A stretch of 64,000 nt of DNA. Source: Halorubrum sp. CSM-61. Its GTDB lineage: Archaea > Halobacteriota > Halobacteria > Halobacteriales > Haloferacaceae. Below the pieces are notes generated by a model that saw nothing but the letters and a program-made list of their open reading frames with translations, was not told the DNA's origin and did no database searches. Positions 1 through 64,000 of the stretch are shown one piece after another; position 1 is the stretch's first letter, and the number at the start of each line of letters is the position of its first letter. The stretch spans positions 157,142-221,141 of the forward strand of contig NZ_RJJW01000001.1 of assembly GCF_003781945.1 (NCBI RefSeq), read 5' to 3'. The translations under genes and the position numbers were made by a program.

Positions 1-2
1 CG

Positions 3-617
3 CTGATCTTCATCCTCTACGAGGCGATCGGGCAGTACCGGGCGATGACCGAGACCGGCGGGTTCCCCTACAAACTCCCCTTCATGTTCATCGTCGCCAG
101 CGGGGTGTGGAACTTCGTCGGCGCCGGGGTGCTCGGCTTCTTCATCAACCTCCCGCTCATCAACTACTACGAGCACGGCACCTACCTCACCGTGGGACAC
201 GCCCACGCCGCGATGTTCGGGGCGTTCGGCTTCCTCGCGCTCGGCATGGTGGCGTACATGCTCCAGCTGTCGATCGACCCCGAGCGCTGGGACGGCTCGT
301 GGCTCCGGGCGTCGTTCTGGCTGTGGAACGTCGGGCTCGCGCTGATGGTGTTCGTCTCGGTGCTCCCCGTCGGCTTCCTCCAGCTGGAGGTCGCGTTCAC
401 GGAGAGCTACGCCGCGGCGCGCAGCCTCGCGTTCTACAACGGCGATCTCGTCCAGACGCTGTTCTGGGCGCGGCTCCCGGGCGACACCCTGCTCATCCTC
501 GGGACGGTAGTCTACTTCGCGGACCTGATCCGCAAGCGGTTCGTCCTGCGGAGCTCCGCGGAGGACCCGACGATCGACGACATGGCCGTCGCGGAGGGGG
601 TCCTCGACGACGACTGA
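3..617 (+). CDS. norB: Nitric oxide reductase large subunit, C-terminal part (5' end outside window)
   Basis: Membrane heme-copper-superfamily enzyme that reduces NO to N2O in denitrification. The frame is open from the window start, so only about 204 C-terminal residues are visible. The segment NYYEHGTYLTVGHAHAAMFG matches the NorB signature (HGT..T..H.H); in this family the two His of H-x-H ligate heme b3 and low-spin heme b. At least four hydrophobic segments follow. The tail after the last helix is acidic and cytoplasmic-looking. Whether it is the single-subunit quinol-oxidising type (usual in haloarchaea) cannot be judged without the N-terminus. The next gene is convergent and starts its stop codon 7 nt further on. 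Confidence 0.82.
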   Translation: MIFILYEAIGQYRAMTETGGFPYKLPFMFIVASGVWNFVGAGVLGFFINLPLINYYEHGTYLTVGHAHAAMFGAFGFLALGMVAYMLQLSIDPERWDGSWLRASFWLWNVGLALMVFVSVLPVGFLQLEVAFTESYAAARSLAFYNGDLVQTLFWARLPGDTLLILGTVVYFADLIRKRFVLRSSAEDPTIDDMAVAEGVLDDD

Positions 618-624
618 GGGCGGT

Positions 625-1062
625 TCACTCGTCGTCGGTCCCCTCGTTCGACCAGTGGTCCGCGTCGGCTGCGATGTCGCGCACCTCCTGTCTGATTCCG
701 GCGTAGTTGTCGACGACGTTCCCCGCGGTGATGATCCCGACGGGAGTCATTCCCTCGACGACGACGAGCTTCTTCACCCGCTGGGTTCGCATGCGCTCCG
801 TCGCGGCCCGAAGGGTCTTTCTCGAATTGATCGTCGGAAGCCGTCGCATCGCTTTTCGGACCGGGATCGCCGAGAACGGGTCGTCGGTGACGTACCCGGC
901 GTGAAGCACGTCGGCTTCGCTGGTAAGTCCCGCCGGCGACCCCTCGTTCGTGACGACCACGCTGCCGACGCGGTTCCGGAGCATCAGATCGGCAGCGTCT
1001 CTGACTGAGGCGCTGACGTCGCAAGTGACGAGTTCGGTCGACATCACCTCCTCTATGAGCAT
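625..1062 (-). CDS. Protein with two CBS domains
   Basis: 145-residue protein made of a tandem CBS pair (roughly residues 7-60 and 70-125). It opens with the usual EVM(S/T)..LVTCD pattern, and the second repeat has VRKAMRRLPTI and VVEGMTPVGIITAGNVV. CBS pairs bind adenosyl nucleotides and act as energy or ligand sensors; the ligand here cannot be read from sequence. No effector domain is fused, so it probably works as a stand-alone regulator. The ATG at 1062 is followed by a second possible start six codons in; the first is preferred because the CBS pattern begins with it. The end is convergent with norB. Confidence 0.85.
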   Translation of the reverse strand: MLIEEVMSTELVTCDVSASVRDAADLMLRNRVGSVVVTNEGSPAGLTSEADVLHAGYVTDDPFSAIPVRKAMRRLPTINSRKTLRAATERMRTQRVKKLVVVEGMTPVGIITAGNVVDNYAGIRQEVRDIAADADHWSNEGTDDE

Positions 1063-1073
1063 GCACCCCGCTA

Positions 1074-1092
1074 CTCAAGGGGAGCACTTGAG
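1074..1092. other. Short inverted repeat upstream of CBS gene
   Basis: CTCAAG and CTTGAG, separated by 7 nt, lie 12-30 nt upstream of the CBS protein start, about where a TATA box or operator would sit. The stretch 1063-1190 otherwise contains nothing I recognise. Confidence 0.3.
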
Positions 1093-1190
1093 AACGAGGG
1101 TCGGTTCAAACCCTCTTCTTCAGACAGATTCTCCCCTGAAACAGCTAGTCGCTGACGAGTGCTTCTTGAGCAATTGCGGGAGTAATTATT

Positions 1191-1628
1191 GCAGATCGGT
1201 GGCGGCGAGAGAGTATTAAAACGACCGAGAGCGACGGCGACGATCGCTTATAAATGACGTGCGGTGGCGCGTGCCTCCGAGCGGCCGACAGGCCGCAAGG
1301 AGCACGCGCGAGGGAGCCCGCGGCCGCCTGTGGCGGCCGCGGCGAGGCTGGGGAGGCGTGAGGCGCGGTTGCGGCGTTGTGCGGGTGGGATTCAAAGGGG
1401 CAGCCGTGAGGGCGGCGCAGGCGACGCGAGCACCACAACGAGGGAGCAACGCGACCGAGTGAGGAGCGCGGCGAGCGTGCGCCGCCCTCACGGCTGGGGC
1501 TTTGCAGGTCTTCACCGCAATACCGTCGACCACTTATAAACAGCCGCCAGCAACACCACTCGATCGCTTATAAACAACCGATCAACCAATGTGCTATACC
1601 CACTCCCGTCATCAATCAAGAAGCAGGT
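1191..1628 (-). repeat. Structured repeat element, copy A (read on minus strand)
   Basis: About 438 bp, nearly identical in reverse orientation to 42683-43121. Read on the minus strand it has TTTATAAG/TTTATAAA boxes, the conserved AAAGCCCCAGCC start, a 19-bp stem whose arms are CAGCCGTGAGGGCGGCGCA and its complement around a loop of about 58 nt, the block CCCCTTTGAATCCCACCC, the block CCTCACGCCTCCCCAGCCTCG, then two further hairpins. The first of these (about 1316-1343) is CCGCGGCCGCC, loop ACA, GGCGGCCGCGG: a different sequence from copy B but again a perfect stem. Open frames across it are not credible as protein, because what is preserved is base pairing. The flank 1629-1798 holds nothing recognisable. 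Confidence 0.85.
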
Positions 1629-1798
1629 TCGTTCTCCCGGGAGATTAAAACAATACGTTGTGAAGTGTTCTTCGACACCACCCGAAACAGTGCTCTCCGC
1701 TATTGAGGGGGTCCAACTCCCGTCTCGATCGGCGCGACAGCAATCGTTCGGCCGGGAATCTCGGGACCGCCATCCCAAACGATCGCGTCCGTGGTGGC

Positions 1799-2194
1799 TC
1801 AGGCGTTGGCCTTCCGATCGCGTTTCGGCCGGTCGGTGAGCGGGATGTCGACGTCGATCTCGTCGTACCAGACGACCGGCCGCTTCGCTCGACCGTTCGC
1901 TTCGAGTTCGACGAGGCCGTAGTCGGCGAGCTCGTTCACGTTGTCGAGGACCTCCGGCGGGTTCCGATCGACGAGACGCGCCAGTTCGCGGATGCTCTCC
2001 GGCTCGTGTTCGACGATCGCCTCCAGCAGTTCGAGGTTGGTCGAGCGGAAGACGCGACCGAACGTTTCGAGGTCGTCGATGGAGAGCGTCGGCTGGCTCG
2101 GTTCGACGTCCTCGTCGGCGTCGATCGCTTCCAGACGCTCTTCGAGGTCGTTACGATCAGCGGACGTGATCTGGACGTGGAGTGTTCCGGTCAT
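1799..2194 (-). CDS. Winged-helix regulator, HVO_A0114-like (probable antitoxin partner)
   Basis: 131-residue acidic protein with a MarR/ArsR-like winged helix in the C-terminal half (NLELLEAIVEHEPESIRELA, then LVDRNPPEVLDNVNELADYG) followed by a basic tail. It resembles the haloarchaeal HVO_A0114-type DNA-binding proteins, which are commonly encoded next to a TumE-like protein; the gene 72 bp upstream on the same strand is exactly that, but frameshifted. Inferred role: DNA-binding repressor and antitoxin of a toxin-antitoxin pair. Start ATG at 2194, with the sequence MTGTLHVQITSADR. Confidence 0.7.
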   Translation of the reverse strand: MTGTLHVQITSADRNDLEERLEAIDADEDVEPSQPTLSIDDLETFGRVFRSTNLELLEAIVEHEPESIRELARLVDRNPPEVLDNVNELADYGLVELEANGRAKRPVVWYDEIDVDIPLTDRPKRDRKANA

Positions 2195-2266
2195 GAGTCG
2201 TGGGGTGTTGGGTGGTCGTCCGAGAGCGATCGCGGGTCCGTGTGTCGGCTCCCGTACTCGGACGGG

Positions 2267-2564
2267 CTACCAGTCGTCGCGCTTCTCCGGGGGAAGCGCC
2301 GCCCGCCAAGCACGGAAGATCTCCGCCAGGCCGGGGTAGTCGATCTCGACGGGCTCCTCCCCGAGGTGGAGTTCGTGGGTGCCGTGGTGGTTGTCGAAAC
2401 GGATGATGGGGGATTCTGCACCGGCTTCGCCGTAGTAGTAGGCGTACTTGATCCCCTCCTCGAACCGATCCGAAGTCGGGACCGAGAGCACGCGCACCCG
2501 CGCAACGGTAACCGTCAGCGTAGGCTTCGATCTCGTCTTCGAGCACGGTGACGTCATCGCTCAT
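2267..2564 (-). pseudogene. TumE-like toxin gene with a +1 frameshift
   Basis: The N-terminus MSDDVTVLEDEIEAYADG is in one frame and the rest, VRVLSVPTSDRFEEGIKYAY to a C-terminal AWRAALPPEKRDDW, is in another. Removing one A from the AA at 2510-2511 (plus strand) would join them as ADGTVARVRVLSVP, the expected continuation of the TumE family. The rest of the body is intact: YYYGEAGAESPIIRFDNHHG and HELHLGEEPVEIDYPGL. It lies upstream of the HVO_A0114-like regulator in the same direction, as in TumE-type toxin-antitoxin modules. It may be a genuinely inactivated toxin with a surviving antitoxin, or a sequencing error. Start ATG at 2564; GTG 6 nt further upstream is an alternative. Confidence 0.75.
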
Positions 2565-2642
2565 CCACACCTCTGTTGACGCCTCCGTCCCAATTAGGTG
2601 TTAGGTGAAACCCTAACAATAGTGGAGCGGTAGTTCATCGGC

Positions 2643-2680
2643 TTACGGAGAATCGAGGAGAAAGCCTCGATTCTCCGTAA
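2643..2680 (-). terminator. Perfect 16-bp hairpin downstream of the tungstate operon
   Basis: TTACGGAGAATCGAGG and its exact complement are separated by a 6-nt loop, 16 nt beyond the tupC stop. Such a long stem is unusual between haloarchaeal genes. It could end or stabilise the tup mRNA, or mark the boundary with the upstream gene. No strong U-tract is visible, so terminator is the best guess rather than certain. Confidence 0.55.
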
Positions 2681-2696
2681 AACACGCGATCCGCGC

Positions 2697-3452
2697 TCAG
2701 TACACCAGCTCTCCGGAGATGAACTTCCGGGTGCGCTCGTCTGACGGGTCCTCGAAGATCCGTTCCGTCGGCCCAATTTCCGTGATCCCGCCGTCGAGCA
2801 GCACCGCGACGCGGTCCGCGACGCGCTCGGCCTGATGCATGTCGTGCGTCGCCACGACGACGGCGATCCCCCGGCTGCGGGCCTCCTCGATGGCCTCCTC
2901 GATGACCGCGGTGTTCCGCGGGTCGAGGTCGGAGGTGGGCTCGTCCAACAGCAGCACGTCCGGGTCGTACGCCAGCGCGCGGGCGAACGACACGCGCTGC
3001 GCCTCTCCGCCCGACAGCGAGTCGGCGTGTTGGTTCGCCTTCTCGATCAGCCCGACGACGTCGAGCGACTCGCGGACCGCGTCGGGGGTCTCGGCGAGCC
3101 CCAGCGCCGCGGCGATCCGGTCGCTCCACGGGCTTCGGACCCGGAGCCCGTACTCGACGTTGCGCCCCACCGACGCGTCGAAGAGGCTCGCCTCCTGAAA
3201 GACCATCCCAACCCGCCGCCGCAGGGCGAGCCGCTCCGACTCCTCGGCGGCCCACGCGTCCGTGCCACCGAGGGCGACGGTCCCCGCGTCGGGTTCGATC
3301 GAGAGCGCGAGCGTCCGGAGCAGCGTCGTCTTGCCGACCCCGGAGGGACCGATGACGCCGAGGACCTCCCCTTTGTCCACCTCGACGGAGAGGTCGTCGA
3401 ACACCCGCTCGCCGCCGAACGACTGCGAGACGCCGGTCGCGCGGAACGTCAC
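2697..3452 (-). CDS. tupC: Tungstate ABC transporter ATP-binding protein
   Basis: 251-residue ABC ATPase that energises anion uptake on the cytoplasmic face. Walker [10 protein letters not shown] is at residues 35-43, the signature LSGGE at 146-150 and Walker B VLLLDE at 166-171, followed by the H-loop ATHD. Last gene of a three-gene operon; its start overlaps the permease stop by 4 bp, implying translational coupling. Substrate assignment comes from the TupA-like binding protein, not from this subunit. Molybdate is an alternative substrate. Confidence 0.88.
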
Positions 3453-4171
3453 CGCGTCACCCCGCTGTCGCCGAAGTGCACGACCACGGCGTTGACGGTC
3501 AACACGAGCGCGACGAGGACTGCTCCGAGGATCATCGCCGTCTCGTACTGCCCCTGACGCGCCTCCAGCTGGATGGCGGTGGTCAGCGTCCGGGTCTTCG
3601 AGACTCCGTCCGCGCTCGTGATGTTACCGCCCACGATGAGCACCGAGCCGACCTCGCTTATCGCCCGGCCGAAGCCGGCGAGGATCGCGGTCGCGATCCC
3701 GTAGCGCGCCTCTTTCAAGACGACGAGCGCCGCGTCGAGGCGCGTGCCGCCGAGCGCGCGCGCCGCGTCGCGGACGCCCTCGTCCACCCCCGAGACCGCC
3801 GCGAGGGTGATCGCCGTGATCGGCGGCGTCGCGAGCACGAACTGCGACGCGATCATCGCCTCCCTCGTGAAGACGAGGTTCAGCGATCCGAGCGGCCCCT
3901 GATTGGAGACCGCGAAGAGGACGACGAGGCCGACGACCACGCTCGGGAATCCCATCCCCGTGTTGACCACGGACTTCACGAACCCCTTCCCGCGGAACTC
4001 GGCGAAGCCGAGCAGGACGGCGACCGGCACGCTGAACAGCGTGCTCAGCGCCACGGCGGTGAGGCTCACGTACAGCGAGACGTAGATGACACTGGAGACG
4101 TAGCCGTCTCTGAACGGGAGGTCGAGGAGCGCGGACGCCAGCTCCGGAATCGCCGCGAGGGACACGCTCAC
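3449..4171 (-). CDS. tupB: Tungstate ABC transporter permease
   Basis: 240-residue integral membrane protein with about five or six hydrophobic segments (for example [20 protein letters not shown] and [14 protein letters not shown]). The cytoplasmic ABC-contact (EAA-type) loop contains [20 protein letters not shown]. The motif [19 protein letters not shown] is typical of TupB/WtpB-like permeases. It overlaps tupA and tupC by 4 bp each, so the three subunits are made from one transcript. Confidence 0.87.
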
Positions 4172-5100
4172 TCGTCCGCGGAGTCGCTACTCCAACCTTC
4201 CGGAACGTACTGCTGGAAGTCCGGGTCCTCGGAGACGGCCTCCGGGAAGAACAGCTGCTCGCCGTTCACCTCGTAGCCCGAGATCGAGTCCTGCGTCTCG
4301 GGGCTCGTGATCCATCCGATGTACGCCATCGCGAGGTCGTAGTTGGCGTTGTCGTGGACCCCGGGATTGACCGCCATGATCCCGTAGGGGTTCGCGAGGA
4401 TCTCCGGTCCGTCCTCGATCGGACCTTGGACGAGGATCGCGAGGTCGACCTCGGAGCGCTGCGAGATGAACGTCCCGCGGTCCGAGAGCGTGTACGCGCC
4501 CTGTTGGCTCGCGTTGTTGAGCGCCTCGCCCATCCCGCTTCCCGTCTCTTGGTACCAGTCGCCGCCGGGTTCGGTGCCGGCCGCCTCCCAGAGGTTGAGC
4601 TCCTTGGTGTGCGTCCCGGAGTTGTCCCCGCGTGAGACGAACGCCGCCTCCGCCTCGGCGATCGTCGCGAGCGCTTCGGTCGCCGAGGACATCCCCTGAA
4701 TCCCCGCCGGGTCGCTCTCGGGGCCGACGATCACGAAGTCGTTGAACATCAGGTCGCGTCGGTTCACGCCGTACCCGTTGCGCAGGAACTCGTCTTCGAG
4801 CCCGCGGGCATGGACCATCACCACGTCGGCGTCGCCGTTGCGGGCCGACTCCAGGGCCGCGCCGGTCCCCTGCGCGACCGCGTCGACGCTCACGCCATAC
4901 ATGTCCTCGAAGCCGGTGTGGATCTCGTCGAGCAGCCCGGTGTCGTAGGTGCTGGTCGTCGTCGTGAGCGTGAGCGTCTCCCCGGCCACGGCGGGCCCGT
5001 CGTCGTCGTCGCTACCGGCGATGAGTTGCGTACAACCCGCGGTGCTCGCGACCGCGCCCGCGCCGAGCGCGGCCAGGAATCCCCGTCGATGTATCGTCAT
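4168..5100 (-). CDS. tupA: Tungstate-binding lipoprotein of ABC transporter
   Basis: 310-residue extracellular solute-binding protein. The N-terminus carries a Tat motif ([12 protein letters not shown]) and a lipobox ending in Cys23 (STAGC), so it is exported folded and lipid-anchored. The start of the mature domain, [13 protein letters not shown], and the segment [15 protein letters not shown] are hallmark TupA patterns for oxyanion binding. First gene of the operon. A TATA-like CTATATCC (minus strand, about 5124-5133) lies about 25-33 nt before the ATG, fitting a leaderless transcript. Tungstate would serve molybdopterin/tungstopterin enzymes such as the one at 21.5 kb. Confidence 0.88.
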
Positions 5101-5123
5101 AGATACACCGAAGGGATGGCCTC

Positions 5124-5133
5124 GGATATAGCT
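5124..5133 (-). promoter_or_regulatory. TATA box of the tup operon
   Basis: CTATATCC on the minus strand lies about 25-33 nt upstream of the tupA ATG, the usual haloarchaeal distance for a leaderless start. Confidence 0.5.
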
Positions 5134-5151
5134 TCTGCCGAGACTGTGCCG

Positions 5152-5253
5152 GGAACCGGTTACTCGTGGACAGGTACGGCCCCGGAATTTCTCAACCGAA
5201 CCCGAAACCGGTTACGCCCGAGCGACGGAGCCACAGAGACCGGAACCGATTGC
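5152..5253. promoter_or_regulatory. Three operator-like repeats, consensus GRAACCGRTTRC
   Basis: Three 12-mers in one orientation: GGAACCGGTTAC (5152-5163), GAAACCGGTTAC (5204-5215) and GGAACCGATTGC (5242-5253). The AACCGGTT core is palindromic. They lie between the divergent tup operon and the ModE-like regulator gene, so they are candidate binding sites for that regulator. Inference only. Confidence 0.5.
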
Positions 5254-5308
5254 CGTCGGGCGGCGACCGGAGGGAAAACGCCAACACCTCCGGGGTCGAC
5301 ACGCGGGT

Positions 5309-6109
5309 ATGGACGAGTCGTCGGAACGCGACGGAAACGGCGGCGAAAGCGTCGAGTCGGGCGGCGCCGCGGGCCGTGGCCGGGCCGCGCTCATCGAGGA
5401 CGGCGTCGAGTTCGACGGCCGCGACGCCGCGCTCCTCCGGGCGGTCCACGAGGCGGGGTCGGTCGCGGGCGCGGCCGCGGAGCTGGGTCGGTCCCGCGCC
5501 CGCGCGCTCGCGAGGATCGAGGCGTTAGAGGAGGCGTTCGGCACCCTCGTCGAGCGTCGGCGCGGCGGCTCCGGCGGCGGCGGGAGTCGGCTCTCGGCGG
5601 GCGGCCGCGACCTCCTCGACCGGTACGACCGCCTGCAGGCCGTGCTGGCCGCGACCGCGAGCGTCCCGGAGACGGTGCTCGACGGGACGGTCGCGAGCGT
5701 CGACGGCGAGCTGGCCGACGTCGACACCGCGGTCGGCACGGTGCGCGGGCTCCGCGGCGGGGTGGATGAGCACGGCGACGCCGGCGACGGCCGCGAGGGG
5801 GTGGCCGTCGGCGACGCGGTGCAGGTCCGGATCGGCGCCGACGCGGTGACGATTTATAAGGACACCGCGGAGGTGGACCCGGACGCGACGAGCGCCCGGA
5901 ACCGGCTGCGCGGTATGGTCGCCGGCGTCGAGGCGGGCGAGACGGTGTCGACGGTTCGGGTGGCGGTGGACGGGGTGGAGTTCCGGGTGCTGATCACGGC
6001 CGAGAGCGCGGCGCGCTTGGCCCTCGACGCGGGCGACGAGGTGGCGATCCGGTGGAAAGCGACCGCGACGCGGGTCGTCAGGGGGTCGACGACGCCGGGA
6101 CGCGAGTAG
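5309..6109 (+). CDS. ModE-like transcriptional regulator: HTH plus TOBE domains
   Basis: 266-residue regulator. After a Gly/Ser/Glu-rich leader, a LysR/ModE-type winged helix (about residues 35-100; DAALLRAVHEAGSVAGAAAE, LGRSRARALARIEALEEAFG) is followed by two TOBE-like oxyanion-binding modules (about 118-185 and 195-258; the second begins RLRGMVAGVEAGE). This is the architecture of ModE, which senses molybdate or tungstate and represses transport genes. Its divergent position beside tupABC and the shared repeats support control of tungstate uptake. Start ATG at 5309. Confidence 0.8.
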   Translation: MDESSERDGNGGESVESGGAAGRGRAALIEDGVEFDGRDAALLRAVHEAGSVAGAAAELGRSRARALARIEALEEAFGTLVERRRGGSGGGGSRLSAGGRDLLDRYDRLQAVLAATASVPETVLDGTVASVDGELADVDTAVGTVRGLRGGVDEHGDAGDGREGVAVGDAVQVRIGADAVTIYKDTAEVDPDATSARNRLRGMVAGVEAGETVSTVRVAVDGVEFRVLITAESAARLALDAGDEVAIRWKATATRVVRGSTTPGRE

Positions 6110-6173
6110 CCGAATGGGGCGATTTGGTTTATGTAGGGCGAACTAACTTAACAGCGGAGAGAAATTATGACTC

Positions 6174-6419
6174 GTGACTGAATCATCCAAAGCGGTAACG
6201 AACGATACCGTGGCCGGGATCGACACGGGCAGCCTCGGACCCGCAGCACTGGCGTCCCTCGGCTCCGTCGGCCTCGCGCTGTACTTCTACTACGTGCGCG
6301 GGGACAAGCAACGCGGGCAGTTCGTCGGGCTGTGGCCGAGCACCATCCTCGCGCTCGCCACCTACCTGCGACTCGAGCAGATCAAGCAGACGCTCGACGA
6401 GCACGCCGACGACGACTGA
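6174..6419 (+). CDS. Small membrane protein, unknown function
   Basis: 81 residues starting at GTG. One or two hydrophobic segments (ALASLGSVGLALYFYYVRG and a weaker GLWPSTILALATYLRL), then a charged tail KQTLDEHADDD. An ATG 8 nt upstream is out of frame and stops after four codons, so the GTG is the only reasonable start. AT-rich sequence (TTTATGTAGGGCGAACTAAC) about 30-45 nt upstream may hold the promoter. I do not recognise a family. Confidence 0.6.
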   Translation: MTESSKAVTNDTVAGIDTGSLGPAALASLGSVGLALYFYYVRGDKQRGQFVGLWPSTILALATYLRLEQIKQTLDEHADDD

Positions 6420-6521
6420 GATCGAGGTAGACTGCGGCGCTTTTTCGCCCGAGAACGACGGTAGTCACCAGCCCGTGGCGGAGTCACCGATGCCGCCGGC
6501 ATCGGTTGCCGGCGCTTCGGC

Positions 6522-8315
<1,794 letters not shown>

Positions 8316-8534
8316 CAGTGATCGCCCCGAAAAGGTCGGTTGTCTACCGTTCCGCCCGGGCGTCAGTTAAGCCTTTCAAAATGCGTGCGTCTCGCGGGCG
8401 TCCGTTTCGGGGGGACAGAGGCGCCCGAGACCGTGACGTCTCGCCGCGCTGACCGGCCTCGTCACGCTCAGACTCGTCTGTCACCCGTCCGACGGCCCGT
8501 GGAGTTTAAGACCGTTGCCCCGGACGGTGCGAAC

Positions 8535-8780
8535 ATGGTCGACATCCTCGCGGAGAACCTCTCCGGGAAGGCGGTGATGAGCGCGGACGGAACGGAGCTC
8601 GGGGACCTGTACAACATCACGATGGACCTCAAGTCGGGCGAGCTCTCCGACCTGCTGGTGAGCCCCCACGAGCACCTCAGCACGGAGCGCTCGGGCTTCG
8701 ACGTCGACGAGATGGGCCGTCTGAAAGTGCCGGTTGCGAACGTGCAGGCGGTGAAAGACTACATCGTCGTCGCCCGCTGA
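8535..8780 (+). CDS. PRC-barrel domain protein
   Basis: 81 residues, essentially one PRC-barrel: LSGKAVMSADGTELGDLYNI, then KSGELSDLLVSP, ending VANVQAVKDYIVVAR. Archaeal stand-alone PRC-barrels of this type resemble the RimM C-terminal fold and are thought to bind RNA or ribosomal proteins; some homologues resemble cell-division proteins. The ATG at 8535 is chosen because the fold begins there and GTTTAAGACC lies about 26-33 nt upstream. Its TGA overlaps the ATG of the next gene, an rRNA-processing nuclease, by one base, hinting at a shared role in ribosome maturation. Confidence 0.8.
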   Translation: MVDILAENLSGKAVMSADGTELGDLYNITMDLKSGELSDLLVSPHEHLSTERSGFDVDEMGRLKVPVANVQAVKDYIVVAR

Positions 8781-9238
8781 TGGAAGTCCTCGACACCTCG
8801 GCGTTCATCCACGAGTACACCACTGACGACGACGCGGTCTCGGTGCCCGAAGTCCACGAGGAGCTCACCGGTGAGGGGGCGCTCCGGTTCGACGCGATGG
8901 AGGGCTCCGGCATGACGATCCACGTCCCGGCCCCGGAGGTCCTCGACAACGTCCGGCGCGCCGCGCGCGGCTCCGGCGACGCCGCGGAGCTGTCCGACAC
9001 CGACACCCGGCTGATCGCGACCGCGCTCGAACTCAGCGCGACGCTCGTCACCGACGATTACGCCATGCAGAACGTCGCCGAGCGGCTCGACATCGCCGTG
9101 GAAGCCATCGCGCGCGACGGAATCACCGAAGAGCGAGAGTGGCGGTTCCAGTGCGTCGGCTGTAACCGCACCTTCGAGGAGAACAAGGAGCGGTGCCCGA
9201 TCTGCGGGAGCGACCTGACGCGGAAGAACCCGGCGTAG
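8780..9238 (+). CDS. nob1: rRNA maturation endonuclease Nob1 (PIN plus zinc ribbon)
   Basis: 152 residues. The PIN nuclease domain starts with the catalytic Asp in MEVLDTSAF and continues with LSDTDTRLIATALELSATLV and VTDDYAMQNVA, supplying further metal-binding acids. It ends in a zinc ribbon with CVGC and CPICG. Archaeal Nob1 cuts the 3' end of 16S rRNA precursor. Translationally coupled (one-base overlap) to the PRC-barrel gene. Confidence 0.9.
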   Translation: MEVLDTSAFIHEYTTDDDAVSVPEVHEELTGEGALRFDAMEGSGMTIHVPAPEVLDNVRRAARGSGDAAELSDTDTRLIATALELSATLVTDDYAMQNVAERLDIAVEAIARDGITEEREWRFQCVGCNRTFEENKERCPICGSDLTRKNPA

Positions 9239-9278
9239 CGCGGAACTTCGCTTTTCTCTCCCCTTCGATTTCGAACCC

Positions 9279-10289
9279 TCAGTCCGCCGACTCCGGCTCC
9301 GCGTCGCGGTCGGCGGACGAGGGCTGGAGGTCGCTCCCCGCGGATGATTCCTGTGAGGGCCCGCTCTCGTCCGCGTCGGCGTCGTCGCCCGGAAGCGCGG
9401 TGGTGAGCGCGTCGGCGTCGATCGGGAGCCGGTCGCGGAGCCGCCGCGCGACCGCGTGCGCCTCCGCGATCTCGACCTCGGCGACCGCCCGGACGAGCGC
9501 GACCGCGCGCTCCGCGCGGGCCCGCCGCCACGACTCCTCGCGCGACTGGTACGTGCGGATGGCCCGGAGGAACTCCGCCTGCGAGAACTCCGGCCAGTAC
9601 GGGGCACAGAAGTAGACGGCCGCCTCGTTTCCGTTCGCGTGCCACGGCAGGAAGTTCGAGGTGCGCTCGTCGCCGCCGGTCCGGACGATGAGGTCGACGT
9701 CGCGGACCGGTCGGTCGTACAGCCGGTCCTCGACGGTCTCGACGTCGACGTCGTCGGGGGCGAGGTCGCCGGCGTCGACGTCGCGCGCGATCGCCGACGC
9801 CGCGTCGAGCAGCTCCGTCCGGCCGCCGTACGCCAGCGCGACGTTCAGCGTGAACCGGTCGTTGTCCGCGGTGCGGCGCTCCGCGTAGGTCACCGCGTCG
9901 CGCACGCGCTCGGGGAGGCGCTCGACGTCCCCGATCGCGCGGACGCGGACCCCCTGCTCGTGGACGCGGTCGGCGTCGGCGAAGTCCCGGAGCTTGTCCT
10001 CCAAGAGATCGAACAGCGGCTCTAACTCCTCGTCCGGGCGATCGAAGTTCTCGGTCGAGAAGGCGTACAGCGTCAGCTCCGCGACGCCTAAGTCCGCGCA
10101 CCAGTCGAGCACGCGCTCGGTGGTGGCGGCGCCGGCGCGGTGGCCGTCGGGCGCGTCGTCGCCGCGCTCGCGGGCGTACCGCCGGTTTCCGTCCTGAATG
10201 ATCGCGACGTGCGCCGGTACGTCCTCGATCTCCCGGCGGAGGTGCCGGCGGTACGCGCGCTCGGTGAGGTCGCGGAGGCGGTCCAACAT
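9279..10289 (-). CDS. uppS: Cis-prenyltransferase (UppS family)
   Basis: 336 residues from the ATG at 10289 (a TTG three codons upstream is less likely). It condenses isopentenyl diphosphate in cis to build the long-chain polyprenyl (dolichol-type) carrier used for N-glycosylation. Signatures: IIQDGNRRYARERG with the catalytic Asp, DGHRAGA, LYAFSTENFDRP, VALAYGGRTELLDA and DLIVRTGGDERTSNFLPW. The C-terminal 70 residues are a low-complexity acidic tail beyond the normal family end. Divergent from the next gene over a short shared promoter region. Confidence 0.92.
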   Translation of the reverse strand: MLDRLRDLTERAYRRHLRREIEDVPAHVAIIQDGNRRYARERGDDAPDGHRAGAATTERVLDWCADLGVAELTLYAFSTENFDRPDEELEPLFDLLEDKLRDFADADRVHEQGVRVRAIGDVERLPERVRDAVTYAERRTADNDRFTLNVALAYGGRTELLDAASAIARDVDAGDLAPDDVDVETVEDRLYDRPVRDVDLIVRTGGDERTSNFLPWHANGNEAAVYFCAPYWPEFSQAEFLRAIRTYQSREESWRRARAERAVALVRAVAEVEIAEAHAVARRLRDRLPIDADALTTALPGDDADADESGPSQESSAGSDLQPSSADRDAEPESAD

Positions 10290-10353
10290 ATGTGCCAACT
10301 GACTCGACCGAGGGATATGTACTTTTACCCTCAGGCCGCGCAGATCGCGGCCG

Positions 10354-10719
10354 ATGGACGCCGCCTACGTCTTCGCCGTCGCGTTCCGGCTCGATCCGGA
10401 CGAGGCGACGGTCGACCCCGACCGGTTCGAGACGACGCTGGAGATCCCCGCGAGCGAGCCCGACGCCGAGGGGTGGCTGTTCTTCCGCGACCGCCTCTGG
10501 CGCGGCGAGATCGGCGACGACCCCTCGTTCCGGGAGCTCGCGAGCGACCGCCTCGGCGCCGAGGTCGTCGCCGCCGACTTCCGCGAGCTCCGGACCGACC
10601 GCGAGTACCTCGACGCGCTGCAGTCGGCGATCGCCGCGGACCTCGACCGGTTCAACGCCGACTCGGTCGACGAGGCCCTCCACAAGTACCTGGGGTCGTC
10701 GGTCCACGTGCGGGAGTGA
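10354..10719 (+). CDS. LWR-salt protein
   Basis: 121-residue haloarchaea-specific protein of unknown function, recognised by the DRLWRGEIG motif that names the family and by the N-terminal AYVFAVAFRLDPDE. No membrane segments or catalytic motif. CTTTTACC about 25-32 nt before the ATG is a good TATA candidate for a leaderless mRNA. Confidence 0.85.
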   Translation: MDAAYVFAVAFRLDPDEATVDPDRFETTLEIPASEPDAEGWLFFRDRLWRGEIGDDPSFRELASDRLGAEVVAADFRELRTDREYLDALQSAIAADLDRFNADSVDEALHKYLGSSVHVRE

Positions 10720-10811
10720 GTTCGGCGCGGGACGCGGCGGTCCGCGCGCAACGGTGCCGACCCCCGAGACCCCACAACGCACTTATCGCCCGCCCGCCTA
10801 CGGGCGCCCCC

Positions 10812-11465
10812 ATGGCCGTCGCCGACTACGACTTCCACCTGTTCGACCTCGACGGGACGCTCGTCGACGCCGAGTGGTCGTACACCCGGAACGTCTTCGA
10901 CCGCGTTGGTGACCGGCTCGGCCGCCCCTTCTCGGACCGGGAGGCGTACGTCCTCTGGCACGGGCTCGGCGGCGCCCGCGGCGGCACCCTCCGCGAACTC
11001 GGGGTCGACCCCGACGCGTTCTGGCCGGCGTTCCACGCCGAGGAGGACCCCCTCGCTCGCGCGGAGGCGACGTACCTCCACGACGACGCCGCCCGGCTGC
11101 TCGACAGCGTCGACGAGGCCGGCGGGCCGACCGGGCTGGTCACGCACTGCCAGCGGTTCCTCGCCGAGCCCGTCCTCGACCGGCTCGACATCGGCGACCG
11201 GTTCGACGCGGTCGTCTGCTGTACAGACGAGACGGGCTGGAAGCCCGACCCCGACCCCATCGAGCTGGCGATGACGGACCTCGGCGTCGACCCCGGAACC
11301 GACCGCGGCTACTACGCCGGCGACGGCGAGAGCGACGTGGGCGCCGCGTGGAACGCGGGCCTCGACGCGGTCCACGTCGAGCGCGTCGGCCACGAGGACC
11401 GCGGGCGGTGCGTGCTCGGCGACCGACGCGTCAGCCGGCTCGACGAGCTGCTCGCGTCGGCGTGA
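10812..11465 (+). CDS. HAD-superfamily phosphatase
   Basis: 217 residues. HAD motif I is FDLDGTLVD (nucleophile Asp12, acid/base Asp14), motif II GLVTHCQ, motif III K in TGWKPDPDP and motif IV YYAGDGESDVGAAW. The alpha-helical cap (about 20-80) is of the phosphoglycolate-phosphatase/beta-phosphoglucomutase type. The substrate cannot be told. The frame is open far upstream, but conservation starts only at this ATG. Confidence 0.85.
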   Translation: MAVADYDFHLFDLDGTLVDAEWSYTRNVFDRVGDRLGRPFSDREAYVLWHGLGGARGGTLRELGVDPDAFWPAFHAEEDPLARAEATYLHDDAARLLDSVDEAGGPTGLVTHCQRFLAEPVLDRLDIGDRFDAVVCCTDETGWKPDPDPIELAMTDLGVDPGTDRGYYAGDGESDVGAAWNAGLDAVHVERVGHEDRGRCVLGDRRVSRLDELLASA

Positions 11466-11565
11466 GGGGACCGCGATCGACCGCGACCCCGGATCCGGGT
11501 TTCCGATCGCGGCCCCCCTCGCTCGCGACCGAAACGGTCGTGAGGCGCCGGGCGAAACCGGGCGT

Positions 11566-11904
11566 ATGACGAAGTGGCTCCACAGCGGCCGCCGCCGCGA
11601 CCTGTGCGCGCTGCTGTACGAGGCCGGCGAGCTGCGGGCGCAGTCGCTGAAGAGTCGGCTCGAATCGCACTACGACGAGCGGATCGACCCCCGTTCGTTT
11701 TACGCCACGCTGAGATCCCTCGTGGAGTCGGGGCACCTCGACCGGCGGACCGAGGGGCTCGCCGACGTGTACGCGCTCACCGACGCCGGCGAGGACGCGC
11801 TCTTCGATCACTACGACTGGCTCTCGGAGCGGGTCGGGGTCGGGCCCTCGGAGGACCCGTCGAGCGACGACGCCGAGGTCGGCGGCCCCGACCTCAAGGA
11901 TTAA
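11566..11904 (+). CDS. PadR-like winged-helix regulator
   Basis: 112 residues: a basic, hydrophobic N-terminus WLHSGRRRDLCALLYEAGEL, a winged helix with SFYATLRSLVESGHLDRR and a wing LADVYALTDAGEDALFDHYD, as in PadR proteins that lack the long dimerisation tail. It precedes nikR by 25 nt on the same strand, so the two may be co-expressed; a separate TATA-like TTAATA exists in the gap. Confidence 0.75.
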   Translation: MTKWLHSGRRRDLCALLYEAGELRAQSLKSRLESHYDERIDPRSFYATLRSLVESGHLDRRTEGLADVYALTDAGEDALFDHYDWLSERVGVGPSEDPSSDDAEVGGPDLKD

Positions 11905-11929
11905 CAAGATCGGCGCGTTCGATTAATAC

Positions 11930-12427
11930 ATGACAGTCGTCAGCGTCTCGATGCCGGAGGAGCTGTTGGAGCGGATCGACGGGTTCGCCGACGAACACGG
12001 CTACACCGGGCGCAGCGAAGTCGTCCGGGAGGCCTCCCGGAACCTCCTCGGCGAGTTCGAGGACGCGAAGCTGGAGGACCGCGACCTGATGGCGGTGGTG
12101 ACCGTGCTCTTCGACTACGAGACCACGAGCGTCGAGGAGCGGATGATGCGGCTCCGCCACGAGCACGAGGGGCTCGTCGCCTCCAACTTCCACAGCCACG
12201 TCGGCTCGCGGTACTGCATGGAGCTGTTCGTGCTCGAGGGACGCTTGGAGGACATCTCGGCGTTCGTCGGGAAGATCCGCGCGACGAAGGACACCCTCAC
12301 GGTCGACTACAGCGTGACGCCGGTCGACGAGTTCGGCGCCGAGGACGGGGTCGCGGCCGCAGAGGGGAACGGTCACGGAGACGGGCACAGCCACGCCCAC
12401 GACGGCGGACACGGCCGCGACGACTGA
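11930..12427 (+). CDS. nikR: Nickel-responsive regulator NikR with His-rich tail
   Basis: 165 residues. The N-terminal ribbon-helix-helix ([20 protein letters not shown], then [10 protein letters not shown]) binds DNA; the ACT-like C-terminal domain has the nickel site pattern H-x-H-x5-C in [11 protein letters not shown], with a further His in LRHEHEG. A C-terminal extension of about 30 residues is rich in His and Gly ([18 protein letters not shown]), unusual for NikR and probably a metal reservoir. No nickel transporter is in this window. CGATTAATA about 5-15 nt before the ATG and TTAACAAG about 22-30 nt upstream are the promoter candidates. Confidence 0.9.
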
Positions 12428-12446
12428 TCGGGATCGCCGCCGCCTC

Positions 12447-13394
12447 TCACTTTCGATCGCCGCCGCGACCCGCCTCGACGTCCGCGAGCACCCCGACGAA
12501 CGGGACCGCGAACCCGACGACGTAGCCGGCGAGGTGCGCGAAGACGTTGCTGCCGAACGGAACGAGCACCAGCGACCCGATCACGCCGGCGGCCGCGACG
12601 CTCGCGCCGGTGACGTACAGCAGTTCGCGCTCCGGGGGCAGATCGAGCCCCGCCACCCGCGGGCGGCCGACCGCGGCGTACAGCCCGGCCGCGGCGAGGA
12701 CCGCTCCGACCGCGAACAGCGACCCCACGGCCGGCAGCGGCGGGAAGTAGCCGGCGCCGCTCGGCGCGAGGTACGCGACCGCGAGCGACGCGAAGACGGC
12801 GACGACCGACCAGCGCGGGTCGACGCCGGCGGGGCCCTCGCTTCGGATCCGGCGGCAGCCCTCCGAGCGGTCGCTCTCCGCCGCGAGCGCGGCGAACCAG
12901 ACGGCGACGAGGTAGCCGAGGAGCGCGCTGTTCACGTCCGAGAAGCCGGCCGTGGGGGCGTCGGTCACCCCGCCGAGCGCGACGACGGTCGCCCACGCGG
13001 AGACGAGCGGGACGACCGCGAGGGAGACCGCGACCGACCCGAGGAGTCGCCGGCGCCAGCCGGCGACGACCGAGAGGGGGTACGCGACCGCGACGAGCAG
13101 CCAGTAGTTGACGACGTTGTCGGCGAGGTGCGCCGGGTCCGCGTGGACGAAGCTCGACGCGAACGCGGTCCACAGCGCCCAGCGGCTCTCGAAGACGCCC
13201 TCGGCCGCCAGCGAGAACCGCCACTCCTCGACGCCGGGGAGCAGGCTCACTCCGACGAGCAGCGCCGGCAGCGGCAGGGAGACGAGCGCCAGCTCCGCCG
13301 CCGGCCGGGACCGGACCGCGGCGAGGACTGCACCCAGCAGGCCGCGGAGGGTAGGGGGATCCGAATTCGGGGAATCGCCGCCGTCTCCCGGCAT
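12447..13394 (-). CDS. Rhomboid-like intramembrane protease, altered active-site motif
   Basis: 315 residues with about seven hydrophobic segments. The helix-2 pattern [17 protein letters not shown] matches the rhomboid HxxxN element, and the last helix holds the candidate catalytic His in [12 protein letters not shown]. The catalytic-serine loop reads [12 protein letters not shown], so the canonical GxSG has become GFSD. The Ser is present but activity is uncertain. The gene ends convergent with nikR and begins 9 bp after the CDC48-type gene stop, so it is probably co-transcribed with that gene. Confidence 0.75.
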
Positions 13395-13403
13395 TCGGTC
13401 CTC

Positions 13404-15665
13404 CTACGGCGTCGCCGGGCGGACGCTCTCCAGCGCCGCGGCGAAGTCGTCGGCGGTGATTCCGATCTCGTCGGCGTGGTCGTTGGCCGCCTCGCCGTGC
13501 TCGTCGGCGACCCGCTCGATGGCGATCAGGGCGGCCTCCCGGCACAGCGACGCGATCTCCGCGCCGGAGTACCCCTCGGTCTCGTCGGCGAGGTGCTCCA
13601 GGTCGACGCCCTCGACGAGGGGTTTCGAGCGGGTGTGGACGTCGAGGATCTTCCGACGCGCCTCCCGGTCGGGCTCGGGGACCTCGACGTGGGTCTCCAA
13701 TCGTCCGGGGCGGAGGAGCGCCGGGTCGAGCGCCTTCCGGCGGTTCGTCGCCGCGAGCACGACGAGGTTCGGGTTGTCGCCGGCGCGGTCCAGCTCGGTC
13801 AGGAGCTGCGAGACGACGCGCTCGCCGACGCCGGAGCCGTCGCCGCCCGCGCCGTCGCGGTCGGCCGCGATCGCGTCGATCTCGTCGAAGAAGACGATCG
13901 CGGGCGCCGCCTGCCGGGCGCGGTCGAACAGCTCCCGGACCGCCTTCTCGGACTCCCCGACGTACCGGTCGAGCAGCTCCGGCCCCGCGACTTGGATGAA
14001 GTTCACGCCGCTCTCGCCCGCGATCGCCCGCGCGAGGAGGGTCTTCCCGGTGCCGGGCGGTCCGTGGAGCAGGACCCCCGTCGGCGGGTCGGCGTCGGCG
14101 GCCTCGAAGAGCGGGCCGTACGTCAGCGGCCACGTCACCGCGCGCTCCAGCTTCTCCTTGGCCCCTGTCAGCCCGCCCACGTCCGAGAAGTCGGTGGTCG
14201 GCTGCTCGGCGACGTACTCGCGCATCGCGCTCGGCTCGACGCTCGCGTGGGCCGCCTCGAAGTCGGCCTTCCCGACGGTCACGTCGTCGAGCGCTTCGGC
14301 GTCCGACTCGCGGGCGCGCCGCAGCGCGGTCATCGCCGCCTCCTGCGTGAGCCCCTCGATGTCGGCGCCGACGAACCCGTGGGTTCGGGCCGCGATCCGG
14401 TCGAGGTCAACGTCGTCGGCGAGGGGCATCCGGCGCGTGTGCACGTCGAGGATCTGCCGGCGGCCGGCCTCGCCGGGGACGCCGATCTCGATCTCGCGGT
14501 CGAACCGGCCGCCCCGCCGGAGCGCGGGATCGAGGGTGTCGACGCGGTTGGTCGCGCCGATGACGATCACGTCGCCGCGGGCGTCGAGCCCGTCCATCAG
14601 CGAGAGCAGCTGCCCGACGACGCGGTTCTCCACGTCGCCGCCGTCGTCCCTCTTTCCCGCGATCGAGTCGATCTCGTCGAAGAAGACGATCGCGGGCGCC
14701 TCCTCGCTCGCGCGGTCGAACACGTCCCGCAGGCGCTCCTCCGACTCGCCCTTGTACTTGGACATGATCTCCGGGCCGTCGACGGTGATGAACGTCGCGT
14801 CGACCTCGTTGGCGACGGCGCGGGCGATCAGCGTCTTCCCGGTGCCCGGCGGCCCGTGGAGCAGGACGCCCTTCGGCGGGTCGATCCCGAGCCGGGTGAA
14901 CACGCCGGGCTCCGAGAGCGGGAGCTCGATCGTCTCGCGGACTAACTCCAGCTCCTCGTCGAGCCCACCGATGTCCTCGTAGGTCGCGCCCGCGGTGTGC
15001 TCCGCCGGGGGTTCGGCGGCGCCGCCGGCGGGTCGGGCGTCCGTTCCGGAGGTGTCGGTTCCAGTGGACCGGTCGGTCGAGGGGTCACTCCTCGTCGGAG
15101 ATTCGGAGGTCGATCGACGATCCCGCCCGGCGCTCGTGTCGGAGCGCGACCCGGTCCCGTCCCCGTATCTCACCGACACGTCGGTCCGGTTCGTGACGCG
15201 CACCGTGCCCGTCGGGTCGGTCTCGGCGACGACGAACCGGATCCCGCCGAGCCGCTCGACGTGGACGGCTTCCCCCTCGGTGACGGGGCGGTCGCGGAGG
15301 TCGCGGGCGAGCGCGCGCTCGACCACCTCGCGGCTCACGTCGACGTCGGCGAGCTCCGCGGGCGCGCCGAGCACGACGCGGTCTGCGTCCTCGACGTCGA
15401 CGGCGGCGACAGTGACGGTGTCGCCGACCTTCACGCCGGCGTTCGCGCGGGTGTCGGCGTCGATGAGGACGGACCCCTCTCGGGCGTCCGCGCCGCCGGG
15501 CCACACCTTCGCGACCGCGGTGCGCTCGCCGCGGATCTCGACGGTGTCGCCGCTGAGGAGGCCGAGTCGCTTCCGGGAGGGTTCGGGGAGGCGGGCGATG
15601 CCCCGGCCCGCGTCCCGCTTCTCGGCGGCACGCACCGTAAGCCGGAGGCCGGCGGTGTCGTTCAT
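13404..15665 (-). CDS. CDC48/VCP-type AAA ATPase with long disordered linker
   Basis: 754 residues. Double-psi N-domain (1-165), then two AAA modules with Walker A GPPGTGKT at 271-278 and 535-542, Walker B FFDEID in both, and arginine fingers in RRGGRFDRE and RPGRLETH regions. Such hexamers unfold or extract proteins, often for the proteasome. Between the N-domain and D1, residues about 168-227 are Ser/Thr/Asp/Arg-rich and probably disordered, much longer than the usual short linker. The start is set at 15665 because [20 protein letters not shown] is the family N-terminus, though the frame is open to 15716. Confidence 0.93.
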
Positions 15666-15748
15666 ACGCTCCGTTCCCGCCACTGACCCTTTATCCTTGC
15701 CCGCCGCCGACCGCAACCCCCTTACCCCGCCCGAACCCGTCGTTCGGT

Positions 15749-16936
15749 ATGCAACCGACAGGGCACCTGCGCGGCGACGCGGTCCGCGTCGCCGGCGACG
15801 CCCGCCAGCGGTTCCACGACTCCGGCGGCTACGGTCGCCCGCTCGGCGGCGACGAGATCGCGCTCTCGCGGGTCGAGGCCGCCCACCTGCTGTTCCGCGG
15901 CGACCTCTCGGGAGTCACGATCGGTGAGGACGACGGCACCGGCGAGGTCGGCTTCGAGCGCTTCTTCGTCGAGAGCGCGGCCGCGGCCGATCGGTTCGCC
16001 GTGCGCTACCTCGTCTACGCCGACCTGCGCGACCGCGGCTTCTACCTCTCGCCCGCTCGCGATCCGTGGCCCGGCGGCGACGTCGACGCGCCCGACGCGG
16101 TCGACTTCGTCGCCTACGAGCGCGGCTCGACGCCGGACACGGGGAACGTGAAGTATCCCGTACAGGTCGTCGGCGAGCGCGAGTCGCTGCCGGCGGCCGG
16201 GCTCGCCGGGCGCACTCTCGCGGTCGTCGACGAGGAGTCCGACATCACGTACTTCGCGGCGACGAGCAGGGAGATCGCGGGCGCGACCGACTACGAGCCC
16301 CCCGACCGGCTGACGGGCGTCCTCCTCGCCGACCGCGTCGTCGTCTGGGACGCCCCCGAGGGGCTCTACGAGCGCGGCTTCTACGGCCAGCCGCTCACCG
16401 GCCGCGCCGCCGCGGTCGAGGGCGCGGTCCAGCTCTCCCTCGTCGAGGCGGCGTCGCTCGCGGCCGACGGCGTGCTGTCGCTGTCGGCGTCGGTGGACGC
16501 GGCGGGCGAGGCAACCGGCTCCTCCAGCGACGGGGCCGCGGAGACGGACGCCCCCGCCGCCGCGGTCGTCGCCCGCGGCCGCGACGTGGAGGGCGAGCGC
16601 TTCGACCGTCGGCTCGCCGCTTATAAGCGCCTCCGCGACGCCGACGCCGTCCCGAAGACCGGGTTCAAGTTCGGCGCGGACTTCCGGACCTACCTCGACG
16701 TGGAGACGGTCGAGGACCTGCCGCACTCCGAACACCTCGTGCGTGTCGTCGAGGCCGACCATCGGTTCTCGCCGCGCGAGCTGTCGCTCGACGTGCGGCT
16801 CGCGGGCGGCGTCCGCAAGGAGATGGTGTTCGCGCTGACGGCGGTGGGCGGTGACGGGCGCGACGACGCCGACGGACACGACGCGGTCCGCGACGCCGCC
16901 GTGGAGTGGCTCTCCGTCGGCCGATTGACGCCGTAG
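15749..16936 (+). CDS. endA: tRNA-splicing endonuclease EndA (fused repeat type)
   Basis: 395 residues, the tandem-repeat form that works as a homodimer in haloarchaea. Both halves have the endonuclease fold: N-terminal (1-170; AVRYLVYADLRDRGFYLSP) and C-terminal (180-395; DADAVPKTGFKFGADFRTYL). The C-terminal half holds the active site, with a Tyr in RTYLD, a candidate His in the EHLVRVVEADH stretch and a Lys in VRKEMVFAL. A Ser/Ala/Glu-rich insert of about 20 residues separates the last domains. It removes introns from pre-tRNA at bulge-helix-bulge motifs. Convergent with the regulator gene downstream. Confidence 0.92.
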   Translation: MQPTGHLRGDAVRVAGDARQRFHDSGGYGRPLGGDEIALSRVEAAHLLFRGDLSGVTIGEDDGTGEVGFERFFVESAAAADRFAVRYLVYADLRDRGFYLSPARDPWPGGDVDAPDAVDFVAYERGSTPDTGNVKYPVQVVGERESLPAAGLAGRTLAVVDEESDITYFAATSREIAGATDYEPPDRLTGVLLADRVVVWDAPEGLYERGFYGQPLTGRAAAVEGAVQLSLVEAASLAADGVLSLSASVDAAGEATGSSSDGAAETDAPAAAVVARGRDVEGERFDRRLAAYKRLRDADAVPKTGFKFGADFRTYLDVETVEDLPHSEHLVRVVEADHRFSPRELSLDVRLAGGVRKEMVFALTAVGGDGRDDADGHDAVRDAAVEWLSVGRLTP

Positions 16937-16963
16937 CCGAGTGAAACCCCTCCCGCGAACCGT

Positions 16964-18802
16964 TCACGACACCGTCACGGTGTCGTCGAACAGCGCGGAG
17001 AACAGCTTGTTCTCGGCCGCACGGAGGTGCTGTGTGAACGTCGTTTGCGAGATGTCCATCATCGACGCCACCTCCTCGCCGGTGTGTTCGCGGGGCCACT
17101 CGAAGAACCCGGCGAAGTGCGCGGTACGCGCCGCTTCGCGCTGTCGGTCCGTTAACGCTCCCGACAGCTGCTTCCGGAACCCGGCCTCGGTCTGTACGTC
17201 TCGCTCGCGCTCGCGCTGCGCGACGAGCGTCAGTCCGTCGTACGCCGTCTGAAGGGCGTCGACGACGGTCCGGATGTCGTTCGAGCTGGCGACGTGTGCG
17301 ACCAGCGTCCCACTCGTACCGGTGACCGAGAGGGATTCGATGCCCGCCCCGTACTGCGCCAGCGTCGCGACGATCGACCGCTCGTCGATCGAGAACCGGA
17401 ACAGGGAACGTGCCTCGTGGGTGTAGACGTGCTGTGCCGCGTCGACGTGGTCGGCCTCGGCGGCGTACTCGGAGACGGCTTCCGGCTCGGCGTCCGCGAC
17501 GGTGACGTACTGGACGCGATCGCTGTCGCCGCCGCCGACGTGCTCGACGGCGACCGTGCAGTCGAGTCGCGCCGCCATATTCGCCAACGGCTCGTCGATC
17601 CCCGTCAGCTGGAACTCCAGTTCGGTGACGCTGTCCGCGGCGAGCGTCTGCTTGCTCTCGACGGCGCTGATCGCGTCCGCGACGGTGCGACCCAGTTCGG
17701 CGAAGATATCGCGCTCGATCAGGTCGAATGCGTCGGCGTTACGGGTCATTACGACGAGAACGCCGTACTCCGCGCCGCGGTACGCGAGCGGCACCACGAC
17801 GCAGTGCGCCTCGCCGGGCGTCTCGGCGAGGTCGTCGTCGATCTCGGTGAACACCGGACGAGAGTCGTCGAGCGCCGCTTCGATCGGCGTCGGATCGGTC
17901 GCACACAACGTCTCGATATGGCCGTCGAGCGAGTCGATGTCGGTCCCCGCACACGAGCGCGGGCTGACCGTGCCGTCGACGAGCCCGCGTCCACCGGTCC
18001 AAGCCACGTCGAAGAGGTCGGAGGAAGCGAACTGCTCGCACACCTCCGACTCGATCTCCTCTCGCGTCGACGCGGCGACGAGCTCCCGATTGACGTCGCG
18101 GAGTACCTCGTTCGTGTTGTTCAGGAGGGCCAGTCGCTCGTTCTGATCTTCGATGCGCAGCTCGCGCTCCTTCCGTTCGGTGACGTCGCGCTCGATCGCC
18201 ACGTAGCGTTCCACGTCCCCGTCTTCGGTAATCGGCGCGATCGTCGCGTCGATCCAGCAGAGCTCTCCCGACTTCCGGCGGTTCGTCAGCTCTCCCTCCC
18301 AGACAGACCCGGACGCTATCCGTTCCCAGAGCTCCTCGTAGAACTCCTCGTCGTGTTTCCCCGACTGCCAGAGTCGCGGATTCTCTCCGACCACCTCGTC
18401 CGGCTCGTATCCCGTGACCGTCTCGACGGCCGGGTTCGCGTACTCGATGGTGCCGTCAGGGTCGGTGAGGAAGATCGCGTGCCCGGCGTGTTCGATGGCT
18501 TTCCGATAGCCACGGAGCCGCTCGTTCGCCGTCTGCAATTGCGTTTTGACGGCGTCCTCCTCGTCGACGTACTCGGAGAGGTAATACACCGTCAACAGGG
18601 TGAGCGCGCTCACGAGGAGCCCGGGAAGCTCCTCGATCCCGGTGGTCGCCGTCCGCACGGTGAGCAGCTGCCGAAGCGTCATGAAGGTCAGAAGCAGCGT
18701 CAGGAAGCCGAACCGCCGATCGCGAGTGCTCACAAGCAGCAGGATCGAGTAGCCGACGCCGAGCAGCCGCAGCCCGATCGAGAGGGCGATGATCCAGTTC
18801 AT
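16964..18802 (-). CDS. Membrane PAS/GAF sensor with Bat-type HTH, DmsR-like
   Basis: 612 residues from the ATG at 18802. Two or three N-terminal membrane helices (IIALSIGLRLLGVGYSILLL; LLVSALTLLTVYYLSE), a short coiled coil, a PAS domain (about 105-215; AIFLTDPDGTIEYANPAVET), a GAF domain (about 245-390), a bacterioopsin-activator domain, and a C-terminal HTH_10 (LTDRQREAARTAHFAGFFEW, MMDISQTTFTQHLRAAENKL). No histidine kinase or receiver. DmsR, which controls DMSO respiration in haloarchaea, is of this class. Divergent from the molybdoenzyme operon, it is the likely activator of that operon. Confidence 0.82.
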   Translation of the reverse strand: MNWIIALSIGLRLLGVGYSILLLVSTRDRRFGFLTLLLTFMTLRQLLTVRTATTGIEELPGLLVSALTLLTVYYLSEYVDEEDAVKTQLQTANERLRGYRKAIEHAGHAIFLTDPDGTIEYANPAVETVTGYEPDEVVGENPRLWQSGKHDEEFYEELWERIASGSVWEGELTNRRKSGELCWIDATIAPITEDGDVERYVAIERDVTERKERELRIEDQNERLALLNNTNEVLRDVNRELVAASTREEIESEVCEQFASSDLFDVAWTGGRGLVDGTVSPRSCAGTDIDSLDGHIETLCATDPTPIEAALDDSRPVFTEIDDDLAETPGEAHCVVVPLAYRGAEYGVLVVMTRNADAFDLIERDIFAELGRTVADAISAVESKQTLAADSVTELEFQLTGIDEPLANMAARLDCTVAVEHVGGGDSDRVQYVTVADAEPEAVSEYAAEADHVDAAQHVYTHEARSLFRFSIDERSIVATLAQYGAGIESLSVTGTSGTLVAHVASSNDIRTVVDALQTAYDGLTLVAQRERERDVQTEAGFRKQLSGALTDRQREAARTAHFAGFFEWPREHTGEEVASMMDISQTTFTQHLRAAENKLFSALFDDTVTVS

Positions 18803-18970
18803 ACGACCACTCTCCTCCCCAGGCGGACCGGCGTCGGTGGCCCGCCGACCGTTTGTCCGTCTCGGCGCGACCCGTTCATAGCCGAGAGGAGTCCGTTCTC
18901 GTTGATAATGTCGGCGGTCGCTGGCGCGCAGTGCGGAACGGACCGATCCGGGGGAGTTATCCCCCGATCC

Positions 18971-19037
18971 AAACAGTATTGGTACGCGCAATATGGGGTG
19001 TCTCCCCGGGGAGCCCCCGGGTCAAACTGTATTGGTA
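18971..19037 (+). promoter_or_regulatory. Duplicated motif AAACWGTATTGGTA upstream of molybdoenzyme operon
   Basis: AAACAGTATTGGTA (18971-18984) and AAACTGTATTGGTA (19024-19037) are direct repeats 53 bp apart, about five helical turns. Between them lies the palindrome CTCCCCGGGGAG (19002-19013). They sit in the 346-bp gap between the divergent Bat-type regulator and the operon and are probably its binding sites. The rest of the gap contains no gene I can support. Confidence 0.55.
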
Positions 19038-19148
19038 TCACCCTTTCCACCGGACTCCGCGTACATCCACGTGTATGACCTCCAGGACCAACCGGTCGGT
19101 ACGGAGCCGGCCGCACGTCGGCGAGACGACCAGCGACGGGTGGTGGCG

Positions 19149-20192
19149 ATGAGCACCGCTGACGACGGAGACACCCTCCCCGGCATCCCGAACGTCGGGA
19201 AGGCAGACCTCGACGCGATGGTGGAGAACGAGCGACCCGACCCGCGAGAGGAGCTCGCGGACGTCGAGGCGGACACGGACCTCGGCGTTTCGATGGCCGA
19301 AGACGCGCAGCGCGTCGCCCGCGGTGAACTCTCGGGCGACGAGTACTGGGAGAAGTACGACGAGGCCGCCGCCGCGGAGTTCGGCGAGGCGTACCGCGAG
19401 ACGCCGAATCCGGCAGTCGACGCCGGCGACCAGACCGTCTCGACGGAGACGGCCGAGTCGCTGAGTTGTGCCGTCGGATCGATGGACACCGTGTCGGCGG
19501 AGTCGGCGCAGATCGACGGCGAGGGCGGAGGCGAGTCGGACGGAGGGATCGGCGCGGGCGACGAGAAGTGGGGGATGGTGATCGACCTCCAGAAATGCGT
19601 CGGCTGCGACTCGTGTACGGTCGCGTGCAAGTCAGAGAACCGGACGCCGCCGGGCGTCTCGTACAACGTCGTGATGGAGGAGGAACACGGCGAGTTCCCG
19701 AACGTCACGCGGACGAACGTGCCGCGACCGTGCATGCAGTGCGACAACCCGCCCTGTGTGCAGGTGTGTCCCGTCTCTGCGACGTACAAGATGGACGACG
19801 GCGTGGTCAACATCGACTACGACCGGTGTATCGGCTGCCGGTACTGCAACATCGCCTGTCCGTACGGCGCGCGGTACTTCGACTTCGGCGAGAACTACGA
19901 CGACGAGGTCGACGAGGCGGGCGAAATCACGAGTCCGGAGTACGGCGTCGACCGCGGTCCACGCGAAGAGGGGAAGTCGCCGATCGGCAACATCCGCAAG
20001 TGCAGTTTCTGTACGCACCGGTTAGAGCGCGGCGAAGAGCCGGCGTGCGTCGAGACGTGCGTCGGCGACGCCCGCAACATGGGCGATCTCGAGAACCCCG
20101 ACAGCGACGTCGCACGGATGGCCGACTCGTCGCGCGCGTTCCAACTGAAAGAGGACGAGGGGACCGACCCCAACGTCTACTACCTCAAATAG
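19149..20192 (+). CDS. Fe-S electron-transfer subunit of CISM molybdoenzyme (TtrB-like)
   Basis: 347 residues. Sixteen Cys for four [4Fe-4S] clusters: CVGCDSCTVAC (150-160) plus Cys164-region neighbours, CMQCDNPPCVQVCP (195-208), CIGCRYCNIACP (227-238) and CSFCTHRLERGEEPACVETC (285-304). This is the DmsB/PsrB/TtrB fold that passes electrons between the membrane anchor and the catalytic subunit. Unlike some TtrB proteins there is no Tat signal; it would ride with the Tat-bearing catalytic subunit. The first 140 residues are an acidic extension with no known domain. Start ATG at 19149 (two in-frame GTGs lie just upstream). First gene of the operon. Confidence 0.88.
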   Translation: MSTADDGDTLPGIPNVGKADLDAMVENERPDPREELADVEADTDLGVSMAEDAQRVARGELSGDEYWEKYDEAAAAEFGEAYRETPNPAVDAGDQTVSTETAESLSCAVGSMDTVSAESAQIDGEGGGESDGGIGAGDEKWGMVIDLQKCVGCDSCTVACKSENRTPPGVSYNVVMEEEHGEFPNVTRTNVPRPCMQCDNPPCVQVCPVSATYKMDDGVVNIDYDRCIGCRYCNIACPYGARYFDFGENYDDEVDEAGEITSPEYGVDRGPREEGKSPIGNIRKCSFCTHRLERGEEPACVETCVGDARNMGDLENPDSDVARMADSSRAFQLKEDEGTDPNVYYLK

Positions 20193-20196
20193 ACCG

Positions 20197-21468
20197 ATGT
20201 CGACACAGAGTTCACGCTTCGAGTTCGATCCGGGGTTCGAAGACGACCGGCTGCGAATAGCCTGGTACGCGGTCGTCGGCGTCCTCGTCGCCGTCGGCGC
20301 GTACGCGACATACCTGCGGCTCACGGGGGGGATGGCGAGTACCAACCTCACGAGCATCGTCCCGTGGGGCGCGTGGGTCGCCTTCTACATCTACTTCGTC
20401 GGCCTCTCCGCCGGCGCGTTCCTCGTGAGCACGATGGCCAACGTCTTCGAGGTCGAGGGGATGCACAGGATCGACCGCGACGCGCTGTTCGCGGCCGTCA
20501 TCAGCATGGCGGTGGCGCTGCTGTTCGTCTGGATCGACCTCGGGCGGATGGACCGGATGTACTTCCCGTTCATCTGGCGCCAGCTGACGTCCGCGCTCTC
20601 GTGGGAGGTCCACGCGTACGTGGCCTATATCGGAATCCTGGTCACGGAGCTGTACTTCTCGATGCGGATCGACCTCGCGCGAGTCGCCGAGCGGACCTCG
20701 GGGCTCCGAGAGACGTTCTACGCGGCGCTCGCGCTCGGTCGACTGGACACGAGCGAGGAGTCCCAAGCGTTCGACCGGCGCTGGCTCAAGCGAGCCGGCG
20801 TCGTCGGAATCCCGCTGGCGATCTTCATGGTTCACGGCGGCACCGGCGTGCTGTTCGCCGTCTCGAAGGCCCGCCCGTACTGGAACAGCGGACTGTTCCC
20901 GGTGATCTTCGTCATCTCGGCGCTGCTCAGCGGGACCGCGCTCGTGATGATGATCTACGTGCTTCGGACCCGACTGTTCGACGGCGACTCGGTCGATCCG
21001 GATCTGCTCGACCGGCTCGCACAGCTGCTGATCGGCTTCATCATCGTCGACGCCGCCCTGACCGCCATCGAGACGTTCATCGCGATCGCCAGCCTCCACC
21101 CCCACGAGATCGAGACCTGGCAGGTGATCATGTACGGTCCGATGTCGTGGTCGTTCTGGTGGTTCATGGTCGGCTTCAGCTGGGTGTTCCCGATGGTCCT
21201 GCTGAGCAAGAAGTCGTGGCGACGCACGCCGTCGGCGATGGTGCTCGCCGGACTGAGCGTCGTCGTCGGGATCGTCGCGGTGCGGTTCAACATCGTCGTC
21301 CCGGCGCAGGTCATGCCGGTGATGGAGGGGCTCCCCCACGGGTCGTACTTCCCGACGCTCGTCGAGTGGGGGACGAGTATCGGCATGATCGGTGTCGGCC
21401 TGCTGTTGTACACGCTGGGTGCGGAGACGCTTCCGTTGACCCCGCTTTCCGGAGGTGACCACGAATGA
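20197..21468 (+). CDS. NrfD/PsrC/TtrC-type membrane anchor subunit
   Basis: 423 residues with about nine or ten transmembrane helices (WYAVVGVLVAVGAYATYL; WGAWVAFYIYFVGLSAGAFL; ALFAAVISMAVALLFVWIDL). Early NrfD pattern: PWGAWVAFYIYFVGLSAGAF, then LGRMDRM. Anchors the enzyme and exchanges electrons with menaquinol. Begins 4 nt after the Fe-S subunit and overlaps the catalytic subunit start by 4 bp. Confidence 0.9.
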   Translation: MSTQSSRFEFDPGFEDDRLRIAWYAVVGVLVAVGAYATYLRLTGGMASTNLTSIVPWGAWVAFYIYFVGLSAGAFLVSTMANVFEVEGMHRIDRDALFAAVISMAVALLFVWIDLGRMDRMYFPFIWRQLTSALSWEVHAYVAYIGILVTELYFSMRIDLARVAERTSGLRETFYAALALGRLDTSEESQAFDRRWLKRAGVVGIPLAIFMVHGGTGVLFAVSKARPYWNSGLFPVIFVISALLSGTALVMMIYVLRTRLFDGDSVDPDLLDRLAQLLIGFIIVDAALTAIETFIAIASLHPHEIETWQVIMYGPMSWSFWWFMVGFSWVFPMVLLSKKSWRRTPSAMVLAGLSVVVGIVAVRFNIVVPAQVMPVMEGLPHGSYFPTLVEWGTSIGMIGVGLLLYTLGAETLPLTPLSGGDHE

Positions 21469-24400
21469 GTACCGACGATTCGGGCGAGGACGGCGCGGGC
21501 GTTTCGCGCCGCGACTTCGTCAAGGCGGCCGGGAGTATCGGAGTCATCGCGGCGGCGAGCAACGCCGCGGTCGACGTGGACGTCGACGACCTGTGGACGG
21601 ACGACCAACACCACTACGTCGGAGACGACTACGGCGAGTACGGCGCGAGCGACGTGATACACACCACCTGCGGACAGTGTAACACGTTCTGTCCGATCAA
21701 GGTGCAGCTCGCGGACGGGAGCGGCACCGGCGAGTACAGCTCGCTCGTCCGGAAGCTCGCCGGGAACCCGTACTCGTTCCTCAACACGCAGCCGTTCTCG
21801 CAGGTGCCTTACGAGAGCGACCCGGAGGACGTGGCGATGGGCGACGTCGAGGGGAGCGGCGACGTCGACACCGACCGCTGGTCGCTCTCCGGCGGCCGGA
21901 TCTGTTTAAAAGGACAGGCGGGCATTCAGACGGCCTTCGACAGCTACCGCGTCCGACAGCCGATGAAGCGCGTCGGCCCGCGCGGCTCGGGCGAGTGGAA
22001 GACCGTCTCGTGGGACCAGGCGATTCGGGACATCGTCGAGGGCGACGACGAGCTCGGCCACCCCGGACTCGAAGACATCTGGGGATACGCCCCGCAGGAG
22101 GCGGTGATGAGCGACTGGGAGGCGGTCCAGAACGGCGAGCTCTCCAAGTCCGCGTTCGACGAGAAGTACGCCGACGACCTCATCGACACCGACCACCCCG
22201 ACCTCGGCCCGAAGTCCAACCAGATCGTCGACGTCGGCGGGTTCCGCCGCAACTTCATTCGGAACCGACTCTGGCATCAGGGACTGGGGTCGATAAACAG
22301 CATCCACCACGCCGGGACCTGCGGCGTCTCGAGCGTGATGGGCAACGTGCGCTCGCACGCCGCCCAGAAGAAGCGACAGTATCCGGACATCGAGAACTGC
22401 GAGTACCTCCTCGCGTGGGGGACCAATCCCATGGTCGCCAACAAGGGGCCGACGTGGCTCGCGCCGAAGCTGACGAACGCCATCGAGGACGGGATGCGGA
22501 TGGACGTCGTCGACCCGCGGCTGTCGAAGACCGCGGAGAAGGCCGACACGTGGGTCCCCGTCGAACCCGGCGCGGACGGGGCGCTCGCGCTCGGGATGGC
22601 GCGGTGGATCATCGAGAACGACCGCCACGACCTGGCGTATCTCCAGAACCCCTCGCGGTCGGCCGCGAGCGACGACGACGAACCCACGTGGAGCGACGCG
22701 ACGCACCTCGTCCTCGTCGACGAGCCGGCGGGACCGAAGGCGCGCGCCGGCGACCTCGGGCTCGTTCCGGAGGGCGACGAGGCCGCCGACGACTTCGTCG
22801 CCGTCGACGCGGCGACGGGCGAGCCGCGACCCGCGAGCGAGGTCGAGACGGCCGTTCTCGACGTCGACGTGACGATCGACGGGACGGCGGTTCGCAGCGT
22901 CTGGAGCCAGTACCGCGAGCGCGTCTTCGAACACACCGTCGAGGAGTACGCCGAGATGGCCGGCGTGCCGGCCGACCAGATCGCCGAGATCGCCGACGAG
23001 TTCACCAGCCACGGCAAGCGGGCGGCGATCATGGCCTACCGCGGCCCGGCGAAGCACACCAACGGCTTCTACAACACGCGAGCGATAGCCACCCTCCAGC
23101 ACCTCATCGGGAACTACGACTGGAAAGGCGGCCAGATCACGCCCTACGCGGGCTACGACACTATGTCCGGCCGGTACGAACTCGGCTCGGTCCCGGACGG
23201 ATACTCCCCGTGGGGGATCCCCCTGCTCCGCGGCGGCGTCAACTACGAGGACACATCGTTGTTCGAGCGCGACGACGGCTACCCGGCGAAGCGGCCGTGG
23301 TTCCCCGTCGCGCCGCCGCAGGCGACCCAAGAGCTCTACGGCAGCGCCGCCGACGAGTACCCGTACGGCGTCGAGGCGCTGTTCATCCGGCCGTACTCGA
23401 ACAACCACGTGATGGCGGTCGCCGGCGGCGACGAGATCCCGGCGATCCTCGAAGACACCGACGCGATCCCGCTGATCGTCGCCTCGGACACGGTCATCGG
23501 CGAGACGAGCCAGTACGCCGACTACATCCTGCCCGAGCCGACGTACCTCGAACGGTGGGAGAACTTCGGGACGTACCCGAACAAGCGGCTGGCCGACGAG
23601 AAGGTCAGCCAGCCGGCGGTCTCGGTCGTCCCCAACGCGCGTCCGTTCGAAGACGTGCTCATCGAGCTGTGGTCGGAGCTTGACCTGCCCGGCGTCGGTG
23701 AGGAGGCTATCCCCGACGCGGACGGCGACTTATGGCCCCTCGAACAGGCCGAGGACTTCTACCTGAAGCTCGCGGCCAACATCGCGTACGCCCGCGACCC
23801 GGTCGCGGACGCGAGCGAGGACGAGCGGCGGGCGTTCCGCGAGAGCCACGAGAACGGCCTCGGCGAGCAGTTCGACCTCGACCGCTGGCGGGCTGCCGTC
23901 ACCGACGAGGAGTGGCCGAAGGTCGTCACGGTGTTGAACCGGGGCGGCCGCTTCGAGGAGCCGACCGAGGGCTACGACGAGGCGTTCGCCGAGCACGGTC
24001 ACGGGTACGACTACGCCGAGCGCGGCGAGGAGTCGAACGCCTACGACGGCGAGCACATGCGGTACAAGCTCGAGTCGCGCGTCGACTTCTACAGCGAGGT
24101 CGTCCCGAAGGGGAAACACTCCTACACCGGCGAGCGGTTCGACCCGCTCCCGCGGATCGACGACGTCGAGCACTACGACGGGACCGTCCAGGCCGCGGTG
24201 AGCGGCGACGACGACCCGGAGCGCCCGCTCCGGCTGATCAACTGGAAGCCGCGGACGCAGGGGATGCACCGCACCCAGAACAGCCCGTGGCTCCGCGAGA
24301 CACGCCCGGAAAACCCCGTCTGGATCAACCCGCGGGACGCCGAGGAGCGGGGCATCGAGAACGGCGACGAGATCGTCATCGACGCGGGTCGCGGGACCGC

Positions 24401-24722
24401 CGACGCGGTCGCGATGGTCACGAGCGGGATCCGACCCGGCGTCGTCGGTGCGATGTGGGGCTGGGGTCGGACGGGCGACGGCGCGACGGCCGACACGATC
24501 GACGGCGAAACGCGGCCGGCGGTCGAGGCGGACGGCCACAGCGACTACCAGTTCGACGAGCCGATGACCGAGGAGGCCGGATACGCGAAGGGGCGCGACG
24601 CCGGCTTCGCGATCAACCACATCCAACCGTTAGACGAGGAACTCGGCGACACCGGCCTCTCGGATCTGGTCGGCGGGAGCAACGCGCAGTACGACGCCTT
24701 CGTCGACGTGGAGCGGCGGTGA
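21465..24722 (+). CDS. Molybdopterin oxidoreductase catalytic subunit, tetrathionate-reductase-like
   Basis: 1085 residues. Tat motif SRRDFVKAAG (14-23) directs export. The N-terminal [4Fe-4S] site is Cys69, Cys72, Cys76 and Cys147 (TTCGQCNTFC, ICLKG). HHAGTCGVSS supplies Cys286, the expected molybdenum ligand. The C-terminal molydopterin-binding domain runs from about 930 (INWKPRTQGMHRTQNSPWLR). Size, a Cys ligand and a B-C-A gene order resemble TtrA and arsenate/thiosulfate relatives more than DmsA. Substrate unknown: tetrathionate, another sulfur oxyanion, arsenate or selenate are all possible. Confidence 0.85.
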   Translation: MSTDDSGEDGAGVSRRDFVKAAGSIGVIAAASNAAVDVDVDDLWTDDQHHYVGDDYGEYGASDVIHTTCGQCNTFCPIKVQLADGSGTGEYSSLVRKLAGNPYSFLNTQPFSQVPYESDPEDVAMGDVEGSGDVDTDRWSLSGGRICLKGQAGIQTAFDSYRVRQPMKRVGPRGSGEWKTVSWDQAIRDIVEGDDELGHPGLEDIWGYAPQEAVMSDWEAVQNGELSKSAFDEKYADDLIDTDHPDLGPKSNQIVDVGGFRRNFIRNRLWHQGLGSINSIHHAGTCGVSSVMGNVRSHAAQKKRQYPDIENCEYLLAWGTNPMVANKGPTWLAPKLTNAIEDGMRMDVVDPRLSKTAEKADTWVPVEPGADGALALGMARWIIENDRHDLAYLQNPSRSAASDDDEPTWSDATHLVLVDEPAGPKARAGDLGLVPEGDEAADDFVAVDAATGEPRPASEVETAVLDVDVTIDGTAVRSVWSQYRERVFEHTVEEYAEMAGVPADQIAEIADEFTSHGKRAAIMAYRGPAKHTNGFYNTRAIATLQHLIGNYDWKGGQITPYAGYDTMSGRYELGSVPDGYSPWGIPLLRGGVNYEDTSLFERDDGYPAKRPWFPVAPPQATQELYGSAADEYPYGVEALFIRPYSNNHVMAVAGGDEIPAILEDTDAIPLIVASDTVIGETSQYADYILPEPTYLERWENFGTYPNKRLADEKVSQPAVSVVPNARPFEDVLIELWSELDLPGVGEEAIPDADGDLWPLEQAEDFYLKLAANIAYARDPVADASEDERRAFRESHENGLGEQFDLDRWRAAVTDEEWPKVVTVLNRGGRFEEPTEGYDEAFAEHGHGYDYAERGEESNAYDGEHMRYKLESRVDFYSEVVPKGKHSYTGERFDPLPRIDDVEHYDGTVQAAVSGDDDPERPLRLINWKPRTQGMHRTQNSPWLRETRPENPVWINPRDAEERGIENGDEIVIDAGRGTADAVAMVTSGIRPGVVGAMWGWGRTGDGATADTIDGETRPAVEADGHSDYQFDEPMTEEAGYAKGRDAGFAINHIQPLDEELGDTGLSDLVGGSNAQYDAFVDVERR

Positions 24723-24727
24723 GACGC

Positions 24728-25468
24728 ATGTCCGGACACACAGACCCAGACGCGGACACAGACGCAGGCGCCGCCCGCGACGAGGCGGCGATGGCGACGG
24801 CCCGCGCACGGCTGTACGGACTGCTGGCCGCGACCTTCGACGGCGAGGCCGAGACGATCGCTGCCGCGCTCGATCGGGAGGCCTTCGCGGCCGTCGCCGA
24901 CGTGTTCCCGATCGACATCGAGACGGCCGACCTGCGCGGTGACGATCACGACGCCGACTCGCTGAAGATCGGGTACGACAACCTGTTCGTCGTACCGGGA
25001 AGCCACTACGTACCGCCGTTCGCGTCCGCCCACGCGGTCGATCCGAGCGAGGCGTTCGAGTCCGACTCCCGGTATCACACCGCCGGGGAAGCCGGCGAAC
25101 TCCTCGGCGATCCGGCCGCCGACATGGCGCAGCTGTACGCCGCCGCCGGGTTCTCGCCCGAACGGGGCGACGACATCCCCGACCACGTCGCCGCCTGTTT
25201 CGAGTTCATGCGCGCGCTCTGCGAGCGGGAGGCGGCGCTCCTCGACGGCGGCGGACGCGAGGCGAACCTCGACGCGGTCCGCGACCTCCAAGCCCGGACG
25301 CTCTCCCAGTTGGGGTGGATCGACCGGTTCGAAGACGCCGTCGCGAGCCGCGACACCGTCGAAGGCGTCTTCGCCGCGATCGCTCGTCTCGCTCGGACGT
25401 TCACCGCATGGGACGCACAGGAAGTCGTCGACGCCGACCGGCGGTCGTCCGAAATCACCTCCACGTAA
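24728..25468 (+). CDS. TorD-family molybdoenzyme chaperone
   Basis: 246 residues, all-helical. ARARLYGLLAATFDGEAETI opens the fold; LKIGYDNLFVVPGSHYVPPF is the conserved TorD/DmsD motif region, and DHVAACFEFMRALCEREA follows. Chaperones of this type bind the Tat leader and aid cofactor insertion before export. The start ATG at 24728 is 5 nt after the catalytic subunit stop. Last membrane-enzyme-specific gene of the operon. Confidence 0.85.
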   Translation: MSGHTDPDADTDAGAARDEAAMATARARLYGLLAATFDGEAETIAAALDREAFAAVADVFPIDIETADLRGDDHDADSLKIGYDNLFVVPGSHYVPPFASAHAVDPSEAFESDSRYHTAGEAGELLGDPAADMAQLYAAAGFSPERGDDIPDHVAACFEFMRALCEREAALLDGGGREANLDAVRDLQARTLSQLGWIDRFEDAVASRDTVEGVFAAIARLARTFTAWDAQEVVDADRRSSEITST

Positions 25469-25479
25469 CCACTTCACCG

Positions 25480-26562
25480 ATGACAACAACAGACATCTCA
25501 GACGCAGACCTCCGTGATCGCCTCCGCGCCGTCGACGACCCGGCGCTCGATACAGACATCGTCAGCGCCGGCCTCGTCACCGACGTCACGGTCGACGGCG
25601 GGACCGCCGCCGTCGAGCTCGCACTCGGCGCGCCGCACGCGCCGGACGAGGCCGCCATCGCGGACCGCGTCCGCGAGGTCGCCGCCGACGCCGGGATCGA
25701 CGTCGAACTCTCGGCGAACGTGCCGCTGTTCGACTCGGCCGAGTCGTCGGTCCTGCCCGGCGTGAAAAACGTGATCGCCGTCGCCTCCGGGAAAGGCGGC
25801 GTCGGGAAAAGCACCGTCGCCGTCAACCTCGCCGCCGGCCTCGCCGACCGCGGAGCGAACGTCGGGCTGTTCGACGCCGACGTGTACGGCCCGAACGTTC
25901 CCCAGATGCTCGGCGCCGACGCCGACCCCGACGTGACGACGGTCGACGGCGAAGACCGGATCGAACCGCCGACCGCCCACGGGCTCGAACTGATGAGCGT
26001 CGGACTGCTGATCGACGACGACGACCCTGTCGTCTGGCGCGGTCCGGTGGCGCAGAACACGCTCACGGACCTCTTCGACGACGTGTCGTGGGGATCGCTG
26101 GACTACCTCGTCGTGGATCTCCCGCCGGGTACCGGCGACGTCCAGTTGACGGTGCTTCAGAACCTCCCCGTCACGGGGACGGTCGTCGTCACGACCCCCC
26201 AATCCGTCGCCGTGGGAGACACCCGCCGAGGCGTGCAGATGTTCGGGGAGTACCAGACGAACGTGTTGGGCGTCGTCGAGAACATGAGCGGGTTCGTCTG
26301 CCCCAGTTGTGGAGACACGCACGACATCTTCGGCGAGGACGGCGGCCGGACGCTCGCCGATGCGGTCGACGTCCCGTACCTCGGATCGCTGCCGCTGGAT
26401 CCGGCCGTCCGCGCGGGAGCCGACGACGGTGAACCGATCGTGTTCGGTGACGAGGGCGACACCGCAGCGGCGTTCCGGGAGTTGGCGGCGACGGTCGCAA
26501 ACAAAGTCGGGGTCCTCCGACGTCACCACCAACAGCAGCGGCGAGAGCCGGAGCCAATGTGA
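25480..26562 (+). CDS. Mrp/ApbC-type Fe-S cluster carrier ATPase
   Basis: 360 residues. N-terminal MIP18/DUF59-like domain (1-85), Walker A GKGGVGKST (104-112), DADVYGPNVPQ, VVDLPPGTGDVQLT and the cluster-binding pair Cys274-x2-Cys277 in FVCPSCGD. It transfers [4Fe-4S] clusters to apo-proteins. It begins 11 nt after torD on the same strand, so it looks like a dedicated Fe-S donor for the multi-cluster enzyme. The C-terminus ends in a His/Gln/Arg-rich tail of about 15 residues. Confidence 0.88.
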   Translation: MTTTDISDADLRDRLRAVDDPALDTDIVSAGLVTDVTVDGGTAAVELALGAPHAPDEAAIADRVREVAADAGIDVELSANVPLFDSAESSVLPGVKNVIAVASGKGGVGKSTVAVNLAAGLADRGANVGLFDADVYGPNVPQMLGADADPDVTTVDGEDRIEPPTAHGLELMSVGLLIDDDDPVVWRGPVAQNTLTDLFDDVSWGSLDYLVVDLPPGTGDVQLTVLQNLPVTGTVVVTTPQSVAVGDTRRGVQMFGEYQTNVLGVVENMSGFVCPSCGDTHDIFGEDGGRTLADAVDVPYLGSLPLDPAVRAGADDGEPIVFGDEGDTAAAFRELAATVANKVGVLRRHHQQQRREPEPM

Positions 26563-26749
26563 CGCGGGAGTCGACGCCGAGCTGAAAAACCGTGGTGGTG
26601 CCGGTAGAGCGGAACCGGAAGCGATCGACACCGCCTCCGCTCCCACTCAGCTTCGTCTCCACGATGATCGCTTTGGACTACCGCGTCCGGACGCGGGCGT
26701 CGTCGGGAGAACGGAAGGATTTTTCCGGCGGTGACGCGCTTCGGCACCC

Positions 26750-27352
26750 ATGGACGATCCCTCCGCCTTCCCGTCCGGGTCGAGCGCGTACGACATCTCC
26801 ACGGTCGACCTCGACGACGACCGCTACGAGGTGACACAGTCGATGGTCCGGAACAAGTACACCGTCCGCGACAGCGCCGGCGACGTCGTCTTGCGCGGGA
26901 AACAGAAGATGTTCAAGCTGAAAGAGGAGTTCCCGTTCGTCACCGGCGACGACGGTGACGCGTTCACGGTGAAGGCTGGCGGAATCATGGACGTCGCGGG
27001 CAACTACGCAATCACCGACGCGGGCACCGGCGAGGAGGTCGTCGTCCTCGACGAGGACTACTCGCTGTTCACCGAAAACTGGACGATCCGCGACCCCGAC
27101 ACGGGGGAGGCGCTGGCGACCATTCGATCGAAGAACAAGCTCCTCTCGGCGCTCCGCCACCTCGTCGGCGCGGCGAACCTCGTCCCGAACAAGTACGAGA
27201 TATTCGACGCCGACGGCGGTCACGTCGGCGACATCGAGGGGCAGTTCTCGCTGCGCGACGCCTACACGGTCACCATCGACGACGCGAGCGGCGTGCCGAA
27301 AGAGGCGGTGATCGCCGCCGCGTGCATCCTCGACGCCTTAGAGAACCAGTAG
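26750..27352 (+). CDS. LURP-one-related (tubby-like barrel) protein
   Basis: 200 residues of repeated beta strands: RYEVTQSMVRNKYTVRDSAG, VVLRGKQKMFKLKEEFPF, DAGTGEEVVVLDEDYSLFTE and NKYEIFDADGGHVGDIEGQF. This is the LOR/YxjI-type fold related to tubby and scramblases; function in archaea unknown, possibly membrane association. Soluble, no signal peptide. The AAGGATTTTT-containing sequence about 30 nt upstream may be the promoter. Convergent with serS. Confidence 0.75.
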   Translation: MDDPSAFPSGSSAYDISTVDLDDDRYEVTQSMVRNKYTVRDSAGDVVLRGKQKMFKLKEEFPFVTGDDGDAFTVKAGGIMDVAGNYAITDAGTGEEVVVLDEDYSLFTENWTIRDPDTGEALATIRSKNKLLSALRHLVGAANLVPNKYEIFDADGGHVGDIEGQFSLRDAYTVTIDDASGVPKEAVIAAACILDALENQ

Positions 27353-27365
27353 CGACGCTCGACGC

Positions 27366-28736
27366 CTACTCCCCGCCCAGCTTCGTCTCGCCGACCGCGT
27401 CGTGGCCCTCGATCACTTCTGTCCCGCCCATGTACGGGCGCAGCGCCTCGGGGACGGTGACGGTGCCGTCGTCGTTCTGGTAGTACTCTAAGATCGCGAC
27501 GACGATCCGCGGGACCGCGAGCCCCGAGCCGTTCAGGGTGTGGAGGAACTCCGCGGACTCGTGGTGCTCCTCGCGGTAGCGGATCCCGGCGCGACGCGCC
27601 TGGAAGTCCTCGAAGTTCGAGACGGAGGAGACCTCCAGCCAGCGGCCGCCCCGCTCTGGGCCCTCGTCCATGTCGTCTGCGGGCGCCCACACCTCGATGT
27701 CGTACTTCTTCGCCTGCGTGAACCCGAGGTCGCCGGTACACATCTCGAGGATGCGGTAGGGGAGTTCGAGGCGACGGAGCACCTCCTCGGCCTCGTCGAC
27801 GAGCCCCTCGAAGCGCTCGTCGCTCTCCTCGGGCCGGACGAAGTTCACCATCTCAACCTTGTTGAACTGGTGGACGCGGACGATCCCGCGCGTCTCGGTG
27901 CCGTGCTCGCCCGCCTCCTGCCGGAAGTTCGGCGTGTACGCCTGGTACTTGAGCGGGAGGTCCTCACCCAAGAGGATCTCGTCGCGGTGGAGGTTCGTGA
28001 CGGGCACCTCCGCGGTCGGGAGCAGCCAGAGGTCGTCGTCGTCGTAGTCGTCCTCGTTGGTCCCCTCGACGCGGTAGGCGTCCTCGGTGAACTTCGGGAG
28101 CTGGCCGGTGCCGCGCATCGACGCGGAGTTGACTGGGATCGGCGGGAACACGTCCTCGTACCCCTGCTCGCGGTGCACGTCGAGCATGAACTGGATCAGC
28201 GCGTGCTCCAGCCGGGCGCCGTCGCCCTTCGCGACGTAGAAGCCGCCGCCGGCGACCTTCGCGCCGCGCTCGAAGTCGAGGATCTCCAGCTCCTCGCCGA
28301 GGTCGTAGTGCGGCTCGACGCTCTCCGGGAGCTCCCGGAGAGCGTCGAACCCCTCGCGGCGCCGCTCGACGTTCTCCGACTCGTCGGCGCCGACCGGCAC
28401 CGACTCCTGCGGGATCTGGGGGAGTTCGAGCAGCGACTCCTCCAGCTCGGCCTCCAGCTCGTCGGCGCGCTCCTCGATCTCCTGTAGCTCCGACTTGAGT
28501 TCCTGTGAGCGCTCGATCGCCTCTTGGGCCGCCTCCTCGTCGCCGGCCTGTTTGAGGTCGCCGATTTTCGAGGAGACCTCGTTGCGCTCGTGACGCAGGT
28601 CGTCGCCGCGCTGTTTCAGCTCCCGCCACTCCTCGTCGACGTCGAGTATCCGGTCGAGGTCCACGTCGACGCCCTTGTTGGCGAGCGCCTCGCGGACGAC
28701 CTCGGGGTTCTCCCGGACGAACTGTCGAGACAGCAT
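27366..28736 (-). CDS. serS: Seryl-tRNA synthetase
   Basis: 456 residues, the common (bacterial-type) SerRS, not the methanogen form. N-terminal coiled-coil tRNA-binding arm (about 30-105), class II motif 2 ([20 protein letters not shown]) with [13 protein letters not shown], and motif 3 ([16 protein letters not shown]). It charges tRNA-Ser and supplies Ser-tRNA for other uses. Acidic insertion [15 protein letters not shown] is a halophilic adaptation. Start ATG at 28736. Confidence 0.97.
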
Positions 28737-28809
28737 TTATCGGGGATTCCGCGGGGCGACCCAAAACCGTATCGGAGCGTCGGCATCGGTTGGCACGGGG
28801 GACGTAATC

Positions 28810-29049
28810 TCAGGGGAGGATCGCGGAGCTCGCGAACAGCGTGAGCAGCGCGAGGCCGGCGACGACGACGCCCGTTACGCGCATCATGAGGATCCGCGTC
28901 TCGCTCGGCTCGATCGTCCGGGTCGATCCGTCTGACGATCGGGTCTGCCAGCTCGTCATCCGACGCGGGAACGCCGCCATCGCCAGCGCGCCCGCGGCAA
29001 CGAGGAGGGGGACGACGACGAAGAACAGCCGGAGGGGTGCGGGGAGCAT
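28810..29049 (-). CDS. Small two-helix membrane protein
   Basis: 79 residues with two clear transmembrane helices (LFFVVVPLLVAAGALAMAAF and VTGVVVAGLALLTLFASSA) separated by a basic/acidic loop with TRTIEPSETRILMMR. This layout is common in small haloarchaeal membrane proteins of unknown role. It lies between serS and another membrane gene on the same strand. Confidence 0.65.
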   Translation of the reverse strand: MLPAPLRLFFVVVPLLVAAGALAMAAFPRRMTSWQTRSSDGSTRTIEPSETRILMMRVTGVVVAGLALLTLFASSAILP

Positions 29050-29142
29050 GTCGGAGAGACTCCCCGCGGATCTACAAAAAGTTACGATGCGGGACGAGGG
29101 CTCAGATTCTCGGGACGGCTTCGAAGGGGCGTCACCCCGCCG

Positions 29143-29670
29143 TCAGTATCCGCCCGGCAGCGCCATCCCGATCGCGAGCGCGACCAGCGGCACTGCGGCG
29201 ACCACCGCGTACCACAGCCCCGCAGCCACGAGGAGGAGCCACGTCGAGGCGTCGTACCCGGTCGGGTCCCAGTCGACGCCGAGCCGCGGCAGCCCGAGCG
29301 CGGCGACCGCCGGGGCGGCGACCCCGACGAGGATCCCGCCGAACAGCGCGGTGTCGAGGAACCCCTCGCTCCACCCGGGCCCCGCCGAGTCGACGAGCCC
29401 GACCGTGAGCAGGACGCCGGCGAGGTAGGGGACCGAGAGCGCCAGCGAGACGCCGACGTACGAGGGGACGAGCCGGCCCGCGGGCGGGAGCGCGCGGAAC
29501 AGCGCCCGGAACCGCGACGCGATCAGGAAGGGGGTCCAGAGGACCGCGGCGACGACGCCGGGGAGCGCGAACAGGACGACCGTCCAGAGCCACGCCGCGA
29601 TCGTACCGACGAACGCCGGGACCGCGGGGGACGAGGGAGACGACGAGAGGACGACGGGGACCGAGACCAT
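29143..29670 (-). CDS. Haloarchaeal integral membrane protein, unknown function
   Basis: 175 residues from the ATG at 29670, with five hydrophobic segments (VPAFVGTIAAWLWTVVLFAL; YVGVSLALSVPYLAGVLLTV; LLLVAAGLWYAVVAAVPLV). No charged catalytic motif. The frame runs upstream to 29769, but those residues are Ser/Arg-rich and unlikely. Divergent from pyrC. I do not recognise a family. Confidence 0.6.
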   Translation of the reverse strand: MVSVPVVLSSSPSSPAVPAFVGTIAAWLWTVVLFALPGVVAAVLWTPFLIASRFRALFRALPPAGRLVPSYVGVSLALSVPYLAGVLLTVGLVDSAGPGWSEGFLDTALFGGILVGVAAPAVAALGLPRLGVDWDPTGYDASTWLLLVAAGLWYAVVAAVPLVALAIGMALPGGY

Positions 29671-29786
29671 GGCCGACCGACGCGCCGGGACCGGCAAACG
29701 TCTTGTGGTGGCGCTGGCGCTCGCCCCGGACCGGTCGGCGCCGTCCGAACCACACGGTTTAAGCGGCACGCCGCGAGCGCGTACCC

Positions 29787-31133
29787 ATGCTCATCACGGG
29801 TGCGGAGCTGGCCGACGGGCGGGTCCGAGACGTTCGAGTCCGCGGCGGGACCGTCGACGCGGTCGAACCGACGAACGCGGGGCTCGACGCCGACGCCGGC
29901 GAGCGCGTCGTCGACGCGCGGGGGCGCCACCTCCTCCCCGGCGCCGTCGACGTGCACGTCCACTTCCGCGAACCGGGCGCGAGCCACAAGGAGACGTGGA
30001 CCTCGGGCTCGCGGGCCGCGGCCGCGGGCGGGGTCACGACCGTCGTCGACCAGCCGAACACCTCGCCGCCGACCGTCGACGGCGACGCCTTCGACGAGAA
30101 GGCCGCCCTCGCCGCGCCGTCGCTCGTCGACTACGGGATCAACGGCGGCGTCACGGGCGACTGGGACCCCGAGAGCCTCTTCGAGCGCCCTCTGTTCGCA
30201 CTCGGCGAGGTGTTCCTCGCGGACTCGACCGGCGACATGGGGATCGCCGTGGACCTGTTCGAGGAGGCGCTCGCCGAGGCCGCCGCCCGCGACGTCCCCG
30301 TCACGGTCCACGCCGAGGACGAGACCCTGTTCGACGATGGCGCGCTCAGAGGGGACCTCGGCGGGGTCGGCACCGCCGCGAACGCCGACGCGTGGTCGGC
30401 CTACCGGACCGCGGAGGCCGAGGCCGCCGCGGTCGAGCGCGCCCTCGACGCCGGCGCCGCGAGCGACGCGCAGGTGCACATCGCGCACACGTCGACGCCC
30501 GAGGGGATCGACGCGGTGAGCGAGGCTCGGGCGGACGCGACCGGGGACGCGCCGCCCACCTGCGAGGTGACGCCGCACCACCTCTTCCTGTCGCGCGAGG
30601 ACGCGGGGCGGCTCGGCACCTTCGGGCGCATGAACCCCCCGCTCCGCTCCGAGGAGCGCCGCGCCGCCGTCTTCGAGCGGCTCCGCGACGGTGAGGTCGA
30701 CGTCGTTGCCACCGACCACGCGCCCCACACGGTCGCCGAGAAGCGGCAGGGACTCGTCGACGCGCCGAGCGGCGTGCCGGGCGTGGAGACCCTCTATCCG
30801 CTCCTCTTGGAGTCGGTCCGGAAGGGGAACCTCTCCTTGGAGCGCGTCCGCGACGCGGTCGCCGCCAACCCGGCGTCGATCTTCGGGATCGAGGGGAAAG
30901 GACGGATCGAGCCGGGCGCCGACGCCGACCTCGTGGTAGTCGACCTCACGAACCCCCGCGAGATCGAGGCCGGTGCGCTCCACGGCGCGGCCGGGTGGAC
31001 GCCCTTCGAGGGGCTTTTGGGCGTCTTTCCGGAGCTGACGACGATCCGCGGCGAGGTCGTCTACGAGCGCGATCCGGTCACCGGTGCGGAGTCGTTCGGC
31101 GAATCGGCCGGCCGGAACGTGCGGGTGTCGTAG
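29787..31133 (+). CDS. pyrC: Dihydroorotase
   Basis: 448-residue amidohydrolase of pyrimidine synthesis (carbamoyl-aspartate to dihydroorotate). Zinc-binding HVHFREPG with His57 and His59, the later His in VTVHAED and VHIAHTST, and the catalytic Asp in VVATDHAPHT. The N-terminal composite beta domain (MLITGAELADGRVRDVRVRG) is normal for class I dihydroorotase/allantoinase-like enzymes; DHAPHT followed by EK and GVETLYPLLLE favours dihydroorotase. GGTTTAAGC about 25-30 nt upstream is the TATA box. Confidence 0.92.
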   Translation: MLITGAELADGRVRDVRVRGGTVDAVEPTNAGLDADAGERVVDARGRHLLPGAVDVHVHFREPGASHKETWTSGSRAAAAGGVTTVVDQPNTSPPTVDGDAFDEKAALAAPSLVDYGINGGVTGDWDPESLFERPLFALGEVFLADSTGDMGIAVDLFEEALAEAAARDVPVTVHAEDETLFDDGALRGDLGGVGTAANADAWSAYRTAEAEAAAVERALDAGAASDAQVHIAHTSTPEGIDAVSEARADATGDAPPTCEVTPHHLFLSREDAGRLGTFGRMNPPLRSEERRAAVFERLRDGEVDVVATDHAPHTVAEKRQGLVDAPSGVPGVETLYPLLLESVRKGNLSLERVRDAVAANPASIFGIEGKGRIEPGADADLVVVDLTNPREIEAGALHGAAGWTPFEGLLGVFPELTTIRGEVVYERDPVTGAESFGESAGRNVRVS

Positions 31134-31179
31134 GCGATCGGCCGGTGTCGTGGAGTCGCAGCCGTTGACCCCCCGTTTT

Positions 31180-31453
31180 TCAAGCGGTCTCGTTCGAGAC
31201 AGCCGGTGATGGCTTGTGCGGCTTGGTGGGTGGCAAGGATCGCGTGCTGACTCCCGAGGTCGGTTTCCTCGCGCACGTCGTCGTAGGCGAGGGGTTGTAC
31301 GTCGCTCTTGGCGTTACACTTCCCCCACGCCATGTCGGTGGCGATTTGGCAACCGCGCTTCCACTCGGAGATAGTCTCTTCGAGGAGGTCGCGTTGCTCG
31401 TCCGTTACCTCAAGACGAGTGATTGCCGTCCGACGCACGTAGTCGTCTGCTAC
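31180..31453 (-). pseudogene. TnpB (IS200/IS605-type) N-terminal remnant
   Basis: Encodes only the first 80 or so residues of a haloarchaeal TnpB: RRTAITRLEVTDEQRDLLEE, KRGCQIATDMAWGKCNAKSD, QPLAYDDVREETDLGSQHAI and AAQAITGCLER. Similarity then stops and the frame runs into antisense of pyrC, so the RuvC nuclease and Zn finger are missing. No TnpA gene is adjacent. The frame is open upstream of the GTG at 31438 (VADDY), so the original start is uncertain. Local AT content is higher than the neighbours, a sign of past insertion beside pyrC. Confidence 0.75.
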
Positions 31454-31645
31454 GTATTCAATGTAGTCACTGGGATAATTATACTTTAGTGGTTGTAACC
31501 AATACCAACGCGCTCCTCCCCTCCCTACTCGCTCCCTTTGGTCGCTCCTTGAGGAAGGGGACTCCGCGCTACCGATTCAGTTGATCGCGACCGGGACGGA
31601 CCGGACTACCGGGTACCCCCGTCGAAAAGATCGTTTCGCCGGGTG
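31454..31645. other. AT-richer, non-coding flank of the TnpB remnant
   Basis: Contains AATTATACTTTAGTGG and, near 31515-31560, a hairpin-forming stretch on the plus strand (CTCCCCTCCC ... CTTGAGGAAGGGGAC) of the sort found at ends of IS200/IS605-type elements. It may be the left end of the lost element. No gene seen. Confidence 0.4.
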
Positions 31646-33052
31646 TCAATCGTGCGTGTGCCCGTGCGCGGCGTCGTCGTGCGCGGCCTCGTCACCCGAC
31701 TCGTCGTGGGTGTGGTCCTGCTCGCCCGAATCCGTCTCGCCGAGTACCTCCGCGCCCTCGCCGTCGATCATGTCCATGTTCTTGAGGTTGTCGCGCTCCT
31801 CGAAGTCCTCGACGGCCTCCATCACGTCCTCCTGGGTGATCGTCATCCGGTCCTCCGTGAGCGCGCCGAGGACGGCCTCGCGGAGCACCATCCGGAGGTC
31901 CGAGCCCGTGAGCCCGCTCGTCCGGTCGGCGACCTCGTCGGGGTCGAAGTCGGCGATCTGCATCTCGCGGGTGACGACCCGGAGGATGTCGGCGCGCATG
32001 TCGCGGTCGGGCTTGGGGAAGTTGACGATCTCGTCGAACCGGCGCCACGCGGCGGCGTCGAGCTGGTCCGGGTGGTTGGTCGCGCCGATGAGGAGGACCT
32101 CGTCGCGCACGAGGGACACCTCGTCGATCGACTTGAGGAGGGTGTTGACGGCGCGCTTCAGCGCGGCGTGCTCGTCGGAGCGCCGGGTCTTCGCCACCGA
32201 GTCGAACTCGTCGATGAAGAGGATACACGGGGAGAGCCGCTTGGCCACCTCGAAGGTCTTCTCGACGTTCTTGGCCGTCTCGCCGAGGTACTGGCTCGTG
32301 ATCATCGACATCTTCACCTCGACGAGGGGAATACCGAGCTCGTGGGCGAGCGCCCGCGAGACGGTCGTCTTCCCGGTCCCCGGCGGCCCGACGAACAGGA
32401 GCTTCCCGATCTCTCGGAGCCCGATGCTCGCGAGGTACTCGCGGTGTTCGATCGCCTTGACGATCTTCTGGATCTCGCCCTCCTGATCGCCGGTGAGCAC
32501 GAGGTCGGCGAGCGTCGTCTCGATCTCCTCGGGGGCCTGGACGTTGACGAGATCGAGCATCTCGCCGTCCTCGTCCTCGTCGAAGTACTCCTCCAGCAGG
32601 GCGTCGATCCAGACGCGGTCGGCCTGAATCGGTCTGACGTTGTCGCGCGCCTCCTCGTGGGTCACCGGCCCGTCGAGGTCCTCCGCGAGCTCGAGCGCGG
32701 CGACGATCGTCGGGTTCTGGGCGATCCGATCGTCGTCGGCGTGGTCGCGGTACCACTCCAGCGCCATCGCGGGCTGGGTCAGGGATATCTCGCCGGAGAA
32801 CTCCGTCCGCTGGGTGAAGAGGAGGTCGGAGACGGCGTCCCACGGGTGGTCGACTCCCGTCGCGGTGCGGGTCGTCTCGCTCGTCGCCTTGAGCGGCCGC
32901 TCGACGCCGCCCGGAGCGTCGTCGGCGGCGTCGTCGGACCAGAACACCTGCCGGAAGCGCGGCGGCAGGTCGTTCTCGTCGAGGTCGCGGTTCTCGGTGT
33001 AGAGGTGCGTCGTCAACACGAACTCGACGACGTCGAGCGCCGGGTCACTCAT
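31646..33052 (-). CDS. Single-module AAA ATPase with His-rich tail
   Basis: 468 residues. N-terminal region (1-200) has no named domain; the AAA core follows with Walker [10 protein letters not shown], Walker B ILFIDEFDS, and sensor/second-region GATNHPDQLD, then RRFDEIVNFP and LTGSDLRMVLREAVLGAL. A widespread haloarchaeal family of unknown client. The last 35 residues are acidic and His-rich (DHTHDESGDEAAHDDAAHGH), perhaps metal-binding. No partner gene in the same direction. Confidence 0.85.
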   Translation of the reverse strand: MSDPALDVVEFVLTTHLYTENRDLDENDLPPRFRQVFWSDDAADDAPGGVERPLKATSETTRTATGVDHPWDAVSDLLFTQRTEFSGEISLTQPAMALEWYRDHADDDRIAQNPTIVAALELAEDLDGPVTHEEARDNVRPIQADRVWIDALLEEYFDEDEDGEMLDLVNVQAPEEIETTLADLVLTGDQEGEIQKIVKAIEHREYLASIGLREIGKLLFVGPPGTGKTTVSRALAHELGIPLVEVKMSMITSQYLGETAKNVEKTFEVAKRLSPCILFIDEFDSVAKTRRSDEHAALKRAVNTLLKSIDEVSLVRDEVLLIGATNHPDQLDAAAWRRFDEIVNFPKPDRDMRADILRVVTREMQIADFDPDEVADRTSGLTGSDLRMVLREAVLGALTEDRMTITQEDVMEAVEDFEERDNLKNMDMIDGEGAEVLGETDSGEQDHTHDESGDEAAHDDAAHGHTHD

Positions 33053-33226
33053 CCGCGCGACGTAGCCGCGGGACGCGGTTAAGCGCGTCGAACCGCGGCC
33101 GCGAACGGCCGCGGCGAAGTAGGGTCGACGCGTGGGTCGAGGCGCGGATCCGCCGCCCGATACGCCGGTCGGGGACCCGGGCGGCGTATCGAACGCTTAT
33201 TAGCCCTGGTGATCGACCTACCTCCC

Positions 33227-33823
33227 ATGAGCTCCGAGGACGCGGCCGCGACCGGGGATTCCGCCGGGCAGGCCGACGCCGACGCGGACCACGAGAACGC
33301 GCTCCAGGACGTGATCGCCGTCGACCCCGACGACGTCGAGCAGGGGACGGTGAACCGCCTCGACGCCCACACCGGCGACGGGATCCGCCACCGGGCGTTC
33401 ACCTGTCTCGTGTACGACGCCGACGGCCGGATCCTGCTGGCCCAGCGCGCGCCCACGAAACGGCTGTGGGACGGCCACTGGGACGGCACGGTGGCCTCCC
33501 ACCCGGTCGAGGGGCAGTCGCAGGAGGACGCGACCGAACAGCGCTTAGAGGAGGAGCTGGGGATCACCCCGGACCAGTACGACGACCTCCGGGTGACGGA
33601 CAAGTTCGAGTACAAGCGCTACTACCCCAACGAGGGCGTCGAGTGGGAGGTCTGTTCGGTGCTGAAGGTGACCTTAGACGACGCCTCGCTCGACCCCGAC
33701 GAGGCGGAGATCGGCGGAATGTTATGGGTCGACTACGAGCACCTCCACGAGAACCCGTCGCTGTACCGGCAGCTCCGCCTGTGCCCGTGGTTCGAGATCG
33801 CGATGCGACGCGACTTCTCTTGA
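33227..33823 (+). CDS. idi: Isopentenyl-diphosphate delta-isomerase, type I (Nudix)
   Basis: 198 residues from the ATG at 33227; a GTG at 33209 is in frame but CTTATTAG at about 33196-33203 puts a TATA box 24-31 nt before the ATG. Nudix-type isomerase converting IPP to DMAPP for archaeal lipids and carotenoids. Signatures: HRAFTCLVYDADGRILLAQR, LWDGHWDGTVASHPVEGQ, then EDATEQRLEEELGI, and FEYKRYYPNEGVEWEVCSVL. The N-terminal 25 residues are a low-complexity leader. Confidence 0.93.
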   Translation: MSSEDAAATGDSAGQADADADHENALQDVIAVDPDDVEQGTVNRLDAHTGDGIRHRAFTCLVYDADGRILLAQRAPTKRLWDGHWDGTVASHPVEGQSQEDATEQRLEEELGITPDQYDDLRVTDKFEYKRYYPNEGVEWEVCSVLKVTLDDASLDPDEAEIGGMLWVDYEHLHENPSLYRQLRLCPWFEIAMRRDFS

Positions 33824-33906
33824 ACGATAGCCGGCCGACCGCGCCTTCCCCTTCGCCCGCGACCGAAGCGGCGAGTTGAAGGCGCGCGGGCGATTCGGTT
33901 CCAGAC

Positions 33907-34662
33907 ATGACCGTCGTCGCCGTGCTTGCGAAGCCGCCCCGCGAGGGGCTCGTCGCGACCGGGCTCGCGGAGTCGACCCCGCTGTCGACCGCCGAGGCCG
34001 CCGACCTGTACGAGGCGCTGTTCCGCGACGCCGTCCTCGCGGTCGACCGCTCCGGCGGCGAGCTCCTCGTGAACTACCCGGTCGACGACGACCTCCCCGC
34101 CGAGCACCGAACCGACACCGCCCCCGAGGCCGAACTGCGCACCCTCGTCGCCGACACCCTCGGCGGCACCGACGAGGTCCGGTTCGAGCGGCAGGTCGGG
34201 TCGTCGTTCGGCGCGCGCGCCGGTAACACCGTCACCCACCTGCTCCGCGAGGAGAACGCCGACTCGGTCGCGGTGGTCACCCCGCAGGCGCCGCTGCTCT
34301 CGCGGACCGTGATCGACTCGGCCGCGATGAAGCTCCGGACGAATCAGGTCGTGCTCGGCCCCTCCACCCGCGGGCGGGTCTACTACGCCGGCTTCACCGC
34401 GCCGATCGACTTCGACGGCGCGTTCAAGGACCCGAGCCTCCCGACGCTCGCGTCCCGCGGCGCCGACGCCGGCCTCGACGTGGAGTTCCTCGAGTCGTCG
34501 CCCTCGATGGTCGACGGCGACGACCTGCTCGACGCGGTCCCCCTCCTCCGCGCCCGGTTCACCGCCGAGCGCGTCGTCCCCGACTACACCGCCGCGTTCG
34601 TCCACGAACACGGGCTGGACGTGGTCGTCGAGGACGGGGAGCCGCGGGTCGTCCGGGACTGA
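33907..34662 (+). CDS. DUF2064-like GT-A fold protein
   Basis: 251 residues beginning MTVVAVLAKPPREGLVATGL, the nucleotide-binding start of GT-A/DUF2064-type sugar-nucleotide proteins. Later VVTPQAPLLSRTVIDSAAMK and VVLGPSTRGRVYYAGFTAPI fit the family. Substrate unknown. It is followed 87 bp later by a DUF5812-type gene in the same direction. Confidence 0.65.
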   Translation: MTVVAVLAKPPREGLVATGLAESTPLSTAEAADLYEALFRDAVLAVDRSGGELLVNYPVDDDLPAEHRTDTAPEAELRTLVADTLGGTDEVRFERQVGSSFGARAGNTVTHLLREENADSVAVVTPQAPLLSRTVIDSAAMKLRTNQVVLGPSTRGRVYYAGFTAPIDFDGAFKDPSLPTLASRGADAGLDVEFLESSPSMVDGDDLLDAVPLLRARFTAERVVPDYTAAFVHEHGLDVVVEDGEPRVVRD

Positions 34663-34749
34663 GCACTCGGTCGGTCCGGGAGCGACGCGGCTCGAAGCCG
34701 CCCAGCGCGGCTCGAAACCCCGAAAAGGCTCGGTCGCGTACGACCGGCA

Positions 34750-35220
34750 ATGACCGACGAGAAGGAGAGCACGTTCCTCGTCACGCACGTCGAGAGCGAC
34801 TCCGCGGTGCTGAAAGACGTCCGCGACGGACAGGTGCACACGCTGAGCTCGAACCCCGGGCTCTCGGTCGACGACGCCGTGGAGGCGACCGTCGCCCCCG
34901 ACCCGCCGATGAAGGTCACGTATCAGGTCGTCGAGGTCGCGGAGCGGCGGTCCCTCTCGATCGAGGAGAGCGAGGAGCCGCCGACCGTCCACGAACGCGA
35001 GCTCGCGGCCGAGACGGAGACCGGCGAGCTCGCGCGCGAGGAGCGCGCGGGGATCGGCGAGGTCCACGTGCTGACGCCGCCCGAGGAGGACACGGCCGAC
35101 GCGGTCGCGGACGTGCTCGACGACCGGGAGGCGACGCTGTCGCGGGCGGCGCGGCTCGGCGTGAACCGCGTCGAGGTCCGGTCGGAGCCGGGCGTGGTCA
35201 GCGTGCGGTACATGCCCTGA
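34750..35220 (+). CDS. DUF5812-like haloarchaeal protein
   Basis: 156 residues, very acidic, no membrane segment. N-terminal beta-rich part (TFLVTHVESDSAVLKDVRDG, HTLSSNPGLSVDDAVEATVA) and C-terminal helix-strand part (RAARLGVNRVEVRSEPGVVS). Conserved among haloarchaea, function unknown. Confidence 0.75.
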   Translation: MTDEKESTFLVTHVESDSAVLKDVRDGQVHTLSSNPGLSVDDAVEATVAPDPPMKVTYQVVEVAERRSLSIEESEEPPTVHERELAAETETGELAREERAGIGEVHVLTPPEEDTADAVADVLDDREATLSRAARLGVNRVEVRSEPGVVSVRYMP

Positions 35221-35248
35221 GCCCCTGCGGAAAACGGGGGGAAGCGAA

Positions 35249-35596
35249 CTACTCCCGCTCCGGCGCTGCACACGTCGGGCCGGCCGCGCTCTGGACCCGC
35301 CAGCCCCCGTCGACGTCGCCGGGCCGCGTCTCGTAGTCGATCGCCGTCGCGTCCGTCACGGTCGCCGCCTCGACCGGGTCCCCGTCGGCCTCGATCCGCT
35401 CGACGCGGAACGGCACGTCGAGGCTGTCGCCGCAGCAGCCGACGTCCACGAACTCCTCGCGGGCGTCCCCGACGGCGACGCGGTCGAGGACCCGAGCGAA
35501 GTAGCCCCGGTAGCGGTCCGTCTCGATCTGGTCGCGTCCCCAGTCGCTGAGCCCCTCCGGGTACGAGAGGACGACCCGGGTGGCGGTCGGTTCCAT
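35249..35596 (-). CDS. Haloarchaeal hypothetical protein
   Basis: 115 residues. Contains VDVGCCGDSLDVPFRVERIE, a vicinal Cys pair followed by CGDS, and another Cys in GPTCAAPERE near the end. No membrane segments. The Cys pair could bind metal, but I recognise no family. Convergent with the DUF5812-like gene, divergent from secF. Confidence 0.6.
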   Translation of the reverse strand: MEPTATRVVLSYPEGLSDWGRDQIETDRYRGYFARVLDRVAVGDAREEFVDVGCCGDSLDVPFRVERIEADGDPVEAATVTDATAIDYETRPGDVDGGWRVQSAAGPTCAAPERE

Positions 35597-35761
35597 GTGG
35601 CACGGTACGGCGTCCGGCGGTTAAGCCGTTGCGGCGCGACGCGTCGCCTCGCAGTTGATCGCCGATGGGAAAAGCGTGGATCGCGGTCGCAGGCGAGTGA
35701 GAGCGGCGACGTCGCAGATGAGTAAGAAGGCTTATTCGCGCCCGCGCAGGAAGCGGTATTT

Positions 35762-36643
35762 ATGGTAGCGATCGAGGTACCGGAGGTCAACTACACCGAG
35801 TACTCGAACCGGCAGCTCGTGGCGGTCCCGCTCGCGGTCCTCGTTCTCGCGCTCGCGATCATCGGCGGGTGGTACCTCGTCACGGGAGCGCCGGCGAATC
35901 TCGGGTTGGAGTTCACGGGCGGCGTGGAGCTCCGGATCGCCGACGACGGCGACGACGTAGAACAGCAGATCGAGACCGCGTTCGACCGACAGCCGGACTC
36001 GGTCCGATCGATCCCCGCGGACGACGTGTACGTCGTGACGTTCCGGGCGGCCGACGAGGACCCGGGAGGCTTGGCCGACGACCTGTCGACGCAGGCCGAC
36101 GAGGCCGGGCTGTCCACGAACGCGATCGATCAGGTGTCACCCAGCTTCGCGGCCGACACGGCTCGGACCGCGATCTTCGGCGTCGCGCTCGCGTTCCTCG
36201 GGATGAGCGTGCTCGTGTTCGCGCTGTTCCGGACGTTCGTCCCGTCGATCGCGGTCGTCGCGTCGGCGTTCTCCGACCTGGTCATCCCCGTCGCGGTGAT
36301 GAACCTCCTCGGGATTCAGATGACGCTCGGGACTATCGCGGCGCTCCTGATGATCATCGGGTACAGCGTCGACTCCGACATCCTGTTGAACAACTCCGTG
36401 CTGCGCCGGACCGGCGAGTTCTACGAGTCGGTGAACCGCGCGATGCGGACCGGGGTGACGATGACGCTCACGTCGATGGCGGCGATGATCGTCATGGCCG
36501 TCGTCGCGGCGCTGTTCGGCGTCGACCTCCTCCGGAACATCGGGATCATCCTCTCCGTCGGGCTCTGTGCCGACCTCATGAACACGTACCTACTGAACGT
36601 CTCGCTGCTTCGCTGGTACAAGTTCGAGGGGGTGAAACGCTAA
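35762..36643 (+). CDS. secF: Protein-export membrane protein SecF
   Basis: 293 residues, six transmembrane helices plus a periplasmic-side (external) domain after the first. SecF signature GLEFTGGVELRI and the RND-type helix-4 motif IGYSVDSDILLNNSVLRRTG. Works with SecD to pull proteins out of SecYE. AAGGCTTATTCG about 25-35 nt before the ATG is the TATA region. Its TAA overlaps the SecD ATG (TAATG). The order secF-secD is the archaeal one. Confidence 0.95.
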   Translation: MVAIEVPEVNYTEYSNRQLVAVPLAVLVLALAIIGGWYLVTGAPANLGLEFTGGVELRIADDGDDVEQQIETAFDRQPDSVRSIPADDVYVVTFRAADEDPGGLADDLSTQADEAGLSTNAIDQVSPSFAADTARTAIFGVALAFLGMSVLVFALFRTFVPSIAVVASAFSDLVIPVAVMNLLGIQMTLGTIAALLMIIGYSVDSDILLNNSVLRRTGEFYESVNRAMRTGVTMTLTSMAAMIVMAVVAALFGVDLLRNIGIILSVGLCADLMNTYLLNVSLLRWYKFEGVKR

Positions 36644-38232
36644 TGCTCGAACCGATCAAGAACAACTGGCGGATCCTCCTGTTGGTCGTCGTCGTGATCG
36701 GCGCGACGGTGGCGCTCTTCGCGCCGCAGTTCGGTCCCCAGACCGCGCCCGGCGAGGACTCCTCCGAGGCCCAACAGGGAATGACGAACCTCCAGTACGG
36801 GCTCGATCTGGCGGGCGGGACGCGGGTCCGCGCCCCGCTCCTCGGCTACACCGCGACCGAGGTGGACTTCGACGGCGATCGGCCGGACGACGTGGCCCGC
36901 GCCGTCGCGGACGAACTCGACGGCGCCTCGGCGCGGGACGTCGGGGCGGTCGCCGAGGAGAACGCGGTCGAGGTCACCGACGCGTCGGTCTCCGAATCGG
37001 AGTTCCGCGCGGCGATGGACGCCTCGGGGTACGCCTACGACGACGTTCGCCCCGGCGTCACACAGGAGACCCGCGACGTCGCCCAGAGCGTCATCGAAGG
37101 CAAGATCAACGAGGCGGGGCTCTCCGGCGGGAGCGTCCAGCAGGTCCAGTCGATCACCGGCGAGTACTTCATCCTCGTCGAGGTGCCGGGCGAGGACCGC
37201 AGCGACGTGATCGAGCTCCTCGAAGAGCGCGGGACCGTCCAGATCGACATCGCGTACCCGACGGAGAACGGGACCGCGATCCAGGAGGAAGTGCTGATCC
37301 AGGACCACTTCGAGGACATCGGCACCGCCGCCCAGAGCGAGCAGGGAACCGGGGCGTACGTCCCGGTGACGGTTCGAAACACCGCGCCGGAGGGAGAGCA
37401 GTCGCCCGCCCACGGCTTCCAGCAGGCGGTCGCCGACCGCGGGTTCGACTCGGCGTACAACTCCAATCAGGACCGGTGCGACTACGGCGAGAACCCGGAC
37501 GACGTGAGCAAGCCGTGCCTCCTGCTCACCGTCGACGGCGAGGTCGTCAACTCCTTCGGGATGGACCCGGACCTCGCGAACAGCATGGCCAGCGGCTCGT
37601 GGGCCACGGACGGCGGCTTCCGTCTCACGACGACGGAGTTCAGCGAGGCGCAGCGGATCTCCATCAACCTGCGCGCCGGCGCGCTCCCGGCCGAACTCGA
37701 CATCAGCGGACAGGGGACCTCCCGCTCCATCTCGGCGGCGCAGGGTGAAAACTACAAGAACTACTCGCTGGTGACCGGCCTCCTCGCGGTGTTCGCGGTC
37801 GCCGGTATGGTGTTCCTCCGCTACCGCGAGCCCGCGGTGGCGCTGCCGATGATCGTCACGGCGCTCGCCGAGGTGTACGCGCTGCTCGGCATCGCCGCGC
37901 TGTTGAGCTATCCGCTCGAACTGGCCGTGATCGCCGGCTTCATCGCGGTCGTCGGGACCGGCGTCGACGACCTCGTGATCATCGCCGACGAGGTGATGAG
38001 CGAGGGCGAGGTGAACTCCAAGAAGGTGTTCGACTCCCGGTTCCGCCGCGCCTTCTGGGTGATCGGCGCGGCCGCGGCGACCACGATCATCGCGATGTCG
38101 CCGCTGATGGTGCTGTCGCTCGGGGACCTCTCCGGGTTCGCGATCTTCACCATCCTCGGCGTCCTGATCGGCGTCCTGATCACCCGCCCCGCGTACGGCG
38201 ACATCCTGCGTCGGCTGTTGACGATTCGGTGA
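36643..38232 (+). CDS. secD: Protein-export membrane protein SecD
   Basis: 529 residues from the ATG overlapping the secF stop. First helix (RILLLVVVVIGATVALFAPQ), the motif LQYGLDLAGGTRVRAPL, a large external domain (50-350), then five helices with the RND motif VVGTGVDDLVIIADEVMSEG. It lies in the same operon as secF. The external domain is acidic, in keeping with a salt-in lifestyle. Confidence 0.95.
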   Translation: MLEPIKNNWRILLLVVVVIGATVALFAPQFGPQTAPGEDSSEAQQGMTNLQYGLDLAGGTRVRAPLLGYTATEVDFDGDRPDDVARAVADELDGASARDVGAVAEENAVEVTDASVSESEFRAAMDASGYAYDDVRPGVTQETRDVAQSVIEGKINEAGLSGGSVQQVQSITGEYFILVEVPGEDRSDVIELLEERGTVQIDIAYPTENGTAIQEEVLIQDHFEDIGTAAQSEQGTGAYVPVTVRNTAPEGEQSPAHGFQQAVADRGFDSAYNSNQDRCDYGENPDDVSKPCLLLTVDGEVVNSFGMDPDLANSMASGSWATDGGFRLTTTEFSEAQRISINLRAGALPAELDISGQGTSRSISAAQGENYKNYSLVTGLLAVFAVAGMVFLRYREPAVALPMIVTALAEVYALLGIAALLSYPLELAVIAGFIAVVGTGVDDLVIIADEVMSEGEVNSKKVFDSRFRRAFWVIGAAAATTIIAMSPLMVLSLGDLSGFAIFTILGVLIGVLITRPAYGDILRRLLTIR

Positions 38233-38323
38233 GGTCCCGACGCGGGAGGACGCCGCGCCGTTCGGTTTGCCACGAGCGATGAAGAGGCGACAAACTATTA
38301 ATTTAGACTCCGCTAAATCGACC

Positions 38324-38455
38324 ATGACGATCGACGACTTCCTCGAGCAGAGCGACCCGATCGACCCGCAGATCGGGACGACGGTCGCGGGGTGGGCGGG
38401 CGTTCTCAGGGGGCGGGGTCCGACCGGCGATCGGAGGAGAACCGGAGACGCATGA
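38324..38455 (+). CDS. Putative 43-residue protein coupled to GDT1-type gene
   Basis: Small frame starting MTIDDFLEQSDPIDPQIGTT and ending in an Arg/Gly-rich tail. An AT-rich promoter (ACTATTAATTTAG, about 38294-38306) lies about 20-30 nt before the ATG, as for leaderless genes, while the downstream transporter gene has no closer promoter. Its TGA overlaps the transporter ATG (ATGA), so it may be a leader peptide or small partner protein. I know no family. Confidence 0.45.
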   Translation: MTIDDFLEQSDPIDPQIGTTVAGWAGVLRGRGPTGDRRRTGDA

Positions 38456-39186
38456 CCGCCTACGCCGAGATCGTCGTCGTCGCGTTCGTCGCCCAGCTCG
38501 CGGTGCTGCCGGGCGAGAAGGTGCAGTTCATGATCGCCGCGCTGTCGACCCGGTACGACCCGAAAGTGGTCGTCGCCGCCGCGGGCTCGGCGTTCGCCGG
38601 CTGGACGGCGGTGGAGATAGCCTTCGGCCAGGCCCTGCAGTCGTCGCTCCCCAGTATCGCGCTCGACGTGGTGACCGCGACGCTGTTCTTCGTCTTCGCG
38701 TACCTGCTGTACCGGTCGATGCCGGACCGGGGGTCGGGCCGGGTCGTCGACGACGACGCCGAAGCGGCCGACGCGGAGCCGGAGCCCGACGACGCGACCC
38801 TCGCAGCGCTGGAGTCGGTGACGCTCCCTGGGCCGCTCGACCGATACGCCGGCTCGTTCGGCGGCTTCCTCCCGATATTCGTGCTCATGGCCACCGGCGA
38901 GTTCGGCGACAAGACCCAGCTGGTGACGATCGGGCTGGCCGTCCAGTACGGCGCGACCTCCGCCATCTGGGTGGGGGAGATGCTGGCGATCATCCCGATC
39001 AGCCTCGCGAACGCCTACTTTTTCCATACCTTCGCCCACCGGTTCGACATGCGGCGGGCGCACCTCGCGTCCGCGGCGCTGTTCGCCTTCTTCGGCGCCG
39101 ACACCGTGCTCTCCATCGCCACCGGGTTCTCCGTCTGGGAGACGTTCATCGAGGCCGTGAGCGCGTCGGCGTCCGGGCTGTTCTAG
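38452..39186 (+). CDS. GDT1/TMEM165 (UPF0016) family transporter
   Basis: 244 residues, two homologous three-helix halves. The second half has the family motif EFGDKTQ; the first has LPGEKVQ, a degenerate form of E-x-G-D-(K/R)-(T/S). GDT1 proteins transport Mn2+ or Ca2+ in exchange for H+. A cytoplasmic acidic loop (VVDDDAEAADAEPEPDDATL) joins the halves. Start ATG at 38452, chosen for the family N-terminus YAEIVVVAFVAQLAVLPGEK. Confidence 0.83.
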   Translation: MTAYAEIVVVAFVAQLAVLPGEKVQFMIAALSTRYDPKVVVAAAGSAFAGWTAVEIAFGQALQSSLPSIALDVVTATLFFVFAYLLYRSMPDRGSGRVVDDDAEAADAEPEPDDATLAALESVTLPGPLDRYAGSFGGFLPIFVLMATGEFGDKTQLVTIGLAVQYGATSAIWVGEMLAIIPISLANAYFFHTFAHRFDMRRAHLASAALFAFFGADTVLSIATGFSVWETFIEAVSASASGLF

Positions 39187-39218
39187 TGGTCTCCGACTCC
39201 AGTGGACTCGTTTGGCCG

Positions 39219-39935
39219 CTAAAACTCGTCTAACCCGGACTGCTCGGCGGCCGCCAACACGTCGTCGCAGGTCGCCCACGAGCGCCGCGCGCAGTCGGGC
39301 ACGTCGCCGTGGTCGTCGACGTACGCCCGGAGAAACTCCCGCGTCGCCGGATCGCTCGGATAGCCGCTGCCGAGCCCGTCGTAGGCGGGGTAGTCGGCGT
39401 CGATTTCGGTCATCCGCTCGTCCCGAGCGACCTTCGCGACGACGCTCGCGGCGCTGACGACCGGGTCGTCCTCGTCGGCGCCGTGAGCGGCCGACACGTC
39501 GACGTCGGGGGTATCGGCGTCGCTAGCGGCGGCGTCGGTGCCCGGATCCGCGACGAACTCCCCGAGCCGCCGGGCGAACCGCGCCTCGCTGGTGTCGCCC
39601 GCGTCGGCGACGATCCGGATCGATTCGTCGAGATCGGCGATAACGCCGCCGCCTCCGTCGAGCGCGGCCCGGACCGCCCGCGCCTGTCCGCGCACGGTGA
39701 GCGTGTTCATGTCCGTGTCCGGCCGGTCGATCTCGCCGGGCTCGACGAACGCGACGCCGACGGCGACGGCGTCGGTCCCCCGGATCGCGGCGTCGATCGC
39801 CTCGCGGCGCGACGGGGCGAGCCGCTTCGAGTCGTCCGCGTCGGGCGGGAGGGCCGCCGGGTCGGCGAGCACCGCCGCGGCGACCATCGGTCCGAGCACG
39901 GGGCCTTTACCGGCCTCGTCGACGCCGAGGTACAC
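39219..39935 (-). CDS. rnhB: Ribonuclease HII
   Basis: 238 residues. Cleaves RNA in RNA/DNA hybrids. Starts with VDEAGKGPVLGPMVAAAVLA (catalytic Asp and Glu), then DDSKRLAPSRRE, DMNTLTV, ASVVAKVARDERM (Lys and acidic residues) and GSGYPSDPATREFL. An acidic insertion near 135-155 is Ala/Asp-rich. Start ATG at 39935. Confidence 0.95.
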   Translation of the reverse strand: MYLGVDEAGKGPVLGPMVAAAVLADPAALPPDADDSKRLAPSRREAIDAAIRGTDAVAVGVAFVEPGEIDRPDTDMNTLTVRGQARAVRAALDGGGGVIADLDESIRIVADAGDTSEARFARRLGEFVADPGTDAAASDADTPDVDVSAAHGADEDDPVVSAASVVAKVARDERMTEIDADYPAYDGLGSGYPSDPATREFLRAYVDDHGDVPDCARRSWATCDDVLAAAEQSGLDEF

Positions 39936-40000
39936 GCGTCGCTCGTCGGCTCGGACGGGTAAATAGGTTCAGAAAGCGGTCGACCGGAACGGGAGGCCGT

Positions 40001-40372
40001 TCAGTCGAGGAGGACCGCGTTGACCTGACCGGTCTGACCGGGACGGGACGTGACGCGGGCGCGGCCCGCGGACGTCTCGATGACGGCGCCCTTGGTGATG
40101 ATGTTCCGGCGGGCGTAGTTGACGTTCGAGGGGTTGTCGACGACGTTCTCGATCTCGGCCTCGCTGACCTCGTCGCCGTCGGCGACCTGCGCGACGTTCG
40201 TGGCGAGCGCGCGGACCTTCTTCTCGGTGCCGCGGGAGTCGATGTACTGGACCCGCGTCTCGCCGAGGGTCGTCTCGGCCGGTTCGCGGCCGAGCTGGTG
40301 GCGCTTCTTGTTCGAGGCGTGCTTGAGTCGGCCGCCCGTCCGCTTGCGCGTGGAGCGTCCCTGGTCTTTCAT
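40001..40372 (-). CDS. rps8e: 30S ribosomal protein S8e
   Basis: 123 residues matching archaeal S8e: MKDQGRSTRKRTGGRLKHAS, then NKKRHQLGREPAETTLGETR and NYARRNIITKGAVIETSAGR. Archaeal small-subunit protein with no bacterial counterpart. TTCAAGTATTCG on the minus strand about 25-37 nt upstream is the promoter. Confidence 0.97.
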   Translation of the reverse strand: MKDQGRSTRKRTGGRLKHASNKKRHQLGREPAETTLGETRVQYIDSRGTEKKVRALATNVAQVADGDEVSEAEIENVVDNPSNVNYARRNIITKGAVIETSAGRARVTSRPGQTGQVNAVLLD

Positions 40373-40525
40373 ACAGGCATGAACACCCAGCGAATACTTG
40401 AAGCGTTCGACTCGTCTCGGTGTCGAGCCCGGCGAGACCGACGGCGTGACGAGCGGGACGCCCCGTCACGGCGCGGCGCGAGTCGAAGTTCGATGCTTTA
40501 AGTCCCGGGGAGCGAACGGACACGT

Positions 40526-40909
40526 ATGGTGCGGGACCCGTTGCGCGAGGAGGATCCGCCGTCGGTAGACGACGTGCTGGACGCGCTCGCAGACGACGAC
40601 GCACGGCGGATCGTGTCCGCGCTCTCCGAGCCGAAGACGGCCAGCGACATCTCGGAGGAGTGCGACATCCCCCTGTCGACGACCTACCGGAAGCTGGAGC
40701 TGCTCACCGAGGCGTCCCTGCTGGCGGAGTCGACGGACATCCGTCGCGACGGGCAGCACACGACCCGCTACTCGGTCTCGTTCGAGACGGTCACCGTCTC
40801 GATCGACGAGGAGGACGACCGCGAGTTCGAGGTCGAGTTCACGCGCCCGGAGCGCAGCCGGGACGAACGACTGGCCGACCTGTGGTCGGAGCTCCGCGAG
40901 GAAACATGA
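40526..40909 (+). CDS. ArsR-like winged-helix regulator
   Basis: 127 residues with a winged helix (DDVLDALADDDARRIVSALS; CDIPLSTTYRKLELLTEASL) and an acidic C-terminus. GCTTTAAGT is about 24-32 nt before the ATG (leaderless). Its stop overlaps the next gene start (ATGA), and such pairs of winged-helix protein plus small membrane protein are frequent in haloarchaea. Probably regulates the partner or itself. Confidence 0.8.
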   Translation: MVRDPLREEDPPSVDDVLDALADDDARRIVSALSEPKTASDISEECDIPLSTTYRKLELLTEASLLAESTDIRRDGQHTTRYSVSFETVTVSIDEEDDREFEVEFTRPERSRDERLADLWSELREET

Positions 40910-41184
40910 ATACGTACATCAACCTGTTCGTCATCGTCGCAAAGACCGCCATCCTGGTGCTCGGTGGCAGCATCACCTACTACGCGCTCCGAGCGTACGG
41001 CCGGACCGGCAACCCCTCGCTGCGCGCGCTCGGAATCGGCTTCGGTATCGTCACCATCGGGGCGCTGATCGGCGGCGTCTCCCACCAGATCATCGGATCG
41101 AGTCTGGCGGTCGGGATCGCGATAAACAGCCTGCTGACGGCGATCGGGTTCGGCGTCATCGTCTACTCGCTGACCGTGGAGTGA
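40906..41184 (+). CDS. DUF7521-like small membrane protein
   Basis: 92 residues, three hydrophobic segments (INLFVIVAKTAILVLGGSIT; ALGIGFGIVTIGALIGGV; GIAINSLLTAIGFGVIVYSL). Belongs to the haloarchaeal small membrane proteins next to winged-helix regulators. Translationally coupled to the regulator by the ATGA overlap. Role unknown. Confidence 0.7.
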   Translation: MNTYINLFVIVAKTAILVLGGSITYYALRAYGRTGNPSLRALGIGFGIVTIGALIGGVSHQIIGSSLAVGIAINSLLTAIGFGVIVYSLTVE

Positions 41185-41277
41185 CGTCTTCCGACGCGGA
41201 CTCCCCGTTTCGTTGTCGACGTTCGACGAACCCGGCTTTCGGTAGCCTTTTGCGGCGTTCCGTCTTCTGATCACGTC

Positions 41278-41979
41278 ATGAGCGACGCACGCGAGGAGCT
41301 CTCTCGCCGGATCGCCGGCGAGATAACGCTCAGCGACGACCCCGGAGCGACCCTGCGGAAGTGGCGGACCGACTTCGACGTCTCCCAGACCGAGCTGGCC
41401 GACCAGCTCGACGTCTCCTCCTCGGTCGTCTCGGACTACGAGAGCGGGCGCCGCGAGAGCCCCGGAATCGGCGTCGTCCGGCGGACGGTCGACGGGCTCT
41501 TGGACATCGACGAGCGGCGCGGCGGCGGACGGCTCCGGCAGTACGCGCGGGTGCTCTCCGCCGGCTTCGAGAGCGACATCGTTCACGACCTCCGCGAGTA
41601 CTCGACGGCGGTCCCCTTAGCGGAGTTCTACGAGGCGATGGGGGCGACCGAGATCGTGCGCGGCGAGCAGGACCACGTGAACGGCCACACCGTCATCAAC
41701 TCGATCGAGGCGATCACCCGCCTGTCGAGCGAGGAGTTCTACCGGCTGTACGGCCAGTCGACGAACCGCGCGCTCGTGTTCACGCGCGTCACGCGCGGCG
41801 AGTCGCCGCTGGTCGCGCTGCGGGTGGTGAGCCCGACGCCGAACGCGGTCGTGCTCCACGGGATCGAGGACGGCGACCTGTGGGACCACGCCGCCGACCT
41901 CGCCCGCGTCGACGGGTTCTCGCTGGCCACCTCGACCCGCGATCTGGACGACTGTCTGGCCGACCTGCAGGCGCTCTGA
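41278..41979 (+). CDS. XRE-type HTH regulator with C-terminal sensory domain
   Basis: 233 residues. HTH_3 domain (about 22-62): LRKWRTDFDVSQTELADQLD, VSSSVVSDYESGRRESPGIG. Residues about 85-230 form an alpha/beta domain (IVHDLREYSTAVPLAEFYEA, HTVINSIEAITRLSSEEFYR, NRALVFTRVTRGESPLVALR) seen in archaeal HTH proteins related to CBS/GerE-like sensors; the ligand is unknown. A run TTTTGCGG about 28 nt upstream may be the promoter. Confidence 0.78.
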   Translation: MSDAREELSRRIAGEITLSDDPGATLRKWRTDFDVSQTELADQLDVSSSVVSDYESGRRESPGIGVVRRTVDGLLDIDERRGGGRLRQYARVLSAGFESDIVHDLREYSTAVPLAEFYEAMGATEIVRGEQDHVNGHTVINSIEAITRLSSEEFYRLYGQSTNRALVFTRVTRGESPLVALRVVSPTPNAVVLHGIEDGDLWDHAADLARVDGFSLATSTRDLDDCLADLQAL

Positions 41980-42047
41980 ACGGTGAGTCGAGAGGGGTCC
42001 GCGGACGGACCGCGACCCTGAAACCCCCGGCGGCCCTCTCACCGGGT

Positions 42048-42593
42048 ATGAGCGACGACTACGCCGAGCGGCTCCGCGCGAACCGCCGCGAGAAGGACGA
42101 GTTCTTCGCCGAGCACCCGCAGTCGCCGATCCCGCCGGAGCACCGCGACGGCTTCGACGGGCTCGACTACTTCGAGCCGGACCCCGACTACCGGGTCGAG
42201 GCGACCGTCACCGTCCACGACGACCCCGAGCCGGTCGAGATGGAGACCACCGCGAGCAACCCGGTGCGGTACCTCCGAGTCGTCACCTTCGCGTTCGAGG
42301 TCGGCGGCGAGGAGCACGCCCTCGCGGGCTACCGGCAGGAGGGCGACGAGGGCGCGATCTTCGTCCCCTTCCGGGACAAGACGACCGGCCAGCAGACCTA
42401 CCACAACGGGCGGTACATGGAGCTGGAGCCGGACGGCGATCTGACCGACGGCGACGCGGTGACGATCGACTTCAACCTCGCGTACAGCCCCTTCTGCGCG
42501 TACAGCGAGACGTTCTCCTGTCCGCTCCCGCCCGAGGAGAACTGGCTGGAGATCGTCGTCCCTGCAGGCGAGAAGACGCCCGACGTCGAGTAA
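42048..42593 (+). CDS. DUF1684 family protein
   Basis: 181 residues. DUF1684 features: RLRANRREKDEFFAEHPQSP at the start, PVRYLRVVTFAFEVGG, IFVPFRDKTTGQQTYHNGRY and LAYSPFCAYSETFSCPLPP. Function unknown; no signal peptide. Soluble beta-rich protein. The frame extends upstream, but only residues from this ATG fit the family. Confidence 0.85.
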   Translation: MSDDYAERLRANRREKDEFFAEHPQSPIPPEHRDGFDGLDYFEPDPDYRVEATVTVHDDPEPVEMETTASNPVRYLRVVTFAFEVGGEEHALAGYRQEGDEGAIFVPFRDKTTGQQTYHNGRYMELEPDGDLTDGDAVTIDFNLAYSPFCAYSETFSCPLPPEENWLEIVVPAGEKTPDVE

Positions 42594-42682
42594 GCGGGAG
42601 ACTTCGAGTAGATGAGGGTGTCATAGAACTATTCGGAAGGATTTTATTTCACCCGTGATTAAATGAATCAACCGTTAGAATT
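42594..42682. other. AT-richer spacer before repeat copy B
   Basis: Contains TTCGGAAGGATTTTATTTCA and TTAAATGAATCAACCG, noticeably richer in A and T than its surroundings. No gene, hairpin or known motif seen. 43122-43299, on the other side of the repeat, is likewise empty as far as I can read. Confidence 0.4.
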
Positions 42683-43121
42683 GACCTGCTTTTTGATCGA
42701 TAGCGGGAGTGGGTATAGCACATTGGTTGATCGGTTGTTTATAAGCGATCGAGTGGTGTTGCTGGCGGCTGTTTATAAGTGATCGACGGTATTGCGGTGA
42801 AGACCTGCAAAGCCCCAGCCGTGAGGGCGGCGCACGCTCGCCGCGCTCCTCACTCGGTCGCGTTGCTCCCTCGTTGCGGTGCTCGCGTCGCCTGCGCCGC
42901 CCTCACGGCTGCCCCTTTGAATCCCACCCGCACAACACCGCAACCGCGCCTCACGCCTCCCCAGCCTCGTCGCTGGCGGCGATCGCCGCCAGCGACTCCC
43001 TCGCGCGTGCTCCTCGCGGCCTGTCGGCCGCTCGGAGGCACGCGCCACCGCACGTCATTTATAAGCGATCGTCGCCGTCGCTCTCGGTCGTTTTAATACT
43101 CGCTCGCCGCCACCGATCTGC
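42683..43121 (+). repeat. Structured repeat element, copy B
   Basis: About 439 bp, near-identical to 1191-1628 in opposite orientation. Features in order: TTTATAAG at 42738 and 42772; AAAGCCCCAGCC at 42809, 29 nt after the second box; a 19-bp stem (42816-42834 with 42893-42911); conserved CCCCTTTGAATCCCACCC at 42912; CCTCACGCCTCCCCAGCCTC near 42949; a perfect 26-nt palindrome at 42970-42995; a further stem at about 43003-43044 with loop TGTC; and a third TTTATAAG at 43058. The promoter-to-motif spacing fits transcription starting close to 42802-42809. I recognise no known RNA or IS family. Confidence 0.85.
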
Positions 43122-43299
43122 GATACCCACTCCCGCCATCGCTCGCCGCCGTGTCTGTACTGAGCGAGTCACGGATCAGTCATTGAGGTGTGTAAACTGT
43201 TCTATGGCGCCGTCTCGAATAGGCGGGAACCGCTCCGCGCGCCCCAGTTGGTGAGGAGGGCGCGGAAAGCCTCAAATCCTCCCCCGCCGAAGCCCGCCC

Positions 43300-43812
43300 A
43301 TGCGCACCCGGCTCGCGGTCGCCGGCCTCCTCGCCGTCGGCGTCCTCCTGATGGCGAACCCGCTGTACCTCCCGGTTCCGATCGGCGAGCCCGATCCCGC
43401 CTACACGCACACCGTCCAGCCGGTTGAGAGCGGGTCGCCCGTGGCGGGCGTCGACGCGTCCGCGGAGGGGAACGAGACCGCCGAGGGCGTCGTCGACTAC
43501 GCCGACCTCGACCCCGAGGCCCGCGAGGCGTTCGACCGCGCGCTCGACGCGGAGGCCGGCTTCGGCGTCGAGGACCCGGACGAGCGCGCCGACTCGCTGG
43601 CGTATCCCACCGATCCGACGCCGGGGGACGGCCTGCTCGTGGTCGCGTACGAGGGCGAGCGCTACGAGTTCTGGACGCGGACCGTCGAGCGCGAGCCGGG
43701 GGCCGTCGTCGCCCAGCGGGTCGCGGTCCAGCCGGTCGCGTTCCTCGCCGGCTTCTTCGCCGTGCTCGCGGCCGGTGCGCTCGGGTTCCGGGGGCGGCTC
43801 GACCGGACGTGA
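43300..43812 (+). CDS. Membrane-anchored protein, unknown function
   Basis: 170 residues with an N-terminal helix (LAVAGLLAVGVLLMANPLYL) and a C-terminal helix (FLAGFFAVLAAGALGFRG), so the middle is probably extracellular. The middle is acidic (ASAEGNETAEGVVDYADLDP). Many haloarchaea have proteins of this pattern, named DUF7979-like; I am unsure of the name. Convergent with the AstE-like gene. Confidence 0.65.
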   Translation: MRTRLAVAGLLAVGVLLMANPLYLPVPIGEPDPAYTHTVQPVESGSPVAGVDASAEGNETAEGVVDYADLDPEAREAFDRALDAEAGFGVEDPDERADSLAYPTDPTPGDGLLVVAYEGERYEFWTRTVEREPGAVVAQRVAVQPVAFLAGFFAVLAAGALGFRGRLDRT

Positions 43813-43837
43813 CCGCGAACCGGTCGAGGGTCCGCGC

Positions 43838-44875
43838 TCACTCCGCGCCGTTCGGCTGTCCCACGGGCTTCGGCGCGTCGCCGGCCTCGATGGCGCGGCG
43901 GGTCGACTCGTCGATTTCGACCACGTGACACAGCGGGTTTCCGGGATACACGACCGGGTTCTCCAGAAGGCCGATCAGCAGCCCGGTGAAGGGCGCTTCG
44001 ACCCCGACCTCGTCCTTCTTGAACGGGTTCGTGATCGTCGCGATCCGCTCGCCCTCCCGGACGAGCGAGCCGCTCTCGAAGTGCGTGTCGACGATCCCGC
44101 CGGAGTCGGCGCGGAGCCACGTCTTCTCGCCCGCGCCGGCGACGATCGTCCGCCAGCCGGGCCAGCGCACCGTGTCGGTGTCCAGCAGGCCGTACTCGGC
44201 GAAGACGGAGCGCACGCCCGCGAGCGCGTCGTCGATGAGCGGGCGCTGGAACCGGTGAGCCTCGCCCATCTCGATCGTGATCGTCGGGATCCCGTCGTCG
44301 GTCGCCTCGCCGCGGAGGGTGCCGCTCGGCCCGTCGCTGTCGATGACCACCTTCGAGCCGAACGCCAGCGCGAGCCGGTGAACGCCGTCGTTGGTCATGT
44401 CGCCGCGGACGTGGAGCATGTTCGTCCGGCCGCGGGTGGAGGTGTGGAAGTCGAGCCCGAAGTCGCAGGGTGCGATGAAGTTCGAGTAGATCTGGTTCGC
44501 CATCCGCTTCGAGCTGGTCGAGCCCGCCTTCCCGGGGAACGACCGGTTCAGGTCGCGGTCGTAGACGGGGAGGTAGCGCTGCTGTGCGAGGAATCCCGGG
44601 ACGTTGAGTACGGGGAGACAGACGAGGGTGCCCGCGAGCGCCGAGAGGTCCCACTCGTGGGCGACCTCCCGGACCACCTCGATCCCGTTGAGCTCGTCTC
44701 CGTGGGCCGCCGCCGTGAGGAACGCGGTGGGGCCGTCGCGCTCGCCGTTGACGATCGTCACGGGGATCCGGACCGGGTCGCCGAGGTACGTCTCGCTGAT
44801 TCCGTAGCGGATGTTCTGCGTCTCGCCCGGCGGCACCGCGCCGCCGTTGTACGTGAACACCCGATCGTCGCTCAT
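43838..44875 (-). CDS. AstE/aspartoacylase-like zinc hydrolase (M14 clan)
   Basis: 345 residues. M14-type zinc site: His58 and Glu61 in AAAHGDELNGIE, and His144 in GLDFHTSTRGRTN; catalytic Glu later in TITIEMGEA. The C-terminal lipoyl-like barrel (GIVDTHFESGSLVREGERIA) is typical of this group. These enzymes deacylate N-acyl amino acids or peptides. Divergent from a RimK/retropepsin fusion, suggesting a shared peptide or amino-acid modification pathway. Start ATG at 44875, with TATATATA 25-33 nt upstream. The frame is open to 44992. Confidence 0.82.
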   Translation of the reverse strand: MSDDRVFTYNGGAVPPGETQNIRYGISETYLGDPVRIPVTIVNGERDGPTAFLTAAAHGDELNGIEVVREVAHEWDLSALAGTLVCLPVLNVPGFLAQQRYLPVYDRDLNRSFPGKAGSTSSKRMANQIYSNFIAPCDFGLDFHTSTRGRTNMLHVRGDMTNDGVHRLALAFGSKVVIDSDGPSGTLRGEATDDGIPTITIEMGEAHRFQRPLIDDALAGVRSVFAEYGLLDTDTVRWPGWRTIVAGAGEKTWLRADSGGIVDTHFESGSLVREGERIATITNPFKKDEVGVEAPFTGLLIGLLENPVVYPGNPLCHVVEIDESTRRAIEAGDAPKPVGQPNGAE

Positions 44876-44899
44876 GCCAGACCGGAGCAGGGCGGGGAG

Positions 44900-44908
44900 T
44901 ATATATAT
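44900..44908 (-). promoter_or_regulatory. TATA box of AstE-like gene
   Basis: A run of alternating T and A, 25-33 nt upstream of the ATG at 44875, in an otherwise GC-rich sequence. It indicates a leaderless transcript. Confidence 0.6.
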
Positions 44909-44939
44909 GGCGACCCGGGTGTCGGTCGAATCTCCGTGG

Positions 44940-44997
44940 CGGACGGAACGGATCGTTGCAGCGATCCGAACGGACGGAACGGATCGTTGCAACGATC
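44940..44997. promoter_or_regulatory. Two 27-bp direct repeats each holding a 16-bp palindrome
   Basis: Units at 44940-44966 and 44971-44997 (period 31 bp, three helical turns) differ at one base. The second includes a perfect palindrome, GATCGTTGCAACGATC (44982-44997); the first has GATCGTTGCAGCGATC (44951-44966). They lie between the divergent AstE-like and RimK-like genes and are probably operators for a dimeric regulator not yet identified. Confidence 0.6.
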
Positions 44998-45033
44998 TGA
45001 AATTCGATCGGGCGACCTTTTAGGTCGGCACAC

Positions 45034-45039
45034 GGAGGT
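45034..45039 (+). promoter_or_regulatory. Shine-Dalgarno for the RimK-like gene
   Basis: GGAGGT is 6 nt before the ATG at 45046. This contrasts with most genes here, which look leaderless; GACCTTTTAGG further upstream (about 45014-45024) is the TATA candidate. Confidence 0.55.
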
Positions 45040-45045
45040 AGCTCC

Positions 45046-46401
45046 ATGAGTTCGGATTCGGTACGGGTGGGAGTGCTGTCGTTACACAACAGCAAGGAGA
45101 CGAAGGCGATCTGCAACGCGGTCGAGGACCTCGGGCACGAGCCGGTGTGGCTCCGCGAGGAGAACGCCGCCATCAGCGTCGACGACGGCGACGTGTCGGT
45201 CGAGCCCGCGGTCGACGTGATCGCGAACCGGCTGCTGTTGTCGAACACCGACCAGCCCGCGGAGCTACTGGGGCTGGCGACGACCTTCGAGCGCATCCGG
45301 CCGATGTTAAACGAGCCGAACGCCGTGCTCGCGTCGATCCACAAGTTCGCGACCGCGGCGACGCTCGCCGACTGGAACATCCGCGTGCCCGACGCGCTGC
45401 TCGCGCTGTCGAACGACCGGCTCAACGAGGGGCGCGAGCGCTTCGGCGAGGTCGGCGTGTACAAGACCGCGATCGGCACCCACGGCGGCGGGACGTGGAA
45501 GGTCGACCTCACGGAGCGCGTGAACCCGAAGGTCGGGAACCGGCAGGCGTTCCTCCAGAAGCTCATCGACCGCGACGACGAGAAGCACCGCGACCTGCGC
45601 GTGTACATCGTCGGCGACGAGATCATCGGGTCGATGTACCGCTACGCGCCCGAGGGCGACTGGCGGACCAACGTCGCGCTCGGCGGCGCGGTCGAGGACG
45701 CGACCGACGACATGCCCGACGAGGCGGCCGAGACGGCGCTGTACGCGGCCGACGTGATGGACTTAGACTACGCCGGCGTCGACCTCGTCGAGGGGTACGA
45801 CGGCTGGTACGTGCTGGAGGTGAACCCGACGGCCGGGTTCAAGGGGCTGTTCGAGGCCACCGGCACGAGTCCCGCGCCCCACATCGCGAAGCTCGCGATC
45901 GAGACGGTCGGCGGCGAGGTCGACGACGACGACATCGAGCGGGTCGCTGCGAGACTCGACGACTCGCGACCGTCCTGTGCGCCGATCCCGACGACGACCA
46001 GCTCCGAGCAGCCGGACATCGGCTACATCGAGGAGGTCGTCGTCACCGGCACCTCCGGCTCCACGCAGGCGCTCGCGAAGTCGGACACCGGCGCGACCCG
46101 GACCAGCATCGACACCCAACTCGCCGCCGAGATCGGCGCCGGGCCGATCAAGAGCATGACGCGCGTGAAGTCGGGCAGCGTGAAGGGGGGGAAGGCCCGG
46201 CCGGTGGTCGACCTCGTCATCGGTATCGGCGGCAACCAGCACACCGTCACCGCGAGCGTCGAGGATCGGGGACACATGGAGTACCCGCTCCTCTTGGGCC
46301 GCGACATCCTCACCGACTACCGGGTCGACGTCCGCCGGCGCGCCGACACGGACGAGGCGGAACGCGACGAGGCGGGCGAGATCCTCGAAGAGGAGGAGTA
46401 G
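45046..46401 (+). CDS. RimK-like ATP-grasp ligase fused to retropepsin-like (RimB-type) domain
   Basis: 451 residues. ATP-grasp RimK fold (about 1-290): VYKTAIGTHGGGTWKVDLTE, VGNRQAFLQKLID, and YVLEVNPTAGFKG. After an Asp/Glu linker, residues about 325-430 form a retropepsin-type domain with DTGATRTSID (Asp347) and LLLGRDILTDYRVDV, as in RimB-type 'ATP-dependent zinc protease' proteins. RimK ligates Glu or similar amino acids to a carboxylate and RimB-type domains are thought to remove or trim such tags. Divergent from an AstE-like hydrolase. Substrate unknown. Confidence 0.83.
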   Translation: MSSDSVRVGVLSLHNSKETKAICNAVEDLGHEPVWLREENAAISVDDGDVSVEPAVDVIANRLLLSNTDQPAELLGLATTFERIRPMLNEPNAVLASIHKFATAATLADWNIRVPDALLALSNDRLNEGRERFGEVGVYKTAIGTHGGGTWKVDLTERVNPKVGNRQAFLQKLIDRDDEKHRDLRVYIVGDEIIGSMYRYAPEGDWRTNVALGGAVEDATDDMPDEAAETALYAADVMDLDYAGVDLVEGYDGWYVLEVNPTAGFKGLFEATGTSPAPHIAKLAIETVGGEVDDDDIERVAARLDDSRPSCAPIPTTTSSEQPDIGYIEEVVVTGTSGSTQALAKSDTGATRTSIDTQLAAEIGAGPIKSMTRVKSGSVKGGKARPVVDLVIGIGGNQHTVTASVEDRGHMEYPLLLGRDILTDYRVDVRRRADTDEAERDEAGEILEEEE

Positions 46402-46452
46402 GCGGGGCCGCCGCCGCTCGACCGGTGAGCCCGCGTCCGATCGCAGGCGCGC

Positions 46453-47103
46453 TCAGCCGTACAGGGCGATGACGATCGCCACGAACAGCAGCTCGCCGCC
46501 GACGAGGATCCCCGCGAACAGCCAGTAGCGGTACGTCCAGAGCCAGTCCCGAGAGCGCGCCCACGCCGACGGCGAGCGAGAGTTCTCCCTGTCGATTGCC
46601 CCGTCGCTCCCCGCGTTGCCGTCGCTGTCTCCGTTAGGGCGATCGGGCAGATACGACTCCTCGAGCCGCCACTCGCCGCCCTCGTACGTCGCCGGCACGC
46701 GAGCGCCGACGACCTCGTCGACGTCGAGCGGGGAGACGCCGACGGCCTCGAGGAACGCGAGGAACGCCTCTGATTCCTCCAGCGAGCCGTTCCGCGGGGC
46801 GGGGAACCGCTCGGCGTGCGTCGCGTCGCCGTGCGGAGTCCGGAGCTCCACGACGACCTCTCCGTCCGCCGACCGCACCCCGGTCACGATCAGTTCACGC
46901 TCCGCGTCGTTGAGGTACGCCTCCCGGAGGCGGCGCTGTACTTCCTCGTCGACTTCGGAGGCGTCGGGTTCGGAGGCGTCGAGGTCGACCGCGGCGTCCG
47001 CGGCCGATTCGGGAGCGCCGTCGCGCTCGGCGTCGGCGGTCTGCGACTCCGGATCGGCCGAAGGATCCGCCTCTCGGCCCCCGCTGGAGGGTCGGTCGGG
47101 CAT
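46453..47103 (-). CDS. C-terminally anchored membrane protein, unknown
   Basis: 216 residues. Acidic Ser/Ala-rich N-terminus (1-50), a helical/beta middle (EEVQRRLREAYLNDAERELI, TGVRSADGEVVVELRTPHGD) and one C-terminal helix (YWLFAGILVGGELLFVAIVI) that would anchor it by the tail. Start ATG at 47103; upstream frame is not convincing. Divergent from the Bat-type regulator. No family recognised. Confidence 0.6.
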   Translation of the reverse strand: MPDRPSSGGREADPSADPESQTADAERDGAPESAADAAVDLDASEPDASEVDEEVQRRLREAYLNDAERELIVTGVRSADGEVVVELRTPHGDATHAERFPAPRNGSLEESEAFLAFLEAVGVSPLDVDEVVGARVPATYEGGEWRLEESYLPDRPNGDSDGNAGSDGAIDRENSRSPSAWARSRDWLWTYRYWLFAGILVGGELLFVAIVIALYG

Positions 47104-47179
47104 CCACGACCCCTTGGCGGCGCGACGCAATAAGCGCGCTGTCGGAAACCGTTTGAACGCCGGCGACCTCCGGACGTCC

Positions 47180-47929
47180 ATGCGGGAAGTGACGCTGCGA
47201 GTCCGCCACCGCGGGGGACCGGAGTCCGAGGTGAGCGCCCGGCACCCGGAGGTGACGCTCCGTTCGGTCTCCTCGATGACCGGCACGGGCGCGGAGCGAA
47301 AGCGGATCGTGGAGCTGCGCGGACCGACCGACGAGATCGAGTCGTTCCTGACCGAGTTCCGCCGCGCCGACCCCGTGGTGTCGGCGGAGCCGATCTCGCC
47401 GATCGACGGCGGTCGCGTCTACGTCGCGCTCATCATCGACACCGACGACTGGGAGGGGATCGGCGAGCGGCTCTCGGACCTCGGCGTCCACTTCCGGATG
47501 GGAACCACCATCTCCGGCGGGATCGAGCGCTGGACGGTGTACCTCGACGCCGACGCCGACCTCTCGGCGCTGATCCGCGGGCTCGAACGCGGCGGAAATG
47601 ACGTCGAGCTCGCGCGCAACGTCGAGCTCTCGACGCTCGATCGCTCCCCGAAGCTGCCCGCCGCGGGCATTCTCGACGGGCTCACCGACAGGCAGCGCGA
47701 GGTGCTCGCGACCGCCATCGCGATCGGGTACTACGACCACGGCGGCGGGGTCGGCGTCGAGGATGTCGCGGCGGAGCTCGGCATCGGGTCCACCACCGCG
47801 TGGGAGCACCTCTCTCGGGCGGAGTCGACGGTGATGAACGCCCTGTTCGACCGGTTCGAGGAGTGGGGCCTGCCCGGGGAGCACGGAGCGGAGCGCGACG
47901 GCGGAGCCGGGGGCGACGCGCGACGGTAG
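47180..47929 (+). CDS. Bat-type HTH regulator
   Basis: 249 residues: an N-terminal beta-rich bacterioopsin-activator-like domain (REVTLRVRHRGGPESEVSAR; VYVALIIDTDDWEGIGERLS) and a C-terminal HTH_10 (LTDRQREVLATAIAIGYYDH; AAELGIGSTTAWEHLSRAES). A transcriptional regulator without PAS or GAF sensor; target unknown. Start ATG at 47180. Confidence 0.82.
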   Translation: MREVTLRVRHRGGPESEVSARHPEVTLRSVSSMTGTGAERKRIVELRGPTDEIESFLTEFRRADPVVSAEPISPIDGGRVYVALIIDTDDWEGIGERLSDLGVHFRMGTTISGGIERWTVYLDADADLSALIRGLERGGNDVELARNVELSTLDRSPKLPAAGILDGLTDRQREVLATAIAIGYYDHGGGVGVEDVAAELGIGSTTAWEHLSRAESTVMNALFDRFEEWGLPGEHGAERDGGAGGDARR

Positions 47930-47978
47930 CGTCGGCTCCCGAACAACGCTTTTGTACCTCCGGGTCGGAGCGGCGCGT

Positions 47979-48191
47979 ATGAACGAGGGGACGGTGTCGG
48001 TGCCGGACGAGCAGTACGAGCGGCTCGCGGCGCTCGCGGCCGCCCGCGGCGTGAGCCCCGAGACCCAGCTGGCCCGGCTCATCGACGACGCCTACGAGGG
48101 GCTCGACGGCGACGCAGAGCCGCCGGAGACCCTCCCGCTCGGGGTCGCGTACGCCGAGGACGTCGACGAGGCCGACGACTGCGGGAAGTAG
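47979..48191 (+). CDS. Small ribbon-helix-helix-like protein
   Basis: 70 residues. TVSVPDEQYERLAALAAARG followed by VSPETQLARLIDDAYEGLDG resembles an RHH/CopG-type N-terminus, but the C-terminal part is acidic and lacks a clear second helix. Ends DDCGK. Possibly a small DNA-binding protein; function unknown. GAACAACGCTTTTG about 25-38 nt upstream could be the promoter. Confidence 0.55.
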   Translation: MNEGTVSVPDEQYERLAALAAARGVSPETQLARLIDDAYEGLDGDAEPPETLPLGVAYAEDVDEADDCGK

Positions 48192-48195
48192 CGGT

Positions 48196-48531
48196 TCAGG
48201 CCGGGTCTTCCTTCGTCACCGTGATCTCGACTCCCTCGGGGTCGACGCCGATCCGGGCGAACTGCGTCCGGACGTGCTCTTTCGCCGCGGTCAGCGCCTG
48301 CTCCCGGGTGTCGAACCCGCGGGGCATCGGCTCCTCGAAGGCGACGCGGATCTCCTCGCCGTCGACGCGCAGGGCCGACCCGCCGCTCTCGACCTCGTAG
48401 AAGGCGTCGCACACCCACACGTACGGGGCGTCCTCGTCGGGCGCGCCCTTGTAGGCGGGCGGCTCCTCACCGCGCTCGAACACCGTGCCGGTGAGCTCCG
48501 TCCCGCCGCCGCTGCCGCGAACGAGTATCAT
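48196..48531 (-). CDS. DUF7113-like haloarchaeal protein
   Basis: 111 residues starting MILVRGSGGGTELTGTVFER. Contains VWVCDAFYEVESGGSALRVD and EQALTAAKEHVRTQFARIGV, an alpha/beta protein. No known function. Divergent from the HerA-like ATPase; convergent with the small RHH-like gene. The start at 48531 is the only ATG near the conserved N-terminus. Confidence 0.7.
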   Translation of the reverse strand: MILVRGSGGGTELTGTVFERGEEPPAYKGAPDEDAPYVWVCDAFYEVESGGSALRVDGEEIRVAFEEPMPRGFDTREQALTAAKEHVRTQFARIGVDPEGVEITVTKEDPA

Positions 48532-48633
48532 GTCTCCGATACGGTCCGGACACTCAAAAGGGGCCCGCGAGGCGGGCCCGAAGGCGGACGGCGAGGGGGA
48601 AACGCTTTCGGCGTCGGAGCCGGTGGGTCCGCC

Positions 48634-50514
48634 ATGACGCTGGAGGACTTCACCGAGTTCGGCGACAGGGAGGGCGACGGCGGCGGAGACGCCGACGCGG
48701 CGAGCGCCGAGTCCGGTGGCACCGAGGGCGGCAACGACGAGCCGGTCGACGACGGCGGCGGCGCGACTGACGGCGGCGGTGCGATCGCCGAGGATTCGGC
48801 CGCACCCGACGACGAGTTCGCCGCGTACGACGTGGAGCCGACCGGCGAGGACGCGGGGCTCGGCGTCGTCTCCGTCTCGCAGGGGCTCCGCGTGGCGGAG
48901 GACGCCGAGGAGACGACGCTGAAGGCGTTCGTCACGGCCGGGAACCGCGAGGCGGTCCGGCTCGGGAAGTACCTCCTGATCCCGTACCCCGACGGCGAGC
49001 GCCTGTTCTGCCGGATCACCGGGCTGGAGTACGCACAGGAGTTCCGGTCGGACGACGCCACCGAGATCCACGCCCGCCGGCAGATGCGCCGCGACGACTT
49101 CGCCGAGCGCGACTACAAGTTCATGGCCGAGCTGGAGCCGATGTCGGTCGTGTACGGCGAGGGCGACGAGATGAAACGCCGGATGACCGACCGGGTGCCG
49201 AAGCCGGGCGCGGTCGTCGAGGAGGCCTCCGACGACGCCGAGATCAAGACCGGACTGAAGATCCCCGAGGACGGCGTGTTCCTCGGTCACCTCTCCGTCG
49301 GCGGCGAGAAGGTGCGAACGGCGGCCGAACCGCCCACCGTCGACTACCGCGTGAAGGACGACTACGCCGACGGCGACCCCCTGGCGTTCCGGCACACCCT
49401 CGTCGCCGGCGGGACGGGGTCGGGGAAGACCCACGCCTCCAAGAACGTCCTCCGGCAGTACCTCGACGCGGATCGCACCTACCCGACCGGAGACGGGCGG
49501 GAGTCGCGGATGGCGGTCGTCCAGTTCGACCCGCAGGACGAGTACGCGCAGATGCACGACGACAACGCCGACCTCGACGCGGACTTCTCCCGGCGGCTGG
49601 ACCGCGAGGGGATCGCGCACGGCGGTCACGACGACACCGTCGCGCTGGTGCCGCGGGCCGCGAACGCGACGTATCCCGGCGAGGGGCACCGCGCCGAACG
49701 CGTGGAGTTCACGATCCCCTTCTCGCTGGCGCGGGACATGCCGTGGCTCGTCGCCGGCTCCGGGCTCAACGAGAACCAGTACCTCGCCCTCCTGACACTT
49801 CTCAACCGCTTCTTCCGCGATTACGGGGACTCGGGCACCTACAGCCAGTTCCTCTCGTACCTCGACGACCCGGCGCTCAAAGAGGAGCTCGACGAGAGCG
49901 GTCGCGTCCACGAGGCGACGTTCGACGCGGTCAAACGGCGGGTCCGCGGCGTCCCCGGCGGGATATTCGATCAGGACGCGAAGCCGATCACGGAGCTGGA
50001 CCACACCCTCGTCCGGCCGGGCGGACTCTCCGTCGTTCCCACGTATCACCTCCCGACCTCCCGACAGAAGGAGATCGTCGTGCTCGCGGTCGCGGGGCTG
50101 CTCGTCGACGACAAGCTCTCGAACGACCCCGACAGCGACCGGATCGAGGAGACGCCCCTCCTCATCGGGATGGACGAGGCGCACAACTTCCTCGCCGACG
50201 CAGACACGGTGCAGGCCCGGAAGGTCGTCCAGAAGTTCACGGAGGCGGCCAAGCAGGGCCGCAAGGAGCGGCTCGGCCTCTTCCTCATCACGCAGGACCC
50301 GCAGGACGTGGCCGAGTCCGTGTTCAAACAGGTCAACACCAAGATCGTCTTGAACCTCGGCGACGAGGACGCCATCTCCAGCGTCAACATCCCCGCCAAC
50401 CTCGCCGGGAAGGTGCCGTACATGGAGAAGGGGCAGATGGTCGTCTACTCGCCGGACAACTCCGAGCCGGTGGAGCTGATCGGGCTCTCGGAGTGCGTGA
50501 CCCGGCACGATTGA
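48634..50514 (+). CDS. HerA-like DNA-translocating ATPase
   Basis: 626 residues. N-terminal 60 residues are acidic Gly/Asp/Ala-rich; a HAS-barrel-like domain (75-180) is followed by a RecA/FtsK-type ATPase: Walker A GGTGSGKTH (259-267), Walker B LLIGMDEAHNF with the arginine region KQGRKERLGLFLITQDPQDV, and later VNTKIVLNLGDEDAISSVNI. HerA proteins work with NurA in DNA end resection; no NurA gene is adjacent, so it may be a paralogue. Start ATG at 48634. Confidence 0.85.
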   Translation: MTLEDFTEFGDREGDGGGDADAASAESGGTEGGNDEPVDDGGGATDGGGAIAEDSAAPDDEFAAYDVEPTGEDAGLGVVSVSQGLRVAEDAEETTLKAFVTAGNREAVRLGKYLLIPYPDGERLFCRITGLEYAQEFRSDDATEIHARRQMRRDDFAERDYKFMAELEPMSVVYGEGDEMKRRMTDRVPKPGAVVEEASDDAEIKTGLKIPEDGVFLGHLSVGGEKVRTAAEPPTVDYRVKDDYADGDPLAFRHTLVAGGTGSGKTHASKNVLRQYLDADRTYPTGDGRESRMAVVQFDPQDEYAQMHDDNADLDADFSRRLDREGIAHGGHDDTVALVPRAANATYPGEGHRAERVEFTIPFSLARDMPWLVAGSGLNENQYLALLTLLNRFFRDYGDSGTYSQFLSYLDDPALKEELDESGRVHEATFDAVKRRVRGVPGGIFDQDAKPITELDHTLVRPGGLSVVPTYHLPTSRQKEIVVLAVAGLLVDDKLSNDPDSDRIEETPLLIGMDEAHNFLADADTVQARKVVQKFTEAAKQGRKERLGLFLITQDPQDVAESVFKQVNTKIVLNLGDEDAISSVNIPANLAGKVPYMEKGQMVVYSPDNSEPVELIGLSECVTRHD

Positions 50515-50611
50515 CCGGCGCGCTCCGTTCCGGCGAATCGGTTCGGGGCCGCGTTGCCGCCGCGTCGGAGCCGCCGCCGCCCTTTTAACCTAAAGTGAGA
50601 GAAGCGTCCAC

Positions 50612-51064
50612 ATGGCCAAACGGATTCTCGTCGCGGTCGACGGATCGACGGAGGCGGCCGAGGCGCTCCGGTTCGCGGCGTCGGAGTGGCCCGCCGCCGA
50701 GCTGACGGCGCTGCACGTGATCAACCCCGCCGACTCGGCGACGGGCGCGGAGGGCGGGTTCCCGGGCGCCGCCGACCAGTGGTACGACAGCGCCAAACGG
50801 CGCGGCGAGCGAATCTTGGACGAGGCGACCGCGGCGGTCGACCGCGACGTGGAGACGCGGCTGGAGGTCGGGCGGCCGACGAAGACGATCCTCGCCGTGG
50901 CGGGCGGCGAGAAGCGGGTCGGCGAGGACGACGATCCGGGCGAGCCGTTCGACCACGTGGTGTTGGCGAGTCGGGGTCGGACCGGGCTCTCTCGGGTCCT
51001 GCTCGGGAGCGTCGCCGAGGGCGTGGTGCGCCGCGCCGAGGTCCCGGTCACCGTCGTTCGGTGA
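50612..51064 (+). CDS. Universal stress protein UspA
   Basis: 150 residues. RILVAVDGSTEAAEALRFAA at the start, ATP-binding motif ASRGRTGLSRVLLGSVAEGV and C-terminal PVTVVR, as in ATP-binding Usp. Cytosolic, role in stress unknown. CTTTTAACC about 27-35 nt before the ATG is the promoter. Confidence 0.9.
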   Translation: MAKRILVAVDGSTEAAEALRFAASEWPAAELTALHVINPADSATGAEGGFPGAADQWYDSAKRRGERILDEATAAVDRDVETRLEVGRPTKTILAVAGGEKRVGEDDDPGEPFDHVVLASRGRTGLSRVLLGSVAEGVVRRAEVPVTVVR

Positions 51065-51092
51065 GGCGATCGGCGGGCTCGCCGCGGTCCGC

Positions 51093-51380
51093 TCACTCCG
51101 CCGCGCGCTCCGCCCCGACGACCTCGCCGACGACGGCCCACCCCTCCTCGTCGGGACCGGATCGCCCGAGCAGCACGGACTCGTGGTCCTCAGAGGTGAT
51201 CAGTCGGAACTCGGCGTCGGCGTCGGCGTCGGTGCGGACGCCCTCCCCGCGGAACTCCCGCTGGAAGAACTCCGTCGAGGAGAACTCGTAGACCCCCGTC
51301 TCTCCGGCGTCGAGGGTGAGCCGAACGGGTCGCGGTTGGACGTTGTGGATGCGCTTGGCGATCGGATTGAGGTCGGGCAT
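51093..51380 (-). CDS. Small haloarchaeal protein, unknown
   Basis: 95 residues from the ATG at 51380. IAKRIHNVQPRPVRLTLDAG and VYEFSSTEFFQREFRGEG suggest a small beta-barrel. No Cys, no membrane segment. Related frames are frequent in haloarchaea, but I do not know the family. Convergent with uspA. Confidence 0.6.
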   Translation of the reverse strand: MPDLNPIAKRIHNVQPRPVRLTLDAGETGVYEFSSTEFFQREFRGEGVRTDADADAEFRLITSEDHESVLLGRSGPDEEGWAVVGEVVGAERAAE

Positions 51381-51507
51381 ATCGGAAACGTCCGGGTGAT
51401 TCGGGGATAAAAGCGCCGTCCGACGTTGTTCGCGTTCCGCGTCGCTCGCGCCGTTTCGGCCGTTCGATCGGGGCCCACAGCCGTGCAACTCGTGCGAAGC
51501 GACCGTA

Positions 51508-51523
51508 TGAGGTTAAGACCTCA
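51508..51523 (+). promoter_or_regulatory. Palindrome overlapping the promoter of the DUF4013-like gene
   Basis: TGAGGT and ACCTCA around TAAG, centred about 35 nt before the ATG at 51550 and covering the likely TATA (GGTTAAGA). A repressor site would fit here. Confidence 0.4.
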
Positions 51524-51549
51524 CGGCGCGTTCGTACAAGGGATCACTC

Positions 51550-52272
51550 ATGTTGTCAGAATCGTTAAACTACCTCCGTGACGGCGACGACGCCATCGTG
51601 ACGGTCGCGATCGGCGGAGTACTGCTGCTCGCGAGTCCGCTCCTGATCCCCTCGTTCCTCGTGCTCGGGTACCTCACGCGCGTCATCCGGCGAACGGCCG
51701 ACGGCGACACCGAGCCGCCGGTCTTCGAGGCGTGGGGGGACCTCCTCGTCGAGGGGGTGAAGGCGTTCGCGGTCACGCTCGTCTACTCGCTCCTGCCGCT
51801 CGCGGTGCTCGCGGCCGCCGCCGTGTTCGGTGTCGGCGCGGCCGTCCTCGGATCCGGTGACGGCGCCGGCGGCCTCCTCGGCGGACTGATCGGCGGACTG
51901 TTGGCGCTGGTGCTCGCCCTCGTCGCGCTCGTCGTCTCGCTCGCCGGCATCTACGTGACGCCGGCCGCGCTGGCCGCGGTCGCCGACTCGGGACGCGTCG
52001 GCGACGGATTCGCGGTCGGCACGCTCTGGGGCGTCGTCACGAAGCGGGCGTACGCCGTCGGTTGGCTCACCGCCCTCGCCGTGGTGCTCGCCGGTTCGTT
52101 AGCGATCGGCGTGCTCTCGGTCGTGCCGGTCCTCGGTACGATCGCCGGGCTCTTCGTCCAGTTCTACGCGATCGTCGCCGCGGCCGCGGTCATCGGCTGG
52201 ACGTGGACTGACGTGCGGCCGATCGCGACCGAGACGGCGGAGGTCGAGCCCGCGGAACGGCCCGTGGTGTAG
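51550..52272 (+). CDS. DUF4013-like integral membrane protein
   Basis: 240 residues. DUF4013-type N-terminus (LSESLNYLRDGDDAIVTVAI) and helices (LLASPLLIPSFLVLGYLTRV; AFAVTLVYSLLPLAVLAAAA; LIGGLLALVLALVALVVSLA; AVVLAGSLAIGVLSVVPVLG). Five or six helices; function unknown. Convergent with rpl11. Confidence 0.78.
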   Translation: MLSESLNYLRDGDDAIVTVAIGGVLLLASPLLIPSFLVLGYLTRVIRRTADGDTEPPVFEAWGDLLVEGVKAFAVTLVYSLLPLAVLAAAAVFGVGAAVLGSGDGAGGLLGGLIGGLLALVLALVALVVSLAGIYVTPAALAAVADSGRVGDGFAVGTLWGVVTKRAYAVGWLTALAVVLAGSLAIGVLSVVPVLGTIAGLFVQFYAIVAAAAVIGWTWTDVRPIATETAEVEPAERPVV

Positions 52273-52289
52273 GGTGAGTAACGGACGGG

Positions 52290-52343
52290 ATGAAAAGCCG
52301 CGGAACGCCGCGGAAAAACTGCGAAACACCGCGGAAAACCGCG
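52290..52343. repeat. Three CCGCGGAA repeats between convergent genes
   Basis: CCGCGGAA occurs at about 52299, 52309 and 52330 in the 71-bp gap between the ends of the DUF4013-like gene and rpl11, mixed with A-runs. Possibly part of a shared terminator. No clear stem-loop. Confidence 0.35.
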
Positions 52344-52820
52344 TTACGCTTCGAGGACGTCGTCGTAGTCGCCGGCGTCGACGCGGTCGTCGAACGTCCG
52401 GGCGTCCTCGCCCTCGATGGTGACGCCGAGGGAGGCGCAGGTGCCGCCGACCTCCTTGGCGGCGTTTTTCACGTCGTACGAGAGCAGGTCGGTCGACTTC
52501 TGCTCGGCGACCTTCTTCACCTGTTCGATCGACATGTCCGCGACGAAGTCCTCCTGGGGCTCGCCGGAGCCGGTCTCGAAGCCGGCCTCGTCTTTGATCA
52601 GTTCGGCCGTCGGCGGGACGCCGACCTCGATCGTGAAGGAGCCGTCGTCGTCGTACTCGATGGTGACGGGCACTTCCATGCCGTCGAACGCGGCGGTCTC
52701 CTCGTTGATCTGCGACACGACGTCCTGAACGTCCACCGGCGTCGGTCCGAGCTCGGGACCGAGCGGCGGACCGGGGTTGGCCTGCCCGCCGGGGACGAGC
52801 GCTTCGATAGTTCCAGCCAT
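52344..52820 (-). CDS. rpl11: 50S ribosomal protein L11
   Basis: 158 residues: archaeal L11 with GGQANPGPPLGPELGPTPVD (residues 12-31), IEVGVPPTAELIKDEAGFET and DLLSYDVKNAAKEVGGTCAS. Forms the L7/L12 stalk base with 23S rRNA. Not linked here to rpl1/rpl10. Start ATG at 52820. Confidence 0.97.
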   Translation of the reverse strand: MAGTIEALVPGGQANPGPPLGPELGPTPVDVQDVVSQINEETAAFDGMEVPVTIEYDDDGSFTIEVGVPPTAELIKDEAGFETGSGEPQEDFVADMSIEQVKKVAEQKSTDLLSYDVKNAAKEVGGTCASLGVTIEGEDARTFDDRVDAGDYDDVLEA

Positions 52821-52950
52821 ATCCGTACGAACCCGGCCGCGACTTTTAACGGTTGTTCTTTCGGGTAGGGGGCGCCAGCGGTTCGCACACCTCCGATATC
52901 GGCCTCGGGGCGGCGATTATGTTGCATACCGAGACGGGCCGGGGTGCAGG

Positions 52951-53211
52951 TCCATTTATAAGTATCTCTCCGCGACGAACGCCGCCAAAGCCCCAGCCGC
53001 GAGGCGCTTCGCGCCTCTGGAAGCCGGCGGCTTCGCCGCCGGCGACTTCCCCTTTGAGTCCCGCCCCGCGCAGCGCCGCTCCGCACCTCAGGCCTCCCCA
53101 ACCTCGGTCGACGGCGGCCGCGGACCGCAACGCGGCCGCCGCCGACCTCCCTCGCGGTCACCTCGCGCCCTTATCAGGGCGCTCGGAGGCGCGCCACCGG
53201 CCGGATCCGTG
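52951..53211 (+). repeat. Structured repeat element, degenerate copy C
   Basis: A diverged relative of copies A/B: TTTATAAG (52955-52962), 24 nt, AAAGCCCCAGCC (52987), then two compact hairpins with TTC loops (GAGGCGC/GCGCCTC and GCCGGCGGC/GCCGCCGGC) in place of the long 19-bp stem, CCCCTTTGAGTCCC (53049), CTCAGGCCTCCCCAACCTCG (about 53087), a hairpin with arms CGGCGGCCGCG/CGCGGCCGCCG flanked by GTCG/CGAC, and GCGCCCT/AGGGCGC with loop TATC. Order of conserved blocks is the same as in A/B. It ends against the 3' end of the MFS gene. Confidence 0.8.
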
Positions 53212-54597
53212 TTACGACTCCGCGGAGATCGACCCCTCGCCCGGTCCCGTATCTCCCGCGGTGCGCCCGGGGAGGAACGTCCCGGTCTCGCGGCGGACGC
53301 CGAGGAGGAGCACGGCGCCCGCGGCGAGCGGGAGGACCGCGCAGGCGGCGTAGATGGGCGCGAACCCGACCGCCTCGATCAGCGGCAGCGACACCATCGG
53401 ACCGAGGCCGCCGCCCACGTCGCCGAGGACGTTGTTCGTCCCCGAGGCCCGACCCATCCGCTCGTCCGGGGTCAGGTCCGCGAGCAGGGCCATCATCGGA
53501 CCGCTCGTCCCGCCCTGCCCGGCGCCGATGAAGACGCAGGCGAGCCCGAGCGAGACCACCGATCCGGCCCGAGCGAGCAGCAGGAACCCGACGAACGAGA
53601 CCACGAGAAAGGTCAGCAGTATCGGGGTCCGGGAGTCGCGAGTGTCCGATATCCGCCCGCCGACGAACATGAAGAGCGCGGCGGAGAGGACCGTGCCGGC
53701 CATGAACAGCCCGGAAGTTCCCTGCGGGGCGAGGCCCAACAGCGAGATGTCGTTCTCGCCGAGGAACAACACGAGCGTGGAGAACAGCGCGCCGATGTAC
53801 GCGAACATCAGCCCGAAGTTGACCAGCCCGACCGTCACGGCGGGGACCGCGGTGTCGACGTCCCACGGCTTGATCGAGTCGCCGGAGCGGTCGCCCGTGA
53901 CGTGCGTCTCCGGGACGTACCGGTAGGCGACGACGCTGGCGGTGAGCGCGAACGCGGCGGCGACGACGAAGGCGGCAACGTTGCCCGCGAGCGCGGAGAC
54001 GACCCCGCCGAGCACGAGTCCGGCCGGGAACCCCATCGTGATCCCGCCGCGGACGACGCCCATGTTCGTCCCCCGCGAGCCGCTGTCGGAGAGGTCGGCG
54101 GCGATCGTGTAGGCGGTCGCGAACACCGCGGCGGAGCCGAAGCCCCAGAGGACCCGCGCGATCAGGAACCACGTCTCGGGCGCGGCGACGACCGCGATCG
54201 CGGCGAACCATCCCTCTACCCCGACGGCCAACGGGCCGGCCGCGAGCGTCGGTAGCGACGCCGCGAGGGGACGGAGCGACTCGGCGGACGGCATCGCGAG
54301 CGCGACGACGTAGCCGAGGGTGGCGACGCCCTCGACGAACAGTCCGATCACGAACGGCCTGCGCGTCCCGTACCGGTCGACGAGGGCGCCCGCGGGCGCG
54401 TTCGCGACCAGCCGCACCCAGCGGTTCGCGGAGAGGATCACGCCGACCATGAACGCCGAGATGCCGAGCACCGCGCCGAGGTTCGGCAGGATCGGGAAGA
54501 CGACGCCGCCGCCGAAGCCGACGAAGAAGGTGCTGGCGATCACCGCGAGCAGCACGGTCGGCGGGCGGTCGATCCCGAACAGCCCCACGTCAGCCAC
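53212..54597 (-). CDS. MFS transporter
   Basis: 461 residues with about twelve helices. Motif A variant GALVDRYGTRRPFVIG and second-half GGRISDTRDSRTPILLTF; fits the drug/metabolite efflux type. It lies 18 bp downstream of a TetR-family regulator on the same strand with a clear operator, so it is a regulated exporter, substrate unknown. No signal of truncation. Confidence 0.83.
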   Translation of the reverse strand: MADVGLFGIDRPPTVLLAVIASTFFVGFGGGVVFPILPNLGAVLGISAFMVGVILSANRWVRLVANAPAGALVDRYGTRRPFVIGLFVEGVATLGYVVALAMPSAESLRPLAASLPTLAAGPLAVGVEGWFAAIAVVAAPETWFLIARVLWGFGSAAVFATAYTIAADLSDSGSRGTNMGVVRGGITMGFPAGLVLGGVVSALAGNVAAFVVAAAFALTASVVAYRYVPETHVTGDRSGDSIKPWDVDTAVPAVTVGLVNFGLMFAYIGALFSTLVLFLGENDISLLGLAPQGTSGLFMAGTVLSAALFMFVGGRISDTRDSRTPILLTFLVVSFVGFLLLARAGSVVSLGLACVFIGAGQGGTSGPMMALLADLTPDERMGRASGTNNVLGDVGGGLGPMVSLPLIEAVGFAPIYAACAVLPLAAGAVLLLGVRRETGTFLPGRTAGDTGPGEGSISAES

Positions 54598-54615
54598 CTC
54601 GTCTCGGACCGCCGG

Positions 54616-55383
54616 TCATTCGATTCCGGTCTCGTCGACGGGGTCCATCGCCGCGATCCCGGCTTCGAGCGACGGCAGCTCGGCGCCCTCCGCGAGCAGC
54701 GGCTCGACGATCCGCCGGAGGGTCGCCTCCGCGACCGCCCGCGTGTACGCCGGCTCGGGGCGGTCGGCGGTTTCGGCGGTCCCGGAAGAGTTTTCGCTCG
54801 GATCGTGACCGGAACCGTCCGCGTCCGAACCGTCCGCGCCAGAGTCGTCGCCGTCGGCCGCGCCCCGGCTCAACGTGATCTGTCGCGTCCGCGCCCCGTC
54901 GAGGGTCGCGACGAGCAGCGCCGCGGTCTCCTCGACGTCGACGTCGCGGAAGACGCCCTCCTCGATCCCCGATTCGAGGATGTCGACGACCGTGCCTCGG
55001 AGCAGCCGGTCGCTCCGCGCCAGCTGCTCGCGGATGGGCTCGTTGAACGGTCCCTGCGTGCGGAGTTCGAGGAGCGCGATGTGGAACGCCTCGCGGTCGG
55101 TCGCGTCGGGATCGAAGACGAACCACCCGATGAACCCGGCGAGCCGCTCCGCCGGTGGTACGTCGGCGTGGGCGGCGACCCGCCGCTCCGAGTCGGTGAT
55201 GACCCGATCGAGGAAGGTGACGAGTAAGTCCTCCTTCGTGTCGTAGTGGTAGTGGAGCAGCGATTTGCTCTTCGAGCACTCGTCGGCGATGTCCTGCATC
55301 GTCAGGTCGGCGTAGCCGTGGGCGCGGAGAGCGCGGTAGACTCCGTCCATGATCTCGTCGGCCGCGCTCGGCTGGTCGCTCAT
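54616..55383 (-). CDS. TetR-family repressor
   Basis: 255 residues. N-terminal HTH (about 12-60): LTMQDIADECSKSKSLLHYH, then YDTKEDLLVTFLDRVI; C-terminal ligand domain with an acidic Gly/Ser/Asp insertion of about 35 residues (GADGSDADGSGHDPSENSSG), a halophilic feature. Co-directional with the MFS gene. An 18-bp perfect palindrome abuts the start codon, so autorepression is likely. Confidence 0.88.
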   Translation of the reverse strand: MSDQPSAADEIMDGVYRALRAHGYADLTMQDIADECSKSKSLLHYHYDTKEDLLVTFLDRVITDSERRVAAHADVPPAERLAGFIGWFVFDPDATDREAFHIALLELRTQGPFNEPIREQLARSDRLLRGTVVDILESGIEEGVFRDVDVEETAALLVATLDGARTRQITLSRGAADGDDSGADGSDADGSGHDPSENSSGTAETADRPEPAYTRAVAEATLRRIVEPLLAEGAELPSLEAGIAAMDPVDETGIE

Positions 55384-55401
55384 TGACTGACCGGTCAGTC
55401 A
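55384..55401. promoter_or_regulatory. TetR operator, perfect 18-bp palindrome
   Basis: TGACTGACCGGTCAGTCA starts right beside the ATG at 55383, so it overlaps the transcription start of a leaderless gene. Binding of the repressor there would block its own operon. Confidence 0.8.
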
Positions 55402-55517
55402 GCCATCAGTAAATCCCTATCGGTCGGGGAACGATCGGCCGCTACGCCGGACGGCGCAGCGGCTCAAAGGGGTAGAACAGTCGAAAAGCCGATACACCCT
55501 GAACGTCGTCGCCGGAG

Positions 55518-55712
55518 TTACAGGCGGGTGACGTTCGTCGCGCGCGGACCCTTGTCCGCTTCCTCGATGTCGAACTCGACTTCCTGACCTTCCTCCAGGT
55601 CCGGGCCGCCGACGTCCTCCATGTGGAAGAACACGTCCTCGTCCGCGTCGTCAGTCTCGATGAATCCGTAGCCGCCAGTGTCGTTGAAGAAGTCAACTTC
55701 GCCTTTCGCCAT
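55518..55712 (-). CDS. cspA: Cold-shock protein (CspA-type)
   Basis: 64 residues: MAKGEVDFFNDTGGYGFIET with RNP1 (GYGFI) and DVFFHMEDV as RNP2, ending ATNVTRL. OB-fold single-strand nucleic-acid binding protein, RNA chaperone. Acidic as other halophilic Csps. The gene 55440-55517 downstream is empty. Promoter probably CTTTTATGTG (minus strand) about 25-33 nt upstream. Confidence 0.93.
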   Translation of the reverse strand: MAKGEVDFFNDTGGYGFIETDDADEDVFFHMEDVGGPDLEEGQEVEFDIEEADKGPRATNVTRL

Positions 55713-55866
55713 TGCGTCCGTACTGGCGGGAGGAGCACATAAAAGGCTTCCGCGAGCGAGATGGGTGTGTCACGGGAGACCACACCCGAACGGAACGGGA
55801 AATCCGACGGGGTGGATCCCGCCGTGTTAGTAACTACTATACGACCCCGGTTCAGAACCGTTAGAT

Positions 55867-56295
55867 ATGAGTCAGTCGTACAATCGAGGCCTCATCGAGG
55901 ACTTCAGCCGCTGGCGGGAGTTCGAGGCGGGGATGTGGGCCTGGATCTTCCATAAGTTCACGGGGTGGGTGCTGATCGGCTACCTGTTCACGCACATCGC
56001 CGTGTTGAGTACCGCGATCCCGGCAGCCGACGGCGCGACGATGATGTTCGAGGGGTCACAGACCGACGTGTTCACGGGGACGATCGTCAGCCTCGAAGGG
56101 CTGCTCTTAGTGCGCATCCTGGAGGTCGGCCTGCTCGCGGTCGCCGTCTTCCACATGCTCAACGGCACCCGGCTCCTCCTCGTCGACCTCGGGGTCGGGC
56201 TGGAGGCACAGGACAAGAGCTTCTACGCGTCGCTAATCCTGACCGGAGCGATCACCGTCGCGTCGGTTCCGACCTTCATCGCGGGGGCGTTCTGA
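55867..56295 (+). CDS. sdhC: Succinate dehydrogenase cytochrome b subunit
   Basis: 142 residues with three transmembrane helices ([60 protein letters not shown]). FHKFTGWVL and [10 protein letters not shown] hold heme-binding His candidates. Membrane anchor of complex II; accepts electrons to menaquinone. First gene of sdhCDBA. AACTACTATACGACC about 33-45 nt before the ATG is a promoter candidate. Confidence 0.92.
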
Positions 56296-56296
56296 G

Positions 56297-56671
56297 ATGG
56301 CGGAGCGCTACTCCTCGTTCGAGTCAGGCGGTCGGATGTGGCTGCTCCAGCGCGTCACGGCGGCGTTCCTGCTCGTCGTGTTAGCGTTCCACTTCTTCCT
56401 GCTCCACTTCGTCCACCACGCCGACGAGGTCACGCTCGCGGCGAGCTCGGCGCGGATGGAGCAGCTGAGCTACTACTCGCTGATGGTACTTTTCCTCGTG
56501 ACCGCGACGTTCCACGGGGTCAACGGCGTGTACAACGCCCTCATCAACCAGGGGCTGACCGGAACCAAGCGCACGGTCGTCAAGTGGACGCTCGTGGCCG
56601 CGAGCGTCGTGCTGCTGTTCCAGGGGATTCGGACGGCGAACGCGTGGGCAGGCGGCTTCCCGCTTCTCTGA
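56297..56671 (+). CDS. sdhD: Succinate dehydrogenase membrane anchor subunit
   Basis: 124 residues with three helices (LLQRVTAAFLLVVLAFHFFL; QLSYYSLMVLFLVTATFHGV; VVKWTLVAASVVLLFQGIRT). Starts 1 nt after sdhC and precedes sdhB by 3 nt, so it is part of the same transcript. FHFFLLHFVHHADE has candidate heme ligands. Confidence 0.92.
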   Translation: MAERYSSFESGGRMWLLQRVTAAFLLVVLAFHFFLLHFVHHADEVTLAASSARMEQLSYYSLMVLFLVTATFHGVNGVYNALINQGLTGTKRTVVKWTLVAASVVLLFQGIRTANAWAGGFPLL

Positions 56672-56674
56672 ACT

Positions 56675-57565
56675 ATGAGTACGCAGACACCGACACAGAC
56701 GGAGGAATCGAGCGAGACCGACGCCGAGACGGACGTGCCCTCGAAGGGCGACGAGCGTCGAGACGAGAAACGACGGCGCGCCGCGGAGAAGCGCGCGCGC
56801 CGACAGGCCGAGGAGGCCGAAAAGGCCGCCGCCGACGAGGAGACGGTCGAGCTGAAGGTGTTCCGGTACGACCCCGAGGTGGAGGGGAAACAGGAGCCCC
56901 GGTTCGACACGTTCCACGTCCCGTTCACGAAGGGGATGACCGTCCTCGACGCGCTGATGTACTCGCGGGACACGTACGACTCCTCGCTCACGTTCCGCCA
57001 CTCCTGCCGACAGGCCGTCTGCGGGTCGGACGCGATGTTCGTCAACGGCGGCCAGAAGCTGGCGTGTAAGACCCAGATCTCGGAGCTCGAAGAGCCGATC
57101 CGAGTGGAGCCGCTCCCGCACGCCGAGGTCGAAAAGGACCTCGTCGTCGACTTGGAGCACTTCTACGACCAGATGGAGGCCGTCGAGCCGTACTTCCAGA
57201 CGAACGAGTACCCCGACGGCGAGCTGGAAGAGCAGCGCCAGACGCGGGAGAACCGCGAGAAGATCAAGATGTCGACGCGGTGTATCTGGTGTAGCGCGTG
57301 TATGTCCTCGTGTAACATCGCCGCCGGCGACAACGAGTACCTCGGTCCCGCCGCGATCAACAAGGCGTACCGGTTCGCCATGGACGAGCGCGAGGGCGAG
57401 GACATCAAGCAGAAGCGGCTGGAGATCATCGAACAGGAGCACGGCGTCTGGCGGTGCCAGACCCAGTTCTCCTGTACCGAGGTGTGCCCGAAGGACATCC
57501 CCCTCACCGAGCACATCCAGGAGCTGAAACGCGAGGCCGTCAAGAACAACCTGAAGTTCTGGTGA
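56675..57565 (+). CDS. sdhB: Succinate dehydrogenase iron-sulfur subunit
   Basis: 296 residues. N-terminal acidic/Lys-Arg coiled stretch (about 1-70) is longer than usual. 2Fe-2S motif CRQAVCGSD...LACK, where Asp stands at the third ligand position as in other SdhB; 4Fe-4S motif CIWCSACMSSC; 3Fe-4S motif CQTQFSCTEVCPKDI. Transfers electrons from the flavoprotein to quinone. 52 nt gap to sdhA. Confidence 0.95.
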   Translation: MSTQTPTQTEESSETDAETDVPSKGDERRDEKRRRAAEKRARRQAEEAEKAAADEETVELKVFRYDPEVEGKQEPRFDTFHVPFTKGMTVLDALMYSRDTYDSSLTFRHSCRQAVCGSDAMFVNGGQKLACKTQISELEEPIRVEPLPHAEVEKDLVVDLEHFYDQMEAVEPYFQTNEYPDGELEEQRQTRENREKIKMSTRCIWCSACMSSCNIAAGDNEYLGPAAINKAYRFAMDEREGEDIKQKRLEIIEQEHGVWRCQTQFSCTEVCPKDIPLTEHIQELKREAVKNNLKFW

Positions 57566-57617
57566 GCGCGGTAGACACGCTCAAGGGACTCCGAATCTAA
57601 CGAGATACCATACAACA

Positions 57618-59447
57618 ATGCACGAACACGACGTTATCGTTGTCGGCGCCGGGGGGGCTGGACTCCGGGCGGCGATCGCGGCACAGGAAGCGGGGGCCGA
57701 CGTGGCCATCGTCTCGAAGCTCCACCCGGTCCGCTCGCACACGGGCGCGGCCGAGGGGGGAATCAACGCGGCGCTGCGCGACGCCGACTCCTGGGAGGAC
57801 CACGCCTACGACACGATGAAGGGGTCCGACTACCTCGGCGACGCCCCGGCGGTCGAGGCCCTCTGTCAGGAGAGCCCGGAGGAGGTCATCCAGCTCGAAC
57901 ACTGGGGGATGCCGTTCTCCCGCGAGGAGGACGGCCGCGTCTCCCAGCGGCCGTTCGGCGGGCTGTCGTTCCCCCGGACCACGTACGCCGGCGCGGAGAC
58001 CGGCCACCAGATGCTTCACACGATGTACGAGCAGGTGGTCAAACGCGGAATTACGGTGTACGACGAGTGGCACGTGATGGAGCTCGCCGTCACCGACGAG
58101 GAGGACCCGGCCGACCGGACCTGCCACGGCGTCGTCGCCTACGACATCCAGAGCGGTGAGGTCAGCGGATTCCGCGCCGAGAACGGCGTCATCCTCGCGA
58201 CCGGCGGGATGGGGCAGGTGTTCGATCACACCACGAACGCGGTCGCGAACACCGGCGACGGCGTCGCGATGGCGTACCGCGCGGGCGTCCCGATGGAGGA
58301 CATGGAGTTCATCCAGTTCCACCCGACGACGCTGCCGTCGACGGGCGTCCTCATCTCCGAGGGGGTCCGCGGCGAGGGCGGAATCCTCTACAACGAGGAC
58401 GGCGAGCGGTTCATGTTCGAGCACGGCTACGCGAACAACGACGGCGAGCTCGCCTCCCGCGACGTGGTCTCGCGCGCCGAGCTGACCGAGGTCAACGAGG
58501 GGCGCGGCATCGAGGACGAGTACGTCCACCTCGACATGCGTCACCTCGGCGAGGAGCGCATCCTCGACCGGCTTGAGAACATCCTCCACCTCGCGGAGGA
58601 CTTCGAGGGCGCCGACGGGCTCACGGAGCCGATGCCGGTCAAGCCCGGCCAGCACTACGCGATGGGCGGCATCGAGACGAACGAGTTCGGCGAGACCGTC
58701 ATCGGCGGCCTCTACGCCGCGGGCGAGTGCGCCTGCGCGTCGGTCCACGGCGCGAACCGCCTCGGCGGCAACGCCTTACCCGAACTCATCGTCTTCGGCA
58801 AGCGCGCCGGGCGCCACGCCGCCGGCGAGGAGATGGGCGAGGCCGAGGTCACGACCGGCAAGCAGGGCGACTGGGAGCCGGCCGACTACGAGTTCGAGGC
58901 GGAGGTCGGCGAAACCGGCGGGCAGGGACCCGCCGCGGCCGACGGCGGCGCGGTGGCGACCGATCCCGACGGCGTGCTGGAGGCCGAGGTCGAGCGCTCC
59001 GAGGCCCGCGTCGAGGAGCTGCTCTCGCGGGAGGGCCGCAACCACGCCGAGATCCGCTCGAAGGTCCAAGAGACGATGACCGCCAACGTCAACGTGTTCC
59101 GCGAGGAGGGTCGGCTCGAAGAGACGCTCGACGACCTCCACGAGGCCCGAGAGGCGTACACGGACGTGGCCGTCTCCGATCCGTCCCGGACGTTCAACAC
59201 CGACCTCATCCACACGATGGAGACCCGGAACATCCTCGACATCGCCGAGGCGCTCACGGTGGGCGCGCTCGCCCGCGAGGAGTTCCGCGGTGCCCACTGG
59301 CGGAAGGAACACCAGGAGCGGAAAGACGAGGACTGGCTGAAACACACGCTCGTCTCGTGGAACGACGGCGAACCCGAGCTCTGGTACAAGCCTACGATCC
59401 TCGAAGGGGAGAGCAAGACGTACGAGCCGAAGAACCGGTCGTACTGA
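57618..59447 (+). CDS. sdhA: Succinate dehydrogenase flavoprotein subunit
   Basis: 609 residues. FAD-binding GAGGAGLRAAIAAQEAG, the covalent-FAD His in RSHTGAAEGGINAAL, ATGGMGQVFDHTTNA, and the catalytic region MGGIETNEFGETVIGGLYAA followed by GANRLGGNALPELIVFGKRA. Oxidises succinate to fumarate. A Glu/Gly/Ala-rich insert of about 40 residues sits near 410-450. Last gene of the operon; ending at 59447 with no convergent gene. Confidence 0.97.
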   Translation: MHEHDVIVVGAGGAGLRAAIAAQEAGADVAIVSKLHPVRSHTGAAEGGINAALRDADSWEDHAYDTMKGSDYLGDAPAVEALCQESPEEVIQLEHWGMPFSREEDGRVSQRPFGGLSFPRTTYAGAETGHQMLHTMYEQVVKRGITVYDEWHVMELAVTDEEDPADRTCHGVVAYDIQSGEVSGFRAENGVILATGGMGQVFDHTTNAVANTGDGVAMAYRAGVPMEDMEFIQFHPTTLPSTGVLISEGVRGEGGILYNEDGERFMFEHGYANNDGELASRDVVSRAELTEVNEGRGIEDEYVHLDMRHLGEERILDRLENILHLAEDFEGADGLTEPMPVKPGQHYAMGGIETNEFGETVIGGLYAAGECACASVHGANRLGGNALPELIVFGKRAGRHAAGEEMGEAEVTTGKQGDWEPADYEFEAEVGETGGQGPAAADGGAVATDPDGVLEAEVERSEARVEELLSREGRNHAEIRSKVQETMTANVNVFREEGRLEETLDDLHEAREAYTDVAVSDPSRTFNTDLIHTMETRNILDIAEALTVGALAREEFRGAHWRKEHQERKDEDWLKHTLVSWNDGEPELWYKPTILEGESKTYEPKNRSY

Positions 59448-59611
59448 ACGGGAGTCCGACACGATCGATCCGGATCGATAACGGTCTCCTATCCGTCGTC
59501 GGTCGAAATCGGGCGGCGGTCGCGGGGACCGACGCGATCGGAGCCGGCCATCACGATCGGACCCTCGCGCTTTTTCGGCCTGTTCGGCCCGATTCCGGCC
59601 CTTTGCGTTGT

Positions 59612-59649
59612 TTCGACGATCGTTGAATGGGGGGTTTATTATCGTCGAA
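59612..59649. promoter_or_regulatory. Inverted repeat around a TATA box
   Basis: TTCGACGAT (59612-59620) and ATCGTCGAA (59641-59649) flank TTTATT, with TTGAATGG and TTCAATGG just inside/outside, about 20-55 nt before the ATG at 59668. A site for autoregulation by the winged-helix protein. The rest of 59448-59611 shows nothing of note. Confidence 0.55.
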
Positions 59650-59667
59650 TTCAATGGATCGGACAAG

Positions 59668-59895
59668 ATGTTAGAGACGCAGACCGCACCCACCGCGGCG
59701 CCGGCCCTGCCGCCGGAGCTGCAGTCCCCCCGCGCGAAGCTCGTGTACCTGTACCTGACGACGAACGGCGACGCCACCGTCTCCGAGATGGGCGACTCGC
59801 TCGGGATGAAGAAGCTCTCGCTGTACAGCATCCTGAAGACCCTCCGAAAGGAGGGCATGGTCGACTGCGACGGCGACACCTACGCGCTGAACTGA
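59668..59895 (+). CDS. Small winged-helix DNA-binding protein
   Basis: 75 residues with one winged helix: LVYLYLTTNGDATVSEMGDS, GMKKLSLYSILKTLRKEGMV, wing DCDGDTYALN. TrmB/MarR-like with no sensor. The ATG at 59668 is chosen for its distance from the TATA (TTTATT at about 59635-59640). Probably autoregulated. Confidence 0.78.
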   Translation: MLETQTAPTAAPALPPELQSPRAKLVYLYLTTNGDATVSEMGDSLGMKKLSLYSILKTLRKEGMVDCDGDTYALN

Positions 59896-59980
59896 CGGTA
59901 CCGTCGTTCGTTCTCCCCGCTTTCGATCCCACCGCACCCGCCAGCGGAGCGTTTACCAGTCCGCGGGACCCAGTGAGGCC

Positions 59981-60616
59981 GTGGACGCGAACCAGAACGA
60001 GCTCCGGAACCCGTTCGGGATGGACACGGACTGCGAGAACTGTCCCGAGCTGTGCGAGGCCCGCGACCGCGTCGTCCACGGCTACGGCGACGTGGGCGGC
60101 GAGTTCCTCGTCGTCGGCACGCGGCCGAGCGCGGGCGCCGAGGCCAACGGGGTCCCGTTCACCGGCGGAGACGCCGGCGAGCGCGTGCAGTCGATCTTCG
60201 CCGACCTCGGGTTCGTCCGGTCGGCGCCGGACGCGACGGAGCCCGACGTACAGAACGTCTTCTTCACGAACCTGACGCGGTGTCGCCACCCCGAGCGCGA
60301 GCCGACCGACCTGGAGATCGAGACCTGCGAGCCGTTCCTCAACGCCGAGATCCGGATGATCAACCCGCAGATCATCGTCCCCGTCGGCGAGCGACCGCTC
60401 CGCGAGCTCGCGATCGAGTACACCACTCGCCGCCCGGACTCCTTCGACGTCGACGCCGAGCACGCGACGACGATCCGCGGGCGCGGCTTCGAGCTGGTGC
60501 CGATGAAGGAGCCGGAGGAGATGACCGACGCCGAGGCCGACGCGTTCCGAGAGCACATGCGCGAGAACGTGTTGAGCCGGGACTACCGGCAGACGAAGGG
60601 GCGGCAGAGCCGCTGA
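59981..60616 (+). CDS. Uracil-DNA glycosylase superfamily protein (Fe-S type)
   Basis: 211 residues starting at GTG with the family N-terminus RNPFGMDTDCENCPELCEAR. The Cys in CENCPELC plus CRHPERE and CEPFLNAE form a likely [4Fe-4S] site. Catalytic-region variants VVGTRPSAGAEANGVPFTGG and FFTNLTRCRHPE. This group of haloarchaeal proteins is related to family 4/5 UDG; the motif differs from GEAPG, so base-excision activity is not assured. The later part GRGFELVPMKEPEEMTD is variable. Confidence 0.85.
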   Translation: MDANQNELRNPFGMDTDCENCPELCEARDRVVHGYGDVGGEFLVVGTRPSAGAEANGVPFTGGDAGERVQSIFADLGFVRSAPDATEPDVQNVFFTNLTRCRHPEREPTDLEIETCEPFLNAEIRMINPQIIVPVGERPLRELAIEYTTRRPDSFDVDAEHATTIRGRGFELVPMKEPEEMTDAEADAFREHMRENVLSRDYRQTKGRQSR

Positions 60617-60647
60617 GGGACGGTCACAGCGGGGACCCGCGGTACTG

Positions 60648-61847
60648 TCACTCGGCCGCGTCGTCGAGGTTCTCCGCGTCGTCGATCGCGTCGCCGAGGA
60701 GGTCGGTCGTCGCGTCCTCGCTGTCCGCGCCGAACGCGCAGTCGATGAGGATGTGTCCCCCGAGCGTCGACGGAGAGATGACCTGGTCCGCTCCGGCGCG
60801 CCGAAGTTTGTTGACGTTCTCGCGTTGAGTCGCCGCCGCGACGATCCGCACGTCGGGGTTGAGCTGGCGAGCGGTGAGGATCGAGAGCGCGTCGCGCGCG
60901 TCGTCCTCGGTGGCGACGACCACCGCGCGGGCCTCCTCGATGTGGGCGTGTTCGAGGGGCTCGACGTCGCTTGGATCGGCGGTGAGCACGGGAACTCCCC
61001 GATCGTCGAGTCTGCGCGACGCGGCCTCGTCGCTCGTGACGACGGCGAACATGACGCCGTCCCGTTCGTTCAGTTCTTCGAGGATCGGTTCGGTCAGGTC
61101 CCCGTAGCCGAGGACGAGGACGTGGTCGTCGAGGAGGTCGATCTGTTTGTCGGTCATTTTTCCGAGCGCCTTGGAGAGCTGCGCCTCGATGGCGGGCGTG
61201 AGGAGGACCCCGAGCGCCACCGCGAACGCGGCGACGTTCATCACGAGCGAGGAGAGCACGAACAGCTGCGCGATGTCGGCGGCCGCGCCGGTCTCCGGGG
61301 TCACGTCTCCGTAGCCGACCGTGGAGGCGGTGACGACGGTGAAGTAGAACGCGTCGACGATGGTCTCGACCCCGTTGAACTGGTCGCGGAGCGCGTACGT
61401 GCCGACCGTCCCGTACGAGATGGCGGTGACGAGCGCCGCGCCCGCGGCGAGCTGGGTCGGCGAGGGAGAGAAGGTCCTGTCGAACCGCCCGCGGTTGTAG
61501 ACGAGCGCCGGCATCGACAGGACGGACAGCGCCACGAGGGGGAACGACAGCACCGACGCCTGCATCAGCCCCTGAAGGGCGGTCAGGGGGAGCAAAACGG
61601 CCGTGGAGTACCAGCCGACGCGGTAGCCGTTCTTCAGCGCGAACCCGCTTCCCAGCATCGAGAAGCCGGTGATCGTCCCCGTGAACCCGACCGTCTGCCG
61701 GACGACGTCGGGGACGTAGGGAGTGAGGGGTCCGGCGACGCCGACCCCGCCGATCTGTGCGAGCCCGGCGAGGATCGACAGGATCGCGACCGCGAACGTC
61801 AGGGCGATGGACGCCCGGACGGTCACCCAATCGCGGGTCAGCTCCAT
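60648..61847 (-). CDS. Potassium channel with RCK/TrkA-N domain
   Basis: 399 residues. About six helices in the first 230 residues, with the K+ selectivity filter TVGYGD (in TVVTASTVGYGDVTPETG) before the last helix, then an RCK domain (about 235-385): HVLVLGYGDLTEPILEELNE with the NAD(P)-binding GYGD, and VPVLTADPSDVEPLEHAHIE. A ligand-gated K+ channel, osmotic balance being essential in salt-in archaea. Divergent from the TrkA-C-type proteins. Confidence 0.87.
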   Translation of the reverse strand: MELTRDWVTVRASIALTFAVAILSILAGLAQIGGVGVAGPLTPYVPDVVRQTVGFTGTITGFSMLGSGFALKNGYRVGWYSTAVLLPLTALQGLMQASVLSFPLVALSVLSMPALVYNRGRFDRTFSPSPTQLAAGAALVTAISYGTVGTYALRDQFNGVETIVDAFYFTVVTASTVGYGDVTPETGAAADIAQLFVLSSLVMNVAAFAVALGVLLTPAIEAQLSKALGKMTDKQIDLLDDHVLVLGYGDLTEPILEELNERDGVMFAVVTSDEAASRRLDDRGVPVLTADPSDVEPLEHAHIEEARAVVVATEDDARDALSILTARQLNPDVRIVAAATQRENVNKLRRAGADQVISPSTLGGHILIDCAFGADSEDATTDLLGDAIDDAENLDDAAE

Positions 61848-61978
61848 GGGAACTCGTCGCCGACGGCGGACTTAAACCCCGCGAGCGAGGTCGACGGCCC
61901 CTCCGAGGGAGTCGGCGGGCGGTCCGTGACATCCCCGACGCCGACACACGTTTAACCCCGCCGTCGGTTGAGGGGCGT

Positions 61979-63265
61979 ATGTCACTGCCCGTCGAGATCC
62001 TCTTCGGGATCTACCTCGGCGTCATCACCGGGATCGTCCCCGCGCTGGTGGCCGGGGTCCTCGGGTTCGTCTTCAAGTACGTCACCGACGTGACGATCCC
62101 CGGGCTCGGGGTGGTCGTGCTGTCGCTCGCGATCGCCGGCGTCAACGGCGGACTGCTCGCGCTCAACGACGAGACGATCCGGTCGTCGGAGCGCGCGCCG
62201 GCGATCCTCACGGCGATAATCGTGGTGTTGATGCTCTCGCTGTACGCCCACGCGCAGGGCGACCGGCTCGGCGCCAGCGTCCCGAAGCGGATCTCGCTCA
62301 GACAGCTCCGGGACCGGACCCTCTCGACGGACGTGATCGAGCTCGTCGGCGGTCGCGGGCGGGTCTCCGTCGAGGTGAGCGGCGAGGTGGGAGACATGGA
62401 GGGGTACCCGCCGCTGCCGGCCGAGACGCGCCGGGCGATCCTCGACGGCGACTGGACGTTCCCGGCGGACCTCCCGCTCGCGGAGCTGGAAGAGCGGTTC
62501 GCGGAGCGGCTCCAGACCGAACTCGATCTGGCCGACGTCGCGGTCCGGATCGACGAGCAGGCGAAGGCGACGGTGGCGGCCGCACCGCCGACCGGAGCGC
62601 TCTCGAAGCGGGTCCCGGCCGGGAAGCGCGCGGTGTCCGTCTCGGCGCTCGTGCCGACCGGCGTCGCTCGCGGCGACGTGGTTCGAGTGATCACCCCGGA
62701 CCGCTCCGTCGAGGGGGCAGTGCTCGCCGCGCGCTCGAGCGGGAAGCCGGAACCGGGGGCCGCCGCGGCGCCCGCCCCCGCCGCCTCCGCCGGCGGCGAC
62801 GACCCGGAACGGGAGGACGCGCGGGCCGACGGAGACGCTCGAACCGACGGCGGGGCGGAGGCCGTCGCCTCCCCGCCGGCGGCGACCGCGCCCACGACGA
62901 CCGGCGGCGAGGGGCGGGTGACCGTCGCCGTCGACCGGTCCGAGGCGACGGGGCTCCTGCGCGCCGACCGGGGGCGGGTGCTGGTGCTGTCGCGGGGCAC
63001 CCGCCGCGAGTACGAGCTCACGGCGCTGTTGCGTCGGACCGGCAAGCGGTTCCGGAAGGTCTCCGTGATCGCCGGCGGGCCGCTGGACGGGCACACCATC
63101 GGCGAGGCCGAGATCCGCGAGGCGTACGACGTGGCCGTGCTCGCGGCGCGCCACGAGACGTGGACGATCGCGCCGAGCGGGTCGCAGTCGCTGTCGGCGG
63201 GCGACGAGCTGTTCGTCGTCGGGAGCCGCGACGCAATAAACCGGTTCGCGGAGGTGGCCGCGTGA
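61979..63265 (+). CDS. Membrane protein with TrkA-C (RCK_C) domain
   Basis: 428 residues. N-terminal helices (IYLGVITGIVPALVAGVLGF; LGVVVLSLAIAGVNGGLLAL; AILTAIIVVLMLSLYAHAQG), a cytoplasmic region with the basic RCK_C-like sequence (KRFRKVSVIAGGPLDGHTIG, then EAEIREAYDVAVLAARHE and SQSLSAGDELFVVGSRDAIN), and a low-complexity Ala/Glu/Pro-rich linker. Likely a regulatory partner of the K+ channel or a transporter subunit. Its TGA overlaps the GTG of the next gene. Confidence 0.8.
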   Translation: MSLPVEILFGIYLGVITGIVPALVAGVLGFVFKYVTDVTIPGLGVVVLSLAIAGVNGGLLALNDETIRSSERAPAILTAIIVVLMLSLYAHAQGDRLGASVPKRISLRQLRDRTLSTDVIELVGGRGRVSVEVSGEVGDMEGYPPLPAETRRAILDGDWTFPADLPLAELEERFAERLQTELDLADVAVRIDEQAKATVAAAPPTGALSKRVPAGKRAVSVSALVPTGVARGDVVRVITPDRSVEGAVLAARSSGKPEPGAAAAPAPAASAGGDDPEREDARADGDARTDGGAEAVASPPAATAPTTTGGEGRVTVAVDRSEATGLLRADRGRVLVLSRGTRREYELTALLRRTGKRFRKVSVIAGGPLDGHTIGEAEIREAYDVAVLAARHETWTIAPSGSQSLSAGDELFVVGSRDAINRFAEVAA

Positions 63266-64000
63266 CCGCCGCGGTCGCCGCGGCCGCCGGCGCGGAGGCG
63301 GTGACGGCGAGCACGGGCGCGACGGGCGTCGCCGCCGTCGCCGCGACCGTCGTCGACGTCGGCTTCGCGCGGCCGCGGCAGGCGGCGGTCACCCTCGTCA
63401 CGTTCGCGGTCGTCGCCGCGCTGGTCGCGGGGAGCGCGGCGCTGACCTACCGCTGGTACTTCCGCACGGAGATCCCCGAGGGGGTGACCGGCCTGCTCGG
63501 CGTCGCGGTCGTCGCGCTGTACCTCAACACGACCTCGCTGGGGTCGGTGGCGGTCGGCGACAACCCGGCGCTTCTGGCGCCCGAGAGCGTGTTCTTCAAC
63601 CTCGTCTCGCTCGGCGTCGCGGCGGTGATGGCGCCCGTCGGCCGGTACGCGGGCGACCGGCTCGCGGTCGACGTGTTCGCGCTCTCCGGGGCCAAGCAGC
63701 TCGAGGGCGAGCTGAGCGGCGTCGTGCGCGCGGTGGGTCGGTTCACGGCGGTGACGCTCCCGGCGGCCGACGAGATCGGCGACATGGACACGTACGACCC
63801 GGTCTCGCCGGAGAAGAAGGAGGAGCTCGCCGAGACGACTCTGCTCTTCCCGCGGAAGATCTCGGAGGAGGACCTCCGTCAGCGGCTCGTCGCGCGGCTC
63901 AAAGAGGAGTACGGCGTCGGCTACGTCGACGTCGACCTCGGCGCGGACGGGACGGTCGAGTACTTCGCGGTCGGCTCCCGCGCCGCCGGGCTCGGGCCGA
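63262..64000 (+). CDS. TrkA-C-type membrane protein, truncated by window end
   Basis: At least 246 residues; the 3' end lies outside the window. GTG start overlaps the preceding TGA (GTGA). Two to four helices (VTLVTFAVVAALVAGSAALT; LLGVAVVALYLNTTSLGSVA; VFFNLVSLGVAAVMAPVGRY) then SGAKQLEGELSGVVRAVGRF, DEIGDMDTYDPVSPEKKEEL and the RCK_C-like LVARLKEEYGVGYVDVDLG. The pattern resembles the previous gene and suggests a paired K+-linked complex. Confidence 0.7.
   Translation, partial: MTAAVAAAAGAEAVTASTGATGVAAVAATVVDVGFARPRQAAVTLVTFAVVAALVAGSAALTYRWYFRTEIPEGVTGLLGVAVVALYLNTTSLGSVAVGDNPALLAPESVFFNLVSLGVAAVMAPVGRYAGDRLAVDVFALSGAKQLEGELSGVVRAVGRFTAVTLPAADEIGDMDTYDPVSPEKKEELAETTLLFPRKISEEDLRQRLVARLKEEYGVGYVDVDLGADGTVEYFAVGSRAAGLGP

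Follow-up and report, generated by a model that had tools for sequence, protein, structure and literature searches.

REPs are single short palindromes of conserved sequence. The REP, BIME and REPIN families (PMC2817692, PMC3116915) are extragenic palindromes that are arranged in mosaics and can number more than 100 in a genome. The repeat described here, of which copy C lies at positions 52951-53211 of the window (the whole stretch of 64,000 nucleotides that was analysed), resembles them in these respects: it has 160 copies in the source genome, and the approximately 93 unique copies examined there were all intergenic. Unlike REPs, however, it is about 230 bp long and contains three freely varying stem regions, and only its linkers are conserved while its palindromes vary. 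The pneumococcal BOX, RUP and SPRITE repeats (PMC3049150) share with it modular boxes, hairpins and over-representation between convergent genes, but they are not known to be related to it in sequence. The haloarchaeal repeat differs from them in its hypervariable yet complementary arms, which are not known to be described for them, and in that it spans an order and is missing from plasmid-like DNA. The term BOX-like is used as an analogy for an element that would work as a modular repeat, with the order of boxes fixed and the modules optional; sequence homology to boxA, boxB or boxC is no part of the claim. As for haloarchaeal MITEs (for example in Haloquadratum, PMC3119063), about one third of the copies in the source genome fall within inverted-repeat units, but the core of the repeat lacks terminal inverted repeats and occurs in several contexts and both orientations. 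Base-pair covariation is shared with the structured RNAs of Rfam, from which the repeat differs by a near absence of wobble intermediates; none of the 4227 Rfam models matched. Although the repeat is present in all Halorubrum-group genomes tested, in up to approximately 160 copies, and reaches other genera, no earlier description was found in the open-licence literature or in Rfam; a report in a subscription journal is possible.

Our preferred reading, held with about even confidence, is that copy C is a member of a dispersed, intergenic, chromosomal multi-hairpin DNA repeat, REP- or BOX-like in kind and with relatives in other genera, the arms of which are rewritten in a coupled manner. Constant unpaired blocks part three hairpin regions, and the blocks are kept while the arms change jointly. 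Modules are swapped, inverted or lost, and the copies are intergenic, few of them between divergent genes and about one third of those in the source genome in MITE-like units.

Copy C is hosted by the spacer between two minus-strand genes, both named from a reading of their translations: rpl11 (52344-52820) and an MFS gene with its stop at 53212. The copy spans from TTTATAAG at 52955 to the end of GCGCCACCG at 53199, and its features were assigned on the plus strand. The TATA-like box TTTATAAG (52955-52962), recognised from the sequence, precedes many copies; it starts 37 nt before AAAGCCCC in 28 of the 52 boxed copies and 32 nt before it in C. Constant block 1, CAAAGCCCCAGCCG (52986-52999), includes AAAGCCCC at 52987-52994. 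Two mini-hairpins that fold as DNA and recur at other loci, GAGGCGC-TTC-GCGCCTC (53001-53017) and GCCGGCGGC-TTC-GCCGCCGGC (53023-53043), make up an alternative stem-1 module. The constant core block CCCCTTTGAGTCCC (53049-53062), which includes the repeated CCCCTTTGARTCCC, is followed by a C-rich linker of the CCGCAC type (53063-53092), also assigned by its sequence, and by the constant block CCTCCCCAACCTCG (53093-53106), which is common to 52/52 genomes of the genus and to other genera. Variable stem 2 (53106-53147), identified by DNA folding and covariation, leads into the constant block CTCCCTCGC (53147-53155), conserved in signature searches. Variable stem 3 (53153-53193), identified by DNA folding and a comparison of pairing, has an outer closing GCG..CGC, and the constant end block GCGCCACCG (53191-53199) lies 12 nt from the MFS stop codon. 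The TATA-like box, the AAAGCCCC start and the internal blocks that the first-pass annotation had claimed for C were thus located at the place it gave.

The same annotation had described the first stem of C as swapped for two short hairpins with TTC loops, and DNA folding agrees: the first-stem region forms two such hairpins (z -3.15), and the hairpins at 53106-53147 and 53153-53193 gave a z of -4.89. In copy B the first stem is a single long stem (z -5.05), with two further hairpins as in C. The cores of copy B (42809-43050, plus strand) and copy A (1262-1503, minus strand), each with a long stem 1, were delimited by block matches and a profile model, and a model from which all window copies had been left out recovered A, B and C at E values of 9e-11, 8e-14 and 5e-7. 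In shuffles, AAAGCCCC was expected 0.54 times against 4 matches found, and CCCCTTTGAGTCCC with up to 2 mismatches 0.33 times against 4 found. These shuffles, together with a genome-wide reversed control (160 versus 0), exclude the chance GC-rich similarity against which the annotation had cautioned. Its description of C as a degenerate third copy was not borne out: the block form that C carries, GAGTCCC, is that of the majority, approximately 160 copies exist in the genome, and the module that makes up the first stem of C recurs elsewhere. The two-mini-hairpin first stem was found again at L084 in the same genome and L189 in another species, and as an add-on at L024, L183 and L261; thus C is an alternative-module copy. 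Stem 1 has a semi-conserved apical part (156/187), which three copies carry in inverted orientation. Across copies the order of the boxes is fixed, and the stem-1 modules are optional, swapped or inverted.

The core 14-mer CCCCTTTGARTCCC has 160 exact matches in the 3.7-Mb source genome, 78 forward and 82 reverse, and its reversed control has 0. It is present in 48 of 52 genomes of the genus and near-absent in the rest of the family, at a level that looked like chance. Named haloarchaeal records bearing the 14-mer are mostly Halorubrum, and the genus of the 52-genome set is probably Halorubrum. The signature CCTCCCCARCCTCG-N13..43-CTCCCTCGC was found in all 52 of these genomes, at between 7 and 131 copies per genome; the control gave 0. 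The stem-2 signature was found in 7 of the 95 genera of the order, with 1-71 copies outside the genus (for example, 71 in G169 and 52 in G309). The loci outside the genus share the second half of the element (the C-rich CCGCAC linker, CCTCCCCAGCCTCG, a stem, CTCCCTCGC, a stem and GCGCGCC) and carry different upstream modules before it. All 11 of the foreign loci tested scored an E value of 1.2e-4 or better against a model of Halorubrum-group copies from outside the window; along 80 kb of C8, a plasmid-like contig, no E value below 0.055 was obtained with the same model. Among the copies listed, none lies on contigs C8 (229 kb) and C15 (83 kb), 313 kb in total, where 13.5 were expected (Poisson 1.4e-6; 5e-5 for C8 alone). 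The first 80 kb of C8 have a G+C content of 56-59% versus 69%, and contain transposases and plasmid matches (L420-L423); this contig is probably a plasmid. In the viral collections searched, viral contigs and phages each had 0 copies. A virus or plasmid origin of the repeat was considered and rejected, with 0 viral contigs, 0 phages and 2 weak plasmid matches.

Pairing was compared within and between copies, whose stems have almost nothing in common in sequence, at orthologous sites too. The arms of the stems pair at 0.87-0.96 within a copy and at 0.37-0.60 across copies, and stems 1 and 2 both pair much better within than between copies. The Watson-Crick fraction was 0.87 within versus 0.60 across copies, which was matched by 0 of 2000 permutations. 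Covariation was counted on classes of stems of equal length. The 33-nt class consisted of 40 stems, and two outliers were excluded from set A2; among 38 distinct stems of equal length, 92.6% of cells were paired, 47 cells had double-sided changes and 8 of the 10 pairs had such a change. In the class from G169, a genome of a different genus, 99.0% of cells were paired and 41 were double-sided; the 5-nt arms came in 24 sequences, whereas the loop that they enclose and the flanks were constant. Neither the percentage paired nor the covariation score was reached in any of 500 shuffles in either class. RNAalifold on a MAFFT alignment of stems of mixed length returned 9 pairs only, because variable arms of mixed length misalign. 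These covariation and pairing counts agree with the earlier claim that the blocks are constrained and that stem complementarity is preserved.

Strong covariation of this kind would also be expected if the copies were multicopy genes for a structured non-coding RNA, in which the TATA-like box drives an RNA of approximately 230 nt from near CAAAGCCCC, the RNA forms three hairpins and covariation reflects selection on that RNA. We consider this explanation unlikely, but the RNA gene family is a live rival to the DNA repeat. In its favour, the TATA-like box stands at a preferred distance, as expected for an RNA gene, and in several copies the leader plus TATA is in tandem repeats; the former counts against our preferred reading, as does an excess of minus-strand wobbles in stem 2 alone (22 vs 4). 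However, G-U intermediates are few: across the two equal-length classes one-sided wobble changes account for 3 cells, against 88 with double-sided changes. Isolated wobble-type mismatches were of plus-strand type in 52 cases and of minus-strand type in 69. The G-U fraction was 2-6% in the folded stems versus 8-9% in a small control set, the RNase P RNA of the source genome and four tRNAs from the window and related loci. In addition, the orientation of the element relative to genes has no preference, a similar TATA box also occurs 3' of the element, and no Rfam family corresponds to it. The scarcity of wobbles, together with the lack of a consistent bias towards either strand or of a preferred orientation, points more towards DNA than RNA. 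Thus, of the selection for structure that had been suggested for C, the kept complementarity stands and selection acting on an RNA is not favoured. On our reading, the pairing pattern favours coupling of the arms at the DNA level, a judgement to be taken with the small size of the G-U control set.

Under our preferred reading the element would act as DNA. Its hairpins may extrude from the single-stranded or supercoiled element, and strand switching inside a hairpin could copy a change in one arm onto the other; alternatively, whole modules could be replaced through gene conversion between copies. The constant blocks might be read by a host chromosomal factor, such as a nucleoid protein, a topoisomerase or a transposase acting in trans. 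More tentatively, and with clearly less than even confidence, we propose an undescribed, order-wide haloarchaeal chromosomal element in which both arms of a hairpin are rewritten together in one DNA-level step, giving strong covariation without RNA selection, and whose blocks mark the sites of a chromosome-organising factor. The repeat is also a clear natural case of near-perfect covariation for which selection on RNA may not be the cause, but instead copying within DNA hairpins or gene conversion; this bears on the reading of covariation as evidence for RNA genes.

By comparing the same locus across species, one can measure directly how fast arms are replaced and in steps of what size. In the rpl11-MFS spacer, copies with other stems occur in G014, G019, G039, G010, G046, G025 and G015, a reduced copy occurs in G028, and the element is missing in some related species. 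Downstream of a gene named msrA from a reading of its sequence, the element occupies one shared position, with aligning flanks, in the source genome, G014, G028, G021 and G019; that locus in G037 is without it. The stems at this locus are very different between species yet complementary, and stem 1 is missing in G019. Modules replaced through conversion from one copy to another would fit these data, and so would repeated insertion at a single site.

A classical family of non-autonomous DNA transposons (MITEs), whose hairpins would be internal and which would be spread by a transposase reading terminal inverted repeats, is an unlikely alternative. Flanking inverted repeats related to GCGGGAGTGGGTAT accompany 31 of the 90 unique copies, and in some of these GGCTCTGTTGAAATCC or GGTGTCATAGAAC forms the outer ends, but terminal inverted repeats were looked for and were absent at C, as in most of the 90. 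Copy B is carried by a MITE-like unit (42617-43214, ends approximate, plus strand) with outer inverted repeats GGTGTCATAGAAC / GTTCTATGGCGCC and inner GCGGGAGTGGGTAT. This unit is absent in two species, G021 and G028, where the spacer is 33-50 bp instead of approximately 668 bp, and in G014 (locus L148) the direct repeat TCAAGTAGA lies outside the unit; both observations speak for the transposon alternative. However, the core is inverted inside the unit in G014, and in G019 (locus L141) the outer unit at the copy B site holds unrelated DNA instead of the core, so that the core behaves as cargo, or else as a module in its own right. Nor were copies found on C8 or in the viral collections searched. 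No clean empty-site junction for core-only copies was found at the C or L030 loci.

The genomic context was compared with background spacers from the window and related genomes, delimited with a home-made gene caller. Of 88 copies, 41 lie in convergent spacers, compared with 21 convergent spacers among the 290 of the background (p 1e-15); the remaining copies are in divergent (12) and tandem (35) spacers, and those in tandem spacers are oriented 21 versus 14, with no bias. This strong enrichment speaks for an insulator, or a transcription terminator working in both directions, where genes converge. Such a role is very unlikely given the 12 divergent and 35 tandem copies, the failure to see a conserved T-run, and the same enrichment reported for pneumococcal repeats and IS elements, read in PMC3049150 as a mark of parasitic elements. 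Since those elements have it too, the convergent-gene bias alone is no proof of function. At convergent sites the DNA repeat may be tolerated, or it may be useful as a chromosome-structure site. A coding element was considered and rejected: open reading frames cross the repeat, yet no reading frame can persist because stem lengths vary freely.

Several individual loci have unusual arrangements. In the rpl11-MFS spacer of G019 (L104), approximately ten tandem 18-bp units of CGCGGGCTGTGCGGACCT stand in place of the 5' half of the element. In the same spacer of G040 (L114), two inverted leader blocks lie beside an inserted open frame, which by eye has a SnoaL/NTF2-type look. At L111, L022 and L030 the leader, from the TATA-like box to CAAAGCCCCAGCCGCTCG (approximately 50-60 bp), is present in two or three tandem repeats upstream of the core. 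Strings of small hairpins, for example GAGGGACC-TTC-GGTCCCTC, occur inside or beside the stems at L010, L005, L042 and L308. At L183 (G003:C1:29946-30011) stem 2 is an extreme palindrome in which one arm is a run of C and the opposite arm a run of G.
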